From: Flavihumibacter soli
GTDB taxonomy: Bacteria; Bacteroidota; Bacteroidia; Sphingobacteriales; Sphingobacteriaceae
Assembly: GCF_010692725.1 (NCBI RefSeq)
Contig: NZ_JAAFZB010000096.1
Location: forward strand, 620,001-684,000
Direction of reading: 5' to 3'
Length of the DNA: 64,000 nucleotides
The position numbers were made by a program, and so were the translations under genes. Each line of letters starts with the position of its first letter. Positions within the stretch are counted from its first letter, which is position 1. The notes beneath the pieces are model-generated. The model made no database searches and was not told where the DNA came from. It saw only the letters and a program-made list of their open reading frames with translations. Shown one piece after another: positions 1 through 64,000 of this stretch.

Positions 1-367
1 TGATCCCTTCTACCCGATCTTCGCAAACAGCCACTGTAATTTCCGGAAATTTCCTCTTGAACTGCAGCGGCTCATCGCCGATGTCTTCGGCAATGGAAGA
101 GGTCTTTACCGCCAGAAATCCTTTCGTACGGCGACCATAACCCCTGCTAAGAGTGGCAACTTTAAAATCATCCTTCAATATACCAACCAGGTATTCGGTC
201 ATCGGGCTCTTACCCGCCCCACCAACCGAGAGGTTGCCCACCGAAATGACCGGAACTTTAAATCTGCGGGATTTCAAAATCCCGATATCATACGCCCAGT
301 TGCGAATAATTACAACCAGCGCATAGAAAAAAGAAAACGGAAATAAAAGCAGGCGAAGCAGTCGCAT
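1..367 (-). CDS. lpxK: Tetraacyldisaccharide 4'-kinase, N-terminal part (runs off the window)
   Basis: LpxK phosphorylates the 4' position of the lipid A disaccharide at the cytoplasmic face of the inner membrane. Only the first 122 codons are here. The protein begins with a hydrophobic, arginine-bearing segment (MRLLRLLLFPFSFF) like the LpxK membrane anchor, followed near residues 41-53 by the variant Walker A motif SVGNLSVGGAGKSP that is diagnostic of the family. Further family-like stretches are LSRGYGRR and EDIGDEP. The ATG at 365-367 fits the usual start. The gene points away from the divergent beta-lactamase-like gene. Sequence and family agree; only the 3' end is missing. Confidence 0.93.
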   Translation of the reverse strand, partial: MRLLRLLLFPFSFFYALVVIIRNWAYDIGILKSRRFKVPVISVGNLSVGGAGKSPMTEYLVGILKDDFKVATLSRGYGRRTKGFLAVKTSSIAEDIGDEPLQFKRKFPEITVAVCEDRVEGI

Positions 368-447
368 TCCTTAGTTTTGCCGGTAAAAATACGTTTTTGA
401 TTGCTTGATCGCTTCCATTTAATTACATTGGACTTAAAACCGCAGTT

Positions 448-1356
448 ATGAGAAAAATCACCCTGATAATTTGTTTTCTTTCAATCGCTAATTCATTACT
501 TGCGCAGCCGGTCGATAAAAACCTAACAGGTAGGTTGCACGATCTGGTGAAAGGTTTCCAGGGAGAAGCAGGAATTTACGTTAAGAATTTAAAAACAGGT
601 AAAACGGCCTTCGTAAACGCTGATACCCTTTTCCCGACCGCCAGCATGGTCAAAATACCAATAATGGTCGGTGTATTTGATGAGATTGAAAAAGGAAATT
701 TAAACTATAATGCCGAACTGATATATCGCGACAGTTTACTTTATGAGGGGGAGGATATTATCGGCTCATTTAAAGATGGTGAGAAGATCCGCTTAAGCAA
801 AGTCCAGATGCTAAGTATTACCACAAGTGATAATACCGGAAGCTTGTGGCTGCAAAAGCTTGTGGGCGGGGAGAAGATAAACAATATACTGCAATCCATG
901 GATTTCAAACATACCAGGGTCAATTCTCGCACACCGGGAAGAAGACCAAACTGGGAGGTTTATGGGTGGGGGCAGACAACGCCCCGAGAGATGGCAACGC
1001 TTGTGGAAATGATCCGCGAGGGAAAAGTAATAAGCCCGGCAGCAAGCGAACGGATGTACCGAAATCTAATACGTATCTACTACGATGGCCAGGCATTGTC
1101 TCAGATACCACCCTATATACAGGTCGCATCGAAATCCGGCGCCGTAGATGAAGCCAGGTCTGAAGTTGTATTAGTAAATGCTCCGCACGGAGATTACGTT
1201 TTCTGCATAACTACCAAAAATCAGAAAGATACTTCCTGGAATCAGCAGAACGAAGGGTTCCGGTTGATCAGAAATTTGTCGGCACTCTTGTGGAACTATT
1301 TTGAACCAAAATCACACTGGCAACCCGCAGCGGGCGTTGAAAAGTATGCCGAGTAA
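448..1356 (+). CDS. Class A beta-lactamase-like serine hydrolase, exported
   Basis: A 302-residue exported protein with a cleavable signal peptide (residues 1-19, ending LLAQ). It carries all three penicillin-recognising serine-enzyme motifs: SMVK at 66-69 (nucleophile Ser66, Lys69), SDN at 127-129 and KSG at 229-231. The region expected to hold the omega-loop glutamate reads RPNWEVYGWGQTTP; Glu170 is the likely counterpart of Glu166, but only about six residues separate it from the TTP motif, roughly half the distance in TEM-type enzymes, and the usual Asn170 counterpart is not obvious. It may be a true beta-lactamase or a related housekeeping hydrolase. It is monocistronic, divergent from lpxK and 29 bases ahead of a glycosyltransferase gene. 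Family assignment is solid; drug spectrum cannot be read from sequence. Confidence 0.85.
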   Translation: MRKITLIICFLSIANSLLAQPVDKNLTGRLHDLVKGFQGEAGIYVKNLKTGKTAFVNADTLFPTASMVKIPIMVGVFDEIEKGNLNYNAELIYRDSLLYEGEDIIGSFKDGEKIRLSKVQMLSITTSDNTGSLWLQKLVGGEKINNILQSMDFKHTRVNSRTPGRRPNWEVYGWGQTTPREMATLVEMIREGKVISPAASERMYRNLIRIYYDGQALSQIPPYIQVASKSGAVDEARSEVVLVNAPHGDYVFCITTKNQKDTSWNQQNEGFRLIRNLSALLWNYFEPKSHWQPAAGVEKYAE

Positions 1357-1385
1357 TTTGCTTAATCAAAAGCTGTTCTCAAGAA

Positions 1386-2081
1386 ATGATAAGCGTAATC
1401 ATTCCCACTCTTAATGAACAGGATCAGATTCGAAACACCATCCACCGACTGCGTGAAGCTGCGGACAAATATCCGGTAGAGATAATTATTGTTGATGGTG
1501 GCAGTTCGGACCAGACTCTTGAAGAAGCTCGCAAAGCCGGAGCCGATGCCGTGTTTGAATCCGAAAAAAGGGGCCGGGCAGCGCAGATGAATTATGGCGC
1601 GCTTAAGGCTCATGGAAACATCCTGTACTTTCTGCACGCCGATACCACTCCACCAGACAAATTCCCTAGTTCAATAGTAGCATCTGTCCTAAGCAACAAG
1701 GCAGGCTGTTTCAGGCTGAGTTTCGACCATAGCCACTGGTTCTTAAAAGCCTGCTGCTGGCTGACTCGTTTTGATATGAATTTTTTCAGGTTTGGCGACC
1801 AGAGTCTGTTTATACTGGATAAAAGCTTTCAGGCTATCGGAGGCTTTAATGAAAAGCTCTATATCATGGAAGACCAGGAAATTATTTACAGATTGAAAAG
1901 AGTTACTGGATTTAAAGTTGTGCCGGAGCCGGTAGTTACTTCTGCTCGTAAATATGTTGACAACGGTATCTATAAAACGCAGTCCATTTTCTTTCTGCTC
2001 TTCCTTTTATACAAAATCGGTGTTTCTCAGCCAAACCTCGCTGCACTTTACCGGAGGTTAATTCCACCGATTAAAAATTAA
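1386..2081 (+). CDS. GT2 family glycosyltransferase (TIGR04283-like)
   Basis: A 231-residue GT-A fold glycosyltransferase. The N-terminus VIIPTLNE (4-11), the nucleotide-binding stretch IIIVDGGSSDQT (33-44), the metal-binding HAD at 84-86 (DxD equivalent) and a later MEDQE motif are typical of family 2. The exact pattern, including KRGRAAQMNYGA, matches the subfamily called transferase 2, rSAM/selenodomain-associated, although no radical SAM or selenium gene is adjacent here. A hydrophobic segment near the C-terminus (SIFFLLFLLYKIG) may sit at the membrane. Donor and acceptor are unknown; the neighbouring nucleotide-sugar genes make a surface-glycan role plausible but not proven. Confidence 0.85.
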   Translation: MISVIIPTLNEQDQIRNTIHRLREAADKYPVEIIIVDGGSSDQTLEEARKAGADAVFESEKRGRAAQMNYGALKAHGNILYFLHADTTPPDKFPSSIVASVLSNKAGCFRLSFDHSHWFLKACCWLTRFDMNFFRFGDQSLFILDKSFQAIGGFNEKLYIMEDQEIIYRLKRVTGFKVVPEPVVTSARKYVDNGIYKTQSIFFLLFLLYKIGVSQPNLAALYRRLIPPIKN

Positions 2082-2111
2082 GCAATCGCGTACTCACATG
2101 TGGCTGCTTGC

Positions 2112-2849
2112 TTACAGCAGTACATTCTGAAGCTGGTAGTCCGAAAGTAATTTTTGTACATACGGAAGATTTAAGGACTTCTTCAGTGCGATCGCATGTT
2201 TTATATGATGCATGTCACTGCCAATAAAATCAATCATCATCCTGTCAACAAGTTCTTCGGCGATCTTCTGAGAATTCTTCCCGTAATAACCTGTCAAAGC
2301 GATTGTGTTGAGCTGAAGATAACAACCCGTTTCCCTGATACGCTGATAATGTTCCATTGAATCATACAGATACGGGTAGCGTTCAGGATGAGCGAGAATC
2401 GGCTTATAGCCTTTATCCTGTACTTTCCTGATGATATCCAGCAGATTTTGAGGATAGTTAACAAAGGATATTTCGAAAAGCAGGTAGCCATCTCCCAAAG
2501 TCAGCATGTCACCCTTTTCGAGTTTAGTTTCAAATGTTTCATCCAGATAATATTCCGCAGCAGCCTCAACCTCGAAATCTACATTCTGTAAAATAAGTTC
2601 CTCACGAAGCTGATCCCGCCCTCTTTCGATTATATCACGCGTATTACGGTAATAGTCGGCCATTATATGGGGTGTTGTAATGATCTTGCGAAAACCCATA
2701 TCCTTGTATGCATGGATAAGCGCCAGTGATTGACCCAGATTCTGGGCACCATCATCTATACCCGGAATGACATGCGAATGCATATCAACTTCGAGCACCG
2801 AAAAGTTAAGCTGAGGTTCCTTCTTCGCCTTTTTAAACAAGTTAAACAT
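2112..2849 (-). CDS. CpsB/CapC-type PHP-fold protein tyrosine phosphatase
   Basis: A 245-residue metal-dependent phosphatase of the PHP superfamily (CpsB/YwqE type), which dephosphorylates the tyrosine kinases that control capsule and exopolysaccharide chain length. Metal-ligand motifs are visible: DMHSH (22-26), TTPH (58-61), HPERY in the middle and GSDMHH near the C-terminus. Length agrees with the family. It lies 148 bases downstream of galE on the same strand and may be the last gene of the ugd-uxs-galE block. No partner Wzc/BY-kinase is in the window, so the target is inferred. Confidence 0.88.
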   Translation of the reverse strand: MFNLFKKAKKEPQLNFSVLEVDMHSHVIPGIDDGAQNLGQSLALIHAYKDMGFRKIITTPHIMADYYRNTRDIIERGRDQLREELILQNVDFEVEAAAEYYLDETFETKLEKGDMLTLGDGYLLFEISFVNYPQNLLDIIRKVQDKGYKPILAHPERYPYLYDSMEHYQRIRETGCYLQLNTIALTGYYGKNSQKIAEELVDRMMIDFIGSDMHHIKHAIALKKSLNLPYVQKLLSDYQLQNVLL

Positions 2850-2997
2850 TATCGCCTTTGAATATAAACCTCGTTATAAGTTATTGTTAAGAAAATCATC
2901 TGCAATCAGTTTACATTAAACAACGCTGCAGAAACGCAGGGCCGAAAAAATGTCGGGCATTGCACCCTATTAACGCCTGGTGTGAGGATTGCTAAGC

Positions 2998-4026
2998 TTA
3001 TAAAGGATTTTGCTGAATATATTTCTCCCATGCCCAGGCAGAACTCATCATCTCGCCAAGGTCCAACTCCGCATTCCAGCCAAGATCATGTTTTGCTTTA
3101 CTTACCTCACCATAGATCTTCTCGATGTCACCAGGACGGCGTTTACCAATCTTGTATTCCAGCTTGACACCGGTAGCTGTTTCAAAGGTATTAATCACCT
3201 GCAACACCGTACTTCCTTTACCAGTTCCTATATTGAAAACTTCATAACCACCTTCATCAGAATTCTCCATGAATTTCAATGCGGAAACATGTGCTTTTGC
3301 CAGGTCTACTACGTGAATATAATCTCTTATGCAGCTTCCGTCGGGAGTGTTATAATCATTCCCATGAACTATCAGAGGACCGCGTTTCCCAATAGCAGAC
3401 TGGGTAATAAAAGGCACCAGGTTTTGCGGAACGCCGATAGGCAATTCTCCGATTAATGCTGAATGATGAGCACCTACGGGGTTAAAATATCGAAGCGCCG
3501 TTACCTTTAAGCTCTTGCTCGTACCGGCAACTTCGGATAAGATCTCTTCTGCAATTTGTTTGGTATTACCATATGGTGACTCTGCCTTCTTCACCGGCGC
3601 CCGCTCCGTCACCGGAAGCTGATCAGGTTCACCGTAAACGGTGCAACTTGATGAGAATACAAAATTTACTGGTTTATCGCTAAAAGCGCTAAGGAGATTA
3701 ATAAGGGAGAAAAGGTTATTATGATAATACTTCAGCGGCTGCTCAACAGATTCACCTACTGCTTTATAAGCTGCAAAGTGGATTACTCCGCTAATGTCAG
3801 GATGCTGACTAACAAAATCTGAGGTAAGCCTGGCATCGCATAGATCGAGATTTACAAATTCGGGCCGGATGCCGTTTATCGCCTCAATCTGATCAATAAT
3901 CCTGGCAGATGAATTGGAAAAATTATCAATAATAATCGGTTGATATCCTGCATTAAATAACTCGACAACAGTATGTGAACCGATATACCCTGTGCCACCG
4001 GTAACTAAAATCTTTTTACCGCTCAT
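2998..4026 (-). CDS. galE: UDP-glucose 4-epimerase
   Basis: GalE interconverts UDP-glucose and UDP-galactose using tightly bound NAD. The 342-residue protein has the Rossmann motif TGGTGYIGSH (9-18), the catalytic SSSCTVYG stretch and the YGNTK (YxxxK) pair, plus the conserved NIGTGKGSTVLQVI segment near the C-terminus. Its ATG overlaps the stop codon of the upstream uxs gene in a TAATG arrangement, suggesting translational coupling. With ugd and uxs it forms a nucleotide-sugar block. The epimerase assignment is strong; a preference for UDP-GlcNAc versus UDP-Glc cannot be excluded. Confidence 0.93.
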   Translation of the reverse strand: MSGKKILVTGGTGYIGSHTVVELFNAGYQPIIIDNFSNSSARIIDQIEAINGIRPEFVNLDLCDARLTSDFVSQHPDISGVIHFAAYKAVGESVEQPLKYYHNNLFSLINLLSAFSDKPVNFVFSSSCTVYGEPDQLPVTERAPVKKAESPYGNTKQIAEEILSEVAGTSKSLKVTALRYFNPVGAHHSALIGELPIGVPQNLVPFITQSAIGKRGPLIVHGNDYNTPDGSCIRDYIHVVDLAKAHVSALKFMENSDEGGYEVFNIGTGKGSTVLQVINTFETATGVKLEYKIGKRRPGDIEKIYGEVSKAKHDLGWNAELDLGEMMSSAWAWEKYIQQNPL

Positions 4027-5009
4027 TATTTATTATAATAGGCAAAATCTTTGTGTAATATCTCGTGCTCAGGAAGTGACTTAAAATAATCATATGTAAT
4101 TTTCAATCCCTCTGCCCTGCTTACCTTAGGTTCCCAGCCCAAAATAGCTTTCGCCTTGGTGATGTCCGGCCGGCGCTGTTTCGGATCATCCGTAGGTAAC
4201 TCCTTATAGACGATCTTCTGATCCGTTCCTGTTAATTTGATGATCTCTTCGCAAAACTGATTGATTGTAATCTCATCCGGATTGCCAATGTTTACCGGCT
4301 GCGCGTAATCTGATAATAACAGACGATAAATACCTTCTACCAGATCATCCACATAACAGAATGAACGGGTCTGCGAACCATCTCCAAATACTGTCAGATC
4401 TTCACCCCTCAATGCCTGGCCAATAAAAGCCGGTAGAACACGCCCGTCATTCAACCGCATGCGGGGACCATAAGTATTAAATATCCTCACGATCCGAGTC
4501 TCTAAGCCGTGAAAGGTATGGTAAGCCATCGTCATTGCTTCCTGAAACCTCTTTGCTTCATCATACACTCCGCGGGGACCGACAGGGTTAACGTTACCCC
4601 AGTATTCTTCAGGCTGAGGATTAACGTTTGGATCTCCGTAGACTTCAGAAGTAGAAGCGATCAATAACCGTGAATTTTTGGCTCTTGCCAGGCCTAAAAG
4701 ATTATGAATTCCCAAAGAACCTACCTTGAGCGTTTGAATAGGAATTTTCAGATAATCAATCGGGCTCGCCGGTGATGCGAAGTGCAGAATATAATCCAGC
4801 TCACCTGATACATGCACAAACTTGGAAACATCATGATTGTAAAACTCAAAGTTTTCGAGTTTAAAAAGATGCTCAATATTTCGAAGATCACCTGTTATGA
4901 GGTTATCCATCCCAATGACATGGTAATCTTCCTTGATAAAGCGATCGCAAAGGTGAGAACCAAGAAAACCGGCGGCGCCGGTTATCAGTATACGTTTTCT
5001 TTCTTTCAT
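4026..5009 (-). CDS. uxs: UDP-glucuronate decarboxylase (UDP-xylose synthase)
   Basis: An SDR enzyme that converts UDP-glucuronate to UDP-xylose. The 327-residue sequence has the NAD-binding motif [10 protein letters not shown] (10-19), the strongly conserved [20 protein letters not shown] and the catalytic YDEAKR (YxxxK), followed by [10 protein letters not shown] and the [15 protein letters not shown] segment; together these are characteristic of the UXS branch rather than of ArnA or RmlB. It sits 38 bases after ugd, whose product supplies the substrate, and overlaps galE by one base. UXS and ugd side by side imply that UDP-xylose is available for a surface glycan. Confidence 0.92.
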
Positions 5010-5047
5010 TTAAAAAATAAGCTTGATATAGATCCCGGATCCGGCAT

Positions 5048-6403
5048 TTACTGTCCAATCCCGTTTGCGACGAAAACAGGCTGCGCGTTTGAAGTCGTAA
5101 TGACTTTTCTTCCAATACTATTATAGTAGTATCCACAGTCAATCATCTTTTGAAGGTCATACAGATTTCTTCCATCAAATATTACCTTATTTTTTAAGGC
5201 TTTATCCATTTGTTCAAAATCCGGTGTACGGAAGACAGACCATTCAGTCACGATGATCAATGCGTCTGCATTTTGTAGTGCATCATACTGATTAGCTGCA
5301 TATTCAATTTTATCACCCACTACTTTCTTTACATTATCCATTGCTTCAGGGTCAAAAGCCACAACTGTTGCTCCGTCCTTAAGCAATTCTTCTATGATAT
5401 AAAGTGCGGGTGCTTCCCGGATGTCATCAGTAGCCGGTTTAAATGCCAGTCCCCAGAGAGCAAACTTCTTACCCGACAGATCGCCGTTATAATATTTGCG
5501 CATTTTCTCTACAAGAACTTTCTTCTGAATGGTATTTACATCCATTACAGCGTTAAGGATCTTAAAATCATATTCATGCTCATTGGCAGATTTAGCAAGG
5601 GCCTGCACATCTTTCGGAAAGCAGCTACCCCCGTACCCAACACCCGGGAAAAGAAATCGCCTGCCGATCCGTTCATCAGCACCAATGCCCTTACGAACTG
5701 AATCTACATCGGCATTAACAAGTTCGCACAGATTGGCGATCTCATTCATGAATGAGATTTTAGTCGCGAGAAATGAATTCGCAGCATACTTGGTTAATTC
5801 AGATGAACGTTCGTCCATATATATTATCGGATTTCCCTGGCGTACATAGGGTCCATATAGTTCTGTTATCAACTTTTGAGCTTTTTCACTGGTAGTTCCA
5901 ACCACAACCCGGTCAGGCTTCATGAAATCGTCAACCGCAACACCTTCCCGTAAGAATTCCGGGTTTGACACCACATCGACTTCTACCGAAGTGTTCTCTT
6001 TAAATACTTTAACAACTTTATCCGCAGTACCAACAGGAACAGTTGATTTTGTAATAACTACCTTATAATCCGTGATTAACTTCGCGATATCTTTAGAGGC
6101 ACCTAAAACATAGCTCAGATCGGCTGCGCCGTTCTCCCCCGGGGGAGTTGGTAAGGCGAGAAATATTATTTTAGCATCGGCGATCGCTTCAGCCAGGTCA
6201 GTGGTAAATTTCAGTCGGTTTTGCTCTATATTTCTGTGAAATAAGACATCCAGTCCCGGCTCATAGATAGGAACCTTCCCATCTCTCATCATTTGAACTT
6301 TCTCTTCATTAATGTCAACACAGGTAACAACATTTCCAGTCTCAGCAAGACATGTCCCGGTTACCAAACCCACGTATCCCGTACCAATAACAGCTATTTT
6401 CAT
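5048..6403 (-). CDS. ugd: UDP-glucose 6-dehydrogenase
   Basis: Oxidises UDP-glucose twice to UDP-glucuronate with two NAD. The 451-residue protein has the N-terminal motif GTGYVGLVTG (7-16), the glycine-rich PTPPGENGAADLSYV region, and the catalytic GGSCFPKD with Cys261. The C-terminal UDP-binding domain contains LWGLAFKPATDDIREAP. It is the first gene of the minus-strand block with uxs and galE and is divergent from waaA, with only 60 bases between the start codons. Length and motifs are typical of bacterial Ugd. Confidence 0.95.
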   Translation of the reverse strand: MKIAVIGTGYVGLVTGTCLAETGNVVTCVDINEEKVQMMRDGKVPIYEPGLDVLFHRNIEQNRLKFTTDLAEAIADAKIIFLALPTPPGENGAADLSYVLGASKDIAKLITDYKVVITKSTVPVGTADKVVKVFKENTSVEVDVVSNPEFLREGVAVDDFMKPDRVVVGTTSEKAQKLITELYGPYVRQGNPIIYMDERSSELTKYAANSFLATKISFMNEIANLCELVNADVDSVRKGIGADERIGRRFLFPGVGYGGSCFPKDVQALAKSANEHEYDFKILNAVMDVNTIQKKVLVEKMRKYYNGDLSGKKFALWGLAFKPATDDIREAPALYIIEELLKDGATVVAFDPEAMDNVKKVVGDKIEYAANQYDALQNADALIIVTEWSVFRTPDFEQMDKALKNKVIFDGRNLYDLQKMIDCGYYYNSIGRKVITTSNAQPVFVANGIGQ

Positions 6404-6463
6404 TCTTTAGGTAAATTATTATTAAAAGATTAAAGTTTAACTTGGCCGAATATAAGAAATCCA

Positions 6464-7690
6464 ATGCTTTTATTTTATAATCTTGGTATTCGGCTGTATC
6501 AGGTACTCATACAATTGGCATGCCTGAAAAGTTTAAAAGCAAGAGCGTTTATCAACGGACGAAAAAATCTTTTAGAGCGAATAGAGCATGCTATCATACC
6601 CGGCCAAAAACATATCTGGTTTCATTTTGCCTCTCTCGGCGAATTCGAACAGGGGCGCCCGGTGTTGGAACAAATGCGCAAAAACTACCCCGAGAGCAGG
6701 ATATTCATCACATTCTTCTCACCGTCAGGCTTTGAAATAAGAAAAAACTACCCACTGGCTGATCATATTTTTTACCTCCCGCTCGACACCAGTTATAATG
6801 CCGAAAGATTCATAAACGCGGTTAATCCCGAAATGGCAATTTTTACCAAGTACGAATACTGGTATCACTACTTTACAGAATTGAAGAAGAGGGAGATACC
6901 AGTGTACATGATCTCAGCAATTTTCAGAAAAGATCAGGCTTTTTTTAAATGGTTTGGCGGAATACAACGTAAAATATTAACATGCGTCAGGATGTTTTTT
7001 GTGCAAAATGTGGAAAGTAAAGTTTTACTTGAGCAATTAAATCTGACAAATGTGAGGGTAAGCGGCGATACACGATTTGATCGTGTATATGAAAATACAC
7101 AAAACCCAAAACGAATTGACCTGGTTAAAAAGTTTTGCTCTGATCGTAAGGTCATCGTTGCGGGCAGTACCTGGCTGCCTGATGAAAAGCTGGTTTCGTC
7201 CATACATGAAATGCTTCCTAACTGGAAACTTATCATTGCACCTCATGAGGTCGAAGAAGCGCGGATCAAAGAAATTGAAGCATTATTTCCGGACAGCGTT
7301 CGCTTTACCAGGGTGGAGACAACGGAATCCGAGTTTCGCACTCTGATAATTGACAATATCGGTATGCTCTCCTCTCTTTATCAATATGGAAATATCGCGT
7401 ATATAGGCGGAGGGTTTGGAGCAGGAATTCACAACACGCTGGAGGCCGCTGCTTTTGGTTTACCTGTGATATTTGGGCCCAAATATGGTAAGTTCAAAGA
7501 AGCAAAAGACCTGATAGAACTTGAAGCTGCCTTCCCGGTTGCAGATCTTGATGCATTTAGGGCTGTTCTAAAAAGATTAAGCGAAGAAGATAATTATCTA
7601 AAGGCGGGATCAAAGGCGTTTAATTACGTGGAAACTAACACCGGTGCGACCGACCTGATTCTGAAGCATATTGATTATCCGCCGAATTAA
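6464..7690 (+). CDS. waaA: 3-deoxy-D-manno-octulosonic acid (Kdo) transferase
   Basis: WaaA/KdtA transfers Kdo from CMP-Kdo to lipid A at the inner membrane. The 408-residue protein has an N-terminal hydrophobic anchor, then the family motif FHFASLGEFEQGRP with the catalytic-type Glu60, and a C-terminal GT-B donor site containing YIGGGFGAGIHNTLEAAAFGLPVIFGP. This is the only gene in the immediate area facing right. Its presence with lpxK in the same window marks the region as envelope-related. Bacteroidota WaaA enzymes usually add one Kdo; the number cannot be read from sequence. Confidence 0.94.
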   Translation: MLLFYNLGIRLYQVLIQLACLKSLKARAFINGRKNLLERIEHAIIPGQKHIWFHFASLGEFEQGRPVLEQMRKNYPESRIFITFFSPSGFEIRKNYPLADHIFYLPLDTSYNAERFINAVNPEMAIFTKYEYWYHYFTELKKREIPVYMISAIFRKDQAFFKWFGGIQRKILTCVRMFFVQNVESKVLLEQLNLTNVRVSGDTRFDRVYENTQNPKRIDLVKKFCSDRKVIVAGSTWLPDEKLVSSIHEMLPNWKLIIAPHEVEEARIKEIEALFPDSVRFTRVETTESEFRTLIIDNIGMLSSLYQYGNIAYIGGGFGAGIHNTLEAAAFGLPVIFGPKYGKFKEAKDLIELEAAFPVADLDAFRAVLKRLSEEDNYLKAGSKAFNYVETNTGATDLILKHIDYPPN

Positions 7691-7703
7691 AACTTTGTCT
7701 CTT

Positions 7704-8007
7704 ATGAGGAGATCCGTAAATACTTAAAATTTCTTTCTCAGTATCAATATTATGTTTAATAACGGGACTTGCCTTCAAAATTCTGCACTGGCCGCACGGT
7801 CAGGAGATTATAGTGATTGCATTCGTCCGCGCCATAATGTTTGTTGTCGCTGCACTACTGGAAGTATGGTCCGGTGATATTCGCATCTCTGAAAAAATTA
7901 TGTGGACTTTAGGGTTCCTGGTGATGACAACATTAACCGGCCTTTTGTACCTGGCCGTCGGACGAGAACATGTGTTGACTCCCCGATCATCTTATAAACA
8001 GTTCTAA
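7704..8007 (+). CDS. Small two-helix membrane protein with FKIxHWP motif, probably frameshifted near its start
   Basis: The open frame ending at 8007 can only start at GTG 7813 if a standard start is required, but the same frame is open back to 7720 and encodes a clear transmembrane helix followed by FKILHWPHG. That motif recurs in GldL-type and related small Bacteroidota membrane proteins, so the real protein should include it. No ATG, GTG or TTG is in frame upstream of it. An ATG at 7704 gives MRRSVNT in another frame, which would join by a one-base shift around 7717-7728 (an A-rich stretch) into a typical N-terminus. Either a real frameshift, a sequencing error or a rare start is involved. 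A second helix spans roughly LGFLVMTTLTGLLYLAVG. It converges with hemH, overlapping it by four bases. Confidence 0.55.
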
Positions 8008-9020
8008 GAAACTACCAAGTCCTTCATCGCTTCTATCCAAACCGGATGATCGTTCAGGCTCTCGACAAGCTGCACCCGTTCTCCGCCCAACGCTTTAAAT
8101 TCATCGCCATATTCCACGGTGACTTCATACACTGTTTCGAGGCAATCCGCCACAAATGCCGGGCAAAATACCAGCAGGCTTCTAACACCTTTTGCTGCCA
8201 CTTCCTTTATCACCTCACTCGTGTAAGGCTGAACCCATGGATCTTTTCCCAGTCGCGATTGAAAACAGACCGTATACTTGTCGGGTGTTACACCCAGGCG
8301 GGAGGCAATGAGTCTCGCCGTCTCATAACATTGAGCCGAATAGCAAAACTTATTATTCTCATTCAGGCTCGAACAGCAATTATCCTTTTTCAGGCAATGG
8401 ACGCCGGAATGATCAGCCTTCACCAGCTGGCGCTGAGGTAATCCGTGAAAGCTAAACAATATATGATCGAAGTTTTCGGGCTGATGTTTCCTTGCATTGT
8501 CTGCAAATGTCTCGATCATCCCTTCATTATCATGAAAAGAGTTAATAAAGGAAATATTCGGAATAGTTTGCCATTTGCCTACCAGCTCCATTACCTTTTC
8601 CAGTACTGAGCCGGTGCTTGCGGAGGCATAATGCGGGAAGAGCGGAAGAACCCGAATGCTGTCAACTTTTAGATCTTTTAGCTTGTTCAAAGCTGATTCG
8701 ATGGAAGGATTCTGATACCGCATGGCCAGCTCCACATGATAATCCTCCCCTAACTTTTCCTGGAGCAGCTCCGCTTGACGAATACTATAATACAGCAGAG
8801 GTGACCCCGTAGTATCTGACCAGATCTCCTTATACAATTTAGCCGATTTCGGACCCCTGAAAGGAACTATAAGTCCTTTGACCAGCGCCGCACGCCAAAC
8901 CGGATTTACATCAATAACACGACCGTCCATCAGAAACTCATCCAGATATTTCCTTACATCAGCAGTCGACGGACTGTCAGGCGTACCTAAGTTGACTATT
9001 AAAATTCCTTTTTTACCCAT
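8004..9020 (-). CDS. hemH: Ferrochelatase with a cysteine-rich insertion
   Basis: Inserts ferrous iron into protoporphyrin IX, the last step of protoporphyrin-dependent haem synthesis. The 338-residue sequence has the N-terminal NLGTPDSP motif, the active-site SFHGLP with His192, and the C-terminal ETVYE glutamate region. Between residues 209 and 231 lies an insertion with five cysteines (209, 215, 216, 226, 231). A [2Fe-2S] cluster held by internal cysteines is known in some bacterial ferrochelatases, so this insertion probably binds one; that is inference. The start overlaps the stop of the preceding TonB-dependent receptor gene (TAATG), so the two are probably co-translated. Confidence 0.93.
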   Translation of the reverse strand: MGKKGILIVNLGTPDSPSTADVRKYLDEFLMDGRVIDVNPVWRAALVKGLIVPFRGPKSAKLYKEIWSDTTGSPLLYYSIRQAELLQEKLGEDYHVELAMRYQNPSIESALNKLKDLKVDSIRVLPLFPHYASASTGSVLEKVMELVGKWQTIPNISFINSFHDNEGMIETFADNARKHQPENFDHILFSFHGLPQRQLVKADHSGVHCLKKDNCCSSLNENNKFCYSAQCYETARLIASRLGVTPDKYTVCFQSRLGKDPWVQPYTSEVIKEVAAKGVRSLLVFCPAFVADCLETVYEVTVEYGDEFKALGGERVQLVESLNDHPVWIEAMKDLVVS

Positions 9021-11407
9021 TATAATTCGATGATCACTCCTATTGTCGGGAGAATATTCCCGTTTTCATTATCTATTAATTTTGTCTTGTAACGTGCCGT
9101 ATCAGCCGGATCATCCTGTGGCAAGCCATCAGCTGAACGGTCTAAAAGCAGTATAGGCTGCAGCTTATATTTATTATATGTCAGGTTTTGTATATCCAGA
9201 TAAACATTAAGGCTAAACTTCTGAAAGGGATATTTTTTGTCAACACGCAGATCTAACTGATGGAAGTTGCCTAACCTGTTTTCGTTCAGCTGGTCATAGT
9301 CCTGAATTCCCTGCGGATATACTGAGTAATTACTTTTAAGAGATGAGGTCTCAATATCATAAGGACTGTAAGGACTGCCGCCGCTCAATCTCAATTTAGC
9401 ACCGATCTCCCAGTTTTTTTTAAGCAGCTTGCCGCCAGTCATACTGACAATATAGCGCGTATCCCATGATGACGGCACATAAACGTCATTCTTATCCTGG
9501 AACTCGCTCTTGAAAAGAGTTAAGGCAAATATTCCGTAAAAACCCTTGTTCAGTCGCTGCTGAGCCAGGAACTCAGCTCCATAAGACCGCCCGATAGTAA
9601 AACCCGTTACAGGCCTGTTTCCAATAACTCCGAAGTCGGCACCCAAGTTCGCAAGCGGAATATCGTTTCCCAAAACATTAATGATCGGGTACTGATCGTA
9701 ATATTTATAGAACCCTTCCACTGTGAAGCGCGTGTTTTTCAGCGTGTTATATTCTAACCCGAGCACAACCTGGCTTGAACGAATATAATCCACCTCTTTA
9801 TTTAACAAAGGTCCGCTGGTTTGCGCCCGGTATCCCAGTACGGTATATGCCGGAAGCTGGTAATAAATCCCGGTATTGGCATTCACGCTTAGTTTATCAG
9901 TGAAATTGTACGAAGCTGAGATCCGCGGGGAAATAGTTCTGCTCAGGTCATTCATTCTGGCTGAGTAGGTATTGGCATCGGCCCTTAATCCGGCGGAAAT
10001 AACCAATTTCTCGCCGAACATCGAACGACTTACCTGGCCAAATAAACCATATTTAATAATGTCCAGTTCAGATGCGTATTCGGAGCTTCCGAAAGGTAGA
10101 ACAAACAACGAACTTGTGCTGTATGCGGCACTTTCAATCCCGAAACCGTAATTAATTTTGTATGCGCCCTCCTGGCTGTTGTTCTCAAACCGTAGCTTAT
10201 TCTCAATTTCTTTCGATGAATAATCCAAGGTATTCAGCTTATTCTCATCGTTATCCTGGAATTTTTCAGCTCTGTTATCCAGATAGCTGCGACTTAAAAC
10301 AACAGTAGAATATCCCCTACTCCGGTAGTTTTTATAATTTGCTCCTATGGTATAGCTATCCTGCTCATTGACGGGAATGTTAGACAGGATATAGATGTTC
10401 TGTTCTGTCGGATCGGTATCGAAATTAAGCTTGAACCGGTCAACAGCCCCTAAACCCAGTAATGTTAATTCATTTTTAGAATTGAAGCGGGTCTTGATCT
10501 TGAACTGGTAATCCTGGTATGACGGCAGAAACGGCAAACCGATGATTTTGAATAAACCCTGGAGATAAGAGTAGCGGTAAGACGCAATGAAAGTGGTTTT
10601 ATCATTGAGCGGCCCTTCGAAAGTCGCGGCTGCATCACTGAAGCCGGCAGTTAACGATGCTGCCAGCTTTTCCTTGTTGCCGTCCTTTTGCTTGAACTCA
10701 AAGACAGAACTTAAACTGTTCCCCCGGTTAGCCGGGAAAGCTCCCGAATAAAAATCAACCTCGCGAATGAAGTCGACATTGATCAGCCCGACCGGCCCAC
10801 CGGACGATCCCTGGGTTGCGAAATGATTTATGTTTGGAATCTCCACCCCGTCGATATAGAACCGGTTTTCATTGGGTGCCCCGCCCCTGATGATGATATC
10901 ATTCCGAAAGCTAACCGGGGCTGATACGCCTGGTAAAGATTGAATGACCCTGGAGATATCACGGTTACCACCCGGATTGCGCTTTATTTCCGTTGAGCCA
11001 ATAGTTCTCAGGGATACCGGGCTTTCTACCGGCTTGATAAATACAGGAGTTCTGATACTTACTTCCTGGAGAGTGGACGCCTCCGTTTCTAATTCCGCAT
11101 CCACGAAAGATGTCCGGGAATTGCTGACCTGTATATCAAAAACACTTTTTGCTTTATATCCAACGCTTGAGAAACGGATATTGTAAACACCCGGCTTTAA
11201 GCCGCTGAACTTGTAATAACCCGTTGAGTCGGTAATCGTCGCCTTACCGATATCCGGCAAATTTACTGAGACTCCCGGAAGCGCCTGGTTTGTTAGTCCA
11301 TCAGTAAGCTTCCCGGTTATAATACCTGTTGATAACTCATTGACTTGAGCCTCAACCACAGGGCTGATACCAAAGATGAAAATTAAAAGTCCTATATATC
11401 TTTTCAT
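9020..11407 (-). CDS. TonB-dependent outer-membrane receptor with CarboxypepD_reg domain
   Basis: An outer-membrane active transporter. The ATG at 11405-11407 gives a 795-residue protein with a signal peptide (MKRYIGLLIFIFG to VEAQ); an upstream TTG would add six residues and is less likely. The order is signal peptide, a CarboxypepD_reg-like beta-sandwich (around residues 28-110, with TDSTGYYKFSGLKPGVYNI), a plug domain (SLPGVSAPVSFRNDIIIRGG, ENRFYIDGVEIPN), then a long beta-barrel. No SusD partner is nearby. The one-base overlap with hemH invites the idea of iron or haem uptake, but the substrate is not shown by sequence. Confidence 0.88.
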   Translation of the reverse strand: MKRYIGLLIFIFGISPVVEAQVNELSTGIITGKLTDGLTNQALPGVSVNLPDIGKATITDSTGYYKFSGLKPGVYNIRFSSVGYKAKSVFDIQVSNSRTSFVDAELETEASTLQEVSIRTPVFIKPVESPVSLRTIGSTEIKRNPGGNRDISRVIQSLPGVSAPVSFRNDIIIRGGAPNENRFYIDGVEIPNINHFATQGSSGGPVGLINVDFIREVDFYSGAFPANRGNSLSSVFEFKQKDGNKEKLAASLTAGFSDAAATFEGPLNDKTTFIASYRYSYLQGLFKIIGLPFLPSYQDYQFKIKTRFNSKNELTLLGLGAVDRFKLNFDTDPTEQNIYILSNIPVNEQDSYTIGANYKNYRSRGYSTVVLSRSYLDNRAEKFQDNDENKLNTLDYSSKEIENKLRFENNSQEGAYKINYGFGIESAAYSTSSLFVLPFGSSEYASELDIIKYGLFGQVSRSMFGEKLVISAGLRADANTYSARMNDLSRTISPRISASYNFTDKLSVNANTGIYYQLPAYTVLGYRAQTSGPLLNKEVDYIRSSQVVLGLEYNTLKNTRFTVEGFYKYYDQYPIINVLGNDIPLANLGADFGVIGNRPVTGFTIGRSYGAEFLAQQRLNKGFYGIFALTLFKSEFQDKNDVYVPSSWDTRYIVSMTGGKLLKKNWEIGAKLRLSGGSPYSPYDIETSSLKSNYSVYPQGIQDYDQLNENRLGNFHQLDLRVDKKYPFQKFSLNVYLDIQNLTYNKYKLQPILLLDRSADGLPQDDPADTARYKTKLIDNENGNILPTIGVIIEL

Positions 11408-11536
11408 ACGGGCGTTTGCCGGCAAAAATACTGCAAAGTCCAGACGACTCTACTAACGGCAATTAATATCAGTTCTTTTTACGGCCGTATGACCAATGGG
11501 TAAACCTTAAACGAAAAATATCCTCCAATAAACGGG

Positions 11537-12385
11537 TTAATATGATTCAAGAACATCTTTAACTTCTTTCATCAGCCACATCGGAGTGGAGGTTGCCCCG
11601 CAAATACCAACCTTATCATCGGGGCTAAACATTCCAGGGGAGAGTTCTTCAGCTTTTGAAATGAAGACAGTATTGGGGTTATATTGGCGACACACCTCAT
11701 AAAGCACTTTGCCGTTAGACGATTTAACGCCCGACACAAAAATGATCTTATCGAAATCTTTTACAAATTTCCGAAGATCATCATACCGGTTGGAGACTTG
11801 CCGGCAGATTGTATCGTTGGCTTTAACTTCATAGCCCCTGCTGATCAATTCATCCTTGATATTGTAAAATTTATCGGTGCTTTTCGTCGTCTGGCTGTAT
11901 AGCGTAAACTTCTCCGGAAGGTCGACATCCTCCAGCTCAGCAATATCCTGGAAAACAAGGGCTTCGTTGTTCGTTTGTCCCTGCAAACCGATAACTTCAG
12001 CATGTCCATGCTTTCCGAAGATCAGGATCTTTTCCTCTGCGTCATGCGAATTCTTTATGCGGTTCTGCAATTTTAATACAACAGGGCAGGAGGCATCGAT
12101 GAGAGTAATATTATTCTCCAGAGCCAGCTTATAAGTTTCAGGGGCTTCACCATGTGCGCGGATCAGGACCTTTTCATTTCTGAGAGACTTCAGGTCTTCA
12201 TGCGAAATAATCCTTAAACCCTTCCTTTTCAGGCGGTCAACTTCTTCATCATTGTGAACAATATCCCCCAGGCAGTATAAATATCCTTCGTTATCCAGAA
12301 TATCTTCAGCCATATCGATGGCGTAAACAACGCCAAAGCAGAATCCTGAATCCCTATCGATTGATACCTGAAGATTATAGCCCAT
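11537..12385 (-). CDS. ispH: 4-hydroxy-3-methylbut-2-enyl diphosphate reductase
   Basis: The last enzyme of the MEP isoprenoid pathway, an iron-sulfur protein producing IPP and DMAPP. The 282-residue protein carries the three cluster cysteines in their usual settings: SGFCFGVV (Cys16), IDASCPVV in the middle and GICGATSTP near the end. RAHGEAPETY and SQTTKS are further family markers. A -7-like element TATTTTTG lies about 38 bases upstream of the ATG on the minus strand. The gene stands alone between the TonB-dependent receptor and a DoxX gene. Confidence 0.95.
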   Translation of the reverse strand: MGYNLQVSIDRDSGFCFGVVYAIDMAEDILDNEGYLYCLGDIVHNDEEVDRLKRKGLRIISHEDLKSLRNEKVLIRAHGEAPETYKLALENNITLIDASCPVVLKLQNRIKNSHDAEEKILIFGKHGHAEVIGLQGQTNNEALVFQDIAELEDVDLPEKFTLYSQTTKSTDKFYNIKDELISRGYEVKANDTICRQVSNRYDDLRKFVKDFDKIIFVSGVKSSNGKVLYEVCRQYNPNTVFISKAEELSPGMFSPDDKVGICGATSTPMWLMKEVKDVLESY

Positions 12386-12422
12386 TTTCTAATTAATTGC
12401 GTGCGCCTTTAGTCGCGTTATG

Positions 12423-12430
12423 CAAAAATA
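12423..12430 (-). promoter_or_regulatory. Candidate -7 promoter element of ispH
   Basis: On the minus strand the sequence reads TATTTTTG, an exact match to the Bacteroidota -7 consensus TAnnTTTG, placed about 38 bases before the ispH ATG. A TTG occurs upstream but at a spacing of about 28 bases rather than the usual 19-21, so only the -7 half is well supported. Confidence 0.35.
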
Positions 12431-12562
12431 CAAAAATTGTTCCTTAGGTATATAAATGCAATAATAAAGAAGCATTTGAGTGAGCACCATAAAGGAGCAT
12501 ACCCAGTCTTTGGATTAGCCTAGCATTTCATAGCTTTAATAATACAGAAAATAGTCCCGGGC

Positions 12563-12594
12563 AAAAAAAAGACTGCCCCTAGTGGAGCAGTCTT
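12563..12594 (-). terminator. Rho-independent terminator after the DoxX gene
   Basis: A perfect 8-bp stem (12569-12576 with 12587-12594, arms AAGACTGC / GCAGTCTT) with a 10-base loop is followed on the minus strand by a run of eight T. It begins about 20 bases after the stop codon of the DoxX gene. Clear intrinsic terminator. Confidence 0.9.
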
Positions 12595-12615
12595 AACTTC
12601 TTTGGATCATGACAA

Positions 12616-13065
12616 TTATTTAGAGCGATTCATTTTCATCCAGTGATCTACAGAGTAAGGTCCCGAGCCCACTACCCAGAAAAGGATCAACAACATCAGG
12701 ACAATAACAGACAACCAGAGTTCAGAATTAAGGGGTGAAAATCCTTTTGAAATATTGACAAAGAAAACGGCACCAACCAAAATGGGAATCTGAATAACGA
12801 CGGCAAACCTTGTAACCAGGCCGATAATGATGAGAACGCCGCCAACAAGATGAGCAAAAGCAATTACGTGAGTTAAGGCCATGGCCATTAAACCTGAAAA
12901 GCTGTAGACACTATTCTGAACAAAAAAGTCCTTAAGCACATCGGTGTCAGAAACAAAAGAGATTCCTTTCATTAGTATCACAAGGCCTAGCACTACACGC
13001 AAAGCATCCAGCCATTTAGCATGATGAACGTCGCCCCAATGTTCGATTTTCTGTACCGTATTCAT
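12616..13065 (-). CDS. DoxX family membrane protein
   Basis: A 149-residue integral membrane protein with four predicted helices (around 20-40, 58-80, 86-105 and 115-137) and the DoxX-type first segment LDALRVVLGLVILMKGISF. DoxX-family proteins are linked to redox or thiosulfate-related membrane complexes, but for this branch the function is unknown. The start is unusual for this phylum: AAAGGAGGT sits five bases before the ATG, a textbook Shine-Dalgarno site, whereas the neighbours show AT-rich leaders. It has its own terminator and is probably monocistronic. Confidence 0.85.
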   Translation of the reverse strand: MNTVQKIEHWGDVHHAKWLDALRVVLGLVILMKGISFVSDTDVLKDFFVQNSVYSFSGLMAMALTHVIAFAHLVGGVLIIIGLVTRFAVVIQIPILVGAVFFVNISKGFSPLNSELWLSVIVLMLLILFWVVGSGPYSVDHWMKMNRSK

Positions 13066-13078
13066 AGTTACCTCCTTT
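13066..13078 (-). promoter_or_regulatory. Strong Shine-Dalgarno site of the DoxX gene
   Basis: On the minus strand AAAGGAGGTAACT directly precedes the ATG. GGAGG is five bases from the start. Bacteroidota ribosomes generally make little use of this signal, so its presence is notable. Confidence 0.7.
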
Positions 13079-13168
13079 AATGAATTTTAAAAAATTGGTT
13101 ATATGAATTTACAGAAATCCTTACGGAATTCACAATTAGAGACGCTCATAATTGAACAGTGCGTTCTG

Positions 13169-14581
13169 TTATTTTAAAACATCCAGCACTCTGAACAACT
13201 TCTGCCTAACCGCCGAGCTGCTGCCGCTGTAATTATTGATGATGATGGAGAATACAACAGGCACCCCAGATGCGCTGGTTTCATAACCAGTGTAAGCGAT
13301 CACATCATTGATACTACCGCTTTTCATCTTCATGTTGTTATAAACCGGAAAGCTGTCAAAATAAGATTTAAACCAGGGTTCTTTCCTGGCTGATAAGAGT
13401 ATTTGAGCCATGGCAAGCGTTGTGATCCGGTTAGCCGGCGAAAGCCCGCTCCCGTCGTAAATATTCAAAGCGTTTTGATCAATACCGAGCTTATTCTGCC
13501 ACAGTTCTTTTACTGCTTCGACACCATCAGATGTTTCCGCCCCTTTTCCGGAGTTAAGCGCCAGAGATCTGACCAGATGTTCACCATACAAATTGATGCT
13601 TTTCTGGTTAAACCAGTATACGATCTGGCTCAAGGTGGGAGATATATGCACAGAAATAATCTTCCCAGCCGGCAGAAAACTTTGTTTATCAGCTGATAGC
13701 TGCCTGCCGGTAACAGGACCGGAAGTAAATCGGATACCAAGGCTTCCTAAAGTGTCTTGCAGGCGGTAGGCCAGTTCAAAGGCAGGATCGGGAACAGATG
13801 CCGCAATTGTTTTTTTCAGGTCGAGGCCATAAGTTCCCCGGAGGTAGATGATATTAGTATAGGGCGCCGAGTAGGCATATACATTATCGCCACTCCCTGC
13901 ATTGCCCGTTGTCACTTCATTAATGATCTTTAAATAGCTCATTTCGGGAACCGTTCTAACCAATGTCACCGGGTCGCCGGCTTTGTTGCCGGGCCTAAAG
14001 ATCAGATCGAACTGGTTCTCATGCCATGTGAGTGAGTTGGGTCCGGCTCCATAGTAATTGCCTATATCCTGCCAGATCCAGCCGCCGGGTAAGGTTTGAG
14101 TTCCGAGAAGTGAATCATCCGCTATCAGCCTGCCGTTCACCCTTTTTATGCCACTAGCCCTGATGGCCAGCACCCATTTATTGAAAACAGCTTCCTGCTT
14201 CGTTTCACTGTAACGCCAGCTGCCCAGAGTTGGGTCTCCCCCACCTTTTATGATCAAATCGCCGTTCAGGACTCCATCCACATTGATACTCCCCGAATAA
14301 CCTAATGTGGTATTCCAGGTATTCTCGGAACCCAGCAGGTGATAGGCAGCGGCTGAAGTGACAGTCTTTAAGGTAGAGGCAGGCGCCAGTCCGGTGTTGC
14401 CATTGTCAGAAAAGACGATCTCGCCACTCTCGGCATTTAAAACCGTTAATGAGGCGCTGGCATATTTCAGCTGAACATCATTCTTGAGAGCTGAATAGGC
14501 TTTCTCAACTTTCTGAGAAAGGGCCTGAGAAAAGGCTTGAAATACAAAAAGGCAAAAAAATGCGGTAAAGGATAATTTCAT
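13169..14581 (-). CDS. dacB: D-alanyl-D-alanine carboxypeptidase/endopeptidase (PBP4, peptidase S13)
   Basis: A periplasmic class C low-molecular-mass penicillin-binding protein that trims or cleaves peptidoglycan cross-links. The 470-residue sequence has a signal peptide (residues 1-19), the nucleophile motif STLK at 69-72 in the context LAPASTLKTV, an SIN motif (SxN) in NQKSINLYGEHL, and KSG in MKMKSGSIND. The long stretch between the first two motifs is the insertion typical of S13 enzymes. It is followed after about 40 bases by no further gene in the same direction except the EEP hydrolase upstream, so it may form a two-gene unit with that one. Confidence 0.93.
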   Translation of the reverse strand: MKLSFTAFFCLFVFQAFSQALSQKVEKAYSALKNDVQLKYASASLTVLNAESGEIVFSDNGNTGLAPASTLKTVTSAAAYHLLGSENTWNTTLGYSGSINVDGVLNGDLIIKGGGDPTLGSWRYSETKQEAVFNKWVLAIRASGIKRVNGRLIADDSLLGTQTLPGGWIWQDIGNYYGAGPNSLTWHENQFDLIFRPGNKAGDPVTLVRTVPEMSYLKIINEVTTGNAGSGDNVYAYSAPYTNIIYLRGTYGLDLKKTIAASVPDPAFELAYRLQDTLGSLGIRFTSGPVTGRQLSADKQSFLPAGKIISVHISPTLSQIVYWFNQKSINLYGEHLVRSLALNSGKGAETSDGVEAVKELWQNKLGIDQNALNIYDGSGLSPANRITTLAMAQILLSARKEPWFKSYFDSFPVYNNMKMKSGSINDVIAYTGYETSASGVPVVFSIIINNYSGSSSAVRQKLFRVLDVLK

Positions 14582-14623
14582 CTCTGAAGGCGGAATTGGT
14601 GCATTACAATAAGTGTTTACAGC

Positions 14624-15454
14624 CTATTTTAACCTGACCTTTACAAAAACGGGCAGATGGTCTGAAGGATAGCGCTGGTTTTTAGAATCGGATAAAACGG
14701 CAAACTTCAATACCCCGATCTTATCGTTTACAAAAATATAGTCTATGCGTTCCTTCAGTTCTGCATTGAACCTGAAAGCATTAAATGTACCCGCAGGACC
14801 ATAAGGCTTAGCTTTTGAAACATCTTTCGTATCTTTCAGAAGGGTTTTGATCTCAGTTACCGGGGGCGTATCGGGAGCCGTATTCAGATCGCCGGTCAGG
14901 AATACAGGAAATTTCCCAGCGATCTCGCCTATCTTTTTACGGATTAGTTCGGAGGACTTTAATCTTGCGTTTCCTCCCATGTGATCGTAATGAGTATTGA
15001 ACACATAAAATTCCTTTTTCACTGACTTATCGAACAACTTTACCCATGTACAGATCCGGATAATTTGCGCATCCCATCCCTTCGATGGTTTTTCGGGCGT
15101 TTCTGAGAGCCAGAAAGTACCGGCATCTTTTTTTTCAAAGCGCGCTTTATCATAATAGATAGCGGTATACTCACCTTTGGTCATTCCGTCTTCCCGTCCC
15201 ACACCTTCCAGCCCAAAGCGACTGCTGTTCAGGAGAAAATCAACCTGCTCTTTCAATGCCTCCTGAACGCATAATATATCTGTATCATAAAATTCAACCA
15301 GGTCTTTTACCCACTCCTTCCGGTTGGGCCATGCGTTTATACTATCTCCGGGATTGTTATAACGAATGTTGTAGGTCATGATGTTAATGTCCTGCTGTGC
15401 AGAAGCTGTCCCGAACATAAGGCAAAGAATGGTGCATACAATGAATGATCGCAT
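14624..15454 (-). CDS. Secreted endonuclease/exonuclease/phosphatase family hydrolase
   Basis: A 276-residue exported member of the EEP superfamily (DNase I-like fold). The signal peptide ends at TASAQ near residue 19. Catalytic motifs are in order: MTYNIRYNN, the metal-binding glutamate in CVQEAL, NTHYDHMGG, LTGDLNTAPD and the C-terminal SDHLPV. Members hydrolyse phosphodiester or phosphomonoester bonds in nucleic acids, inositol phosphates or sphingomyelin; this branch is commonly annotated only at family level. It lies 42 bases upstream of dacB on the same strand and may be co-transcribed with it. Confidence 0.87.
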   Translation of the reverse strand: MRSFIVCTILCLMFGTASAQQDINIMTYNIRYNNPGDSINAWPNRKEWVKDLVEFYDTDILCVQEALKEQVDFLLNSSRFGLEGVGREDGMTKGEYTAIYYDKARFEKKDAGTFWLSETPEKPSKGWDAQIIRICTWVKLFDKSVKKEFYVFNTHYDHMGGNARLKSSELIRKKIGEIAGKFPVFLTGDLNTAPDTPPVTEIKTLLKDTKDVSKAKPYGPAGTFNAFRFNAELKERIDYIFVNDKIGVLKFAVLSDSKNQRYPSDHLPVFVKVRLK

Positions 15455-15584
15455 AGAGTTTAACTTTGAAGATTTTAATTTTTAATGAGTTGATTTACCA
15501 TAAGGTTCACCTCAAATATACACCCTTAATGAAATATTCGAAGCTTTAGATGAGCGGCTGGCCACTCTGTGAAATTTCCCTAAC

Positions 15585-15610
15585 AAAAAACCCGGCCTAA
15601 GAGCCGGGTT
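15585..15610 (-). terminator. Rho-independent terminator of asd
   Basis: A perfect 8-bp stem (15589-15596 with 15603-15610, arms AACCCGGC / GCCGGGTT) and a six-base loop are followed on the minus strand by a T run. It starts about 20 bases after the asd stop codon. Confidence 0.88.
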
Positions 15611-15631
15611 TAAATATTTATAATAATGATC

Positions 15632-16624
15632 TTAGCCGATTAAAGCATTTTTAATCAAATGTTCTGCGATCTGAACAGCGTTGGTAGCAGCCCCTTTGCG
15701 CAGGTTATCCGCAACGATCCAAAGATTTAAAGTATTGTCCTGGGATTCATCACGACGAATTCGGCCGACAAAAACTTCATCCCTCTCGTGCGCATCCTTT
15801 GGCATCGGGTATTTCAGGTTAGCCGGATCATCCACAACAATAACTCCTTCTTCCTTTTCAAGAATAGAACGAACTTCTGCAAGGTCGAAATCATTTTCGA
15901 ACTGGATGTTCACTGACTCTGAGTGGCCGCCCATCACCGGGATGCGAACGGTGGTCGCTGTAAGCCTGATGGAATCATCACCCATGATCTTCTTCGTTTC
16001 CAGGATCATTTTCATTTCTTCCTTGGTATATCCGTTCTCCTGGAAAACATCGATCTGCGGGATCACATTCAGATCTATAGTGTAAGGATAAGCCATTTCG
16101 CCATTAATTCCCTGACGTTCATTCATCATTTGCTCCACGGCCTTTACACCAGTACCTGTTACCGACTGGTATGTAGATACAACCACCCGTTTGATCTTAT
16201 AACGATCGTGCAGTGGCTTCAGAACCACCACCATCTGTATTGTGGAACAATTCGGATTGGCGATTATCTTGTCGTCCTTTCCTAAAACGTGTGCGTTTAC
16301 TTCCGGGACAACCAGTTTCTTGTCCGGATCCATTCTCCAGGCTGAAGAGTTGTCGATAACTGTTGTTCCTGCTTCAGCGAAGCGAGGAGCATCCTTTAAG
16401 GATGTACTTCCACCGGCTGAAAACAGCGCTACATCCGGCTTCATCGCAATAGCTTCATCTACAGTTACAACAGTGTACTTCTTTCCCTTGAACTCGATCT
16501 GTTTACCTGCACTCTTGGCTGAGGCTACCGGGATCAATTCTGTAACTGGGAAATTGCGCTCTGCTAAAACCTTTAACATCACCGATCCTACAAGACCGGT
16601 AGCGCCTACTACTGCGACTTTCAT
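15632..16624 (-). CDS. asd: Aspartate-semialdehyde dehydrogenase
   Basis: Reduces aspartyl phosphate to aspartate semialdehyde, the branch point toward lysine/diaminopimelate, threonine and methionine. The 330-residue protein has the NADP-binding GATGLVGSVML (7-17), the catalytic cysteine in NPNCSTIQ (Cys126), and the conserved RIPVMGGHSES segment. Length is typical. It is a single-gene unit with a strong terminator, divergent from the lamin-tail gene. Its presence in the same window as threonine dehydrogenase and kbl touches both synthesis and breakdown of threonine. Confidence 0.95.
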   Translation of the reverse strand: MKVAVVGATGLVGSVMLKVLAERNFPVTELIPVASAKSAGKQIEFKGKKYTVVTVDEAIAMKPDVALFSAGGSTSLKDAPRFAEAGTTVIDNSSAWRMDPDKKLVVPEVNAHVLGKDDKIIANPNCSTIQMVVVLKPLHDRYKIKRVVVSTYQSVTGTGVKAVEQMMNERQGINGEMAYPYTIDLNVIPQIDVFQENGYTKEEMKMILETKKIMGDDSIRLTATTVRIPVMGGHSESVNIQFENDFDLAEVRSILEKEEGVIVVDDPANLKYPMPKDAHERDEVFVGRIRRDESQDNTLNLWIVADNLRKGAATNAVQIAEHLIKNALIG

Positions 16625-16668
16625 GTGTAACTTTTGTTTAGTAAATTAATTTTTTGAATCAGGCAAAT

Positions 16669-18996
16669 ATGAAGAATTGTTTACTCATTTTTTTCTCATT
16701 GATCTGCAAATGTGCCTTTTCTCAACTAAACGATGATTTTAATGACGGTAATTTTACGCACAACCCGTCATGGAAAGGCGACATCAGTTCTTTTTCGGTC
16801 AACGGAACCGGACACCTTCAAAGCAACGCGTCACAGGCTGGAAGTACTACCCACCTGGTGACGGCTAACCATCTGGCTAAATCCGCCAGGTGGGAGTTCT
16901 ATATCCGCCTGGACTTCGATCCTTCTTCAACGAACAGGATAAGAGTATACCTGATCTCTGATAAAGACATGCTTACCGGCCCTTTGGAAGGATATTTCAT
17001 TCAGATCGGTGAACCGGGCAATACCGATTCATATGATCTTTACAGGCAGTCAGGCACTTCCGTCGTTAAGATCCTGGATGGCCCCGTGCAGCCCAGGCTA
17101 AACCCTGATCAGGTCATTTGCAGGCTGCAGGTGAAAAGAGATGAAGCGGGAAACTGGGAACTCGATGCGGATTCAGAAGGAGGCTATAATTTTAAGCCCG
17201 TGGGTTTGACTACAGATAATACTTTTAGTCAGACTGCCTGGTTTGGTTTCGCCTGCCAGTTTACCACTACACGATCCGACAAATTCTATCTTGACGACTT
17301 TAAAATTGAAGAATGGGAAAGCAACCTCCCACCAGCCTATGAAGCGAGGCTTAACGATATCGTTATAAATGAGATATTCGCCGACCCTGATCCCTCTGTG
17401 GGTTTGCCCGATGCCGAATTCATTGAACTTTGGAACCGGACAGGCCAAAATATCTCGTTGAAAAGCTGGACATATGGTGATGCTTCTGTGAGCTACAGAT
17501 TCTTAGCAGAAATGATTAAAGCCGGTGAACATCTGATCCTCTGTGCTAATGCGGATACCGGCAAATTCAAAACTTTTGATCGCGTTCTTGGAATATCACC
17601 CTGGCCCGCATTAAATAATACGGGTGATCATCTTAGCCTGAAAGATGATAAAGGACGTATCATTAATACCCTTAGCTATACTAACGAATGGTATCGGGAC
17701 GGAACAAAACAAGATGGAGGCTGGACACTGGAGCTCGTTGATCCAAATGCCGTGTGTGCAGGTATAAAAAACTGGCTGGCCAGTGTTGATACAAAGGGTG
17801 GTACACCGGGAAGGGTGAACTCCGTGTATAAACTTTTTGATGAAGGTCCCCCGCTGCAGGTAAGCAAAGTGCTCTTGATCGACAGCATAACCCTGGCTGT
17901 TACTTTTAACCGTTTTACCGATAGCCTGAGCGCTGTTAACCCGGGCAACTACCTGCTGAATAATGGCGTTGGCAAACCCCTGTCGGCTGTTTATGCCACG
18001 TCAGACCAGCTGACGGTAGCGCTTAAACTACCTGTACCGCTGGTCCGGGGGAAGTTCTACAAACTTTCTGCAGAAGGAATTACGGATTGCAGCGGTGCAG
18101 AAATTCAGAATGGCGCGGGCACGATGGAATTCTTTATTCCCGCAGAGATCCGGAAATCGGGTATCCTGATCAGTGAGGTTCTGTTTAACCCGAGGCCCGC
18201 AGGTGTCGACTTTGTAGAGATCTATAACAATTCGGGTCAGGAGTTGGACCTGGCAGAACTCTCTATAAGCAATGTGTCGCAGCCGGATACACTAAACCGT
18301 GCGAAACGAATAAGTAAAGACCAACAATTAATAAGACCCGGTGAATTTATGGTGTTGACCTCTGATCCCGAGAGGGTCAAAAATGAATACTTTACCGAGA
18401 AGCCAAACGCATTTCTGAAAATGCCGGACTTCCCGGCCTATAATAACGACCAGGGAGTCGTCACACTATTAAAAAATGCGCAGATAATTGACCAGTTTAA
18501 TTATTCAGAGAAAATGCACATGCCGCTCATAAAGGATCCTGATGGGATCTCGCTGGAGAGGTCGGATTATAAAAAACCGGCTGACGAGCCGAAAAACTTC
18601 AGGTCTGCGGCTGCCTCTGTCGGCTTTGCCACACCTGGCTACCAAAACTCCCAATACCAGCCCGATAATGATTCTGAGGATGAATTTAAACTCGCGTCAC
18701 TGACTTTCTCTCCGGACAACGATGGTTTTGAAGACGAAATGGAACTTCATTACCGCCTGAATAAACCGGGCTATATTGCCAACATTACCATTTTTAATGA
18801 CCGGGGGAATGTTGTCCGGAAACTGTATCAGAACTACAGCCTGGGAACCGCGGGAACCTTAACCTGGAACGGGCTGGATGATACGGCCACGGTGAGAACG
18901 GCAGGCATATACCTTCTATATGCCGAGCTTTTTAACACCGAAGGTGAGATAAAAAAATTCCGGAAAACCGTTGTATTGGCAAAAAAGCTGAATTAG
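16669..18996 (+). CDS. Exported surface protein with two lamin-tail domains and a FlgD/gliding-type C-terminal domain
   Basis: ATG 16669 gives 775 residues beginning with a signal peptide (MKNCLLIFFSLICKCAFSQ); a TTG 15 bases earlier is a weaker choice. The first ~220 residues resemble a concanavalin-like fold. Two lamin-tail domains follow, recognisable by VINEIFADPDPSVG...FIELWN and ILISEVLFNPRPAGVDFVEIYN, with a bacterial Ig-like stretch between them. The C-terminus (SPDNDGFEDEM... TWNGLDDTATVRTAGIYLLYAE) resembles FlgD-type domains found at the ends of secreted Bacteroidota proteins. Such proteins often sit near exported nucleases or phosphatases. Function unknown; a cell-surface or type IX-secreted protein is the best guess. 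Confidence 0.8.
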   Translation: MKNCLLIFFSLICKCAFSQLNDDFNDGNFTHNPSWKGDISSFSVNGTGHLQSNASQAGSTTHLVTANHLAKSARWEFYIRLDFDPSSTNRIRVYLISDKDMLTGPLEGYFIQIGEPGNTDSYDLYRQSGTSVVKILDGPVQPRLNPDQVICRLQVKRDEAGNWELDADSEGGYNFKPVGLTTDNTFSQTAWFGFACQFTTTRSDKFYLDDFKIEEWESNLPPAYEARLNDIVINEIFADPDPSVGLPDAEFIELWNRTGQNISLKSWTYGDASVSYRFLAEMIKAGEHLILCANADTGKFKTFDRVLGISPWPALNNTGDHLSLKDDKGRIINTLSYTNEWYRDGTKQDGGWTLELVDPNAVCAGIKNWLASVDTKGGTPGRVNSVYKLFDEGPPLQVSKVLLIDSITLAVTFNRFTDSLSAVNPGNYLLNNGVGKPLSAVYATSDQLTVALKLPVPLVRGKFYKLSAEGITDCSGAEIQNGAGTMEFFIPAEIRKSGILISEVLFNPRPAGVDFVEIYNNSGQELDLAELSISNVSQPDTLNRAKRISKDQQLIRPGEFMVLTSDPERVKNEYFTEKPNAFLKMPDFPAYNNDQGVVTLLKNAQIIDQFNYSEKMHMPLIKDPDGISLERSDYKKPADEPKNFRSAAASVGFATPGYQNSQYQPDNDSEDEFKLASLTFSPDNDGFEDEMELHYRLNKPGYIANITIFNDRGNVVRKLYQNYSLGTAGTLTWNGLDDTATVRTAGIYLLYAELFNTEGEIKKFRKTVVLAKKLN

Positions 18997-19050
18997 GTTT
19001 GCCCCATCAGGTTTTCTGTATTGCGGCAAAGGTTAAATCTTAAACTTTTT

Positions 19051-19058
19051 TACCTTTG
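19051..19058 (+). promoter_or_regulatory. Candidate -7 promoter element of threonine dehydrogenase
   Basis: TACCTTTG matches the Bacteroidota -7 consensus TAnnTTTG and lies 15 bases before the ATG at 19074. No good -33 TTG is found 19-21 bases upstream, so the call is tentative; transcription from here would leave a very short leader. Confidence 0.3.
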
Positions 19059-19073
19059 AACAAAACCCCGTAC

Positions 19074-20018
19074 ATGAAAGAGACTATTTTGGTGATTGGC
19101 TCAAACGGCCAGATTGGGACAGAATTAGTAACAGAACTTCGAAAAATACACGGTGAGAATCACGTTATTGCATGCGATATCAGGCGCCCGGATTATGATA
19201 TTAAAAATGCCGGTCCCTTTGAATTTGTCAATGTTTTAGAGAAGGATATACTCAACAATATTTTCAAAAAATATAAACCTACACAGGTTTACCTGCTCGC
19301 TGCATTGCTTTCGGCTACCGGCGAGCAAAATCCCAAACTTGCCTGGGATCTGAATATGAACGGCTTACTGAATGTGCTGGATCTTGCCCTGATTTATAAA
19401 ACCCATCGGGTATACTGGCCAAGTTCAATAGCAGCTTTCGGAGTGAATTCACCAAAAGTCAACACCCCACAATACTGTATCATGGATCCGAATACGGTTT
19501 ATGGTATCAGCAAGCTGGCCGGAGAAAGATGGTGCGAATACTACTTTCAAAAATACGGTCTTGATGTACGAAGCATCCGATATCCGGGTTTAATAAGCTG
19601 GAAGGCTGCTCCGGGCGGCGGGACTACCGATTATGCGATCCATATTTTTCATGACGCCTTGAAAAAAGCAAGCTATACCTCATTTCTCTCGGCACAAACC
19701 CAGCTGCCTATGATGTATATGGATGATGCAATACGGGGTACGATCGAGCTGATGAATGCACCTGCTGAAAATATAAGCATCCGTTCAAGCTACAATTTTG
19801 CGGGCGTCAGTTTTACACCTGAAGTACTTGCTGCCGAGATCAGGAAACATATCCCGGACTTTAAGTTAAGCTATATGAAGAACGATCCGCGTCAGGCGAT
19901 CGCTAATAGCTGGCCGCAATCGATTGATGACAGCCAGGCTCAGAAAGATTGGAACTGGAAACTCGAGTTCGACCTGGCCAGAATGACAGAGGATATGTTA
20001 CATAACCTGAAAAGCTAA
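19074..20018 (+). CDS. L-threonine 3-dehydrogenase, short-chain (SDR/epimerase-like) type
   Basis: Oxidises L-threonine to 2-amino-3-ketobutyrate, which Kbl (encoded at 42083-43273) splits into glycine and acetyl-CoA. The 314-residue protein has the extended-SDR NAD motif GSNGQIG near the start, PSSIAAFG, and YGISKLAGERW (YxxxK). The stretch RYPGLISWKAAPGGGTTDYA is characteristic of SDR-type threonine dehydrogenases. ATG 19074 was chosen over the upstream TTG at 19056 because the latter overlaps a promoter-like element. Alternative: another NAD-dependent epimerase, less likely. Confidence 0.88.
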   Translation: MKETILVIGSNGQIGTELVTELRKIHGENHVIACDIRRPDYDIKNAGPFEFVNVLEKDILNNIFKKYKPTQVYLLAALLSATGEQNPKLAWDLNMNGLLNVLDLALIYKTHRVYWPSSIAAFGVNSPKVNTPQYCIMDPNTVYGISKLAGERWCEYYFQKYGLDVRSIRYPGLISWKAAPGGGTTDYAIHIFHDALKKASYTSFLSAQTQLPMMYMDDAIRGTIELMNAPAENISIRSSYNFAGVSFTPEVLAAEIRKHIPDFKLSYMKNDPRQAIANSWPQSIDDSQAQKDWNWKLEFDLARMTEDMLHNLKS

Positions 20019-20073
20019 GTGTCGTACTTATTAGTACATTAAGATATACTCAATATTAGAAATAGATAAAGTA

Positions 20074-20799
20074 ATGGGAAGAGCATTTGAATTCCGTAAA
20101 GAAAGAAAATTTAAGCGCTGGGCTAAAATGGCGGTTCAGTTTACGCGCCTTGGCAAAGAGATAGTAATGGCAGTGAAGGCAGGCGGTTCGAATCCGGATG
20201 CCAACTCCCGCTTACGTACGGCAATGCAGAATGCTAAGGCGGTAAATATGCCTAAGGATCGTGTGGAAGCGGCAATCAAAAGGGCTTCGAACAAAGACGA
20301 GAGTAACTACGATGAGATCGTTTACGAAGGATATGCACCGCATGGCGTTGCAATACTTGTTGAAACTGCTACCGATAATACAAACCGTACAGTGGCTAAC
20401 GTACGCAGCTATTTTACTAAGACCGGAGGATCATTAGGAAAAACCGGTTCTCTTGACTTTATTTTTACCCGCAAGTCGGTATTCCGCTTCGAACCGGGTG
20501 AACTCGATATGGAAGAACTGGAGTTTGAACTGATCGATGCTGGTTTGGAGGATCTTTTTATTGAAGAAGATGCTGAAGGAAAGGATGTGGGCGTAATACA
20601 CACTTCTTTTGAGGATTTCGGAAAGATGCAGAAAGCACTGGAAGAAAAAGGCCTCACCGTAATAAGCGCCAAGCTTGAGCGATTACCGCAATCAACAACA
20701 GCTGTTACCGAAGAACAGGCGGCAGATGTTATAAAACTGCTGGATAAAATGGAAGAGGATGATGACGTGCAGGCAGTTTACCATAACATGGCGGAGTAG
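20074..20799 (+). CDS. YebC/PmpR family (TACO1-type) regulator or translation factor
   Basis: A 241-residue member of the YebC family. The N-terminus (MGRAFEFRK, WAKMAVQFTRLGKEI) and the segment GGSNPDANSRLRTAMQNAKAVNMPKDRVEAAI are the family signature, followed by YEGYAPHGVAILVE and the acidic C-terminal domain. Members were described as transcriptional regulators and more recently as factors that help ribosomes through difficult peptide sequences. It follows threonine dehydrogenase by 55 bases and may share its transcript. Confidence 0.93.
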   Translation: MGRAFEFRKERKFKRWAKMAVQFTRLGKEIVMAVKAGGSNPDANSRLRTAMQNAKAVNMPKDRVEAAIKRASNKDESNYDEIVYEGYAPHGVAILVETATDNTNRTVANVRSYFTKTGGSLGKTGSLDFIFTRKSVFRFEPGELDMEELEFELIDAGLEDLFIEEDAEGKDVGVIHTSFEDFGKMQKALEEKGLTVISAKLERLPQSTTAVTEEQAADVIKLLDKMEEDDDVQAVYHNMAE

Positions 20800-20810
20800 T
20801 TAGTATGGTA

Positions 20811-20850
20811 ATAGGATAATGTGCTAATACGATAATGTGGGAATGTGGGA
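20811..20850 (+). repeat. Low-complexity repeat, GATAATGTG type
   Basis: Imperfect copies of the words GGATAATGTG, CGATAATGTG and GAATGTGGG follow one another between the yebC-like stop and the DUF2442 start. They resemble the repeat upstream of pdxJ (63334-63395) in style. Confidence 0.6.
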
Positions 20851-20911
20851 AAGTTTAGGTAATAATTTCATCCCTTAATATCCGATTACCAATTAATCGA
20901 AGAATCAAATC

Positions 20912-21133
20912 ATGGGATTATTCACATCGCGTAAACAACAGAAGCCAGTTGAGGTGAAGTTTCAGAAAGGTCTGCTTTTTATAAAGGTGGATAACGGGAA
21001 GGAAATTGCTTATCCCCTGGACTGGCACCCGAAGCTTTTGCATGCAAGTGATGATGAAAGGGCTTATTGGAAGCTGAAACCTGATGGTTCAGGAATTCGA
21101 TGGGATAACCTGGATGTGGAGATCGACTTTTAG
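20912..21133 (+). CDS. DUF2442 family small protein
   Basis: A 73-residue soluble protein matching the DUF2442 pattern: a hydrophobic strand (LLFIKVDNGKEIAYPLDW), the central HPKL-HASDDERAYWKL, and the C-terminal GSGIRWDNLDVEID. Proteins of this family are short and often accompany toxin-antitoxin-like genes, though no toxin partner is visible here. The function of the family is unknown. It ends just before a strong terminator. Confidence 0.8.
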   Translation: MGLFTSRKQQKPVEVKFQKGLLFIKVDNGKEIAYPLDWHPKLLHASDDERAYWKLKPDGSGIRWDNLDVEIDF

Positions 21134-21141
21134 ATTATTAG

Positions 21142-21170
21142 AAGGATAGACCTAAGGTCTATCCTTTTTT
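21142..21170 (+). terminator. Rho-independent terminator after the DUF2442 gene
   Basis: An 11-bp perfect stem (21142-21152 with 21156-21166) closes a three-base loop and runs into six T on the plus strand. The minus-strand side lacks a T run, so it acts mainly on plus-strand transcription. Confidence 0.92.
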
Positions 21171-21249
21171 ATTTCTCGGTGCACCAGCGTAGAAATGTAA
21201 GGTGATTAGAGTACAAATCAGCTAAAAAAATGGAGCTTTTAGAGGGTAA

Positions 21250-22620
21250 CTAATCGATATTTGCCGGCACTTTCTTTATCGAAGGGCTTTGAAATCCAAG
21301 CCGGTTCAATCCTCTTTGTACGTCGGGTGAACTCATAAATAATTTCCAAAGCAGGCCACTGCGATAATTTTCTATCATTACGATAATAGGGCCCTGATCT
21401 ATCGCAAGGTGTGAGTCAGCATACCAGTCTTTCGACTCGCTAAATGCGTCAACAAAACCGTATTCACTCCATAATTTATCGCCTTTGTCATAGTAAAAAT
21501 GCCTTAGGGCTTCCATAGAAAATTCTGGGGTGTAAGGCATAGCTGATAGAGCGGCGGTGGGTGTAATAACCCCAAGATCTTCCTCCGGCGAATGTGCTGC
21601 ATATCCTCCATGACTATCGCTTGCAGTAAGGCCCCAGCTTTTTTCAGAATAACCTTTAAATTTTTTCGGATTGTCGATACAGTAAGCTCTGTTTATGAGT
21701 GTATGACTTTTATTCTGTTCCCAATAATCTGCATACTGATCTTTCAGGCCGCGAGGATCGAGACCAAGAAAGGAGTAATGAGAAAAAAACAAAGGTCCCC
21801 CGTAATCGAAACCCAGCGGGAGTTTGATATCATAGAAGGTCCTTTCATTACGGAAGAAATTACTGCTGGTCCAGCCCTGGTGATACACTTTTGGTTCAAT
21901 AGCATAGCGGGGGGATGAAGCGGCCAGAACATAAGTTATTAGACATTCATTCCATCCCCGTATCTGGTGGTTCATACTCCAGCCATTATTCGGACTCCAG
22001 TGCCAGTACAAGACATTCTGGCCACCCTGCGTATGCCAGTTCCACTCAACGCCTTCCCACATCCATAGTATCTGGTTTCGTATCTGTTGTTCTACCGGAT
22101 CCTGTGCATTAAAATATTGCCTCGCACATATCAGGCCCTGAAAAAGAAATGAAGTTTCCACAAGATCACCGCCATCATCCTTCATACTGAACCGAATCAC
22201 CTTGCCGGTTTCCCCATTCAACCAGTGGGGAAAAACACCATGGAACATATCTGCCTTAAATAAGAATTTGACAATTTTCTGTACCCGTGCAGCCGCCTGC
22301 GCCCTTGTTATCCAGCCTCTTTCAGCGGCTACGATGATGGCCATGATACCGAAACCTGTACCGCCTGTGGTTACAACTTCATTTCCGTAATCAAAAGAAG
22401 TGTTGCTGCGTTCCCGTGCCATACCGCTTACGGGATGACCAAAGTCCCAGAAATAGCGGAAAGTCTGCTTTTGTACCTGGTCGAGCAGTGCGCTGTCAGA
22501 TAAATTCTTAATTATGCCCTCCGGACGAATTAATCCGGATTGATCAGCTTTCTTTTTCTGAGCAATACCTGTACTTACCCAGATCAGGATAAGCAGAATC
22601 AAAACCAATATTTGTTTCAT
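21250..22620 (-). CDS. GH144-type (glycoamylase-like) glucanase, copy A
   Basis: A 456-residue secreted or periplasmic enzyme (signal peptide residues 1-20). It belongs to the glycoamylase-like family whose Bacteroidota members include the GH144 endo-beta-1,2-glucanases. Family landmarks are TFRYFWDFGHPVSGMARER, TTGGTGFGIMAII, FPHWLNG, LYWHWSPNNGW, NHQIRGWNECLITYVLAASS, GGPLFFSHYSFLGLDPRGL and YGFVDAFSE. It is the last gene of the locus and begins 23 bases after copy B. Expected reaction: internal cleavage of beta-1,2-glucan to short sophoro-oligosaccharides; the linkage is inferred from family, not from visible residues. Confidence 0.85.
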   Translation of the reverse strand: MKQILVLILLILIWVSTGIAQKKKADQSGLIRPEGIIKNLSDSALLDQVQKQTFRYFWDFGHPVSGMARERSNTSFDYGNEVVTTGGTGFGIMAIIVAAERGWITRAQAAARVQKIVKFLFKADMFHGVFPHWLNGETGKVIRFSMKDDGGDLVETSFLFQGLICARQYFNAQDPVEQQIRNQILWMWEGVEWNWHTQGGQNVLYWHWSPNNGWSMNHQIRGWNECLITYVLAASSPRYAIEPKVYHQGWTSSNFFRNERTFYDIKLPLGFDYGGPLFFSHYSFLGLDPRGLKDQYADYWEQNKSHTLINRAYCIDNPKKFKGYSEKSWGLTASDSHGGYAAHSPEEDLGVITPTAALSAMPYTPEFSMEALRHFYYDKGDKLWSEYGFVDAFSESKDWYADSHLAIDQGPIIVMIENYRSGLLWKLFMSSPDVQRGLNRLGFQSPSIKKVPANID

Positions 22621-22643
22621 ATGTCAGTCGTTATTGTATAATA

Positions 22644-24344
22644 CTAAAGATTGGGACTTTGAAATCCCAATGTTCTCATTCCGGATTTTATTTCCGGACA
22701 ACTCATAAATAAATTCCACAACAAACCGCTCCGATGATTCTCAATCATAATAATCTGAGGTCCCTGATCAATTGCCAGGAAGGAGCTGGCTACCCAGGGT
22801 TCTGTTAATGAAAATGCGTCAACAAAACCATATTCTTTAAAGATCCTGTCTCCAAGTTTATAATAGAAGAACTTTAATGCTGCCATCGACTCATCAGGTG
22901 TATAAGGCATAGAAGACAATGCTGCTGTAGGCGAAATAACTCCGGTATCTCCCGAGGGTTCATGTACGCGATACCCGTTAATGTCATCACTGGCTGTCAG
23001 GCCCCAGCACAACTCACTGTATCCTACGAATCCCCTGGGATTTGCTTTGCAATAATTATAGCTAATCAGGGAATGTGAAATATTTTGTGCCTCATAGTTG
23101 GCATAAGCATCGGTCAGGCCTTTAGGGTTAATCCCTAAAAACGAATAATGAGCGAAAAATAAAGGCCCTCCCATCTCAGGGCCTAATGGAAGCTGGTGCC
23201 CAAAATAAATTTTGCCATTTCGCATCTGGCCGTTCCGTGCCCATCCTTTATCGTAAACGGCTTTTGGGATTGGAGATCTGGAGGATGCGGCGAGGACATA
23301 AGTGATCAGGGCTTCGTTCCAACCCTCGATCCGGTGATTCATTTCCCATCCGAAGTCAGGACTCCAGTGCCAATATAAGACATCTTCATTATTCCTCCGA
23401 AACCAGTTCCACTCGACATCATTCCAGATTGTATTTATATCAGACCTGAGTGCAGATTCCGCAGCATCATCTGCACTGAAATACTGACGGGCGATTAACA
23501 GACCCTGTATCAGATAGGCTGTCTCAACCAGATCGGCCCCATTATCCTTTGGGCTGAAGGGAATAACAGCACCGGTGGTTCCGTTTAACCAATGCGGAAA
23601 AGCCCCATGAAAACGCTGTGCATTATTTTTTAGGAAACCTACTATCTTCTGCATTCGCACCAGTGCTTCCGCTCGTGTAATAAATTGCCTGTGGACACCC
23701 GTAATAATAGCCATGATCGTGAATCCTGAGCCTCCCGAGGTGACAAGGTCTCCGGACGTCTCTCTTTCGCGCGCCAGGCCACTTACAGGATGGCCAAAAT
23801 CCCAGAAATATTTAAACGTTTGACGCTGAACTAAAGTGAGCAACTCCTCATCTGTGATGACAGGAAATTTATCAGCCTTACTATAGGATGTCCCAAGTTT
23901 AATAACCACGGGAGCTGGTAATATCCCCTGAGTTGAAGAGCGAATGTCAGAAACGGTAATTGTGTAGGCAGTCAGGGGGGAAAGCTCACCGGAAGTCCTG
24001 ATCACCAATGAATTACCATTTTCGATGGCGGTGATCAAGGGTATCGATGTGCTTACCGAAGAAGTTAAAACCACATTCTGAGAGATACTCGCGGGGTCAA
24101 TAGGTTCTTTAAAATCGATCTTTATATTCGGGCTGAGAGATACTCCGGCAAAGACCTTATTTGTATTGGTAATCCCATCAATAGAAATTGAAACCAGGGT
24201 GAGATTCTTCTTAACAAGGGGTGGCTGCTTCTCCTTGTCTTCTTTACATGAAGAAATTAAGAATAGCAGTAAAATAGATATGACCGGAAACCTGCAGGTT
24301 ATTACAAATTCACTGATAGTGTTAGAATTCCCGTACCTGAGCAT
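22644..24344 (-). CDS. GH144-type glucanase, copy B, lipoprotein with N-terminal Ig-like domain
   Basis: A 566-residue paralogue of copy A. A hydrophobic segment ends in the lipobox LISSC with Cys33, so it is probably anchored to a membrane and, being in a Sus-type locus, perhaps at the cell surface. A bacterial Ig-like (Big_5-type) domain of about 100 residues (VSLSPNIKIDFKEPIDPAS, LSPLTAYTITVSDIRSS) precedes the catalytic domain, which repeats all landmarks of copy A. The division of labour expected is surface cleavage by this lipoprotein and further cleavage by copy A inside the periplasm; this is inference from the signals. Confidence 0.85.
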   Translation of the reverse strand: MLRYGNSNTISEFVITCRFPVISILLLFLISSCKEDKEKQPPLVKKNLTLVSISIDGITNTNKVFAGVSLSPNIKIDFKEPIDPASISQNVVLTSSVSTSIPLITAIENGNSLVIRTSGELSPLTAYTITVSDIRSSTQGILPAPVVIKLGTSYSKADKFPVITDEELLTLVQRQTFKYFWDFGHPVSGLARERETSGDLVTSGGSGFTIMAIITGVHRQFITRAEALVRMQKIVGFLKNNAQRFHGAFPHWLNGTTGAVIPFSPKDNGADLVETAYLIQGLLIARQYFSADDAAESALRSDINTIWNDVEWNWFRRNNEDVLYWHWSPDFGWEMNHRIEGWNEALITYVLAASSRSPIPKAVYDKGWARNGQMRNGKIYFGHQLPLGPEMGGPLFFAHYSFLGINPKGLTDAYANYEAQNISHSLISYNYCKANPRGFVGYSELCWGLTASDDINGYRVHEPSGDTGVISPTAALSSMPYTPDESMAALKFFYYKLGDRIFKEYGFVDAFSLTEPWVASSFLAIDQGPQIIMIENHRSGLLWNLFMSCPEIKSGMRTLGFQSPNL

Positions 24345-24416
24345 TTGTATTCTCTAACAACATCAATGTCAGGCAACCACGAGTTCGCCTGACATTGATT
24401 AGTATATGCATATTAA

Positions 24417-25313
24417 TTAACGTCCTTGTCTCTCCAGTATCTGGAGGGCACTTACTTCCTGGGATGTCAGTGCGGAGTTATAAATTCTGAATTCGTCGAG
24501 CTTACCGGTGTAGTTTAACATCCATGTTTCGGGAGCGTTATAAGGTGCTCCTAAATGGTTTTGCATTCCCCCAATAATAAATCTTGTTGGATTCTTGAAA
24601 CTCAATGGACCTAAAGGGTCTCCGGCTGAATTAGCTTTACGATCTTCAGCATTTGGAGGAAGGTTCTTTTTCTGGCCGTTCACATACCATGCGACCTTAG
24701 AGGTAGCTGCATCATAAGACAACGCTATATGGCGCCAGCCATTATACATATCATCCGGCCTGAAATCACCGAACGGTTCGATCCAGTGTTCAACAAACGT
24801 CGCTGTATTATTTTCGAAATGGAACTTCATAAACATCTTATTGTCACTTGAATTATTCCCTTCGATCATCATAAAGAAATTACTCCAGAAACTGCCGTCT
24901 TGCTTGGAGAGAGCAAAAACCCCCTGAGCGTCGCGAGGATGCTTAGCTGTATTTACCCACAAGCTCACGGTAAAGCTGGTGAGCCCGGCCAGAGGACCGG
25001 GATCAGTATAACCAATGAACCCGTTTGCAGAACCCTGATAAGCCTGACCTTTAACTCCCGCTGTAAAGCTGGTCGTGCCGGAAGCGGCCCCGCCTGTCAC
25101 AGCATTCTTTACATCGTTTACGTTTCCTTCAAATGAAAAATGAGCAACAAGAGTGGATGGAGATATTTCATCGGAATTGACAAATCCCCCTTCAACCGGC
25201 GGCGGGTCGCCAGGAGGAAAATCATCGTCCATTTCTGGTTTAGTACAATTCGTCAACCCGGTCAGGATAATTGATGCTACCCCCAACCATATACTGTTTT
25301 TAATCGTTTTCAT
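24417..25313 (-). CDS. LamG/concanavalin-like fold lipoprotein (likely glycan-binding)
   Basis: A 298-residue lipoprotein: the signal peptide ends at LTNC (Cys23) and is followed by an acidic, proline-rich tether (MDDDFPPGDPPP), a common export feature of surface lipoproteins in this phylum. The rest is a LamG_3-type jelly roll: LVAHFSFEGNVNDVKNA, FTVSLWVNT, WRHIALSYDAATSKVAWYVNGQ, and the terminal KLDEFRIYNSALTSQEVSAL. It occupies the position of the SusE/SGBP surface glycan-binding protein, directly after SusD. A hydrolytic function is not indicated. Confidence 0.82.
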   Translation of the reverse strand: MKTIKNSIWLGVASIILTGLTNCTKPEMDDDFPPGDPPPVEGGFVNSDEISPSTLVAHFSFEGNVNDVKNAVTGGAASGTTSFTAGVKGQAYQGSANGFIGYTDPGPLAGLTSFTVSLWVNTAKHPRDAQGVFALSKQDGSFWSNFFMMIEGNNSSDNKMFMKFHFENNTATFVEHWIEPFGDFRPDDMYNGWRHIALSYDAATSKVAWYVNGQKKNLPPNAEDRKANSAGDPLGPLSFKNPTRFIIGGMQNHLGAPYNAPETWMLNYTGKLDEFRIYNSALTSQEVSALQILERQGR

Positions 25314-25327
25314 GATCCTAATATTTA

Positions 25328-26842
25328 TTAATAACCCGGATTCTGTGTTAATCTGTTTCCACTCAGGTCAATCTGAGACTGCGGTATTGGAAACACTTCG
25401 TTCCGCCCAGCTACAAAGCCTTTAGGCCCTAAAACTGTACTTGCCCGGCCCTGTCTGACAAGGTCAAAGAATCGATCATGTTCCATTGCCAGCTCTACCC
25501 GGCGCTCCTTCCAGATATTGTCGATAGTTCCCACGGACGCAGGCAGATTTGCTCTTGACCTAACCAGATTCAGGTTCGTTGTTGCATCACCCAGGCCTAA
25601 GTTTGCCGCTGCTTCGGCGTTGATCAGCAATACCTCGGCGTAACGCATCAGCCGGATATTTTTAGGTTTGGTGTCTTTATTATTAGTCAGCTGGGGCGAT
25701 TCGAGCAAAGGGCTATGATATGCTTTGTAATTATACCTATCGTTCTCTACAGAATCCTTGGAAGGAATGCGATAGCCGTCCCATAAAACTGTGCCGGGAC
25801 TATTGGCCGGTAGGGTTGGCGTTATAAATATGATCGTCGCATTTTTGCGCGTATCATCTGCCTCATAGGCGTTTGCCAAGTCCTGCGACGGGCTGTTAAA
25901 TCCAAATCCCAGATCATTCCAGCCGCCCCGTCCCCTCGGTCCCTGACCATTGCTGTATAACTTACTTACTGCAGTTTCGCCAACGTTTATGCCTGTCTGC
26001 ACCTCAAAAACCGACTCGGAATTGTTATTTCCTCCAGCACCGTTGACAGGATTTTCACGGAAAATCAGGGCATAGTCTGGTACGAGACTATATTGTCCTG
26101 AATTGATTACATCCCTGGATAAATCATATGCTTTCTGAAAGTCTTTCCGATATAGATACACCTTTGCCAGGTAACTTTGAGCGGCGCCTTTAGTTGCACG
26201 TCCAACCGGCGTTGCTCCTTTTAAGGGCAGGTTATCCACAGCAAACTGCAGGTCTTCCAGGACTACCTGGTATATCTCTTCAGCGGTCGCCCTTGTCTGA
26301 AACTCATCGCTGTTTCCCTCTGCAGGATCAGGTACACGAATCACTTTAGGAACACCTCCGAAAAATCTAACAAGATTGAAGTAATATAATCCCCTGAGAA
26401 AACGTACCTCACCAAGAAGCCTGTTCTTTACGGATTCCTCAAAGGTACTTTGCTCAAGAATATCAATTGACCGGTTTGCCCGGGCAATAGCAGTATAGTG
26501 ACCGTTCCATAAATTGTTAAAAATGCCATTACCGGCTGTCAAAGTAAAATTATCCAACTGGGCGGCATCAGGGTAATCTGAAGGGGTACTCCCTTTATCG
26601 GCATCGTCCGAAGCTATATCGTTTGCCAGGGCATACAGGAAACCTACAGTAGTATTTCCAAATTCACCGAAGTACAGCGTATTATAAACACCGCCAACCA
26701 ATTTTTCAGCAGCGTTCGGATCACTCAAAGCCTGAATCTCCGTTAGCTGTCCCTGGGGATCAACATCAAGGAAATCTTTGCTGCAGCTCATTATTGTGAC
26801 CAGCACTGTGAATATTATTAAATATCGTTTTATATTAATCAT
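25328..26842 (-). CDS. SusD/RagB family nutrient-binding outer-membrane lipoprotein
   Basis: Works as the lid of a SusC-type transporter. ATG 26842 gives 504 residues; a TTG nine bases earlier is less likely. The lipobox TIMSC places the acylated Cys near residue 20, followed by SKDFLDVDPQGQLTE, the usual SusD start. Tetratricopeptide-like helices (ALANDIASDDADKG, ARANRSIDILEQ, RFLRGLYYFNLVRFFGGVP) and the C-terminal VWKERRVELAMEHDRFFDLVR-type segment complete the family picture. It follows SusC by 23 bases. Confidence 0.93.
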   Translation of the reverse strand: MINIKRYLIIFTVLVTIMSCSKDFLDVDPQGQLTEIQALSDPNAAEKLVGGVYNTLYFGEFGNTTVGFLYALANDIASDDADKGSTPSDYPDAAQLDNFTLTAGNGIFNNLWNGHYTAIARANRSIDILEQSTFEESVKNRLLGEVRFLRGLYYFNLVRFFGGVPKVIRVPDPAEGNSDEFQTRATAEEIYQVVLEDLQFAVDNLPLKGATPVGRATKGAAQSYLAKVYLYRKDFQKAYDLSRDVINSGQYSLVPDYALIFRENPVNGAGGNNNSESVFEVQTGINVGETAVSKLYSNGQGPRGRGGWNDLGFGFNSPSQDLANAYEADDTRKNATIIFITPTLPANSPGTVLWDGYRIPSKDSVENDRYNYKAYHSPLLESPQLTNNKDTKPKNIRLMRYAEVLLINAEAAANLGLGDATTNLNLVRSRANLPASVGTIDNIWKERRVELAMEHDRFFDLVRQGRASTVLGPKGFVAGRNEVFPIPQSQIDLSGNRLTQNPGY

Positions 26843-26864
26843 GATCGTCAAGATTAGTGGTCGA

Positions 26865-29800
26865 TTAAAATCCTATATTAACACCGAACGCATAAGTGCG
26901 GGTAGTAGGATAGATCCCAGCCTCAATACCTCCGTTAAGCGGACTTGTGCTAATGATTTCAGGCGTAAATCCGCTGTAGGGGGTGATAGTAGCCAGGTTT
27001 TGGGCTGTAACAAAAGCCCTGAGCTTACTTATCTTATATTTAGTTAAGAAGCTGGCTGGTAATGTATACCCCAGCGTAAGATTGTTGATCCGGAAGAAAT
27101 CCCCCTTTTCCAGGAAATAAGTAGAAGCGGGAAGAGGAGCTAAATTGGCTCGGGGAACATCTGTCTGCGGATTGTTGGGAGTCCATCGATTCTTCGCAAT
27201 CTCGGTTTCCAGGTTATCACGGGTATCTGCACGGGCTGCCTTCTTAGCATTGTAGACCTTCCCTCCTGCAGTTCCATATGACGAAACACTAAAATCAAAT
27301 AACTTGTAGTTAAACGTTCCGTTTACTCCGTATGTATATTTAGGCTGGTAAGATCCTGAGAAATCTCTGTCCAAAGCATCAATAACCCCATCGGGAGTTC
27401 CTGCCGGACCACTGAGATCCTTGTAACGTAAATCTCCGGGCTTCGCAGTCTTTTGTGCAGAAGCAGCGATCTCTTCAGCGGTCTGAAAGATCCCGTCTGA
27501 CTGTAAGACAAAGAAACTACCTATCGGCTGACCATTATCAGATTTGGTAACAAAGCCTTGTGTGCCGACACTGCCGTCAAACAATGCCTGGCCACCGTTT
27601 AATCCCGTAATTTCATTTTTATTATAGGCACCATTGACGCCGATACTGTATTTAATACCATTGCCCAAATCAGAAATCCAGTTAAGGCCAACTTCCACAC
27701 CCTTATTGCTGAAATCTGATGCATTTGTAGTAAAAAGATTATCAGTATCTCCCAGGATACCGGGTATTACGATATTGATAAGGGCATCCTCCGTTTTCTT
27801 ATCATAATAATCGACAGTACCTGTCAGCTGATTATTAATAAATCCGAACTCAAGCCCAAAGTCAAATTCCTTCGTCGTTTCCCATTGAACATTTTCATCG
27901 GGCAGCTGGTTGAACGAGATTCCAAGATATTCAGAACCGTCAAAAAAATAAGGCAGGTTGATTGCTGCTATAGGAAAATACGTAGATGTAGGGATCTGGT
28001 CATTACCAACCTGGCCGTAACTGGCGCGAATTTTCAAAGCAGTAAAAGTATTCTGGTCTTTCATGAAGTCCTCTTCGATAATGTTCCAACCCAAGCCGAC
28101 AGAAGGAAAGTATCCCCAGCGGTTTTCTGACGGAAAACGGGATGTACCGTCAGCTCTGAACGTGGCCGTTAACAGGTAGCGACTAGCAAAGGAATAGTTC
28201 AATCGGCTTATATAAGAATTGCGGGTAGCCTTGTCCCCTGTATTATCATTGGTTGCACCTATGGGTGAACCTGCTGCCAGGTACCACTGATCCCTATTCT
28301 CAGGGACATCTAAACGGGTTCCGGTTAAGCTATTAAACGTGTAGCTTTCTGCAGTGACTCCGACCAGGAAACTTATATTATGATCTCCAGAGGTCCTATT
28401 GAAGGTAGCTGTGTTATCCCAAACCCAACGATTAGTAGTATTATCCTTCAAACTATAACTACTATTTGTACGGAGCTGATTACCTCCCTCGGTAAGAAAA
28501 ACATTATCAGGCCCTGTATTTGCAAAACGATATCCATAAATAGGATTTTTGTAGAAATCAAGATCAACTCCAAGACTTGATCTGAGAGTAAGCCAGGGCA
28601 AAGGGTTAGCATCAAGTGCGAAGGTACCCTGAACTTTGTTTCCGGTACCACGATCGTCATTTTTCTCAAGATTTAAAAGAGGGTTACCTACGTTATTCGA
28701 GAGAGAAGTATTACCATACAAGTCGCCCACCTTGGAGGGAACATAGGGCGCTGCACGGTAAGAAAGATTGAAAGCATCCAGGTTCACTTCCCTAACATCA
28801 AACCTGGAATAAGAGGCCAGTCCCGAAATCTTTAACCAGTCGTTAATATGATATTCATTATTGGAACGGAGTGTCAGGCGTTCAAAGTTATTGGTATTAA
28901 TAATACCCTCATCAGATAGATACCCGGCACTGAAAAAGTAAGTTGTTTTTTCGCCTCCACCGGAGAAGGATATATTATGGTTTTGCTGAAAACCCGTCTT
29001 CAAGATATCGTCGTACCAATCTGTATTTCCCCCGGCGGCTAATTGTTCGGGAGTGATCAGCTCTTCGCCAGTACCGTAAAAAACATTTGCCTCATTGATA
29101 TAACCTGCATATTGATTCGGGCCAGCCATATTTACCAGGTGGGTCGCTTGCTTGGCCCCAACGGTTCCATTGTACTCTATCACCATTTCACCGGACTTTC
29201 CTTTCTTAGTGGTGATCAGCAAAACTCCGTTCGCAGCACGCATACCATAAATAGCTGTTGCAGACGCATCCTTTAGAATGTCCATTGAGACAATATCTGA
29301 GGAGTTTATATTCCGAATGTCATCCGTGATAACACCATCAACAACGTACAGGGGATTGGCCCCTGCCAGCATCGTTCCGGTCCCCCGAACCCTGACGGTA
29401 GGTGCACTGTTTGGGGCTCCTGAACTTATGATCTGCACCCCGGCTACCTTTCCTTGTATGGCCTGGGTAGCTGCCAAAACAGGCTCCCGGGCAATATCCT
29501 CGCCTTTAACCTGGCTAACCGAACCGGTCACATCCTTCTTGCGCTGGGTGCCATAGCCGACTACGACAACCTGCTCCAAAACTTCAGAGGATGATTCCAA
29601 CTGAACGTTGAGTGTCGTGGCCCCGTTTACCGGCACATCTTTGGTAGTGTACCCGAGGTAGGAAAAAGTGATCGTGGCATTCGCTGGCGCTTTAATTGAA
29701 TAAAGGCCATCAACGTTTGTGGTTACTCCCTGAGTGGTCCCCTTTACAACTACAGTGACGCCGATCAGGCTTTCTTTTGTAGCTGCATCAGTTACTTTGC

Positions 29801-29894
29801 CGGAAACTGTAATCGTTTCCTGAGCAAACAATACATGAACAGAGAGGGTCAGAAGTAATACCACAGACGTAATGAAAGTAGATAATCTCTTCAT
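26865..29894 (-). CDS. SusC/RagA family TonB-linked outer-membrane transporter
   Basis: A 1009-residue TonB-dependent importer for oligosaccharides. Signal peptide (ending VLFAQ), CarboxypepD_reg-like domain (residues ~28-110, TVSGKVTDAATKESLIGVTV), plug domain with VVVGYGTQRKKDVTGSVSQV and the SusC signature TVRVRGTGTMLAGANPLYVVDGV, then the beta-barrel to the terminal strand YAFGVNIGF. Pairs with SusD. In this locus the expected cargo is beta-1,2-gluco-oligosaccharides released by the GH144 lipoprotein. Confidence 0.95.
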   Translation of the reverse strand: MKRLSTFITSVVLLLTLSVHVLFAQETITVSGKVTDAATKESLIGVTVVVKGTTQGVTTNVDGLYSIKAPANATITFSYLGYTTKDVPVNGATTLNVQLESSSEVLEQVVVVGYGTQRKKDVTGSVSQVKGEDIAREPVLAATQAIQGKVAGVQIISSGAPNSAPTVRVRGTGTMLAGANPLYVVDGVITDDIRNINSSDIVSMDILKDASATAIYGMRAANGVLLITTKKGKSGEMVIEYNGTVGAKQATHLVNMAGPNQYAGYINEANVFYGTGEELITPEQLAAGGNTDWYDDILKTGFQQNHNISFSGGGEKTTYFFSAGYLSDEGIINTNNFERLTLRSNNEYHINDWLKISGLASYSRFDVREVNLDAFNLSYRAAPYVPSKVGDLYGNTSLSNNVGNPLLNLEKNDDRGTGNKVQGTFALDANPLPWLTLRSSLGVDLDFYKNPIYGYRFANTGPDNVFLTEGGNQLRTNSSYSLKDNTTNRWVWDNTATFNRTSGDHNISFLVGVTAESYTFNSLTGTRLDVPENRDQWYLAAGSPIGATNDNTGDKATRNSYISRLNYSFASRYLLTATFRADGTSRFPSENRWGYFPSVGLGWNIIEEDFMKDQNTFTALKIRASYGQVGNDQIPTSTYFPIAAINLPYFFDGSEYLGISFNQLPDENVQWETTKEFDFGLEFGFINNQLTGTVDYYDKKTEDALINIVIPGILGDTDNLFTTNASDFSNKGVEVGLNWISDLGNGIKYSIGVNGAYNKNEITGLNGGQALFDGSVGTQGFVTKSDNGQPIGSFFVLQSDGIFQTAEEIAASAQKTAKPGDLRYKDLSGPAGTPDGVIDALDRDFSGSYQPKYTYGVNGTFNYKLFDFSVSSYGTAGGKVYNAKKAARADTRDNLETEIAKNRWTPNNPQTDVPRANLAPLPASTYFLEKGDFFRINNLTLGYTLPASFLTKYKISKLRAFVTAQNLATITPYSGFTPEIISTSPLNGGIEAGIYPTTRTYAFGVNIGF

Positions 29895-30132
29895 AACGGT
29901 TGGTTTGGATAGTTAAATTAAATTTACTAAAAAAAGGATATACCGAATCCTATCTTTCAGCATAAGCGTTGAAGACTAAATTTGTTTGAGTTTTAAGATA
30001 TTTATGTGATCTGTCTCAATCAATTTACAAGACAAAGCCAGTGAAGGTTTCTTTTAGTTTATTTCTCCTGACAGTTGTATTCCCCGGACTATAAACCGAC
30101 AGGATTGCTCCGTCAGGTCTCATAAAAGCAAC

Positions 30133-32415
30133 CTAATTGGCGAACTTGAAGGAGGCTTCTTTCACATCCCTGCTATTCGTTCCGATAAAAAGCTTGAAGT
30201 CACCTGGCTCGGCAGTAAACTTAAGGTCCGCGTTATAGAACTTCAGATCCTCGTCGGTGATCTTAAATGAAACGGTTTTCGACTCGCCCGCTTTCAAGGA
30301 TATCTTCTGAAAGCCTTTTAATTCTTTCACAGGTCGGGTGACCGATCCAACCAGGTCCCGGAGATATAACTGTACAACTTCTTTACCATCCCGGGATCCG
30401 CTATTTGTAACCGTAATACTGGCGGTAAGGCTTTCCCCAGTCTTCAATGATGTATTGCTCAGCTTTATGTCACCATATTTAAACGTAGTATAGCTTAGTC
30501 CATAGCCGAAGGGATATAGGGGATCGTTGGAGACATCCAGATAATTGGAGCGGAACTTCTGGAACCATTTACCTTCCGGAAGCGGACGGCCGGTATTTTT
30601 ATGGTTATAGAAGATCGGTACCTGCCCTACGTTTTGAGGAAAGGTAGCGCTAAGTTTACCTGATGGGTTCACATCTCCAAATAAGACATCTGCCACCGCA
30701 TGTCCGGCTTCAGATCCACCAAACCATACATTCAGAATTGCCGGAACATTTTCATCTTCCCATTTCAAAGCCAAAGGCCTGCCTGTAAACAATACCAGGA
30801 CCACCGGTTTTCCCGTTTTTAAAAGGGCTTGCAGAAGTTGCTTTTGTAATTCGGGAATTTCAATGTCCGTTCTGCTTGAACTTTCACCAGTCATCTCTGC
30901 TGATTCTCCAAGTGCCGCAACAATTACGTCCGACTTACCTGCTACGTCCAGGGCCTCTTTTAATATAACGTCCGCAGGTCTTCTGTCCCTCTTTAATGAC
31001 TTTCCGAACATCGTTCCTCTCTCCTCAAGAAGAGTATCAGCAGTTAAATTAGACCCCTTTGCATAAAGTACTTTGGTCTGGCTGCCTGCTACAGTTTTAA
31101 GGCCGGCGAGCAATGCAATTGACTTATCATTATCCGCCGCCACACTCCAGGTTCCGGTCATATTTTCTTTTGCATCAGCCAGCGGACCAATCAGGGCAAT
31201 AGTGCCGCCTCTTTTAATAGGCAGCACGTTGTTGTTTTTCAATAGTACAAACGATTGAGCTGCGGTCTGCCTTGCTATCTTACGATTGGCGTCTGTAAAT
31301 ATTTCCGTTTTACTTCGCTGCACATCGGTATAGCGATACGGGTCTTCAAATAAGCCCAGTTTATACTTTGCTTCCAGTATCTTTTTGCAGGCAATCTCGA
31401 TCTGCTGCTGGGTGACTTTACCTTCTTTCAATGATTTTTCCAAAGTTGTCAGAAATCCCTCCCCAACCATATCCATCTCTACGCCAGCTTTCAACGCCAA
31501 TGCAGATACGGTTTGCAGGTCACCCAGGCCATGATCGGTCATTTCGTTGATTGCCGTATAATCGGTAACCACAAACCCTCCAAAGCCCCATTGCTTGCGT
31601 AGTACATCAGTCATCAGCCATTTATTGGCACTGGCAGGAACGCCCTCAACTTCATTAAAAGAGGTCATTACGCTCGCGACTCCTGCGTCAATCGCTGCTT
31701 TGTACGGAGAGAAAAATTCATTATACATACGCAGGCGGCTCATATCCGTAGTGTTGTAATCACGGCCTGCCTCCGCAGCACCGTACAACGCGAAGTGTTT
31801 GACACAAGCCATTATTGTATTGTTTTTAGAAAGGTCATCCCCCTGATAACCTGTGACCATCGCTTTCGCAATCTGAGAGCCCAGATAAGGGTCTTCCCCT
31901 GAGCCTTCCGAAACCCGTCCCCAGCGCGGATCTCTTGATATATCAACCATTGGTGAAAAAGTCCAGTTGATGCCGTCAGCGCTGGCCTCAATAGCAGCGA
32001 TCCTGGCACTCTGGCGGATCAGATCCATGTCCCAGCTACTCGATAATCCCAATGGTATCGGGAAGACTGTTTGGTACCCATGAATAACGTCCATCCCGAA
32101 TAACAGCGGGATCTTCAAACGGCTGTTCTCGACCGCGACCTTTTGAACGGCCCTTATTTTCTCGACACCCTTGATATTGAATAATCCCCCGACCTTTCCG
32201 TCCTTAATTTTCTGAGCGATGTCCGAGCTTGACGCTTGTCCCGTAGTAATATCGCCGGCTCCGGGAAGATTTAACTGCCCGAGCTTTTCCTGAAGTGTCA
32301 TCTTCTTCATCAGGTCTGTAACAAAACGATCCATTTTAGGGTCCTTAGAAGTTTGCGCAACGGCACCTGTTACGGCGAGCAGAAATAAGACGAGGTAAAC
32401 TTTAACGATCTTCAT
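30133..32415 (-). CDS. GH3 beta-glucosidase (BglX-type), exported
   Basis: A 760-residue three-domain GH3 enzyme: signal peptide (1-20), TIM barrel containing the KHFALYGAAEAGRDYNTTDMS segment and the nucleophile region GFVVTDYTAINEM, an alpha/beta sandwich (ALIGPLADAKENMTGTW), and a C-terminal fibronectin-III-like domain (VTVTNSGSRDGKEVVQLYLRD). GH3 enzymes of this type release glucose from the non-reducing end; several Bacteroidota homologues next to GH144 act on sophorose and longer beta-1,2 oligomers. It lies between the GH43 gene and SusC on the same strand. Confidence 0.92.
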   Translation of the reverse strand: MKIVKVYLVLFLLAVTGAVAQTSKDPKMDRFVTDLMKKMTLQEKLGQLNLPGAGDITTGQASSSDIAQKIKDGKVGGLFNIKGVEKIRAVQKVAVENSRLKIPLLFGMDVIHGYQTVFPIPLGLSSSWDMDLIRQSARIAAIEASADGINWTFSPMVDISRDPRWGRVSEGSGEDPYLGSQIAKAMVTGYQGDDLSKNNTIMACVKHFALYGAAEAGRDYNTTDMSRLRMYNEFFSPYKAAIDAGVASVMTSFNEVEGVPASANKWLMTDVLRKQWGFGGFVVTDYTAINEMTDHGLGDLQTVSALALKAGVEMDMVGEGFLTTLEKSLKEGKVTQQQIEIACKKILEAKYKLGLFEDPYRYTDVQRSKTEIFTDANRKIARQTAAQSFVLLKNNNVLPIKRGGTIALIGPLADAKENMTGTWSVAADNDKSIALLAGLKTVAGSQTKVLYAKGSNLTADTLLEERGTMFGKSLKRDRRPADVILKEALDVAGKSDVIVAALGESAEMTGESSSRTDIEIPELQKQLLQALLKTGKPVVLVLFTGRPLALKWEDENVPAILNVWFGGSEAGHAVADVLFGDVNPSGKLSATFPQNVGQVPIFYNHKNTGRPLPEGKWFQKFRSNYLDVSNDPLYPFGYGLSYTTFKYGDIKLSNTSLKTGESLTASITVTNSGSRDGKEVVQLYLRDLVGSVTRPVKELKGFQKISLKAGESKTVSFKITDEDLKFYNADLKFTAEPGDFKLFIGTNSRDVKEASFKFAN

Positions 32416-32495
32416 AATTATGCGGTTTAAGTCTTCGAGAGAGGATTATAGCTTAATAAATAAAACGACTTTCTATTTGATCTTTTTTGAAATGC

Positions 32496-34220
32496 TCATT
32501 CTGCCTTCACCGGTTTTACCTTTGGAGACACTCCGTTCTCGCTGAATGCTTCTACAGAAAAATAGTACTCCTGATCAACCGAAAGACTTTTTAACTCCAG
32601 GGAATCTTTATCATAGACCATCCACGAATTGTATAGCTTATCGGGCGCTATTCCCCACAGAACATTATACCCCTGGGCACCCTCCTTTTTCTGCCAGCTG
32701 AGCATTGCATCGCGCCGGTCCTTGTAGCGGTTAACCTTAAATCCTTTCACGGCGGAAGGTGCTTTTCCACCTGAAATACCGAAAACTCTCAGCCCGGATA
32801 TCGCAAGGTTGGGAGTAGGAACATGAATATTCCTGTATCGTAAATAACGTACTGTTTCGGGCATTCCAAGCTCAACATAATCATTCGGAACGTCCCTGAA
32901 ACTGTTTTCCCGGTCGACTAGTTTCCGCCATGACTTCCCATCATTTGATCCTTCGATCACGTACCGGTGATAAAGGCCGGGAAGTCTGCCGTAAAGGTTC
33001 GATTTATAGTCATGATAGTTCAGTTGTATCGCATAGACCTTTCCCGGCTTCTGAAGATCGATCTCTACCCATTGTTTATCATCATTCCTCCCGGCTACCC
33101 AAAAGGTCTTTACACTTTCATCAGTGATATTCGCCGCCTGATAACCTTCCAGCGTGGAGGATGCAGTCACCGGCTTTTTATAGGACAAAAGCATCCATCC
33201 CGTGAACGTTCCCTGTTTGCCGGGTATCGCAGGAGCATAATGCGGATAATCCCCGAACGAAGTATTAGAATACATCAGGCCATCTTTATCAAAGTAAGCC
33301 GGAAACATCGCCAGCCGCCGTTCCCAGTTCACATTCACCGACACAGCCATTGAAGCAAAGTGCCAATGTGTGTTTTGCGGACCGAGGACAGTGCTGCCGT
33401 GTCCTGCCCCGTTCATAAATCCGCCAGGTTTATAAAAAACCGGGTTGTTGGGCGCATATTTATAAGGTCCCAGCGGTGAATCACTCGTGTATACGCCGTC
33501 ACCGTAAACATTGAATTCTGTGCCCGGTGCAGCATACTGCATATAATACGTATTGTTATATTTTGTCAACCACGGCCCTTCAATATATCCCTTCAGCACG
33601 GTGTCTGAATGATTCTCCCCGAAACGCTCCCACCCGTGCTTTTTGCCGTCGAGATGAAATAATTCATAGGTTTTTTCTGACGGCCGGAACCGGAGATCCT
33701 TATTTAAGGTCTTAGCCCTTATCGGGTAGGTATTCGAAGACCCCCAGAACATATAGGCCTTCCCATCATCATCGATAAACAGGTCCGGATCCTGCAGATC
33801 ATTCAGGATGGAAGGAACAGCTTTCCAGTCTCCTTTCTTCGGGTTGTCGGTATAAAGAATGCTCATAGATCCTGAAGGATCGCCGGTTACATATAAAACG
33901 GAATCTTTATAGTTATGTGCGGCCGGAGCATTGGAGCCCTGAAAATACCACTTTTCAGGAGTAACAAATGACCAGTTATTGAGATCAGTCGAATGCCAGT
34001 ACCCCATCGAACGGGTAACAAACATGTAATATTCATTCTTAAATTTTACAACAGCGGGATCGGCACCCGAACGATAAGAGAGATCATTGTTCGAATTGTA
34101 GATCATATAGGTATAATCCAGGTTGATCGGATTACAATAGGTACTGAACTGCGTGGATTGAGCAACCAGCACTGAAACGTGGAAGAGGAGACAGCCAATG
34201 ATTGATATTTTTTTCTTCAT
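32496..34220 (-). CDS. GH43-like glycosidase with discoidin (F5/8C) and FN3 domains
   Basis: A 574-residue exported enzyme (signal peptide 1-20). The N-terminal five-bladed propeller has the three acidic positions of clan GH-F: SGADPAVVKFKNEYYMF, DPDLFIDDDGKAYMFWG and YIEGPWLTKYNNTYYMQY. It is followed by a discoidin-type domain (around 345-480, with FWVAGRNDDKQWVEIDLQKPG) and a C-terminal fibronectin-III-like domain. GH43 substrates vary (xylans, arabinans, galactans), and a role on beta-1,2-glucan is not established, so it may remove side groups. A small hairpin (34249-34265) lies just before its start. Confidence 0.85.
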   Translation of the reverse strand: MKKKISIIGCLLFHVSVLVAQSTQFSTYCNPINLDYTYMIYNSNNDLSYRSGADPAVVKFKNEYYMFVTRSMGYWHSTDLNNWSFVTPEKWYFQGSNAPAAHNYKDSVLYVTGDPSGSMSILYTDNPKKGDWKAVPSILNDLQDPDLFIDDDGKAYMFWGSSNTYPIRAKTLNKDLRFRPSEKTYELFHLDGKKHGWERFGENHSDTVLKGYIEGPWLTKYNNTYYMQYAAPGTEFNVYGDGVYTSDSPLGPYKYAPNNPVFYKPGGFMNGAGHGSTVLGPQNTHWHFASMAVSVNVNWERRLAMFPAYFDKDGLMYSNTSFGDYPHYAPAIPGKQGTFTGWMLLSYKKPVTASSTLEGYQAANITDESVKTFWVAGRNDDKQWVEIDLQKPGKVYAIQLNYHDYKSNLYGRLPGLYHRYVIEGSNDGKSWRKLVDRENSFRDVPNDYVELGMPETVRYLRYRNIHVPTPNLAISGLRVFGISGGKAPSAVKGFKVNRYKDRRDAMLSWQKKEGAQGYNVLWGIAPDKLYNSWMVYDKDSLELKSLSVDQEYYFSVEAFSENGVSPKVKPVKAE

Positions 34221-34248
34221 GCAGTTAATACTTGATATAGGTCATGAT

Positions 34249-34265
34249 CCGGATATTTAATCCGG
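34249..34265 (-). other. Short hairpin in the leader of the GH43 gene
   Basis: CCGGAT and ATCCGG form a 6-bp perfect stem with a five-base loop, about 29 bases upstream of the GH43 ATG. No T run follows, so it is not a terminator; it may affect translation or be chance. Confidence 0.3.
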
Positions 34266-34421
34266 CCCTCCTATTCATTCATACTTTAACTATTAGAACG
34301 ATATATCTACGAATTGTTTGTTCCTTAGAAGAGTTTAAATATACGCTGCCCATGAAATAAAGCAACACCAGTAAAACTCTCTCCGATACACGATCTCTCA
34401 AGAAAACGGCGCATTACCGTT

Positions 34422-36476
34422 TTATTCTTTTGCCAGGGACGATGAGCTGCTCTTGATTGAGGCCTTCATAAAAACGTCCTGATACTGTATCCATTTGGCC
34501 AGCCTTTTTTGTCCCTGATCTACGTATTCCCCGGGAAATTGACTCACGATGTTAACTTTCTCCCCCGGATCTTTTTCCAGGTCATACACTTCTGTGATAT
34601 TTTTCGTCGCGTTATAAATAAACTTAAACTTATCTTCCCTGTACCCAAAAAGCAGGTCCGACCAGGGAGCAAAGAAATATGCGCGCTTATTCTTATCTGC
34701 ACTAAAAAGGTCAAATCCCTGCCACTGCTCATCCCGCGGCAGTTGCAAAAGAGAAATAACCGTTGGAACTATATCAATTTGACCAGCTATAATATCATTT
34801 GTCTCACCGCTAAACAAATTCCTGTTAACGAACATCAGCGGTACATGCAAATTTTCTTCATATATCTTCGACGCATGTGTGTACTGCTGGTGCTGACCGA
34901 AAGCTTCTCCGTGATCTCCGACAATTACGACCAGTGTCGACTCTTCCAGCCCACGTGTTTTCAAAGCTGCCATTAAATTCCCCAACGTTTTATCGGCATG
35001 CCGGAGTGCATTCAGATAACGGTTAAAATCAGTACTTTCAACATGGTAGTCTTTCTCATTTCCTGAATAAAAATACGGGTAATGGGTCTGCACATTCCAA
35101 AGCGTTGCAAAAAAAGGCTGATCATCGGTATCAACCCACTCACTGAAAGCATCGACCATACATTGATCATCCGATCCATCCGGATTATCCCATCGTTTTC
35201 CTTTTACTATAAACTGTTTTTCACGGCAGTACTTGCTTGAAAAGTCCTCAATGTTGTCGAACCCCTGATGACGCAGGAATTCATCGGCACGCTGGAATTT
35301 AAGGTCACCGGAGGAATAAAAAGCAGTACGGTATTTTCTTTCCTTCAACAGGGAAGTAATGGAATTAAGCTTGAGCTGGGGATACTCCTTAGTTATGCTT
35401 TTGTAGGAGATCCACGGATAAACTGAACCTAAAATAGAAACCATTGAATTGTTTGTTGCCGGAGAATGCGCATAAGCATTTGTGAACAGCATGGAATTTG
35501 ACCTCAGCTTACTTATCTCAGGGGTTACGTTAAACTTCCCTCCGTATTGATCCATGTACTGAGCCGGCACCGATTCTAAAACAAAAAAAACAACATTCCT
35601 GATCTTGGTAGAACTGCTGTTTAACGTCCTTGTGACTGGGATCCCAGTATTCGGCAGATCTTCAAAATCGCCCGGCACATCCATTGAAAAAAGTAAATTA
35701 CTCTTGTCTGTTTTTAATACAGATTCAACGAAAAACGTAATTGGATTAGCCAGTTGATTGTATTGCCAGCCCCGAAGGTTTTTATACCAGCTGAAACTGA
35801 TCGAGTAGCTAACAGAAAATATCGCGAGAATAACAAAAGCCCGTTTCAACCTCACAGGTTTGCCATGTGTCAGGTAGTTATGGAATAACAGCAGCAGCCT
35901 TGGCAGTAAAAGCACGAGGACACATGAGATTAGTATTATTGATGATAATTGCCAGGACACATTTGACAGCACGGCGTTTTTTGAATCTCTGCTACCCATA
36001 AAATCAGAGTAATAAAGCCATTGATAGTTAAAAGGACTCCCTATGATCCGTATTGTACGTTCATTCAAGATCGCCGCGATCACCGTGATCAATGCTGCCA
36101 GGACATAGAGATAGAATATGAATTGCTTATGCCTGCCCTTATCCCTGGATACATATAACAGGATCCGGAACACAAGAGTCAGCAGCAAAACAAAACTAAA
36201 ATCGTAGAAGCCAGATAAAAATGCCCTTGGAAAGTAAGTAATCAGCAAATAGGCCGAATCCCATTCGAAATGAAGTATTTTCCCCCTTACAAGAACTAAT
36301 ATAAAAAACAGGCTGATTGCTGTATAAACAACTTTTACCTCAGGTGATGCGTTATGCCGAAGCCGGAATAGGGGCTGATTCAAAGGCTTTATCGTTTCGA
36401 TAGTTAAATGTATGAAGCTGTGATCCTTTGCCTGGAACCTTCCAGACCCTGGGGCGGTCCGCTTGAGAACCTCCAA
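34422..36476 (-). CDS. LTA-synthase-like membrane sulfatase-fold protein (phosphoglycerol/phosphoethanolamine transferase family)
   Basis: Up to 684 residues with about five N-terminal membrane helices and a large extracytoplasmic sulfatase-fold domain. Motifs of the alkaline-phosphatase superfamily are NVVFFVLESVPAQYM (metal-binding Glu), HSPATNNSM (probable Thr nucleophile), and VVIVGDHGEAFGQHQQYTH (Asp-His and later His). This is the architecture of LtaS and of OpgB, which transfers phosphoglycerol to periplasmic beta-1,2-linked glucans. No ATG is available at the 5' end: TTG 36476 and TTG 36383 are candidates, and the second gives a shorter, more typical N-terminus. It stands upstream of the PUL on the same strand, 201 bases from GH43. 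Substrate unknown. Confidence 0.8.
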   Translation of the reverse strand: MEVLKRTAPGSGRFQAKDHSFIHLTIETIKPLNQPLFRLRHNASPEVKVVYTAISLFFILVLVRGKILHFEWDSAYLLITYFPRAFLSGFYDFSFVLLLTLVFRILLYVSRDKGRHKQFIFYLYVLAALITVIAAILNERTIRIIGSPFNYQWLYYSDFMGSRDSKNAVLSNVSWQLSSIILISCVLVLLLPRLLLLFHNYLTHGKPVRLKRAFVILAIFSVSYSISFSWYKNLRGWQYNQLANPITFFVESVLKTDKSNLLFSMDVPGDFEDLPNTGIPVTRTLNSSSTKIRNVVFFVLESVPAQYMDQYGGKFNVTPEISKLRSNSMLFTNAYAHSPATNNSMVSILGSVYPWISYKSITKEYPQLKLNSITSLLKERKYRTAFYSSGDLKFQRADEFLRHQGFDNIEDFSSKYCREKQFIVKGKRWDNPDGSDDQCMVDAFSEWVDTDDQPFFATLWNVQTHYPYFYSGNEKDYHVESTDFNRYLNALRHADKTLGNLMAALKTRGLEESTLVVIVGDHGEAFGQHQQYTHASKIYEENLHVPLMFVNRNLFSGETNDIIAGQIDIVPTVISLLQLPRDEQWQGFDLFSADKNKRAYFFAPWSDLLFGYREDKFKFIYNATKNITEVYDLEKDPGEKVNIVSQFPGEYVDQGQKRLAKWIQYQDVFMKASIKSSSSSLAKE

Positions 36477-36615
36477 TCGTAATAATACAATTTTTCTTTT
36501 TTATTCGCAGCGGGTTTCCGAATAAATCAAATCAACTTCATAACCGGCTTCTCAAGCTCCATCCGCTACAGTCGGCTGCAGCGTGACAATTCAAGCATGT
36601 AGGGAAAAACGATAA

Positions 36616-37572
36616 TTATAATTCGGCAGAAACTCGCCGCTTCCGGACGTTCACGGGCTGAGGAACTTTCACATAGTAGCCCGTACCGTCATAAACCCGT
36701 TTCCTGGGGTGTGATTTACATGCTTCCGAGCATGCACCTTCGAGCCGTTCTCCGCATTCGTCACATTGAGTGAAATGCTCATTACACTCCGGATTGGCGC
36801 AATTGATCATTTTATCGGTCGCAGCATTGCAATTACGGCAATGTGAAATAACGGCGGGATTTACCTGATTAACATCCACCGTCAGACGGTTATCAAACAC
36901 GTAACATTTCCCTTCGAAATCCTGACCTCCCGCTTCCTTACCATACTTGATAATTCCGCCGTGCAGCTGGTATACATCTTTAAAGCCTTCATGAAGTAAT
37001 AAAGCGGACGCCTTTTCACATTTGATGCCACCGGTGCAGTAGGTCAGTATTGTCTTATCCTTATATTTTGCAAGCTCGTTGATCTTATCGGGAAATTCCC
37101 GGAAGTTTTCGATATCCAGGGTAACCGCATTCTTAAACCGTCCAACTGAATGCTCGTAATTTGAACGTACATCAAGGATCACAACATCATCCCGATCCTT
37201 CATTTTCATAAACTCCTCCGGTTCCAGGTGAGTTCCGGTTCTTTTCTGCGGATTGATAATGTGCGGATCCCGCAAACCTGAGTAAACGATTTCCGACTTG
37301 TACCGGCAATGCATTTTGATGAAAGAAGGTTCCGGCACCTCATCGATCTTAAAATCTGTCTTTGCAAAGCGTGGATCAGTAAGAATAGAATCCATATAGA
37401 TCCTGCAGGACTCCTCAGTTCCGGAAACTGTCCCGTTGAGTCCTTCATCGGCAACGATTATACGGCCGACAAGATTGATGGACTTGCAAAATTTAAGATG
37501 GTCTGCGGCGAATTGTTCCGCATTCTCAATAGTACTATAACAATAGTATAAAAGGGTTTGGTATTTAATCAT
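36616..37572 (-). CDS. trhO: tRNA uridine(34) 5-hydroxylase, rhodanese-type
   Basis: TrhO/YceA forms 5-hydroxyuridine at position 34 of tRNA in an oxygen-dependent reaction. The 318-residue protein has the N-terminal ferredoxin-like part (YYCYSTIENAEQFAADHLKFC), a central rhodanese domain with the active-site loop TYCTGGIKC (Cys179), and a C-terminal cysteine-rich zinc-binding region with several CxxC pairs. The same architecture is seen in the E. coli protein. Not obviously connected to the glycan genes around it; 139 bases separate it from the sulfatase-like gene. Confidence 0.9.
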   Translation of the reverse strand: MIKYQTLLYYCYSTIENAEQFAADHLKFCKSINLVGRIIVADEGLNGTVSGTEESCRIYMDSILTDPRFAKTDFKIDEVPEPSFIKMHCRYKSEIVYSGLRDPHIINPQKRTGTHLEPEEFMKMKDRDDVVILDVRSNYEHSVGRFKNAVTLDIENFREFPDKINELAKYKDKTILTYCTGGIKCEKASALLLHEGFKDVYQLHGGIIKYGKEAGGQDFEGKCYVFDNRLTVDVNQVNPAVISHCRNCNAATDKMINCANPECNEHFTQCDECGERLEGACSEACKSHPRKRVYDGTGYYVKVPQPVNVRKRRVSAEL

Positions 37573-37682
37573 AGATCATTGATACTGCTGCAAACAGCGT
37601 TTAATGCGGTGCAAATATACAGGTCTGACCGGAAAGCTGCAAAACGGGATTTATCTCAGCCAATGATTATCCTGACAGGCTA

Positions 37683-39416
37683 TCAGTCCCGGGCAGCAGC
37701 TGTACTTCTGGTGTTTTGCTTCAAAGCGTTGATAAATACCTGGTATGTCTCCGGGGAAATCTTCCAGACCGGAGCTTCGATATCTCCCCAGGCTTTGGGA
37801 CTGTCGACCATATTGAAGTAGCAAACTCCCTTTATTTGTGGATTTGCTTTAATAGTTTCCGCCGCAGCCAATAGCCATTGGCGCTGAAAATCATCCGGTC
37901 CTTTAATTCCAAATTCTGCAATAAAGATCGGCTTGTTAAAAAGCCTCATACGGTTGTTCTTCCTGTTAAAAATTGATTTGAACGACTCTTGTCTTTTGTG
38001 GTCGGTTATGTTTTTGTCGGGAAGGCCATAAATAGCAATACTGATATAATCTACAACATCGTCACCGGGCCAAAAATCCTGGAGGCCACGATCTCCGGCC
38101 GGTCCCCAAACAAGCTTAATATTCTTATTTTCGGGCTTCCTGAAAGATGCAAAATAGCGGAAAGCTTTAATGTAATTAACGGGAGGCTGGCTCTGCCAGG
38201 GATAACGCGTGACAGGTATTTCCATCTCATGAATCCAGCGTAAATACACTGTTTGGTCCGTTTGCGACAAAACATTAAATAACATTTTGAAGTACTTGTC
38301 ATACCGCCCCTTAGTAACGCTTATTAGTACATTAGAATCAGGTTTAACATTACTTTCCCGCCACGGTTCCATTGTTACAACTATATCGTGTTTACGATTA
38401 ATTATTTCCCTGATCTGCCTTTCATATGATCCGTCCTGCATGTCATGCCAGTTGATAAAAATATGCTCCGTTGAAACTTCCTTTATCCCACTCAGTTTTT
38501 GATCCGGATCATAGGTTCCAATTCTGAGGCCTTTACTTTCCTCCTTCGCTGCCGCTTTTTCTCCTGAAGTTTTTGCTGTTTGGAATATTGCAGCAGAGTT
38601 CTCTTTCAGATATGCCTGTGCTTTTACTAAAGCTATATCCAATGAGTCCCCTTTAGCAACCTTGGTCTTTGCAAGTATCAGTACCGGCTTATCGATGAAT
38701 CGCATCCGGTGAATCTTCTTAACGATCTCTTCGGAAGCTGACTTATAATCAGGAAAAGCCTTCGTTGATCTTTCCGATTCACTTCCAAGGGTGACGCTGA
38801 CATAGTCAATGAAGTCTTCCTTTGGAAAATAATCCAGTACCCCGGGATAACCGGCCGTTGACCAAACTATTTTGACTCCGGGAATTAATTTCCGGCAACG
38901 GGCTGCGAAATATTGGAACGCCTGGTTATAAAGTATCGGCGACTGCTGCTGCCATGGATGAACTTCTGCGTGCACTTCCATTTCCGGGTTCCAGCGAATG
39001 AAAACAGGTTGTTTCATTCCGGAAAAATCAGCGCAGAAAGTATTGATCACGTTATCGTACTCCCCGCTTACTATTGATTGCAGGGGATTTTCGGAAATAT
39101 TATTATTCCACATCTCAACCGTGATAAACAGGGGTTTCCCGTTTTTAATGCCCCCAGATTCTTTCGATCTCTTAATGCCTGAATTCAGAACACGGTAATT
39201 TATATATTGAAATGAGTCCGATGTGAATTTAAACTCTCCGTTTACCCTGTCGAAAGCAGCAATAACTGGTTCGGTGGTGCCTGGTTCTGCCTTTGTTCCT
39301 ATGACATATTTCACATAATAATACAGGTTCCTCACTGTCTTTTTGGGTACCAGCAAAACCAATAACGTACCGGCTATTACAGCAAGGGCAAGAAACCAAC
39401 CTAATTTTCTCATCAT
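37683..39416 (-). CDS. Membrane-anchored tandem GH26-like protein, first copy degenerate
   Basis: 577 residues with an N-terminal membrane anchor (residues 4-23, no cleavage site) and two related TIM-barrel halves. Copy 2 (about 296-570) has RWIHEME with candidate acid/base Glu397 and IAEFG with candidate nucleophile Glu501, the layout of family GH26. Copy 1 (about 85-285) shows the matching RWNPEME (Glu145; His replaced by Pro144) and ILAKTK, where Ala249 replaces the nucleophile. Both copies share the HPWQQQSP/YPWQSQPP and KIVW/KLVW segments. GH26 members cleave beta-mannans and other beta-glycans; the substrate here is unknown. Copy 1 may have become a binding module. Confidence 0.72.
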   Translation of the reverse strand: MMRKLGWFLALAVIAGTLLVLLVPKKTVRNLYYYVKYVIGTKAEPGTTEPVIAAFDRVNGEFKFTSDSFQYINYRVLNSGIKRSKESGGIKNGKPLFITVEMWNNNISENPLQSIVSGEYDNVINTFCADFSGMKQPVFIRWNPEMEVHAEVHPWQQQSPILYNQAFQYFAARCRKLIPGVKIVWSTAGYPGVLDYFPKEDFIDYVSVTLGSESERSTKAFPDYKSASEEIVKKIHRMRFIDKPVLILAKTKVAKGDSLDIALVKAQAYLKENSAAIFQTAKTSGEKAAAKEESKGLRIGTYDPDQKLSGIKEVSTEHIFINWHDMQDGSYERQIREIINRKHDIVVTMEPWRESNVKPDSNVLISVTKGRYDKYFKMLFNVLSQTDQTVYLRWIHEMEIPVTRYPWQSQPPVNYIKAFRYFASFRKPENKNIKLVWGPAGDRGLQDFWPGDDVVDYISIAIYGLPDKNITDHKRQESFKSIFNRKNNRMRLFNKPIFIAEFGIKGPDDFQRQWLLAAAETIKANPQIKGVCYFNMVDSPKAWGDIEAPVWKISPETYQVFINALKQNTRSTAAARD

Positions 39417-39464
39417 GAATTTAATTCGTACAGGGTTAATATTACTAAATTCCCTCGTTAATTT

Positions 39465-41921
39465 TTATAGCTGTAAAGCGATGCGGAAACCGTTGTCGGC
39501 TCTTTTTCCGTCCATGTAAGACATTCCGTACGACACACGGAACATCAGATATTGCAGGCCAAAGTAAACCTCGGTGTATTTACGCAGCACGGGCGTTGCA
39601 AGATACTTTACCCCGGCTATCTCCTGTAATTTAAGTTTCCTGACCAGCGGAACTTTGTTGGTAATGAAACCTGAAAAGTTATGTTCAAAATGGCCTTCAA
39701 AATATTTGTCAGCCGTGCTGAACAGGTAATAGTCAAGAAACATGAAAGAGTTAATCTTTGGCGTGTAGCCCAGGCTTCGTGTGCCGATGAAATGCTTATG
39801 ATCAGGGTAGTATAACTGCTCGTTGTTCAAAAATTTACCGGCACCTAGGTAGACGGACGATTTTCCATACAGTCCAAGTTTAACATCTTCCTTGCTGATG
39901 TCGAATGATAGAAGTTCAAACCGTGTATCCGATCCCAGAATATTCTTAAATGAACCCGTATAACTTAATCCCAGGCGGGGGTACTTCGAGGGCTGATAGA
40001 CCCTGCCTGTCGGATAGGTAGCATATTCCTTGCTGAAGTCATATGTCATCCTTAATTCAAACCTAAACGAATTATTCTCCGGAAACAAGGGTTCATCATT
40101 TAAAGGATTGAACGGATTATTCGATGTAAATTCTTCGCTATCATGATCAATAAATGTAAAATCCGTTGAATTGCTAAGGCTTTTTCGCCTGGCCCATTCA
40201 GTGGTGACAGAACCTGTAAACCCACCGCTGATACGCCTCGAAGCCCAGAAACGCGCAAATTTCTTTTCATAGAGCTTCATGTAATTAATTTCATAAAACA
40301 GTGAATTGATCGAGTTCCCAAGAGGGGGCAGCGAACCAAAATTATTGAGATCCAACACATCACTTCCCAGGCTGAAGCCAACATCCATACTTTGAACAGG
40401 AATGCTGCCGGTTAAATTGCCATACAGGGCATTGCTTGAAAATCCATATCGAATGTTGCCGGAAAAAAAGACGTGTTTATTGCTCAGGGAATTTATCTCC
40501 TTGCGGTACGACACTCCATAGTTAAACCCGAAGCCCTCCACTGTATTATAAAACAAGGAAGTGGCAATGGGATTAAAGTGGAAAGATTCCTTTTTGAACC
40601 TGTTGGAGTGGTCGTAGCCCGAGCCAATTGCAAATGCCACAGGCTTAAACTTGTTACCAGCACTATCCAGGGAATCCAGGTAGGGCTTCGATTCCCGACG
40701 GGCCGCAAGGGTATCTTTTTTTCGGTAATCGTTTTTTTCCTCCGACGTTAATGGTATCGGTCGCACCTGCGACCAGTAAGACGAATCTTTCTTATTAACC
40801 TCCGGGGTGATCCGAAGTACCTCTGAAAAATTCTCCCGCATCAGGCCCGGCTCGAGATCATAGTCTTTGTACATTGCCATGAAATATCCGCCGAACCGAA
40901 ATCCTAACACTGCCCCGGTAAAATCAAACCTGACCGATGAAGGCATCCATATCTTAGCATCAACCGGGATGAACTGCTGGTGCACCTTCAGGGTGTCAAC
41001 GAAATTAATGTTCGCTTCCCTCGTCAGAAAAAGGTCCAGGCTGTGCAGCCGCCAGCTGTCCTCCAGGATATAAATATATCCCCTGAAAACCGGATCTGTG
41101 TCCCGGCGCGGAATTACCTGTATTTTATTAACTGGCTGCCCGTTTTCCGTAGCCGCCCCGATATATTTGTACCGGTAATAGAATAATGCATTATCCGCCA
41201 GCGGCGAAATTATAGGACGATTGCTTAAGCCTTCCCAGTCCTGGTAATTTTCATAGAAATTGACCTTCACATCCGTAGCCCTGTTAAAACTAAAAGCCCG
41301 GTTGCTACCGGATACCTTGGATGACAGCATTTCTTCACGAAACAGGTCCGGCTGCATGAAACTTAGCCGCGATTCGGATTCTGAAAGATAAATGATTCCC
41401 TGCCGGTTAGAATCCAGCCCCATTTCCCTGCCGATTTTAGCAACATCCTTACCCAGAAATTTTTTGGGAGCTGCAAGCAGCTTTTGCATACCCTTAATAT
41501 AGACGTTGGTGGTATATGAATCGACCTCTTTCAGATGCGTTTTCCGCTCTCTGATCGCCTTTCGCATAATTGCATATGCCGGGTCTTCAGCACCCGGGTT
41601 TATTAAGACATCCTTGAGTTCATAGATTTCAGTGGCAAGTTTAACATCAAGCTGCTGATTTGAGGTTAAGACAACTTCCTGGCTATATTGCCGAAAGCCA
41701 ATGGCATTGAACACAAGTTCATATTTGCCTGGTGCCAGTTTCAGCAGGTAAGTCCCTTCGCTGTTAGCGGAAGTGCCCCGGCTTGTATTCCTGATATAAA
41801 CACTTGTGAACGGAACAGGATTACCCTCCTGGTCGCTTACCTTTCCACTGAGCGTGAAGGTTTGAGCAAACGAATTGACTGCTACGAACAGGGTAAGAAT
41901 AAAGGTAAAGGCTGCTTTCAT
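39465..41921 (-). CDS. DUF5686 outer-membrane protein with CarboxypepD_reg domain
   Basis: ATG 41919-41921 gives an 818-residue protein with a signal peptide (MKAAFTFILTLFVAVNSFAQ); the frame is open 48 bases further upstream but that N-terminus lacks sense. Residues ~22-105 form a CarboxypepD_reg-like domain (FTLSGKVSDQEGNPVPFTSVYI); the remainder is the DUF5686 region, expected to be a beta-barrel and ending in an aromatic strand (GFRIALQL). No plug domain or TonB box is seen, so it is not a usual TonB-dependent receptor. Function unknown; conserved through Bacteroidota. Confidence 0.85.
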   Translation of the reverse strand: MKAAFTFILTLFVAVNSFAQTFTLSGKVSDQEGNPVPFTSVYIRNTSRGTSANSEGTYLLKLAPGKYELVFNAIGFRQYSQEVVLTSNQQLDVKLATEIYELKDVLINPGAEDPAYAIMRKAIRERKTHLKEVDSYTTNVYIKGMQKLLAAPKKFLGKDVAKIGREMGLDSNRQGIIYLSESESRLSFMQPDLFREEMLSSKVSGSNRAFSFNRATDVKVNFYENYQDWEGLSNRPIISPLADNALFYYRYKYIGAATENGQPVNKIQVIPRRDTDPVFRGYIYILEDSWRLHSLDLFLTREANINFVDTLKVHQQFIPVDAKIWMPSSVRFDFTGAVLGFRFGGYFMAMYKDYDLEPGLMRENFSEVLRITPEVNKKDSSYWSQVRPIPLTSEEKNDYRKKDTLAARRESKPYLDSLDSAGNKFKPVAFAIGSGYDHSNRFKKESFHFNPIATSLFYNTVEGFGFNYGVSYRKEINSLSNKHVFFSGNIRYGFSSNALYGNLTGSIPVQSMDVGFSLGSDVLDLNNFGSLPPLGNSINSLFYEINYMKLYEKKFARFWASRRISGGFTGSVTTEWARRKSLSNSTDFTFIDHDSEEFTSNNPFNPLNDEPLFPENNSFRFELRMTYDFSKEYATYPTGRVYQPSKYPRLGLSYTGSFKNILGSDTRFELLSFDISKEDVKLGLYGKSSVYLGAGKFLNNEQLYYPDHKHFIGTRSLGYTPKINSFMFLDYYLFSTADKYFEGHFEHNFSGFITNKVPLVRKLKLQEIAGVKYLATPVLRKYTEVYFGLQYLMFRVSYGMSYMDGKRADNGFRIALQL

Positions 41922-42082
41922 ATTTTCATTTGTAGTAAAGATGTATAATATCATCAAAAAGCCCCGCAACAGATCAGTTAAATTGTGTTAAATGGCATTT
42001 TTCAGCGGAAAAGAACTTCCCTTCTTTTAAAACGGCTCAATCGCGCAGAATTACTAATTTTACAGCATTAAATTACCATACT

Positions 42083-43273
42083 ATGTACGAAACCTTAAAA
42101 CCTGTTCTGGAAAACGAATTGACGGAAATTGAAAATGCGGGCTTATATAAACGAGAAAGAATTATCACTACACCGCAGGGCGCCGATATCGAAGTTCAGG
42201 GCGGACAGGATGTAATAAATTTTTGTGCAAATAACTACCTCGGTCTTTCATCTCATCCGAAGGTAATCGAAGCTGCCAAGAAAGCAATCGATACCCATGG
42301 TTACGGAATGTCGTCTGTGCGTTTTATTTGCGGTACGCAGGATATTCATAAAGAACTCGAACAAAAGATCTCTAAATTTCTCGGAACAGAAGATACCATT
42401 TTGTATGCTGCAGCCTTCGATGCAAATGGTGGCGTTTTCGAACCTTTATTCAACGAACAGGATGCTATCATTTCAGATGCCCTGAATCATGCTTCCATTA
42501 TAGATGGTGTCCGCTTATGCAAGGCGCAGCGCTATCGCTATAATCATAATGATATGGCTGACCTGGAAGAAAAACTGAAAGAAACTCAGCATCTGCGTCA
42601 TCGTATTATTGTTACTGATGGTTCTTTTTCAATGGACGGCACCATTGCGCAGCTTGATCAGATCTGTGATCTGGCTGACAAGTACAAAGCACTGGTAATG
42701 ATCGACGAATGCCATTCTTCCGGATTTATCGGCAAAACAGGTCGCGGAACCCACGAACATCATAACGTAATGGGCAGGGTTGATATCATCACCGGCACGC
42801 TGGGAAAGGCGCTTGGTGGTGCTTCCGGCGGATTTACTTCCGGCCCGAAAGAAGTGATCGATATCTTACGTCAGCGTTCCCGCCCCTATCTGTTCTCCAA
42901 TACGCTTGCACCTTCAATAGTGGGTGCCTCCATCGTGGTACTGGACATGTTGAGCGAAACCACCGACCTGCGTGACAAGCTCGAACAGAACACGAAATAT
43001 TTCAGGGAAAAAATGACCGCAGCAGGTTTCGATATCAAGCCGGGTGTCCATCCTATTGTCCCGATAATGCTATATGATGCCAAGCTGGCACAGGATTTCG
43101 CTGCTAAATTACTGGATGAAGGCATCTATGTGATCGGCTTCTACTTTCCGGTGGTGGCTAAAGGGCAGGCCCGTATCAGGGTTCAGCTATCTGCGGCGCA
43201 TGATCAGCATCACCTGGATAAGGCTATTGCCGCATTTACAAAAGTTGGCAAAGAACTGGGTGTATTAAAATAG
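42083..43273 (+). CDS. kbl: Glycine C-acetyltransferase (2-amino-3-ketobutyrate CoA ligase)
   Basis: A PLP enzyme of the alpha-oxoamine synthase family that splits 2-amino-3-ketobutyrate with CoA into glycine and acetyl-CoA. The 396-residue sequence has [47 protein letters not shown] and the PLP lysine in [10 protein letters not shown] (Lys242). It completes the pathway started by the threonine dehydrogenase at 19074-20018. The motif details (SVRFICGTQ) favour Kbl over serine palmitoyltransferase or BioF. It is 23 bases upstream of pheS. Confidence 0.93.
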
Positions 43274-43296
43274 TACGAAAACTCCAAACGAAAGCA

Positions 43297-44331
43297 ATGC
43301 AAAATAAAATAGAACAATATACTTCCGAAATCAATTCATTTCAACCTGCCGATGCTGCAGAACTGGAGACTTTCCGAATCCGATTTTTGGGCACGAAGGG
43401 CCTGATAAAGGATCTGTTTGAAGAGTTTAAGACCGTATCATCCGAAGAGAAGCGGGTGATGGGGAAGGTCCTGAATGAATTCAAACAACTGGCTGAAGGA
43501 AAGTATCAAAGCCTGAAGGAAAGCTTAACTGTTGAATCGGAGACTACCGGCACCGAAGCCGACCTGACGCTGCCGGGCGAAGGCTTCCAATCAGGTTCAC
43601 GCCATCCCCTGTCGCTTGTACGGAAAGAGATCATCGAAATATTCAAGAAGCTGGGCTTTAATGTCACGGAAGGTCCTGAAATCGAAGACGACTGGCACAA
43701 CTTTTCCGCCCTTAACTTCCCGGAAGAGCATCCGGCGAGAGATATGCAGGACACTTTTTTCATTAAAAAAGGTGGCGAAAAAGGAGATATTGCCTTGCGC
43801 ACCCATACCTCCTCTGTCCAGGTACGGATGATGGAGAATGGCAAGCCGCCGTTCCGTGCGATCATGCCGGGCAGGGTTTACCGCAACGAGGCAATCTCGG
43901 CGAGAGCGCATTGCTTCTTCCACCAGGTTGAAGGCTTATATATCGATGAGAACGTTTCATTCGCCGATCTGAAGCAAACCTTATTTTATTTCGTACAGGA
44001 ATTGTTCGGGGAGGGCACTAAAGTGCGCTTCCGGCCGTCTTACTTCCCCTTCACCGAGCCATCTGCCGAAATGGATATTTCATGCACGATCTGTAAAGGT
44101 GATGGCTGCCAGCTTTGTAAATATAGCGGCTGGGTAGAGATCCTGGGATGCGGTATGGTTGACCCTAACGTACTCGAGAATTGCAAGATCGATAGCGAAA
44201 AATACACAGGATATGCTTTCGGAATGGGTATCGAGCGAATTACCAACCTTAAATACCAGATAAAAGACCTTCGCTTATTCTCAGAGAACGACGTTCGTTT
44301 TTTACAGCAGTTTCAATCTGAGCTGATTTAA
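43297..44331 (+). CDS. pheS: Phenylalanine--tRNA ligase alpha subunit
   Basis: The catalytic subunit of the alpha2beta2 enzyme. 344 residues: an N-terminal coiled coil for tRNA (1-90), then class II motifs including FRAIMPGRVYRNEAISARAHCFFHQVEG, RFRPSYFPFTEPSAEMD and GFGMGIERI-like GMGIERITNLKY. A CxxC...CxxC segment (CTICKGDGCQLC) before GWVEILGCGMV may bind zinc and is seen in many bacterial PheS proteins. pheT is not adjacent. The stop codon shares its last base with the ATG of the next gene. Confidence 0.95.
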   Translation: MQNKIEQYTSEINSFQPADAAELETFRIRFLGTKGLIKDLFEEFKTVSSEEKRVMGKVLNEFKQLAEGKYQSLKESLTVESETTGTEADLTLPGEGFQSGSRHPLSLVRKEIIEIFKKLGFNVTEGPEIEDDWHNFSALNFPEEHPARDMQDTFFIKKGGEKGDIALRTHTSSVQVRMMENGKPPFRAIMPGRVYRNEAISARAHCFFHQVEGLYIDENVSFADLKQTLFYFVQELFGEGTKVRFRPSYFPFTEPSAEMDISCTICKGDGCQLCKYSGWVEILGCGMVDPNVLENCKIDSEKYTGYAFGMGIERITNLKYQIKDLRLFSENDVRFLQQFQSELI

Positions 44332-44747
44332 TGAAACATCTTTTAGCACTTCTGGCAGTGTGCCTGGTCCTGCTGTCCTGTTCAAAGGACCAGGAAGGTC
44401 GTATACCAGAGGTGCCGGTGAATTTCAGGGCGCCATTAAATGACCCGCGGTTGGCAAGGCTGAATAGCGGCGGTGGTGTAGTCGTGATTACCGGCCATGG
44501 TGTGGCAGGACTTATTATCTATCGGCGCCCGGATAATGCCTATGTTGCTTTCGATCGATGCAGTTCGGTAAACCCGGAGCAAAATTGCGCCGTTACTCCT
44601 GATGACCCGGGAATGACAGCCACTGATCCCTGCAGCGGAGCAAAGTTTTCCCTATATGACGGAACCCCGGTGAAAGCACCTGCAAAACGTCCATTAAAAC
44701 AGTACCAGGTGATAGTCACCAATTTTGAAATTTCGGTAATCAACTAG
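44331..44747 (+). CDS. Rieske-fold-like lipoprotein lacking the cluster histidines
   Basis: A 138-residue lipoprotein (lipobox LLSC, Cys17). The core resembles a Rieske domain: YVAFDRCSSVNPEQNC is placed like the first CxH box and DPCSGAKFSLYDGTPVKAPAKRPLKQY like the CxxHGxxF box with its following loop. The histidines that would hold the iron are absent: the first box is C-S-S and the second C-S-G-A. Similar lipoproteins occur in Sphingobacteriaceae and are usually named Rieske proteins. It may hold another metal or none. Start overlaps the pheS stop (TAATG) and the TetR gene begins one base after its stop. Confidence 0.7.
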   Translation: MKHLLALLAVCLVLLSCSKDQEGRIPEVPVNFRAPLNDPRLARLNSGGGVVVITGHGVAGLIIYRRPDNAYVAFDRCSSVNPEQNCAVTPDDPGMTATDPCSGAKFSLYDGTPVKAPAKRPLKQYQVIVTNFEISVIN

Positions 44748-44748
44748 A

Positions 44749-45324
44749 ATGGAAATTGATAAGATAAAAGAAACCATAAAGAAAGCTGCCCGCGAGCTGT
44801 TTCGCAAATACGGTTATCACAAAACAAGTGTAAACGAGATCGCCCGGAGGGCTAAGTTAGCGAAGGCAACCATTTATAAATATTTCGATAGCAAGGACAT
44901 GCTCCTTCAGGCTATCCTGATGGATTATATCCGCAATAGCGTCCATGAGATTATCCAGAATCCAAAGGAAGATATGGACCAGGAAGCATACCTGAGCAAT
45001 ATCATTTTACGTACCAGTCGCCTTTCTTATACCGTCTGCAACGAATTTATAGGCTGGGAATTTATCCGGGAATCGACAAATGCCCAGGAATTTCTTAAGG
45101 TACTTTCCGATGAACTCGAAAACCTGCTCATTCAGTCATTTAATGAAGAACCGTTTTTTAGCGCAGAAGATTATACAGAGCGCCTCCGGTTCCTGATCAA
45201 AGCCAGTAAAAGCATTGTCTTTTCCTTCGCATTTACTTCTGTTACCGATTCGGACGTCCGAAAAAACTTCATCTCATTTCAAAAAGAGATTCTCCCATAC
45301 CTCGTAAAGGCCGCCGTTAAGTAA
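44749..45324 (+). CDS. TetR/AcrR family transcriptional regulator
   Basis: 191 residues with a typical N-terminal helix-turn-helix domain: IKKAARELFRKYGYHKTSVNEIARRAKLAKATIYKYFDSKDMLLQAIL spans roughly residues 8-56. The C-terminal ligand-binding domain is of a Bacteroidota-specific type with no recognised ligand. It is translated directly after the Rieske-like lipoprotein gene and probably shares the kbl-pheS transcript or an internal promoter. No obvious target gene or operator palindrome is adjacent. Confidence 0.9.
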   Translation: MEIDKIKETIKKAARELFRKYGYHKTSVNEIARRAKLAKATIYKYFDSKDMLLQAILMDYIRNSVHEIIQNPKEDMDQEAYLSNIILRTSRLSYTVCNEFIGWEFIRESTNAQEFLKVLSDELENLLIQSFNEEPFFSAEDYTERLRFLIKASKSIVFSFAFTSVTDSDVRKNFISFQKEILPYLVKAAVK

Positions 45325-45360
45325 CCTTAAAGTAAAGTAGCGATCAAATTCTGTACCCGG

Positions 45361-45391
45361 TTGGTTTCTGGTATAAATAGTGTTATTTTTA
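45361..45391 (+). promoter_or_regulatory. Promoter-like element before a small ORF
   Basis: TTGG at 45361-45364 and TATTTTTA at 45384-45391 are separated by 19 bases, close to the Bacteroidota arrangement of TTTG and TAnnTTTG with the last base changed. It lies 10 bases before the ATG at 45402. Confidence 0.35.
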
Positions 45392-45401
45392 AGGGAATAA
45401 C

Positions 45402-45524
45402 ATGAAGTATTTTAACATGAGCCACGAAATACTAGAGTTCTCCAAGCTGATCGACCAGCAGTTCGATTGCCCGGATGAACCGGCGGGAGGTTTTTTCTCC
45501 TTCCTGTTCCGTCTTTTTAATTGA
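45402..45524 (+). CDS. Possible 40-residue protein of unknown function
   Basis: ATG 45402 opens a 40-codon frame ending at TGA 45522-45524. The product starts MKYFNMSHEILEF, has an acidic middle (DQQFDCPDEP) and a hydrophobic end rich in phenylalanine (FFSFLFRLFN), which could lie at a membrane. A second ATG is six codons in. A promoter-like element just upstream supports transcription. No known family was recognised, and frames of this length also occur by chance. Confidence 0.35.
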   Translation: MKYFNMSHEILEFSKLIDQQFDCPDEPAGGFFSFLFRLFN

Positions 45525-45590
45525 TCTTTCCCTGCGCACTTTCTTCACCTAAAGAAAGTATGTGCGCTCCTGCGCGCTATTTTGAGGATC

Positions 45591-45763
45591 AAAGAGCAAA
45601 GAACAAGGAGCAAAGAGGCGTGACATCCTATTCCCTATCTCAAATCCCAAATCTTATATCTAATTTTGCCGGCTGAAAGCTCTTGGAGCAAGGACGAAGG
45701 AGAAGTTTCTCCACATCTTCCATCTCAGTCTCAAATCTCATATCTAATATCTCACATCTAATT
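45591..45763 (+). repeat. Stacked low-complexity repeats upstream of rlmD
   Basis: Three parts: AAAGAGCAAAGAACAAGGAG-like words at 45591-45620; CTATCTCAAATCCCAAATCT with TATATCTAAT at 45634-45664; and CAGTCTCAAATCTCATATCT with AATATCTCACATCTAAT at 45724-45761. The last block ends next to the rlmD start codon. The word TCTCAAATCTCATATCT also occurs in the same orientation directly upstream of aroK. Confidence 0.7.
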
Positions 45764-45764
45764 A

Positions 45765-47222
45765 ATGAAATTTTCACCCGACAAAAAATTCCTCCAAAAT
45801 ATACAGGTTATTGATATCGCCGAAGAAGGCAAAGGCATAGGCAGGTCCGACGAGATGGTGATCTTTATTGACAAAGCAGTTCCCGGCGACCTTGTCGATG
45901 TGGAAGTGATGCGCCGGAAGAAAAAATTTTACGAGGCCCGCGTTAAGCAGATCGTTAAACCTTCAGAGCATCGTACAGAACCTTTTTGCCAGCACTTTGG
46001 CGCCTGCGGCGGATGCAAATGGCAGCATATGAGCTATGAGGCACAGCTGGTATTTAAACAAAAAAGTGTGACCGATGCCCTGCAGAGGCTTGCTAAAGTT
46101 GACGTTAGCAGTACCGAGACTATCCTGCCCTCAATAGCCACCCGCTATTACCGGAATAAACTCGAATACACGTTTTCCGATAAACGCTGGCTCACCGACG
46201 AAGATATGGCCAATCGTGCCGATGCAGATCTGGGAATGAATGCGCTCGGTTATCACATTCCGGGCCGCTTTGATAAGATCCTGGACATTGAACACTGCCA
46301 TTTACAGGCTGATCCTTCAAATGATATCCGCAATTCGCTACGCAGCTTTGCCCTGGAACAAGAGATTTCTTTCTATGATCTGAAAAATCATCACGGTGCC
46401 CTGCGAAACCTGATCATTCGTAACGCCACCTCCGGCGAACTGATGGTGATTGTCGTATTCGCCTACCCGGATGAAGACCAGGTCAGTAAGGTTATGCAAT
46501 TCCTTAAAGAGGGATTTCCGCAAATCACCTCCCTGCTTTATATCATTAACCAGAAGAAGAACGACACCATTTTCGACCAGGACATACAAGTCTATAACGG
46601 CCCTGATCATATCTTCGAAAGCATGCCGGCCGGGAAGCCCGGCAACCCGCCACTAAAATTTAAGATCGGACCTAAATCTTTTTACCAGACAAACTCTGAC
46701 CAGGCATATGAGCTGTATAAAATTGCCCGTGACTTTGCCGGCTTTAAAGGTGATGAACTTGTATACGACCTTTATACCGGTGCCGGTACCATTGCCAACT
46801 TCGTGGCTGCGGATGTGAAGGAAGTTATCGGTGTTGAATATGTTCCAACAGCAATTGAAGATGCTTACATCAATTCCGACATAAATAACATTGCCAACAC
46901 GAAATTTTTCGCAGGCGATATGAAAGATGTATTGAATGCTGAATTTGTCGCTACTCATGGCAAACCCGATGTTGTGATAACCGACCCGCCAAGGGCAGGC
47001 ATGCATGCGGATGTGGTACAACGCCTGTTAGAGATGGAAGCACCAAAGATTGTATATGTAAGCTGTAACGCCGCCACACAGGCCCGGGACATTGCATTAC
47101 TCAAAGAGAAATACGATGTCAGCCGTATCAGGCCGGTTGATATGTTCCCCCATACCCAGCATGTTGAAAATGTAGTACTCATGACCTTAAATACTACTGA
47201 TCGTTCACCGGAAATTCTTTAA
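45765..47222 (+). CDS. rlmD: 23S rRNA (uracil-5-)-methyltransferase, RlmD/RumA type
   Basis: A SAM-dependent methyltransferase making 5-methyluridine in RNA. 485 residues: N-terminal TRAM domain (DIAEEGKGIGRSDEMVIFIDKAVPGD), an iron-sulfur cluster site with Cys75, Cys81 and Cys84 (CQHFGACGGCKW) and a fourth cysteine in DIEHCHLQ, then the SAM fold with YDLYTGAGTI, TDPPRAGMH and the catalytic VYVSCNAATQARD. RlmD (U1939) is the usual annotation in this phylum; RlmC-type specificity cannot be excluded from sequence. The leader is made of repeats that reach to the start codon. Confidence 0.92.
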   Translation: MKFSPDKKFLQNIQVIDIAEEGKGIGRSDEMVIFIDKAVPGDLVDVEVMRRKKKFYEARVKQIVKPSEHRTEPFCQHFGACGGCKWQHMSYEAQLVFKQKSVTDALQRLAKVDVSSTETILPSIATRYYRNKLEYTFSDKRWLTDEDMANRADADLGMNALGYHIPGRFDKILDIEHCHLQADPSNDIRNSLRSFALEQEISFYDLKNHHGALRNLIIRNATSGELMVIVVFAYPDEDQVSKVMQFLKEGFPQITSLLYIINQKKNDTIFDQDIQVYNGPDHIFESMPAGKPGNPPLKFKIGPKSFYQTNSDQAYELYKIARDFAGFKGDELVYDLYTGAGTIANFVAADVKEVIGVEYVPTAIEDAYINSDINNIANTKFFAGDMKDVLNAEFVATHGKPDVVITDPPRAGMHADVVQRLLEMEAPKIVYVSCNAATQARDIALLKEKYDVSRIRPVDMFPHTQHVENVVLMTLNTTDRSPEIL

Positions 47223-47285
47223 TTTTAAACTGTAATATTCAAAGCTTAAGTATCGAATCCCCTTAAGAAATCAAGCGCTCTGATC

Positions 47286-47684
47286 ATGGAATTAAAAGAC
47301 CTATTAAACCAGGAAAGCAATAACGGTGAAAGCAGCCAGGTAAAGGAAAGCCCACTGAAGAGCCTGGAGGCTGATCTGAAGATATACAGTGACTCGATCA
47401 AAGAAGTCGCTGTGGAGATCATGGCCGAAGGCATCTCGCTTTACCCGATCTTCGTAGCTCACCAGCATGAGGTAAAGCTGGGCGAACTCATACTTGATAA
47501 AGATGAACTGAATACCAACTGGACCATCCAGGCCTCAACTCTGGAAGAGTTTGTCGAGCGGGGAATTATTCACCCGGAGAAGAAAGAAAAATTCATTAAG
47601 CAGTTTAAAGAGCCCGGGGACTTTATGTGCCTGTTCGTGATCGTCCCGGAGGGAGCAAATTTCATTTTCTTCCCCTATACCTGA
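47286..47684 (+). CDS. Conserved hypothetical protein of 132 residues
   Basis: A soluble acidic protein with no signal peptide or membrane helix. The N-terminal 30 residues look disordered (NQESNNGESSQVKE), followed by a helical part (SDSIKEVAVEIMAEGISLYPIFVAHQ), a strand pair (VKLGELILDKDE, WTIQASTLEEFVERG) and a hydrophobic end (DFMCLFVIVPEGANFIFFPY). I do not recognise a functional family; such proteins appear as uncharacterised in Sphingobacteriaceae. It ends before a bidirectional terminator. Confidence 0.75.
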   Translation: MELKDLLNQESNNGESSQVKESPLKSLEADLKIYSDSIKEVAVEIMAEGISLYPIFVAHQHEVKLGELILDKDELNTNWTIQASTLEEFVERGIIHPEKKEKFIKQFKEPGDFMCLFVIVPEGANFIFFPYT

Positions 47685-47721
47685 GTACAGGTTGCAGCTA
47701 TTGCAACAGTTCCCATAATAA

Positions 47722-47770
47722 ATAAAGGCGTTTCAGCAGCACATAGTTGCCCGAAACGCCTTTATCTTTT
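47722..47770. terminator. Bidirectional terminator between convergent genes
   Basis: A perfect 13-bp stem (47722-47734 with 47753-47765, arms starting ATAAAGGCG and ending CGCCTTTAT) and an 18-base loop. T-rich tracts follow on both strands. It serves the 132-residue gene on the plus strand and the DUF2807 gene on the minus strand. Confidence 0.88.
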
Positions 47771-47791
47771 AGCTCAGAAAAAAAAGCTGTA

Positions 47792-48514
47792 TCAGTGTTT
47801 GTTGACATTTGCCATTTTGGAAACTTCTTTGGTAGTGAGTTTCGCATTTCCTTTATAATTCACATTCGACAGACCGCTGGCCTTTACCTCCAGTTCATCC
47901 TGCGCCGATACATAAATGTTCGCCACACCGCTTGACTCAGCACTAACGTTCCCGGCTTTCAGGTCATAAGCCTTCACATTTGAAGCGCCAGAAGATTTAA
48001 TTGATAACGTATTGGCTTCACCGGTAAGATTTACGTTTGACGCACCGCTCGTTTCGATGTCCAGTTTCTTCGTGTTCAGCTTCAGTTTACTGTTATTCGC
48101 TCCTGATAAACTCAACTCAAATTCATCAGCCTTTATCTCATCCTCAGCATAAAAATTGGTAGCGCCGCTGCCTTCCAGGCTTTTCAGGCTGGTATAAGTA
48201 ACGTAGACCTTAAGTTTTATATTCCTATTCCGGTTGTCCCGGTTGTCCCGGTCTTCATTCTTCTCCATTCTGATCATAAGGACATTATTCACTACCTCTA
48301 TTTTCAGCCGGTCGTTGAATTCTTTATCGTTCACCTCAACGGTTACTTTTTCCTGGCTACCCTTTTGCAGGTAAACATTGGCTATGCCGGATGCTTTAAC
48401 CGCTGAAAACCCGGAAACCTTACGCTCTTCGCGGATCATATCGTCCTGGGCTGATACCACCTGGCAGGCCAGCAGTAAGACGATCATCATGCTTAGTTTG
48501 AAAAAATTCTTCAT
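47792..48514 (-). CDS. DUF2807 (head-GIN domain) exported protein
   Basis: 240 residues with a signal peptide (1-22). The DUF2807 domain is a right-handed beta-helix-like repeat built from units such as LEGSGATNFYA, LSLSGANNSKLKL, IETSGASNVNL, IKSSGASNVKA, ESSGVANIYV and KASGLSNVNY; the SGASNV pattern recurs about every 20 residues. A charged insert reads NEDRDNRDNRNRN, encoded by a 9-bp tandem repeat near 48231-48257. Members are periplasmic or surface proteins without a known activity. Probably monocistronic. Confidence 0.88.
   Translation of the reverse strand: MKNFFKLSMMIVLLLACQVVSAQDDMIREERKVSGFSAVKASGIANVYLQKGSQEKVTVEVNDKEFNDRLKIEVVNNVLMIRMEKNEDRDNRDNRNRNIKLKVYVTYTSLKSLEGSGATNFYAEDEIKADEFELSLSGANNSKLKLNTKKLDIETSGASNVNLTGEANTLSIKSSGASNVKAYDLKAGNVSAESSGVANIYVSAQDELEVKASGLSNVNYKGNAKLTTKEVSKMANVNKH
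48231..48257 (-). repeat. 9-bp tandem repeat inside the DUF2807 gene
   Basis: Nearly three copies of CGGTTGTCC (the last one altered) encode the DNR-DNR-type run of the protein. In frame, so copy number changes would only add or remove three residues. Confidence 0.6.
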
Positions 48515-48674
48515 ATTCTTAATTGCTTTTATTTACATGACGCCCCGCTTTTTAAAAGGTTGCACCGGGAATATCAATTAAAGCTGGCAAATCATCCGGA
48601 ATTATGTAATTTTCCTCCGTTTAAATGTTTCAGGGGGTATTATACACCTCGCAAGTCCAGAAAATCCGATCACT

Positions 48675-49184
48675 ATGCCCGAACGAAAGCTGCTTATCCT
48701 TGATAAAAAACAGATCAGCCAGAAAATAGACCGCATGGCCTACCAGGTGCTTGAAGATAACCTCAACGAAACGGAGCTGGTGATTGCCGGTATTGTGGAT
48801 CATGGCTATACAATCGCGAAAAGGCTGAAGAAAATACTCGAAAAGATCTCGCCGCTGCACGTGACCCTGATGAAGATTGAGCTGGATAAGACCAGTACTC
48901 ATCTCAAGGCGGATACCGACTTTACTGCCGAATCGGTTCAGAACAAGGTAATCATCCTTTGTGACGATGTGCTGAACAGCGGCCGCACACTGGCCTACGG
49001 CCTGGGCATTTTCCTCGATGTACCGCTTAAAAAATTACGAACCCTCGTACTGGTAAATCGCAACCATCGCATTTTTCCTGTCTCCCCCGACTTTACCGGA
49101 CTCGAACTGGCAACAGTCCTTAAGGAACACGTAACCGTTGTTCTGGATGAGGATGGCAAGGAAGATGGTGTATACTTAAGCTGA
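48675..49184 (+). CDS. Phosphoribosyltransferase family protein (PyrR-like)
   Basis: 169 residues of the type I phosphoribosyltransferase fold. The PRPP-binding loop is VIILCDDVLNSGRTLAYGLG, with the paired acidic residues followed by SGRT; the N-terminal part (LDKKQISQKIDRMAYQVLEDN, VIAGIVDHGYTIAKRL) resembles PyrR proteins. PyrR regulates pyrimidine genes or has weak uracil phosphoribosyltransferase activity; here no pyrimidine gene is nearby, so only the family is certain. Confidence 0.82.
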   Translation: MPERKLLILDKKQISQKIDRMAYQVLEDNLNETELVIAGIVDHGYTIAKRLKKILEKISPLHVTLMKIELDKTSTHLKADTDFTAESVQNKVIILCDDVLNSGRTLAYGLGIFLDVPLKKLRTLVLVNRNHRIFPVSPDFTGLELATVLKEHVTVVLDEDGKEDGVYLS

Positions 49185-49509
49185 CCTGAATGAACACTTT
49201 CAAAATTTAACCAGCAGTTAAACTTGGAAAAAGACCCTCGCGAACATTCGGAAAGGAATTTTTCTTCCCACAGACTTTGATCTCATTAAAAAGTGCCTTA
49301 TTGCTACTTTCAAGCGACTTTACAGTGACCATGTTAAGGTTAGTCCACTAATTTAGCGGAATAACCTTAACATGACCTAAACAAGTCTGCTAGCAGGGTT
49401 CTCCAAAATGCCTTATTTGAATTGAAAAAACATTAAGGAATATTATAACTTAGAGTTAAATCGCAGAAGCTTGCCCAGCATGCTGGCACAGTAAAGCAGT
49501 ATTTGTATT
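49185..49509. other. 325-base gap containing a long palindrome
   Basis: No open frame of note. It contains the 45-bp inverted repeat at 49330-49374 and a perfect 12-bp palindrome CCAGCATGCTGG at 49475-49486, 24 bases before the next ATG. No TAnnTTTG promoter was found with certainty. Confidence 0.6.
49330..49374. repeat. 45-bp near-perfect inverted repeat
   Basis: Two arms of 21 bases flank the loop ATT. The outer 13 bases (CATGTTAAGGTTA against TAACCTTAACATG) match perfectly, and the inner eight contain two mismatches (G/A and A/C). There is no T run on either side, so it is not an intrinsic terminator. It could be an operator, an attenuator or a remnant of a mobile element. Confidence 0.85.
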
Positions 49510-50115
49510 ATGAGATATACTCCCTTATTAATCCTGGTTTTCTTCAGCTTTAGTTTCAATACGAAGAGCTATTCCCAGGCAAAAAACCGGCTGACTATTC
49601 AAACGGGTTTCGCTTCAAATGCTTTATTTACGAGCGCTAACCTCGCGGGCGGTCCGAGTCATGAAGGGAAAGGTGCTTCGGCGTTCGGATTAATGTATTC
49701 CAGGTCATTAAGCAGGTCATTTGCTTTGGAAACGGGGCTTGAATATTCATTGAATAAGATAGAGACGACTTCAGCGTTTCATCCAGGCTTTGAGCGAATT
49801 ACCACGAAAAACCAAATTGAGATGATCTCCCTCCCTTTCTATGGGAACTTCACCTTCCTGAAATATCTTTTTGTGAACGGAGGACTGATGCTAGACCTGG
49901 AGACGAAAATATCCGGGCAGGAATTCCGGGGCATTGATTCTCAGTCGGGCTTAGGTTATGGTTTAGGAGCCGGCGGAAAGTACAGCTTCAAGAAAATGAC
50001 TGTTGTGGTCAACCCGTTTTTTCAGAAACATGGATTGTTGCCTTTTGAAGGCAATGATTACCAGGAACGATTGGGCGAAATGGGTGTTAAGTTTGGCGTT
50101 GGATATAATTTCTGA
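49510..50115 (+). CDS. Outer-membrane beta-barrel protein (PorT/OmpA-barrel-like)
   Basis: 201 residues with a signal peptide (1-22, ending YSQ) and alternating strands typical of an eight-stranded barrel: SAFGLMYSRSLSRSFALETGLEYSL, FYGNFTFLKYLFVNGGLML, LGYGLGAGGKYSF, and the aromatic C-terminus VKFGVGYNF. It belongs to the broad porin-like family often called PorT in this phylum, but identity with the gliding-system PorT is not shown. Preceded by the long palindrome, which might control it. It converges with aroK, seven bases away. Confidence 0.8.
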   Translation: MRYTPLLILVFFSFSFNTKSYSQAKNRLTIQTGFASNALFTSANLAGGPSHEGKGASAFGLMYSRSLSRSFALETGLEYSLNKIETTSAFHPGFERITTKNQIEMISLPFYGNFTFLKYLFVNGGLMLDLETKISGQEFRGIDSQSGLGYGLGAGGKYSFKKMTVVVNPFFQKHGLLPFEGNDYQERLGEMGVKFGVGYNF

Positions 50116-50122
50116 TATCGGT

Positions 50123-50632
50123 CTACTTAGCGGGCAAATCCAGGTAAGCGGCCAGCTTTTCGGCGGTAAGATCCAGTCCACTGACAATCACCTTCGCCCT
50201 CCGGTAGAACCCTTCGCGGGAAGCTAACTTTTCTGTGATAAATGCAATCATCTCTTCCTCATTAAGTCCATTGAGCAAAGGCCTGTCCCCTTTTGAGTTC
50301 TTCAGACGGCTTGCCAGTGCTTTAGGTTCCATATGCAGGTAAACCACTTTACCCTCCCTGTTCATCCATTCCATATTATCGTGATAGCAGGGAGCGCCAC
50401 CTCCGGTTGCAATAACCGTGTTTTCGCTAAACCTGGTTTGCTGTAGAACATCTCTTTCAAAATCCCGGAATGCTGCTTCCCCGTGCCGGCTGAAGTATTC
50501 CGGGATTTTCATTCCAGCTTCTTTTTCGATCAGCTTATCCAGGTCGACAAAGTCATATTGAAGGTAGGTCGCCAGCCTTTTCCCGACCGTACTTTTGCCG
50601 CTGCCCATAAATCCGGTTAGGAAGATCTTCAT
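50123..50632 (-). CDS. aroK: Shikimate kinase
   Basis: Phosphorylates shikimate in the aromatic amino acid pathway. 169 residues: Walker A GFMGSGKST (7-15), the shikimate-binding DLDKLIE, REAAFRDFE-like EAAFRDFERDVL, the GGGAP motif and RPLLNG. Length fits. Directly upstream of the ATG is a run of ATCTCATATCT-like repeats (50637-50671) in the same orientation as those upstream of rlmD. Confidence 0.94.
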   Translation of the reverse strand: MKIFLTGFMGSGKSTVGKRLATYLQYDFVDLDKLIEKEAGMKIPEYFSRHGEAAFRDFERDVLQQTRFSENTVIATGGGAPCYHDNMEWMNREGKVVYLHMEPKALASRLKNSKGDRPLLNGLNEEEMIAFITEKLASREGFYRRAKVIVSGLDLTAEKLAAYLDLPAK

Positions 50633-50636
50633 GAGA

Positions 50637-50671
50637 AAAGATATGAGATATGAGATTTGAGATATGAGATC
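50637..50671 (-). repeat. ATCTCATATCT-type repeat in the aroK leader
   Basis: Read on the minus strand, ATCTCATATCTCAAATCTC and further copies of ATCTCATATCT run to within a few bases of the aroK ATG. The 17-base word TCTCAAATCTCATATCT is shared with the rlmD leader. Confidence 0.75.
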
Positions 50672-50683
50672 ATCCCTTTTTTG

Positions 50684-51742
50684 TTAAGTCAGTTTTACTC
50701 TCGGATCGAGGAAGGCATAGGCTATGTCGACCAGGATATTGATGATGACAAAAATAAAAGCTACGAAAAGGATAGATCCCATGACAACCGGGAAATCAGA
50801 CAGCTCGAGAGCGTCGACTGTAGCTTTACCGAGGCCGTTATAGCCGAAAATATATTCGACGAAAAAGGAACCGGCCAGCAGAGAGGCAAACCACCCGGAA
50901 ATAGCGGTCACTACCGGATTCAGGGCATTCTTCAGGGCATGGCCATAGATCACCTGCCGGTTACTCAGGCCTTTTGCCCGGGCCGTACGAATATAGTCCT
51001 GGTTCAGGACATCCAGCATAGCGCTGCGTGTCAGCTGAACGATGATGGCCAATGGCCTTAATCCAAGAGTGATCATCGGGAGGATCAGGTTCTTCCAGTT
51101 CATCACTTCCCCGCGAAAGGGATCATAATTGTACAGGCTGCCGGACATGTTGAGCCCGGTGTAATCGCCCAGCACAAAGCCGAACAGCCAGGCAATGATG
51201 ATACCGGCAAAGAATGACGGTGCTGATATCCCCAGGATAGCAAAAGCATTGGCGGAGCGGTCTATCCATGTGTCTTTATTTACTGCGGAGATAACTCCCA
51301 GGAAAATACCGATGATGGTAGCGAAGATCATGGCTGTTGTTGCCAGGATAAAGGTGTTGGGAATTGTTTCCGCCAGGATATTACTTACATCCCGTTTGGT
51401 CTGATAGGAACGGCGTAAATAGGGCCATTTTGCAACGAGTGATTTTTCCGGGCTGATCGGTACCAGTTCGGTATAATGATATTTGGCGCGGGCAGTCGAA
51501 TCACTTTCGTGAATAGCAACGGGCAGCAGATCGTTTACATAATAAACGAATTGCATCGGAACCGGCTTATCAAGACCGAATTCCTTTCTTACCGCTTCCA
51601 GCGATTGCACATCTGAGCGCTGCCCCTGCGTCATCCGTGCCGGATCACCAGGCAGGATATTGAAAAGAAAGAAAACAACAACGACGATCCCTGCCAAAAC
51701 AGCAAGTCCGTAGGTTATTTTTTTTAGTGCGTAGCGGAACAT
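50684..51742 (-). CDS. ABC transporter permease, DppB/OppB type
   Basis: 352 residues with about six membrane helices. It has the N-terminal FLFNILPGDPAR typical of DppB/OppB permeases, the cytoplasmic EAA-like loop RTARAKGLSNRQVIYGHALKNALNPVVTAISGWF and the end FVIINILVDIAYAFLDPRVKL. A longer loop after the first helix (about residues 55-115) is characteristic of Bacteroidota versions. The DppC-type partner and the ATPase are not here, so the substrate (peptide or other) is unknown. Two bases separate it from the gene upstream, so it is in one unit with BT_3928 and DUF1599. Confidence 0.9.
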   Translation of the reverse strand: MFRYALKKITYGLAVLAGIVVVVFFLFNILPGDPARMTQGQRSDVQSLEAVRKEFGLDKPVPMQFVYYVNDLLPVAIHESDSTARAKYHYTELVPISPEKSLVAKWPYLRRSYQTKRDVSNILAETIPNTFILATTAMIFATIIGIFLGVISAVNKDTWIDRSANAFAILGISAPSFFAGIIIAWLFGFVLGDYTGLNMSGSLYNYDPFRGEVMNWKNLILPMITLGLRPLAIIVQLTRSAMLDVLNQDYIRTARAKGLSNRQVIYGHALKNALNPVVTAISGWFASLLAGSFFVEYIFGYNGLGKATVDALELSDFPVVMGSILFVAFIFVIINILVDIAYAFLDPRVKLT

Positions 51743-51744
51743 GA

Positions 51745-52899
51745 TTAGTTTTTGGCGAAATAGCCGTCAGCAAGTTCTTTGTAATCGGGAATTGAGTGGT
51801 AGTGCCATTTGTCGATTACGGTGCCGTTTTTCAGAAGCATGAGACCGGGGTTCGCCCGCACCATACTCTTTAACGGAATGTTATCTGCGTAGAATATTTC
51901 CATCACCAGTTTATTCTCCTTTGCAAATTGCTCAGCCCCTTCTGCAGATGCGGAAGTAAGCAGCACTGTGCGGATATTGAACTCCTCTGCCGCATTGATG
52001 GCAACAGCGTTAAGTTCGCGAACAGCTTCGACGTTCGTTTTATCGAGGTCGTATGCAACGATAACCAGGTTATAATAGGGATTTTCAATTATCTCTGCGG
52101 TGTAATCGGTTCCCTGCGAATCGGTGATCTTCAGGTCCTTGATCTTTACGTCGTATCCCTTTTTGATAAGCTTACTCTCCTGATCGCCAAAGATCTCCCA
52201 GTTCTTATCCTTCCAGATCTGGGTTTTGAGGTATTCCTTATCTGTCATGGTTTTAGTTTCACCGGTTGCCTTGTTCTTCAGCTGGTAAGTGATCTCATAG
52301 ACATCGGGTTCGGCTCCGGGCGGCATACGCATTAAAGAAGGCAGGTTATTGCCTACTTTATATGGAAGAAAATCAAGTATGGGGAGGAAATTATAGGTAA
52401 AAAGACTAAAGCCGAGAGAAAGAATCAGGATTATAATAACCAGTACCTTCTGAATTTTCGCAGAATGTATAAGTGGCAAGATGCGGTCGCGGTTAAAGTA
52501 AATGATCAGTATCAATACCAGCAGGATCAGATCTTTACTGAACGATTGCCAGGGGGTGAGGGGAATCGCATCGCCGAAACATCCGCATGAGGTAACAACC
52601 TCGAAGAACGCGGAATAGAATGTTAAAAACGTAAAGAAGACAATCAGCAGCAGTAAGCCCAGAGCCACCTTCCTGGCATAGAAACCCAAAAGCAGTAGGG
52701 CTCCCAGGATTATTTCAAGCGTACAGATCAGGATGGCAATGGCCGTAGCATAGTCGTGGAGGAAAGAAATATGAAAAACTTCGAAATACTCCTGCAGCTT
52801 ATAGCCAAAACCGAGCGGGTCATTGGCCTTTATCAGTCCTGAAAAAATAAAGAGAATGCCGGTAAAAAGACGGCTAAAGGTTAGTAGAAATTTCTTCAT
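51745..52899 (-). CDS. BT_3928 family DoxX/MauE-like membrane protein
   Basis: 384 residues. The first ~140 residues are a DoxX/MauE-like four-helix part (LLTFSRLFTGILFIFSGLIKANDPLGFGYKLQEY, the last phrase being typical of this branch) with a cysteine pair in TSCGCFGDAIPLTPW. A further helix (VLVIIILILSLGFSLFTYNF) precedes a periplasmic domain of about 200 residues that looks thioredoxin-like (NLVIVAYDLDKTNVEAVRELN) but has no CxxC. The family is conserved next to DUF1599 and folP genes in Bacteroidota and is probably involved in redox at the envelope; the exact role is unknown. Confidence 0.82.
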   Translation of the reverse strand: MKKFLLTFSRLFTGILFIFSGLIKANDPLGFGYKLQEYFEVFHISFLHDYATAIAILICTLEIILGALLLLGFYARKVALGLLLLIVFFTFLTFYSAFFEVVTSCGCFGDAIPLTPWQSFSKDLILLVLILIIYFNRDRILPLIHSAKIQKVLVIIILILSLGFSLFTYNFLPILDFLPYKVGNNLPSLMRMPPGAEPDVYEITYQLKNKATGETKTMTDKEYLKTQIWKDKNWEIFGDQESKLIKKGYDVKIKDLKITDSQGTDYTAEIIENPYYNLVIVAYDLDKTNVEAVRELNAVAINAAEEFNIRTVLLTSASAEGAEQFAKENKLVMEIFYADNIPLKSMVRANPGLMLLKNGTVIDKWHYHSIPDYKELADGYFAKN

Positions 52900-52923
52900 A
52901 CGTTTTCTGATAATTCTTTCTGA

Positions 52924-53466
52924 TTATTTTACACCCAATTTGATCAGCGCAAAAACAGAATAGTTTAACATATCCTGGTAATTGGCCTTTACACCTTCGG
53001 ATGCCAGTGTCTGACCCATGTTATCTTCGATCTGTTTCACGCGAAGCAGCTTCATCAGGATGAGGTCTGTCAGGGAGCTGATCCGCATATCGCGCCAGGC
53101 CTCACCGTAATCATGGTTTTTGGCAAACATCAACTCCTGTGTTTCCCGGATCTTCTCATCGTAAAGCCTGCTGACCTCTTCGGCTGGCAGCTCAGAAGGA
53201 CTATTGTCTTCCATGTCCATCTGCATCATCGCGATCACACAATAGTTCACAATACCGATATACTCCGAAGTAATGTCTTCACCTACTTTTGAAACCTTTT
53301 TCTCCTCCAGGGTCCTGATCCGCTGCGCTTTAATAAAGATCTGGTCGGTTATGGAAGCGATCCTGAGAATACGCCAGGCGGTACCATAATCGGTTGTCTT
53401 TTTTATAAAGAGTTCTTTGCAAACTTTAATGACTGACTGGTATTCTGCGGAGGTATTATTTGCCAA
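52924..53466 (-). CDS. DUF1599 protein with two repeated domains
   Basis: 180 residues made of two copies of the DUF1599 unit (nucleotide-modification-associated domain 1 type). The copies share DYGTAWRILRIASITDQIFIKAQRIRTLEE and its partner beginning DYGEAWRDMRISSLTDLIL, about 85 residues apart, each followed by an acidic stretch and a hydrophobic helix (IVNYCVIAMMQ / MLNYSVFALIK). The only usable start is TTG 53466. Function unknown; the all-alpha, acidic pattern resembles MazG-like folds. Neighbouring folP is divergent with 49 bases between. Confidence 0.83.
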   Translation of the reverse strand: MANNTSAEYQSVIKVCKELFIKKTTDYGTAWRILRIASITDQIFIKAQRIRTLEEKKVSKVGEDITSEYIGIVNYCVIAMMQMDMEDNSPSELPAEEVSRLYDEKIRETQELMFAKNHDYGEAWRDMRISSLTDLILMKLLRVKQIEDNMGQTLASEGVKANYQDMLNYSVFALIKLGVK

Positions 53467-53515
53467 AACGAAGTGATTGTTGATGAAGCGATGAATTTAT
53501 CGCTATTTTGTTAAT

Positions 53516-54379
53516 ATGAGCGATAAAAATACATTTTTTCATCAGAAGTCAACGCTTAATGCACGGGGTACCATCGTCGATCTGAGCAGTCCAAAAGTTA
53601 TGGGAATAGTCAACATAACCCCGGATTCTTTTTATGATGGGGGTAAGACCTATACCATCGGCAAGGCCCTGGGCCAGGTTGGACGTATGCTGGAAGAAGG
53701 TGCAGCTTTTATCGACATTGGCGCGTACTCCTCCCGTCCCAACGCCGAGCACATCACTGCCGAGACAGAGTTGGAAAGGCTCATTCCCGTGGTCCAGGGA
53801 ATTGTCAGGGAATTTCCGGACGCAATCCTCTCCATTGATACGTTCAGGGCTGAGGTAGCGCGGGCGGCCATTAACCAGGGCGCTCATATTGTTAATGACA
53901 TCTCGGCCGGCGAGATGGACAAGGAAATGTTCCGCACCATGACTGACCTGAAGGTTCCCTATATTTTGATGCATATGAAGGGAACGCCCCAGACAATGCT
54001 TAACGAAACGAATTATACCGACCTCTTTGAAGAGGTTTTCGACTATTTTGTCCGGAAGACGAGTGAACTTCAGGAAGCTGGTGTAGTCGACATTATTATT
54101 GATCCGGGATTTGGGTTCGCAAAAACTGCTGATCAAAGCTTCGAGCTGTTAAATAAACTGGACCAGTTTAAATTACTTGAGTTTCCTGTACTGGCTGGCC
54201 TGTCGCGGAAATCCATGATCTGTAAAACGCTGGAGACCACTCCTGACCACGCGCTTAACGGGACCACCGCAGCGAATACTATTGCCTTATTGAACGGCGC
54301 AAAGATCCTCAGGGTGCATGATGTCAAAGCTGCAGTGGAAGCGGTAAAAATCGTGGAACGAACGACCGCCGCAAAATAA
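53516..54379 (+). CDS. folP: Dihydropteroate synthase
   Basis: Condenses 6-hydroxymethyl-dihydropterin pyrophosphate with p-aminobenzoate in folate synthesis; target of sulfonamides. 287 residues with the family motifs VMGIVNITPDSFYDGG (loop 1), DIGAYSSRP (loop 2), GAHIVNDISAG, ILMHMKGTP, IIDPGFGFAKT and LAGLSRKSMI. Length is usual. It is followed by cdaA 75 bases later, a gene order seen across Bacteroidota. Confidence 0.95.
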   Translation: MSDKNTFFHQKSTLNARGTIVDLSSPKVMGIVNITPDSFYDGGKTYTIGKALGQVGRMLEEGAAFIDIGAYSSRPNAEHITAETELERLIPVVQGIVREFPDAILSIDTFRAEVARAAINQGAHIVNDISAGEMDKEMFRTMTDLKVPYILMHMKGTPQTMLNETNYTDLFEEVFDYFVRKTSELQEAGVVDIIIDPGFGFAKTADQSFELLNKLDQFKLLEFPVLAGLSRKSMICKTLETTPDHALNGTTAANTIALLNGAKILRVHDVKAAVEAVKIVERTTAAK

Positions 54380-54454
54380 AATTTCCATATTCAAGACTTT
54401 GGTCACGGGATTAGGCTTGCTGAATCCGGAATCTAATTTGTAATTTTCGGCCAT

Positions 54455-55246
54455 ATGGAAGGCTTTGACTTCAGTTTCCTCAACTTACGTTTCCTGGATG
54501 TAGTCGATATTTTGCTTGTCGCGATTATCATCTACTACATATTCAACCTGATCAGGGGAACCATTGCCCTGAACATACTTTTCGGGCTTGCCATTATCTA
54601 TGTCGTGTACCTGGTTGTTAAGCAGGCCCATATGCGGCTTTTAACCGAAATATTGGGAGGCTTTGTCAGTGTCGGCTTCATCGCCCTGATCGTCGTCTTT
54701 CAGCAGGAGATCAGGCGTTTCCTGCTGCTGATAGGGAAGAACGCATCGCTTCAAAAAGATAAAGCCTGGTGGATGTTCCTGTTCGGACGAAAGGAAATCG
54801 AGAAGAACAACCTTTCCAGAATAAAACCGGTTATTGACGCCTGCAAGAGCATGCAGAAAAGCCGTACAGGAGCTTTATTGGTTTTCGCTAAATATTTTGA
54901 TGAGCAATTTTATCAGAACAGTGGTGAGATTATAGAGGCGCGGATCTCGAAACGTTTGCTTGAAAGTATTTTCCAAAAGAACAGCCCCCTGCATGACGGC
55001 GCGGTAGTGATTTCTGAGAATAAGATCCGTTGTGCCAGCTGTATTCTACCGCTTACCGACAATGACCAGCTACCCCCACAGTTCGGCTTACGTCACCGGG
55101 CAGGTATCGGGGTTTCAGAAATGAGTGATGCTGTTGCGGTTATCGTCTCCGAAGAAACGGGTGAGATCGCCTATGCAAAGCAGGGTCGTGTAAAGATGAA
55201 CCTGAGTTTCATGGAGCTGGAGAAACTCCTGAATAAAGATTTTTAA
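54455..55246 (+). CDS. cdaA: Diadenylate cyclase (c-di-AMP synthase), CdaA type
   Basis: Makes cyclic di-AMP from two ATP. 263 residues: three N-terminal membrane helices (about 12-32, 36-54, 60-80), then the DisA_N catalytic domain with the motifs LHDGAVVIS (DGA) and LRHRAGIGVSE (RHR), plus GALLVF. The combination of membrane part and catalytic domain identifies the CdaA class. c-di-AMP controls osmotic and potassium balance and wall integrity. A bidirectional terminator follows directly. Confidence 0.94.
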   Translation: MEGFDFSFLNLRFLDVVDILLVAIIIYYIFNLIRGTIALNILFGLAIIYVVYLVVKQAHMRLLTEILGGFVSVGFIALIVVFQQEIRRFLLLIGKNASLQKDKAWWMFLFGRKEIEKNNLSRIKPVIDACKSMQKSRTGALLVFAKYFDEQFYQNSGEIIEARISKRLLESIFQKNSPLHDGAVVISENKIRCASCILPLTDNDQLPPQFGLRHRAGIGVSEMSDAVAVIVSEETGEIAYAKQGRVKMNLSFMELEKLLNKDF

Positions 55247-55250
55247 AAAT

Positions 55251-55290
55251 AAAGGCTGACAGGGTTTGGAACCCTGTCAGCCTTTTATTT
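55251..55290. terminator. Bidirectional terminator between cdaA and the bacilliredoxin gene
   Basis: A 16-bp perfect stem (55251-55266 with 55270-55285) around the loop TGG, with T-rich tracts beyond both arms. It serves both convergent genes. Confidence 0.93.
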
Positions 55291-55699
55291 AACAATATTG
55301 TTCAAATGCCTGGATCAGGTTATCCGCGATCATTTGTGCGGGGCGACCCTCGATCTGGTGGCGTTCGATCATGTGAACAAGCTTACCATCTTTGAATAAA
55401 GCCATTGACGGTGATGAGGGCGGATAAGGGAGCATCTTTGCACGTGCCGTGTCCACCGCGTCTTTTTCCATCCCTGCAAATACCGTGATAAATTTGTCAG
55501 GACGTTTTTCCTGCTTAGCTGCAATCTTTGCAGCCGGACGGGCGTTCGCAGCAGCACAACCGCAAACTGAGTTAACCATCACAAAAACGGTTCCTTCGGT
55601 TTTGATAGCCTGTTCTACTTCTTCAGCAGTTCTCAGATCTTCAAAGCCGGCAGTGGTAAGTTCCTCGCGCATCGGCGCTACTAAATATTCTGGATACAT
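55289..55699 (-). CDS. BrxA/BrxB-family bacilliredoxin (YphP/YqiW-like)
   Basis: 136 residues of thioredoxin fold with the atypical active site CGC at 46-48 (VNSVCGCAAANARP), which is the hallmark of the family. Bacilliredoxins remove bacillithiol from proteins; Bacteroidota homologues (some make bacillithiol, others do not) are annotated by family. Conserved stretches are PSSPSMALFKDGKLVHMIERHQIEGR. It is a single-gene unit ending at the bidirectional terminator. Confidence 0.9.
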   Translation of the reverse strand: MYPEYLVAPMREELTTAGFEDLRTAEEVEQAIKTEGTVFVMVNSVCGCAAANARPAAKIAAKQEKRPDKFITVFAGMEKDAVDTARAKMLPYPPSSPSMALFKDGKLVHMIERHQIEGRPAQMIADNLIQAFEQYC

Positions 55700-55799
55700 A
55701 ATTTTATGATTCGATTTGGGAATTTACAATTCGTGCTACAAAATTAAGATTTTATGTATATCCAACCTAAAGGCAAAATCAAGCGATTGTCACAAATGC

Positions 55800-55905
55800 T
55801 GATCCAGGTGTAATGTACCCAAATTTGAATATATTCTGTGATATGCGCTCGTCGCCCAATAACCATTTAAGCACAAGCCGGCGCTCCGGTTGGCGGCTTT
55901 TTTTT
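55800..55905 (+). ncRNA. Possible small RNA ending in an orphan terminator
   Basis: The plus-strand hairpin with T run at 55875-55905 needs a transcript to end, yet the gene to the left is on the minus strand. A short RNA starting somewhere in 55730-55850 would explain it. The start is not determined; no clean TAnnTTTG was found. Confidence 0.25.
55875..55905 (+). terminator. Orphan terminator-like hairpin
   Basis: AAGCCG (55875-55880) pairs with CGGCTT (55894-55899), with two further compatible pairs inside, followed by eight T (55898-55905). A second GCCGGC at 55906-55911 could pair with 55877-55882 instead, which would break the terminator stem. Confidence 0.6.
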
Positions 55906-55941
55906 GCCGGCATTTTTATCTGAAAATAATTCTGAGAGCTA

Positions 55942-55971
55942 TTGTATAATTGCAATTTCTACTTAACTTTG
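55942..55971 (+). promoter_or_regulatory. Bacteroidota-type promoter
   Basis: TTG at 55942-55944 and TAACTTTG at 55964-55971 are separated by 19 bases, matching the known layout of TTTG and TAnnTTTG. It should drive the membrane protein operon starting at 56189, with a leader of about 210 bases. Confidence 0.5.
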
Positions 55972-56188
55972 AAAAGCAAAGTACTTTAGCTAATTTGGAA
56001 CACGAACCTAATTTAATGAAAACACGAACCATACGACTTGTAGTCCTCATACGAACCTCCTACCCTCTCAGCAGTGTGAATCGGCTATTTCATTTTTTAT
56101 GCATCTACGCTTTGAATAACAAAGTTCTTTTGAATAAAAAAGCTCCCCCAATACCTCAAATAATATTAACCAATTCATTTAAAAAATC

Positions 56189-56521
56189 ATGAAACCAGAC
56201 AATTCAGCAATGCCACCAGATCAAACCTTACCATTAGCCAAGCCAATGTTAGTTGGCGCAGGCCTTGGTTTAATTGTAATCTCATTTTTTGTATTCGGAG
56301 TTGATCAGCCTAACCCGGAATGGGGAAAACTATGGATGATCAGGCCTTTGATAATCACTCCGATCGCCGGCGCCATGGGAGGTGCATTTTATTATTTAAT
56401 GGATCATTTGAGTTCCCGGGGATTGAACAGAACAGCAGCTGTTATATTAAGCCTGTTCGTTTTCTTCATTGGACTGTGGCTGGGGATTGTATTAGGCCTG
56501 GACGGCACCATGTGGGATTAA
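56189..56521 (+). CDS. Small membrane protein, 110 residues, unknown function
   Basis: Three predicted helices (about 20-38, 52-73 and 82-103) with a short polar N-terminus (MKPDNSAMPPDQ). The second helix contains a glycine-rich ITPIAGAMGGAFYYLMD segment. Similar small proteins in Bacteroidota carry uninformative names; no activity is recognised. It precedes the DUF4153 gene by 18 bases and is very likely in one operon with it. Confidence 0.75.
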   Translation: MKPDNSAMPPDQTLPLAKPMLVGAGLGLIVISFFVFGVDQPNPEWGKLWMIRPLIITPIAGAMGGAFYYLMDHLSSRGLNRTAAVILSLFVFFIGLWLGIVLGLDGTMWD

Positions 56522-56539
56522 ACTGCGCAACGATTAATT

Positions 56540-57817
56540 ATGAAAGCTGAACAGAATTTTAAAGATAAAAACATGAAAGACCAAATCCTCGCCCATTTAG
56601 AAAACCCCGGGCAACTTGAAAAGATGTACCGAGCTAATAAAGTACCTTTTAAGCGGGAGTTCAGAACGCTGTATCCGGACCTTAAAGGCAGCGCACTTGC
56701 CGATTTCTGGAATGAGCGGTTGAATTACGAAAGTGATGAGATCGGCTGGGGGACACGCAGCGAATTAATATTTGTGATCATAGCTTCTATACTGGCAGGC
56801 CTGATCGCAAAATTCCCGTCGTTCTTCTCAATAGACGAAGACTTCTTCTATCCAAGAAACATTGGATTCATCGTCTTCCCGGCCTTATCCGCCTACTTTG
56901 CCTGGAAGAACAAATTATCAGGCGGTAAAATAGCTGCCATAGCCGGGGCATGCCTGGTTGGTTTGGTGTTTATCAATTTCCTTCCGGATGTGAAGACCAG
57001 CGATACGTTGACATTATCGTGCATTCATTTAGTTCTAATTCTATGGGCAATACTGGGTTTTGCCTTTGTGGGTGAAGCGACAGATCATGATGAGAAGCGG
57101 CTCGGCTATTTAAAGTACAATGGTGACCTGATCGTGATGACCGCCCTGATCCTGATAGCGGGCGCAATCATGACCGGTGTAACACTTAATCTTTTCAAAT
57201 ACATCGGCTTTGAGATCGAGGAGTTTTATTTTAAATATGTCGGAATCTTCGGGCTTGCTGCCGCACCGATTGTAGGCACACACCTGACTCAGACTAACCC
57301 CCAGTTAGTGGGTAAGGTTTCACCGGTGATCGCTAAAATATTCAGTCCGCTGGTGCTGGTCATGCTGGTTATTTATCTCATAGCTACGTTTTTCTCCGGC
57401 AAAGACCCTTATAATGACCGCGAGTTCCTGATGCTCTTCAATGTACTCTTGATTGCCGTCATGGCATTAATTTTCTTTTCTATTGCCGAATCATCGAAGA
57501 CATCGAAAAGCCAGGCAGAGATCTGGGTGCTTTTTCTGCTCTCGGCTGTAACCATCGTGGTTAATGGCATTACCCTCTCCGCTATACTATTCCGGATCTT
57601 TGAATGGGGAATTACGCCCAACAGGGCCGCGGTCCTGGGTAGTAATACCTTAATCCTGATCAATCTTTTCCTGGTAACCTGGCGGTTCTACAAGGTACTT
57701 TCTAAGAAGGAGGACATCGACGGAGTCGGAAAAGCCATCGTCTTTTACCTGCCCGTTTATGTTGTATGGGCCTTTATCGTGACCGTCGTATTTCCGCTGA
57801 TCTTCAATTTCAAATAA
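56540..57817 (+). CDS. DUF4153 family polytopic membrane protein
   Basis: 425 residues. A soluble N-terminal region of about 65 residues (DQILAHLENPGQLEKMYRANKVPFKREF) precedes about ten membrane helices. The pattern matches DUF4153, a membrane family of unknown function in Bacteroidota. An alternative start is the in-frame ATG at 56573, giving MKDQILAHLENPG; this is equally plausible. Downstream, the radical SAM gene begins 51 bases later with its own ribosome-binding site. Confidence 0.82.
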   Translation: MKAEQNFKDKNMKDQILAHLENPGQLEKMYRANKVPFKREFRTLYPDLKGSALADFWNERLNYESDEIGWGTRSELIFVIIASILAGLIAKFPSFFSIDEDFFYPRNIGFIVFPALSAYFAWKNKLSGGKIAAIAGACLVGLVFINFLPDVKTSDTLTLSCIHLVLILWAILGFAFVGEATDHDEKRLGYLKYNGDLIVMTALILIAGAIMTGVTLNLFKYIGFEIEEFYFKYVGIFGLAAAPIVGTHLTQTNPQLVGKVSPVIAKIFSPLVLVMLVIYLIATFFSGKDPYNDREFLMLFNVLLIAVMALIFFSIAESSKTSKSQAEIWVLFLLSAVTIVVNGITLSAILFRIFEWGITPNRAAVLGSNTLILINLFLVTWRFYKVLSKKEDIDGVGKAIVFYLPVYVVWAFIVTVVFPLIFNFK

Positions 57818-57851
57818 AAGCGGGAGAATAATCATGACTAACAGATCATAC

Positions 57852-57868
57852 GCGGGAGGTATATCACT
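57852..57868 (+). promoter_or_regulatory. Shine-Dalgarno site of the radical SAM gene
   Basis: GCGGGAGGTATATCACT precedes the ATG at 57869, with GGAGG about nine bases from it. Most neighbours lack such a site. Confidence 0.55.
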
Positions 57869-59284
57869 ATGAAAGTGAAAATGATACTACCTGCACTTGC
57901 AGAAGCAGAAAGTCCGTTTTGGAGACCTATAAAATATTCTTTATTTCCACCCCTCGGACTTGCGACACTAGCTGCATATCTCTCAGAAGAAGATGAGATT
58001 GATCTGCAGGACCAGCACGTTGAAGAATTAAACCTGAATGATAATCCTGACCTGGTAATTATCCAGGTTTATATCACAAATGCTTACTGGGCCTATGAAA
58101 TTGCCGACCGTTACAGAAAACAGGGAGCGTACGTTTTACTTGGGGGACTTCATGTAACCTCCTTACCAGATGAAGCTTCACAGCATGCAGACACCATATT
58201 TCTAGGGCCCGGCGAAGCAACATTCCCTCAATTTTTAAAGGACTTTAAAAACAAAGAACCTAAAAAGGTTTATAGCTCTTCCATAAGAACCCTGGATAAA
58301 ATACCTCCAATCAGACGCGACTTAATAAAAAGAAGCCGTTACCTGGTCCCAAACTCGATTGTGGTAACAAGAGGCTGTCCGCACCATTGTAATTTTTGTT
58401 ACAAGGATGCATTTTTTGAAGGCGGTAAGGGTTTTTACACGCAGGTAGTTGACGATGCCCTGGCAGAAATTGATCGACTTCCCGGAAAGCATTTATACTT
58501 TCTCGATGACCATCTGCTCGGTAATTCAAAATTTGCAGGGGAACTATTTGAAGGAATGACTGGAATGAACCGGGTATTCCAGGGTGCTGCGACAGTCGAC
58601 TCCGTTCTCAGAGGAAATTTAATTGAGAAGGCAGCCAGGGCAGGGTTAAGAAGTTTGTTTGTAGGCTTTGAAACTTTCTCAACTGCCAACTTAAAGCAAA
58701 GCAACAAAAAGCAGAACCTGGAAAAGGACTATATAGCGGCCGTAAACAGGCTTCACTCCTTAGGAATTATGATTAACGGGAGTTTTGTTTTTGGCCTGGA
58801 CGACGATGACAAAGATGTATTTAAACGAACAGTCGATTGGGGTGTTAAAAACTCGATCACAACATCAACCTATCACGTACTGACGCCCTATCCCGGAACA
58901 CAATTATACAAAGACATGGAGAGTCAGGGACGCATTTTGACCAGGAACTGGGATCTGTATGACACCCGAAATGTCGTTTATCAAACGACAAATCTGACGG
59001 CTGATGAACTTAAAAATGGGTATGACTGGGCTTACAGGGAGTTTTACAGTTGGTCAAATATTTTCAAGGGTAGTTTAAATCACGAATCACACAAGCACAA
59101 ACTAAAACACCTTTTCTATTCAGGTGGCTGGAAAAAATTTGAACCCATTTGGAACTTTCTTATCAAGACGAAAAATTTGAATAATATGCTCCCCGTATTA
59201 GAAGCGATTCTGACAAAAGTAAAACCGAAAGACGATTTGGCGATACCGACCGAAGCCAAGCTGGAGTTTATGAAAGGGGGCTGA
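57869..59284 (+). CDS. B12-binding-domain radical SAM protein
   Basis: 471 residues. An N-terminal Rossmann-like domain (about 1-135: PPLGLATLAAYLSE, VLLGGLHVTSLPDEA, FLGPGEATFPQFL) is of the cobalamin-binding type, though the cobalamin-ligand DxHxxG motif is not present. The radical SAM core begins with RGCPHHCNFCYKD, giving cluster cysteines 170, 174 and 177, and continues with LYFLDDHLLG, LFVGFET and NGSFVFGLD. The C-terminal ~110 residues resemble DUF4070. Such enzymes include methyltransferases and ring-forming enzymes; the substrate is unknown. The gene looks more AT-rich than its neighbours and has a Shine-Dalgarno site, which may indicate transfer. Confidence 0.87.
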   Translation: MKVKMILPALAEAESPFWRPIKYSLFPPLGLATLAAYLSEEDEIDLQDQHVEELNLNDNPDLVIIQVYITNAYWAYEIADRYRKQGAYVLLGGLHVTSLPDEASQHADTIFLGPGEATFPQFLKDFKNKEPKKVYSSSIRTLDKIPPIRRDLIKRSRYLVPNSIVVTRGCPHHCNFCYKDAFFEGGKGFYTQVVDDALAEIDRLPGKHLYFLDDHLLGNSKFAGELFEGMTGMNRVFQGAATVDSVLRGNLIEKAARAGLRSLFVGFETFSTANLKQSNKKQNLEKDYIAAVNRLHSLGIMINGSFVFGLDDDDKDVFKRTVDWGVKNSITTSTYHVLTPYPGTQLYKDMESQGRILTRNWDLYDTRNVVYQTTNLTADELKNGYDWAYREFYSWSNIFKGSLNHESHKHKLKHLFYSGGWKKFEPIWNFLIKTKNLNNMLPVLEAILTKVKPKDDLAIPTEAKLEFMKGG

Positions 59285-59414
59285 GTTGGTACATCCGGTT
59301 TAGTACATCAAATAGACAGTAGTGGCAGGTTGGCAGTTCCGGCTCCGGGATCCTTCACTATATAGCACGAGAAACAATAGCGGTCCCTAATGACAGCTCC
59401 TAATAAAACTTAAA

Positions 59415-59675
59415 ATGAAAAAGACAGAATTAATTTCCATCATATTCGCCATCGTACTTTTGGTAGTGGGCGTATTGAATATATTTTTAGTGCATCCCGT
59501 TCCCGGAATTATTTACATTTTTCTGGCCTTCCTCTACACACCCCAGGCAAATGCCCTGCTCTGGAAAAGGCTGGGCTCACTGGCTCCGATCCTGGTGAAG
59601 ATCGTCCTAGGTATAATCATTATCATGTTCACACTGGGTGTGAGTGATTTGGGTGATATGATTGATAAGTTGTAG
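59415..59675 (+). CDS. Small membrane protein, 86 residues, unknown
   Basis: Two to three hydrophobic segments (ELISIIFAIVLLVVGVLNIFLV, PGIIYIFLAFLYTP, LVKIVLGIIIIMFTLGVSDLG). The start is ATG after an AT-rich leader. It is small, and related sequences are named only as hypothetical. Adjacent genes offer no functional hint; 130 bases separate it from the radical SAM gene. Confidence 0.7.
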   Translation: MKKTELISIIFAIVLLVVGVLNIFLVHPVPGIIYIFLAFLYTPQANALLWKRLGSLAPILVKIVLGIIIIMFTLGVSDLGDMIDKL

Positions 59676-59941
59676 AGCTTTCGATGAGCCCAAATAAAGC
59701 CTTGCAATTAAGCATAGCAGGAAGTGCACCTAGAGTAACAGAAAGTCTTCTCTCGTATCTGAATATAGAAATCAATTATATCTTTAAGCAATATTTTTGC
59801 ACTTGCTCATAAGTATGCCTAAACCTAACAGTTTTGTGGTTACAGGAAATCAGTTCTCCGAATGAAGGTTGGTGCTGAAAAGCCCTCCCATCGCAAATCT
59901 GCAAACGTTAGTGGTAAGCTTCAAACTCTGACATACGCCAT

Positions 59942-60511
59942 ATGACAATTAGTCTAAGACTTTTAACAATCCTGTGCTACTTCCTGCCTTTTACATTTTT
60001 TTTAACCACTTGCAATGGGCCGGTTCTTAATATGTCATACAATCAAACGGAAGCAGACATCAATAACCTAACGCAGGAGAAGTCTTTAAAAGCTATTCCC
60101 GATGCAATTATCGACACTAGTGCTTATTTAACTGAAGTCGTGACCGATACCCTATTTAACGAATCTCAAGGTCAGGGATTTTCAGAAAAAGTTCTCCAAG
60201 AAGTATTTTTTCCTACAAAAAATTCGATTTCAGGGTTCGGTTCTATAATATTTTATAAAAATTTACAAGGACGAGTAGTCATTGGTATAAGCCTTCTTTT
60301 ATCAGTAATGCTATTAGCAACTTTCAGAATCTCAAGACTTAAAAAAGTGCACTCGTATCTTCTGTTAATCAATATCATATGTATTATGACTTTTATACTT
60401 GACAGTCTAATCTCTGAAGTTAGCTTAATGCTCGGAGTGTGGCTATTATCGGTATTAGTAATAATTCAATACATACTCGTTCTCAAGGACAGAAAAACAG
60501 CCTACCACTGA
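59942..60511 (+). CDS. Hypothetical membrane protein, 189 residues
   Basis: An N-terminal hydrophobic segment ends in LTTC (Cys24), which could be a lipobox or part of a first helix. A soluble stretch of about 85 residues follows (NQTEADINNLTQEKS to NSISGFGSIIF), then three helices (about 107-127, 135-153, 160-180). Base composition is AT-rich. I recognise no family. A TATTTTTG element at 59792-59799 lies 143 bases upstream and may be its promoter, without a clear -33 partner. Confidence 0.65.
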   Translation: MTISLRLLTILCYFLPFTFFLTTCNGPVLNMSYNQTEADINNLTQEKSLKAIPDAIIDTSAYLTEVVTDTLFNESQGQGFSEKVLQEVFFPTKNSISGFGSIIFYKNLQGRVVIGISLLLSVMLLATFRISRLKKVHSYLLLINIICIMTFILDSLISEVSLMLGVWLLSVLVIIQYILVLKDRKTAYH

Positions 60512-60569
60512 AACGACCTATGCAAATAATGACTCGCAAGCATTCAGCATCTAAACCCTCGATATAAAA

Positions 60570-60842
60570 ATGGAAAAAGAAAACGACATTAAACTAATTG
60601 AAGTGTTTGCAGGCGAACTATGGCAATCGACGATGATTCAGAATATTCTAGAAGACAATCAAATCCAGGTATCTCTTGAAAATGAACTGATGGGAACTAT
60701 CGCTCCCTGGAGAGTGGTAGCTAGTGGATTTAATCCTGTGAAGGTTATCGTGTCAAGTTCAGACTATGAGCAGGCGGTTAAACTTATCCAAGAATATAAT
60801 AGCAGTGAACCCCTGGAGGATGAAGAGAGTGAAGAAATTTAG
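60570..60842 (+). CDS. DUF2007 family putative signal-transducing protein
   Basis: 90 residues with the DUF2007 pattern: IKLIEVFAGELWQSTMIQNILEDNQIQVSLENELMG near the start, a hydrophobic strand (VKVIVSSSDYEQAVKLIQEY) and an acidic tail (SSEPLEDEESEEI). The fold is of a PII-like, ferredoxin type by family description, but no partner is known. It follows the 189-residue membrane gene by 58 bases. Confidence 0.8.
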   Translation: MEKENDIKLIEVFAGELWQSTMIQNILEDNQIQVSLENELMGTIAPWRVVASGFNPVKVIVSSSDYEQAVKLIQEYNSSEPLEDEESEEI

Positions 60843-60989
60843 AAATCAAGAAAGACAGCGTTAACCTGGGCTTTAAGGCGATGAGCTAGCCGTGAGTTGT
60901 AGGCTTACGAATTGATGCTTTTTTATTAAATTAGGTTTCAGTTGCCCTCTTCGTAAAGAGAATATAAATCCGCCGTTAAGCTTCGCTTT

Positions 60990-61367
60990 ATGAAAAAATT
61001 ACTGTTTGTAACCCTCATTATTTGCCTAATAATCTCCTCCTGCAGCAAAAACAAACCTGACGGTCCGCTTCTGATCAGAATAGATAATCAAACCGGATTT
61101 AAGATAGAGGAAGTATTCGTTAATACCGGTGATGGACAACATACTTTCGGCACCATAGAGCAAGGTGAAAAATCCGCCTATAGCGAGTTTATTTCCGCGT
61201 ACCGCTATGCTTACGTAAGATTGAAAATTAACAACGTCGAGTATGTTCAACAGCCAATAGATTTTGTTGGGGAAACAAAACTGGAACCCGGGAAGCACAC
61301 CTACATATTAGAGTTGTTGACTTTCAATAATCAGATTCATCTTCGTTCATCCCATCAAAAAGACTAA
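60990..61367 (+). CDS. Hypothetical lipoprotein, 125 residues
   Basis: Signal peptide with lipobox ISSC (Cys18). The rest is a single beta-rich domain (RIDNQTGFKIEEVFVNTGDGQHTFGTIEQGEKSAY) ending in a hydrophobic strand (GKHTYILELLTF). The pattern is like small Ig-like or immunity-type lipoproteins, but no specific family is recognised. Stands alone with 147 bases before it. Confidence 0.72.
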   Translation: MKKLLFVTLIICLIISSCSKNKPDGPLLIRIDNQTGFKIEEVFVNTGDGQHTFGTIEQGEKSAYSEFISAYRYAYVRLKINNVEYVQQPIDFVGETKLEPGKHTYILELLTFNNQIHLRSSHQKD

Positions 61368-61452
61368 GAATTTTTCCTTTTTTAAGGCAAGCGCATTTAT
61401 CTGAGGTAGGTGTCAAATAATCAAATCCTCTGCACAACAGTAAGCCCGGCCT

Positions 61453-61483
61453 TTTGAATTAGCAACTGCATTATGTATTTTTG
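61453..61483 (+). promoter_or_regulatory. Strong Bacteroidota promoter of ahcY
   Basis: TTTG (61453-61456) and TATTTTTG (61476-61483) are separated by 19 bases, an exact match to the consensus pair. The expected transcript begins near 61490, giving a leader of about 110 bases. In that leader an imperfect hairpin (AGATTGA with TCAGTCT, one G-T pair) is present; no known SAM or SAH riboswitch was recognised. Confidence 0.75.
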
Positions 61484-61601
61484 TGCGCTGAATCAGATTG
61501 ACTTAATTCAGTCTCCCTTGTAAATCATTTTTATAAGGCAACAGAAAAAGCCCTAATAACTGCATCTCAGTAAATTAATACAAACATTTAAAAACACATC
61601 T

Positions 61602-62918
61602 ATGTCATCAGTAGAGACAACCTACGTTCCTTATAAAGTTAAGGACATTTCATTAGCCGAATGGGGCCGCAAAGAGATTGGATTAGCCGAAGCAGAAATG
61701 CCGGGCCTGATGTCACTTCGCGAAGAATTCGGTCCATCAAAGCCCTTGAAAGGCGCCCGCATCGCCGGATGTTTACATATGACCATCCAGACAGCGGTTC
61801 TCATCGAAACACTTGTTGAACTGGGTGCAGAAGTTACCTGGTCATCCTGCAATATCTTCTCAACCCAGGATCATGCTGCTGCGGCAATCGCTGCTGCCGG
61901 GATCTCGGTTTATGCCTGGAAAGGCCTGAATGAAGAAGAGTTTGACTGGTGTATCGAGCAAACCCTGCATTTCGGTCCTGACCGTCAGCCTCTGAATATG
62001 ATCCTTGACGACGGCGGAGATTTGACAAACATGGTGTTCGACAGGTTCCCTGAACTGATCGCTGCTATTAAAGGTCTTTCTGAAGAAACTACTACCGGAG
62101 TTCATCGCTTATATGAGCGCATGAAAAACGGCACATTACATATTCCTGCAATCAACGTAAATGACTCGGTTACCAAATCGAAGTTTGACAATAAATATGG
62201 CTGCCGCGAATCACTGGTAGATGCGATCCGTCGTGCTACCGACGTGATGATGGCCGGTAAAGTAGGTGTTGTTTGTGGTTTTGGTGACGTAGGTAAAGGT
62301 TCTGCAGATTCATTGCGTAACGCAGGTGTTCGTGTTATCGTTACTGAAATCGATCCGATCTGTGCTTTACAGGCTGCGATGGAAGGTTTTGAAGTGAAGA
62401 AACTGAATACCGCGATCAAAGAAGCGGATATCGTGGTTACTGCTACCGGAAACTGCAATATCGTTCGTGCTGAACATTTCAAAGCTCTGAAAGATAAAGC
62501 GATCGTTTGTAATATTGGTCACTTCGACAACGAGATCGATATGGCCTGGTTAAACGGGAACTACGGAAACACGAAAGTAGAGATCAAACCACAGGTAGAT
62601 AAGTATACTATCGATGGTGATGATGTGATCGTGCTTGCAGAAGGCCGTTTGGTAAACTTAGGCTGTGCTACCGGACACCCTTCATTCGTGATGTCTAACT
62701 CCTTTACTAATCAGACCCTTGCTCAACTGGAACTTTGGATGAATCCGGGCAAATACGAGAATAAGGTTTACACATTGCCTAAACACCTGGACGAAAAAGT
62801 TGCCCGTTTACACCTTGCTAAAATTGGTGTGGAACTGGAAGTACTTGACCAAGAACAGGCTGACTACATCGGCGTTACTGTTGACGGGCCGTTCAAGCCT
62901 GAGACTTACCGCTACTAG
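61602..62918 (+). CDS. ahcY: Adenosylhomocysteinase
   Basis: Splits S-adenosylhomocysteine to adenosine and homocysteine with bound NAD. 438 residues: [38 protein letters not shown], the NAD-binding [18 protein letters not shown], and the C-terminal [20 protein letters not shown] with the terminal KPETYRY, typical of the family. Preceded by a strong promoter and followed by a terminator, so it is monocistronic and probably highly expressed. Codon use looks regular and optimised. Confidence 0.97.
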
Positions 62919-62934
62919 TAGCATATACATTGCG

Positions 62935-62963
62935 AAAGCCGATCTTTAAGGTCGGCTTTTTTA
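62935..62963 (+). terminator. Rho-independent terminator of ahcY
   Basis: AAAGCCGA (62935-62942) pairs with TCGGCTTT (62952-62959) across a short AT-rich loop, followed by a T run. It begins 17 bases after the ahcY stop codon. Confidence 0.88.
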
Positions 62964-62982
62964 TTACCTGATCGTTAAAATT

Positions 62983-63333
62983 ATGAGATCCATTCTGATC
63001 ATTTTTACCTTTCTATCCCTCACAATAGCTGCCAGCGCCCAGGATAAGGCATCGGCTGAAAAGACAGTCCCTAAAACTGTTTTAAATAAAGTTGTAGAAG
63101 CTTCCTGTGGGCAGTGCCGATTTAATATGGCAGGCAAGAGCTGTGACCTGGCTGTTAAGATTGACGGCAAAGCTTATTTTGTTGACGGAACCGGCATCGA
63201 TGAGCACGGTGATGCACATGCAAAGGATGGTTTCTGTCAAAAGGTAAGGAAGGCACGTGTTTCAGGACATATCGAAGGCAATCGCTTTAAGGCCACTTCC
63301 TTTAAGCTGCTGCCTGAAGAGAATAATAATTAG
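62983..63333 (+). CDS. DUF6370 family exported protein with conserved cysteines
   Basis: 116 residues with a signal peptide (1-20, ending ASAQ). The mature domain has four conserved cysteines (42, 45, 54 and 85) in EASCGQCRFNMAGKSCDLAV and AKDGFCQKVRKARV, plus several histidines (HGDAHAKDG), so a metal or cluster site is possible. The family is common in Bacteroidota and has no known function. It lies after the ahcY terminator and before pdxJ. Confidence 0.82.
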   Translation: MRSILIIFTFLSLTIAASAQDKASAEKTVPKTVLNKVVEASCGQCRFNMAGKSCDLAVKIDGKAYFVDGTGIDEHGDAHAKDGFCQKVRKARVSGHIEGNRFKATSFKLLPEENNN

Positions 63334-63395
63334 ATAATTTGGTAATGAATTCGGCAATTTGCTGATTCGATAATTTGCTGATGGTTGCTGATGAA
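63334..63395 (+). repeat. AATTTGCTGATTCG-type low-complexity repeat
   Basis: Imperfect copies of GATAATTTGGTAATG, GCAATTTGCTGATTC and GATAATTTGCTGATG follow the DUF6370 stop and end about 40 bases before the pdxJ start. Similar in style to the repeat at 20811-20850. Confidence 0.65.
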
Positions 63396-63433
63396 ATAGT
63401 AATTTTAGCAAGAAATTTTCGGCCTCAATTATT

Positions 63434-64000
63434 ATGACTAAACTTTCCGTCAACATCAATAAGATAGCCACCCTTCGCAATTCCCGCGGTGGCAATAATC
63501 CCGACCTTGTAAAAGTCGCTTTGGACGCCGAGAGGTTTGGTGCGCAGGGAATAACGGTACATCCGCGGCCTGACGAACGTCATATCCGGTACCAGGACGT
63601 TTATGATCTTAAAAAGGTTATCAGTACGGAATTTAATATTGAAGGCAACTGCACCGAACAGAAGTTTGTTGAGCTGGTTCTGGCCAATAAACCCTCACAG
63701 GTTACCCTGGTGCCTGATGCTGAAGGGCAGCTAACCAGCAATCACGGTTGGGACACTGTTAAACATCAGTCCTACCTGAAAGACATAATTTCAGACTTCA
63801 AGAACGCAGGAATACGGGTTTCCATATTTGTTGACCCCGTAGCGGAAATGATTGAAGCGGCCGCAACAACCGGGACAGACCGGATTGAGCTATACACGGA
63901 AGCGTATGCTTCGGGTTATCACCGGGACAAGGAAAAGGCGGTTCGCCCTTATACTGAATCTGCTAAACTCGCAGGCAGGCTGGGTTTAGGCCTGAATGCT
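63434..64000 (+). CDS. pdxJ: Pyridoxine 5'-phosphate synthase, N-terminal part (runs off the window)
   Basis: Condenses 1-deoxyxylulose 5-phosphate and 3-amino-2-oxopropyl phosphate to form vitamin B6. 189 codons of a protein usually near 240. Landmarks: [17 protein letters not shown] at the start, [43 protein letters not shown] and [13 protein letters not shown] 63434 is the family start. The leader contains a low-complexity repeat. Confidence 0.94.

Follow-up and report, generated by a model that had tools for sequence, protein, structure and literature searches.

Handed seven-base-pair arrays between genes of Flavihumibacter soli and its relatives, sampled by a word shared between the rlmD and aroK leaders

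Results

Heptad arrays at the rlmD and aroK leaders

The window analysed here (the whole stretch of 64,000 nucleotides of the Flavihumibacter soli genome) carries rlmD and aroK on opposite strands, each preceded by tandem repeats of a seven-base unit (Table 1). The two genes were identified with protein family models, TIGR00479 for rlmD (338 bits, cut-off 184) and NF010555, a shikimate kinase model, for aroK (score 182, cut-off 180). A 17-base word, TCTCAAATCTCATATCT, which the first-pass annotation had reported in both leaders, is indeed found there exactly (45729-45745, plus strand, and 50646-50662, minus strand) and nowhere else in the window, and did not appear in any of 100 shuffles of the window. 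Both copies read into their own gene, and the arrays that contain them stop close to the start codon, 5 bp away at rlmD and 6 bp away at aroK, as had also been noticed; the aroK array is also close to the gene upstream of aroK, at 13 bp from its stop codon. An 18-base form of the word holds exactly at aroK only, its first base differing at rlmD. Allowing up to three mismatches, this form has eight matches in the window, all in the two leaders, where 0.10 would be expected.

The rlmD leader had been described as made up of the shared word, which is not the case: it is a mixture that begins with an array of a different, purine-rich heptad and continues with two ATCTC-type arrays, the first of which overlaps at its end a TAATTTTG box (45661-45668). 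A scan for the sigma-70 consensus before rlmD gave no match, Rfam gave none in the window at gathering thresholds, and the rlmD gap of the window is without a strong palindrome (best score 18; the threshold used elsewhere was 22). Upstream of rlmD there is also a short ORF (45417-45524, plus strand) of 35 aa, beginning MSHEILEFSKLIDQQFDC. Relatives of this ORF (MSREI..LSxLIDExFDF, 18-36 aa) occur in 14 of 17 rlmD leaders of the genus, and it may possibly encode a conserved small protein.

Table 1. Features of the rlmD and aroK leaders, in window coordinates
Feature	Position	Strand	Description
Purine-rich heptad array	45587..45617	+	CAAAGAG type, G-rich on the plus strand
C-rich degenerate heptad array	45627..45664	+	ATCTC type
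C-rich heptad array of rlmD	45729..45759	+	ATCTCAN, with the 17-base word
rlmD	45765..47222	+	23S rRNA uracil(1939)-C5 methyltransferase; TIGR00479 above cut-off
aroK	50123..50632	-	Shikimate kinase; NF010555 above cut-off
Heptad array of aroK	50639..50670	-	ATCTCAN, with the 17-base word

The word is oriented to genes, not to their starts

We searched the whole 4.44-Mb genome for the 18-base word with up to two mismatches and obtained 71 matches, 37 on one strand and 34 on the other; a reversed control word had none. The matches form 40 clusters, 38 of them intergenic and 2 inside called genes. The first-pass annotation had judged the orientation of the word to be non-random, and this is borne out genome-wide, as 36 of the 38 intergenic clusters read into the nearer gene edge. 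It had further proposed a role in the start of transcription or translation, and had named equal numbers downstream of genes as the outcome that would speak against this. That is the outcome of the count: within 20 bp ahead of the word there are 15 stop codons and 15 start codons (within 20 bp behind it, 2 stops and 1 start). Read on the opposite strand, the word stands directly after stop codons (e.g., at L033, L038, L044 and L058). The supposed specificity for start codons is thus wrong; the word is oriented to genes as blocks. Of the alternative suggestion, repeated expansion at 5' ends, the expansion is a fair description and the restriction to 5' ends is not.

Of the 60 genomes searched, 40 contain the word (F. 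soli included) and 17 contain the reversed control word, which is itself a period-7 word. Repeating the test in four other genomes (G041, G022, G033 and G001), we counted 45 clusters outside called genes, of which 35 read toward the nearer gene edge, a weaker bias than the 36 of 38 seen in F. soli; 15 further clusters lie inside called genes, 10 of these in G041. A count that is independent of gene calls gave a uniform picture: wherever matches on opposite strands neighbour each other within 300 bp, in five genomes, they stand in the order GAGAT then ATCTC (17 of 17). G041, which belongs to another family of the same class, also has a long ATCTCAT run (G041:C50:12778-12925).

Period-7 arrays form a genome-wide class

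The 17-base word exemplifies a large class of tandem 7-bp arrays in intergenic DNA, a class that is defined by period and layout and not by sequence, and that is present in this bacterium and its relatives at both gene ends, often as mirror-image pairs. In 400 kb taken at fixed places of the genome, the 46 kb of gaps hold 23 period-7 arrays, compared with 3 in 353 kb of coding DNA and none in shuffles, while the other periods from 4 to 13 account for 0 to 5 arrays in the same gaps. In gaps, lag identity shows minor peaks at 7, 14, 21 and 28; coding DNA has no peak at 7, 14 or 28, and its signal at lag 21 belongs to the codon period of 3. A further 400 kb, from two relatives, yielded 70 arrays at period 7 and 56 at period 14, with no other period from 4 to 15 exceeding 5. 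The units themselves are diverse, with 148 consensus units among the 251 array chunks of all samples, and arrays of various units also occur at several loci of Pedobacter, Mucilaginibacter and Sphingobacterium among the 80 rlmD neighbourhoods that we examined in relatives.

In the Sphingobacteriaceae loci, period 8 comes next after period 7 (13 versus 19). Period-8 arrays of the GATAATGT and TAATGTGC types were observed at 20809-20851 and at L075:9706-9838 and 10703-10900, some of them as palindromes. At another locus (L231:15655-15811, in G041), four short, near-perfect heptad arrays with differing units follow one another, three purine-rich and then one pyrimidine-rich.

Arrays follow a rule of handedness and crowd at gene edges

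Taking handedness as the sign of G minus C, we formulated the rule that an array is G-rich on the top strand near the left gene and C-rich near the right gene. Gene edges were taken from a simple dicodon gene caller, in samples that are stretches and not whole genomes. Among 176 intergenic arrays from ten sets, 140 follow the rule, 30 are reversed and 6 are ties. This count includes the sequence in which the rule was first seen; it excludes G041, G051, G056 and G039, where many arrays fall inside called genes and the gene caller is probably poor, and G002, G005, G009, G013, G015 and G016, which have 0 to 1 arrays. Arrays lie within 25 bp of a gene edge in 120 of the 176 cases, against a mean of 80 under random placement in the same gaps, and at this distance 102 follow the rule, 13 go against it and 5 are ties. 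The rule-following arrays comprise 27 at 5' edges, where 3 do not follow, and 75 at 3' edges. In another set, 19 intergenic arrays divide into 14 with the rule, 4 against and 1 tie, and 16 arrays are inside called genes of G041, G051, G056 and G039; a small further set of 9 arrays has 7 with the rule and 2 against. Gaps free of arrays are skewed in the same sense, but only weakly (0.10-0.12 at 5' edges and 0.03-0.05 at 3' edges). No array of the 176 matches the quadruplex motif (G3+N1-7)x4.

Inverted repeats scoring at least 28 occur in 53 of 491 gaps (1 when shuffled), and the arms of these strong repeats have a period of 7, with identities of 0.415 at lag 7 and 0.428 at lag 14 as compared with 0.25-0.30 at other lags. 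Heptad arrays often pair into imperfect palindromes, and in 51 of 55 untied cases the 5' arm is the G-rich one and the 3' arm the C-rich one, whatever the orientation of the genes. In the first set the 5' arm was G-rich in 25 palindromes and C-rich in 1 (n=27), and in sequence that had not been used to form the rule the ratios were 15 to 2 (n=19), 10 to 0 and 1 to 1; exceptions thus number 1 in the sample of 27 and 2 in that of 19. Inverted repeats without heptads have no handedness (26:28, 14:13 and 16:20). Given this palindrome layout, the C-rich strand tends to be the one that leads into the flanking gene, at starts and stops alike. Period and handedness are constrained; sequence is free.

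Selection at start codons, passed on by inverted copying, was considered as the origin of this polarity and rejected, because heptad palindromes are also found in convergent gaps (10 of 27; 4 of 19), which contain no start. With regard to an origin in the supply of stops, arrays at 3' edges without a stop in their sense strand follow the rule in 8 cases versus 3, with 2 ties, in what is a small sample. TAG is found at 6 of 13 array-capped stops versus 77 of 371, which suggests that arrays may supply some stops. We found no trace of directional growth toward the gene, unit identity being 0.810 in the gene-side half and 0.822 in the far half (58 arrays, p 0.56).

Arrays differ between relatives

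We compared the rlmD leaders of 16 genomes of the genus, leaving out 3 of the 19 with an rlmD match (G011, G012 and G017) because a contig end cuts the leader or the gene. Arrays are present within 330 bp before rlmD in 4 of the 16, each with its own unit, namely ATCTCAN and CAAAGAG in F. soli (G000), TTGCTAA in G006 (a 101-bp array), CTACTTC in G018, and GTATCAG/ATATGAG, further up, in G003; the other 12 have none. Since relatives have other units or no array at this place, a sequence-specific role at the rlmD start is unsupported, and the variation of the letters between species under a constant layout likewise argues against a start signal.

In the rlmD leaders (L183-L195 among them), the TAATTTTG box, a putative promoter element, is separated from the ATG by 6 nt in 12 of the 16 genomes, a spacing that suggests an rlmD mRNA that is leaderless or nearly so in these. 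In F. soli the box is 96 nt from the ATG and the last array lies between the two; in G006 an array is likewise located between a similar box and the ATG, and in G018 and G003 the array is upstream of the box. G015 has its box ~68 nt from the ATG and no heptad array. The rlmD leader appears to have been lengthened in F. soli, G006 and G015, with heptads in two of these, and given the longer leader of G015, such growth needs no arrays.

Orthologous gaps of two relatives were compared as well. No array is present in 89 of the 118 gaps, whose lengths differ by a median of 9 bp; 13 gaps are filled in both species (median difference 40 bp) and 16 in one only, and the filled gap is the longer one in 14 of these 16 (median +52 bp). 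At four orthologous gaps (G018 54283, 59168, 85783 and 97131), G018 and G003 each have a palindrome, with arms that differ. Some array-free counterparts of filled gaps are nearly closed (25, 5 and -4 bp versus 197, 97 and 193). Between G019 and G010, which are about 91% identical over longer matches, some arrays are identical and others are changed or present in one genome only. Whole-unit differences are visible in single gaps of this pair, and 2 of its 12 gap indels of at least 5 bp are multiples of 7 in the alignment.

Discussion

Heptameric repeats have been described in Xanthomonas (GGGAATC) and Nostoc (GGGGA(C/T)T), also written as GGGNATC heptads, by Rehm et al. 2015, who considered quadruplexes (PMC4692102). 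In these repeats the G-rich strand is the non-coding one upstream of genes and the coding one downstream of stops, X. campestris has 70 cases of two heptad sites in convergent (inverted) order, length and sequence vary extensively among relatives, and 83% of the Xanthomonas repeats are also found in the same gene context. The arrays reported here resemble them in their tandem 7-bp unit, in their intergenic position close to a gene edge, in the edge-and-strand rule (102 versus 13, with 5 ties), and, as in Xanthomonas, in convergent pairs that are G-rich and then C-rich (51 of 55 palindromes; 17 of 17 word pairs). They differ in having no G-tract unit with quadruplex potential (0 of 176), in not having one consensus unit per genome (148 units in 251 chunks, over all samples) and, unlike the 83% shared context of Xanthomonas, in a unit that changes or is missing between relatives. 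As no array matches the motif, the edge-and-strand rule needs no quadruplex.

Other known repeats share some of these properties. TAACTGA heptamer direct repeats were reported by MacGregor 2015 (PMC4679880) in Beggiatoaceae, Cyanobacteria and five Bacteroidetes, with other heptamers in some Bacteroidetes; they too are seven-base, intergenic and frequently located a few bases ahead of a start, but most sets are directed at a start codon (147 of 170, with 12 directed at a stop), whereas starts and stops are equal (15:15) in our count. Mrazek et al. 2007, as cited in PMC4679880 and PMC4692102, described long simple sequence repeats of bacteria in which 7-nt units predominate and proposed slippage; our arrays agree in both the predominant unit and the explanation, and the strand-and-edge rule seen here is absent from that work as so cited. 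REP (PMC3733652) and MITE (PMC4596501) palindromes are likewise intergenic, imperfect and present in many copies, but they share sequence, whereas our arrays share only period and handedness and no terminal or palindromic sequence common to the copies was found. Among titles and abstracts, which cover the subscription literature thinly, we found no unit-free heptad rule for Bacteroidota.

The explanation that we favour, with a probability of about 0.5, is that the arrays arise by slippage in 7-nt steps and by fold-back copying and are tolerated outside genes, as mutational filler and not as a start signal. An array would be born and extended through replication slippage of about 7 nt per step, and fold-back template switching would place an inverse copy on the other side of the same gap, leading to a unit common to both arms. 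Selection would then bar arrays from coding sequence, 7 not being a multiple of 3, and tolerate them in the gaps as far as the edge codon of the gene. A longer rlmD leader, like other effects on single genes, would be a by-product, and the handedness would come either from the copying step or from selection. In favour of slippage and fold-back copying are the dominance of period 7, the 148 units in 251 chunks, the greater length of filled gaps (14 of 16), the G018 and G003 gaps that are palindromic with different arms, the unhanded non-heptad repeats and the 15:15 count. Against it stand the few multiple-of-7 indels between G019 and G010 (2 of 12) and the lack of any trace of directional growth. 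Nor does slippage account for the direction of the G-rich strand, which leads away from genes in 140 of the 170 untied arrays.

A sequence-independent copying in 7-nt steps, producing mirror-image caps in the gaps, their G-rich strand pointing out from the genes on either side, may account for a layout conserved across phyla, whether through an unnamed enzymatic activity (e.g., one that adds purine-rich tails to break ends, with fold-back copying) or through selection on handedness. We put this forward tentatively, as a possibility worth naming though short of probable. Since Xanthomonas and Nostoc are reported to have the same layout built from unrelated units, it would be the layout, and not the sequence or a G-quadruplex, that is conserved.

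The strict handedness, the C-rich strand that reads into genes at both edges and the pairing of arms that is maintained while their letters change could also reflect a function, with the G-rich-then-C-rich palindrome working bidirectionally, in RNA or DNA, as a hairpin or transcription insulator. It might limit antisense or read-through transcription entering the gene, its C-rich, G-poor RNA resembling a Rho loading site, or serve as a bidirectional terminator. We regard such a function as rather unlikely, because the palindromes occur whatever the orientation of the flanking genes, even in divergent gaps, because most gaps of the same genomes do without arrays (89 of 118 orthologous gaps have none), and because pairing of the arms would mask a C-rich loading site. 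Handedness in any gene orientation is predicted directly if purine-rich 7-nt tails were added to both 3' ends of an intergenic break and then joined into a G-rich left and a C-rich right arm, and the nearly closed array-free counterparts fit this as well. Still, a unit common to both arms requires an extra assumption, and Ku, found in 6 of 20 genomes of the genus, bears no relation to array abundance: G015 and G005 have Ku and no arrays in 80 kb each, and G001, G019 and G010 have arrays and no Ku. Break-end tailing is accordingly a distinctly unlikely origin, and Ku/NHEJ as the maker of the arrays is disfavoured by this distribution. F. soli itself encodes Ku (G000:C88:6127-6660), whose occurrence in the genus is patchy.

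Insertion of a mobile palindromic element of MITE or REP type would account for many copies of one word and for large differences in gap length (e.g., a 97-bp versus a 5-bp gap), yet the arrays have no common sequence beyond period and handedness, as the number of units attests, and the palindromes of two species at one site have different arms; we consider this very improbable. Least credible of all, to the point of being nearly discounted, is a sequence-specific signal for the start of transcription or translation at rlmD, aroK and other genes. Arrays at 5' edges do obey the orientation rule (27 to 3 within 25 bp), but so do 75 at 3' edges, relatives carry another unit or none before rlmD, and as a general role it is refuted by stop codons being as frequent as starts.

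If this picture of the arrays holds, a repeated word found just before start codons in such genomes may be filler that is equally frequent after stop codons, which is a warning for the reading of such words. The G-quadruplex would be removed as a necessary explanation of the bacterial heptad edge-and-strand rule, and the rule would become a general, testable question, namely what causes the G-rich strand of 7-nt arrays to point away from genes.
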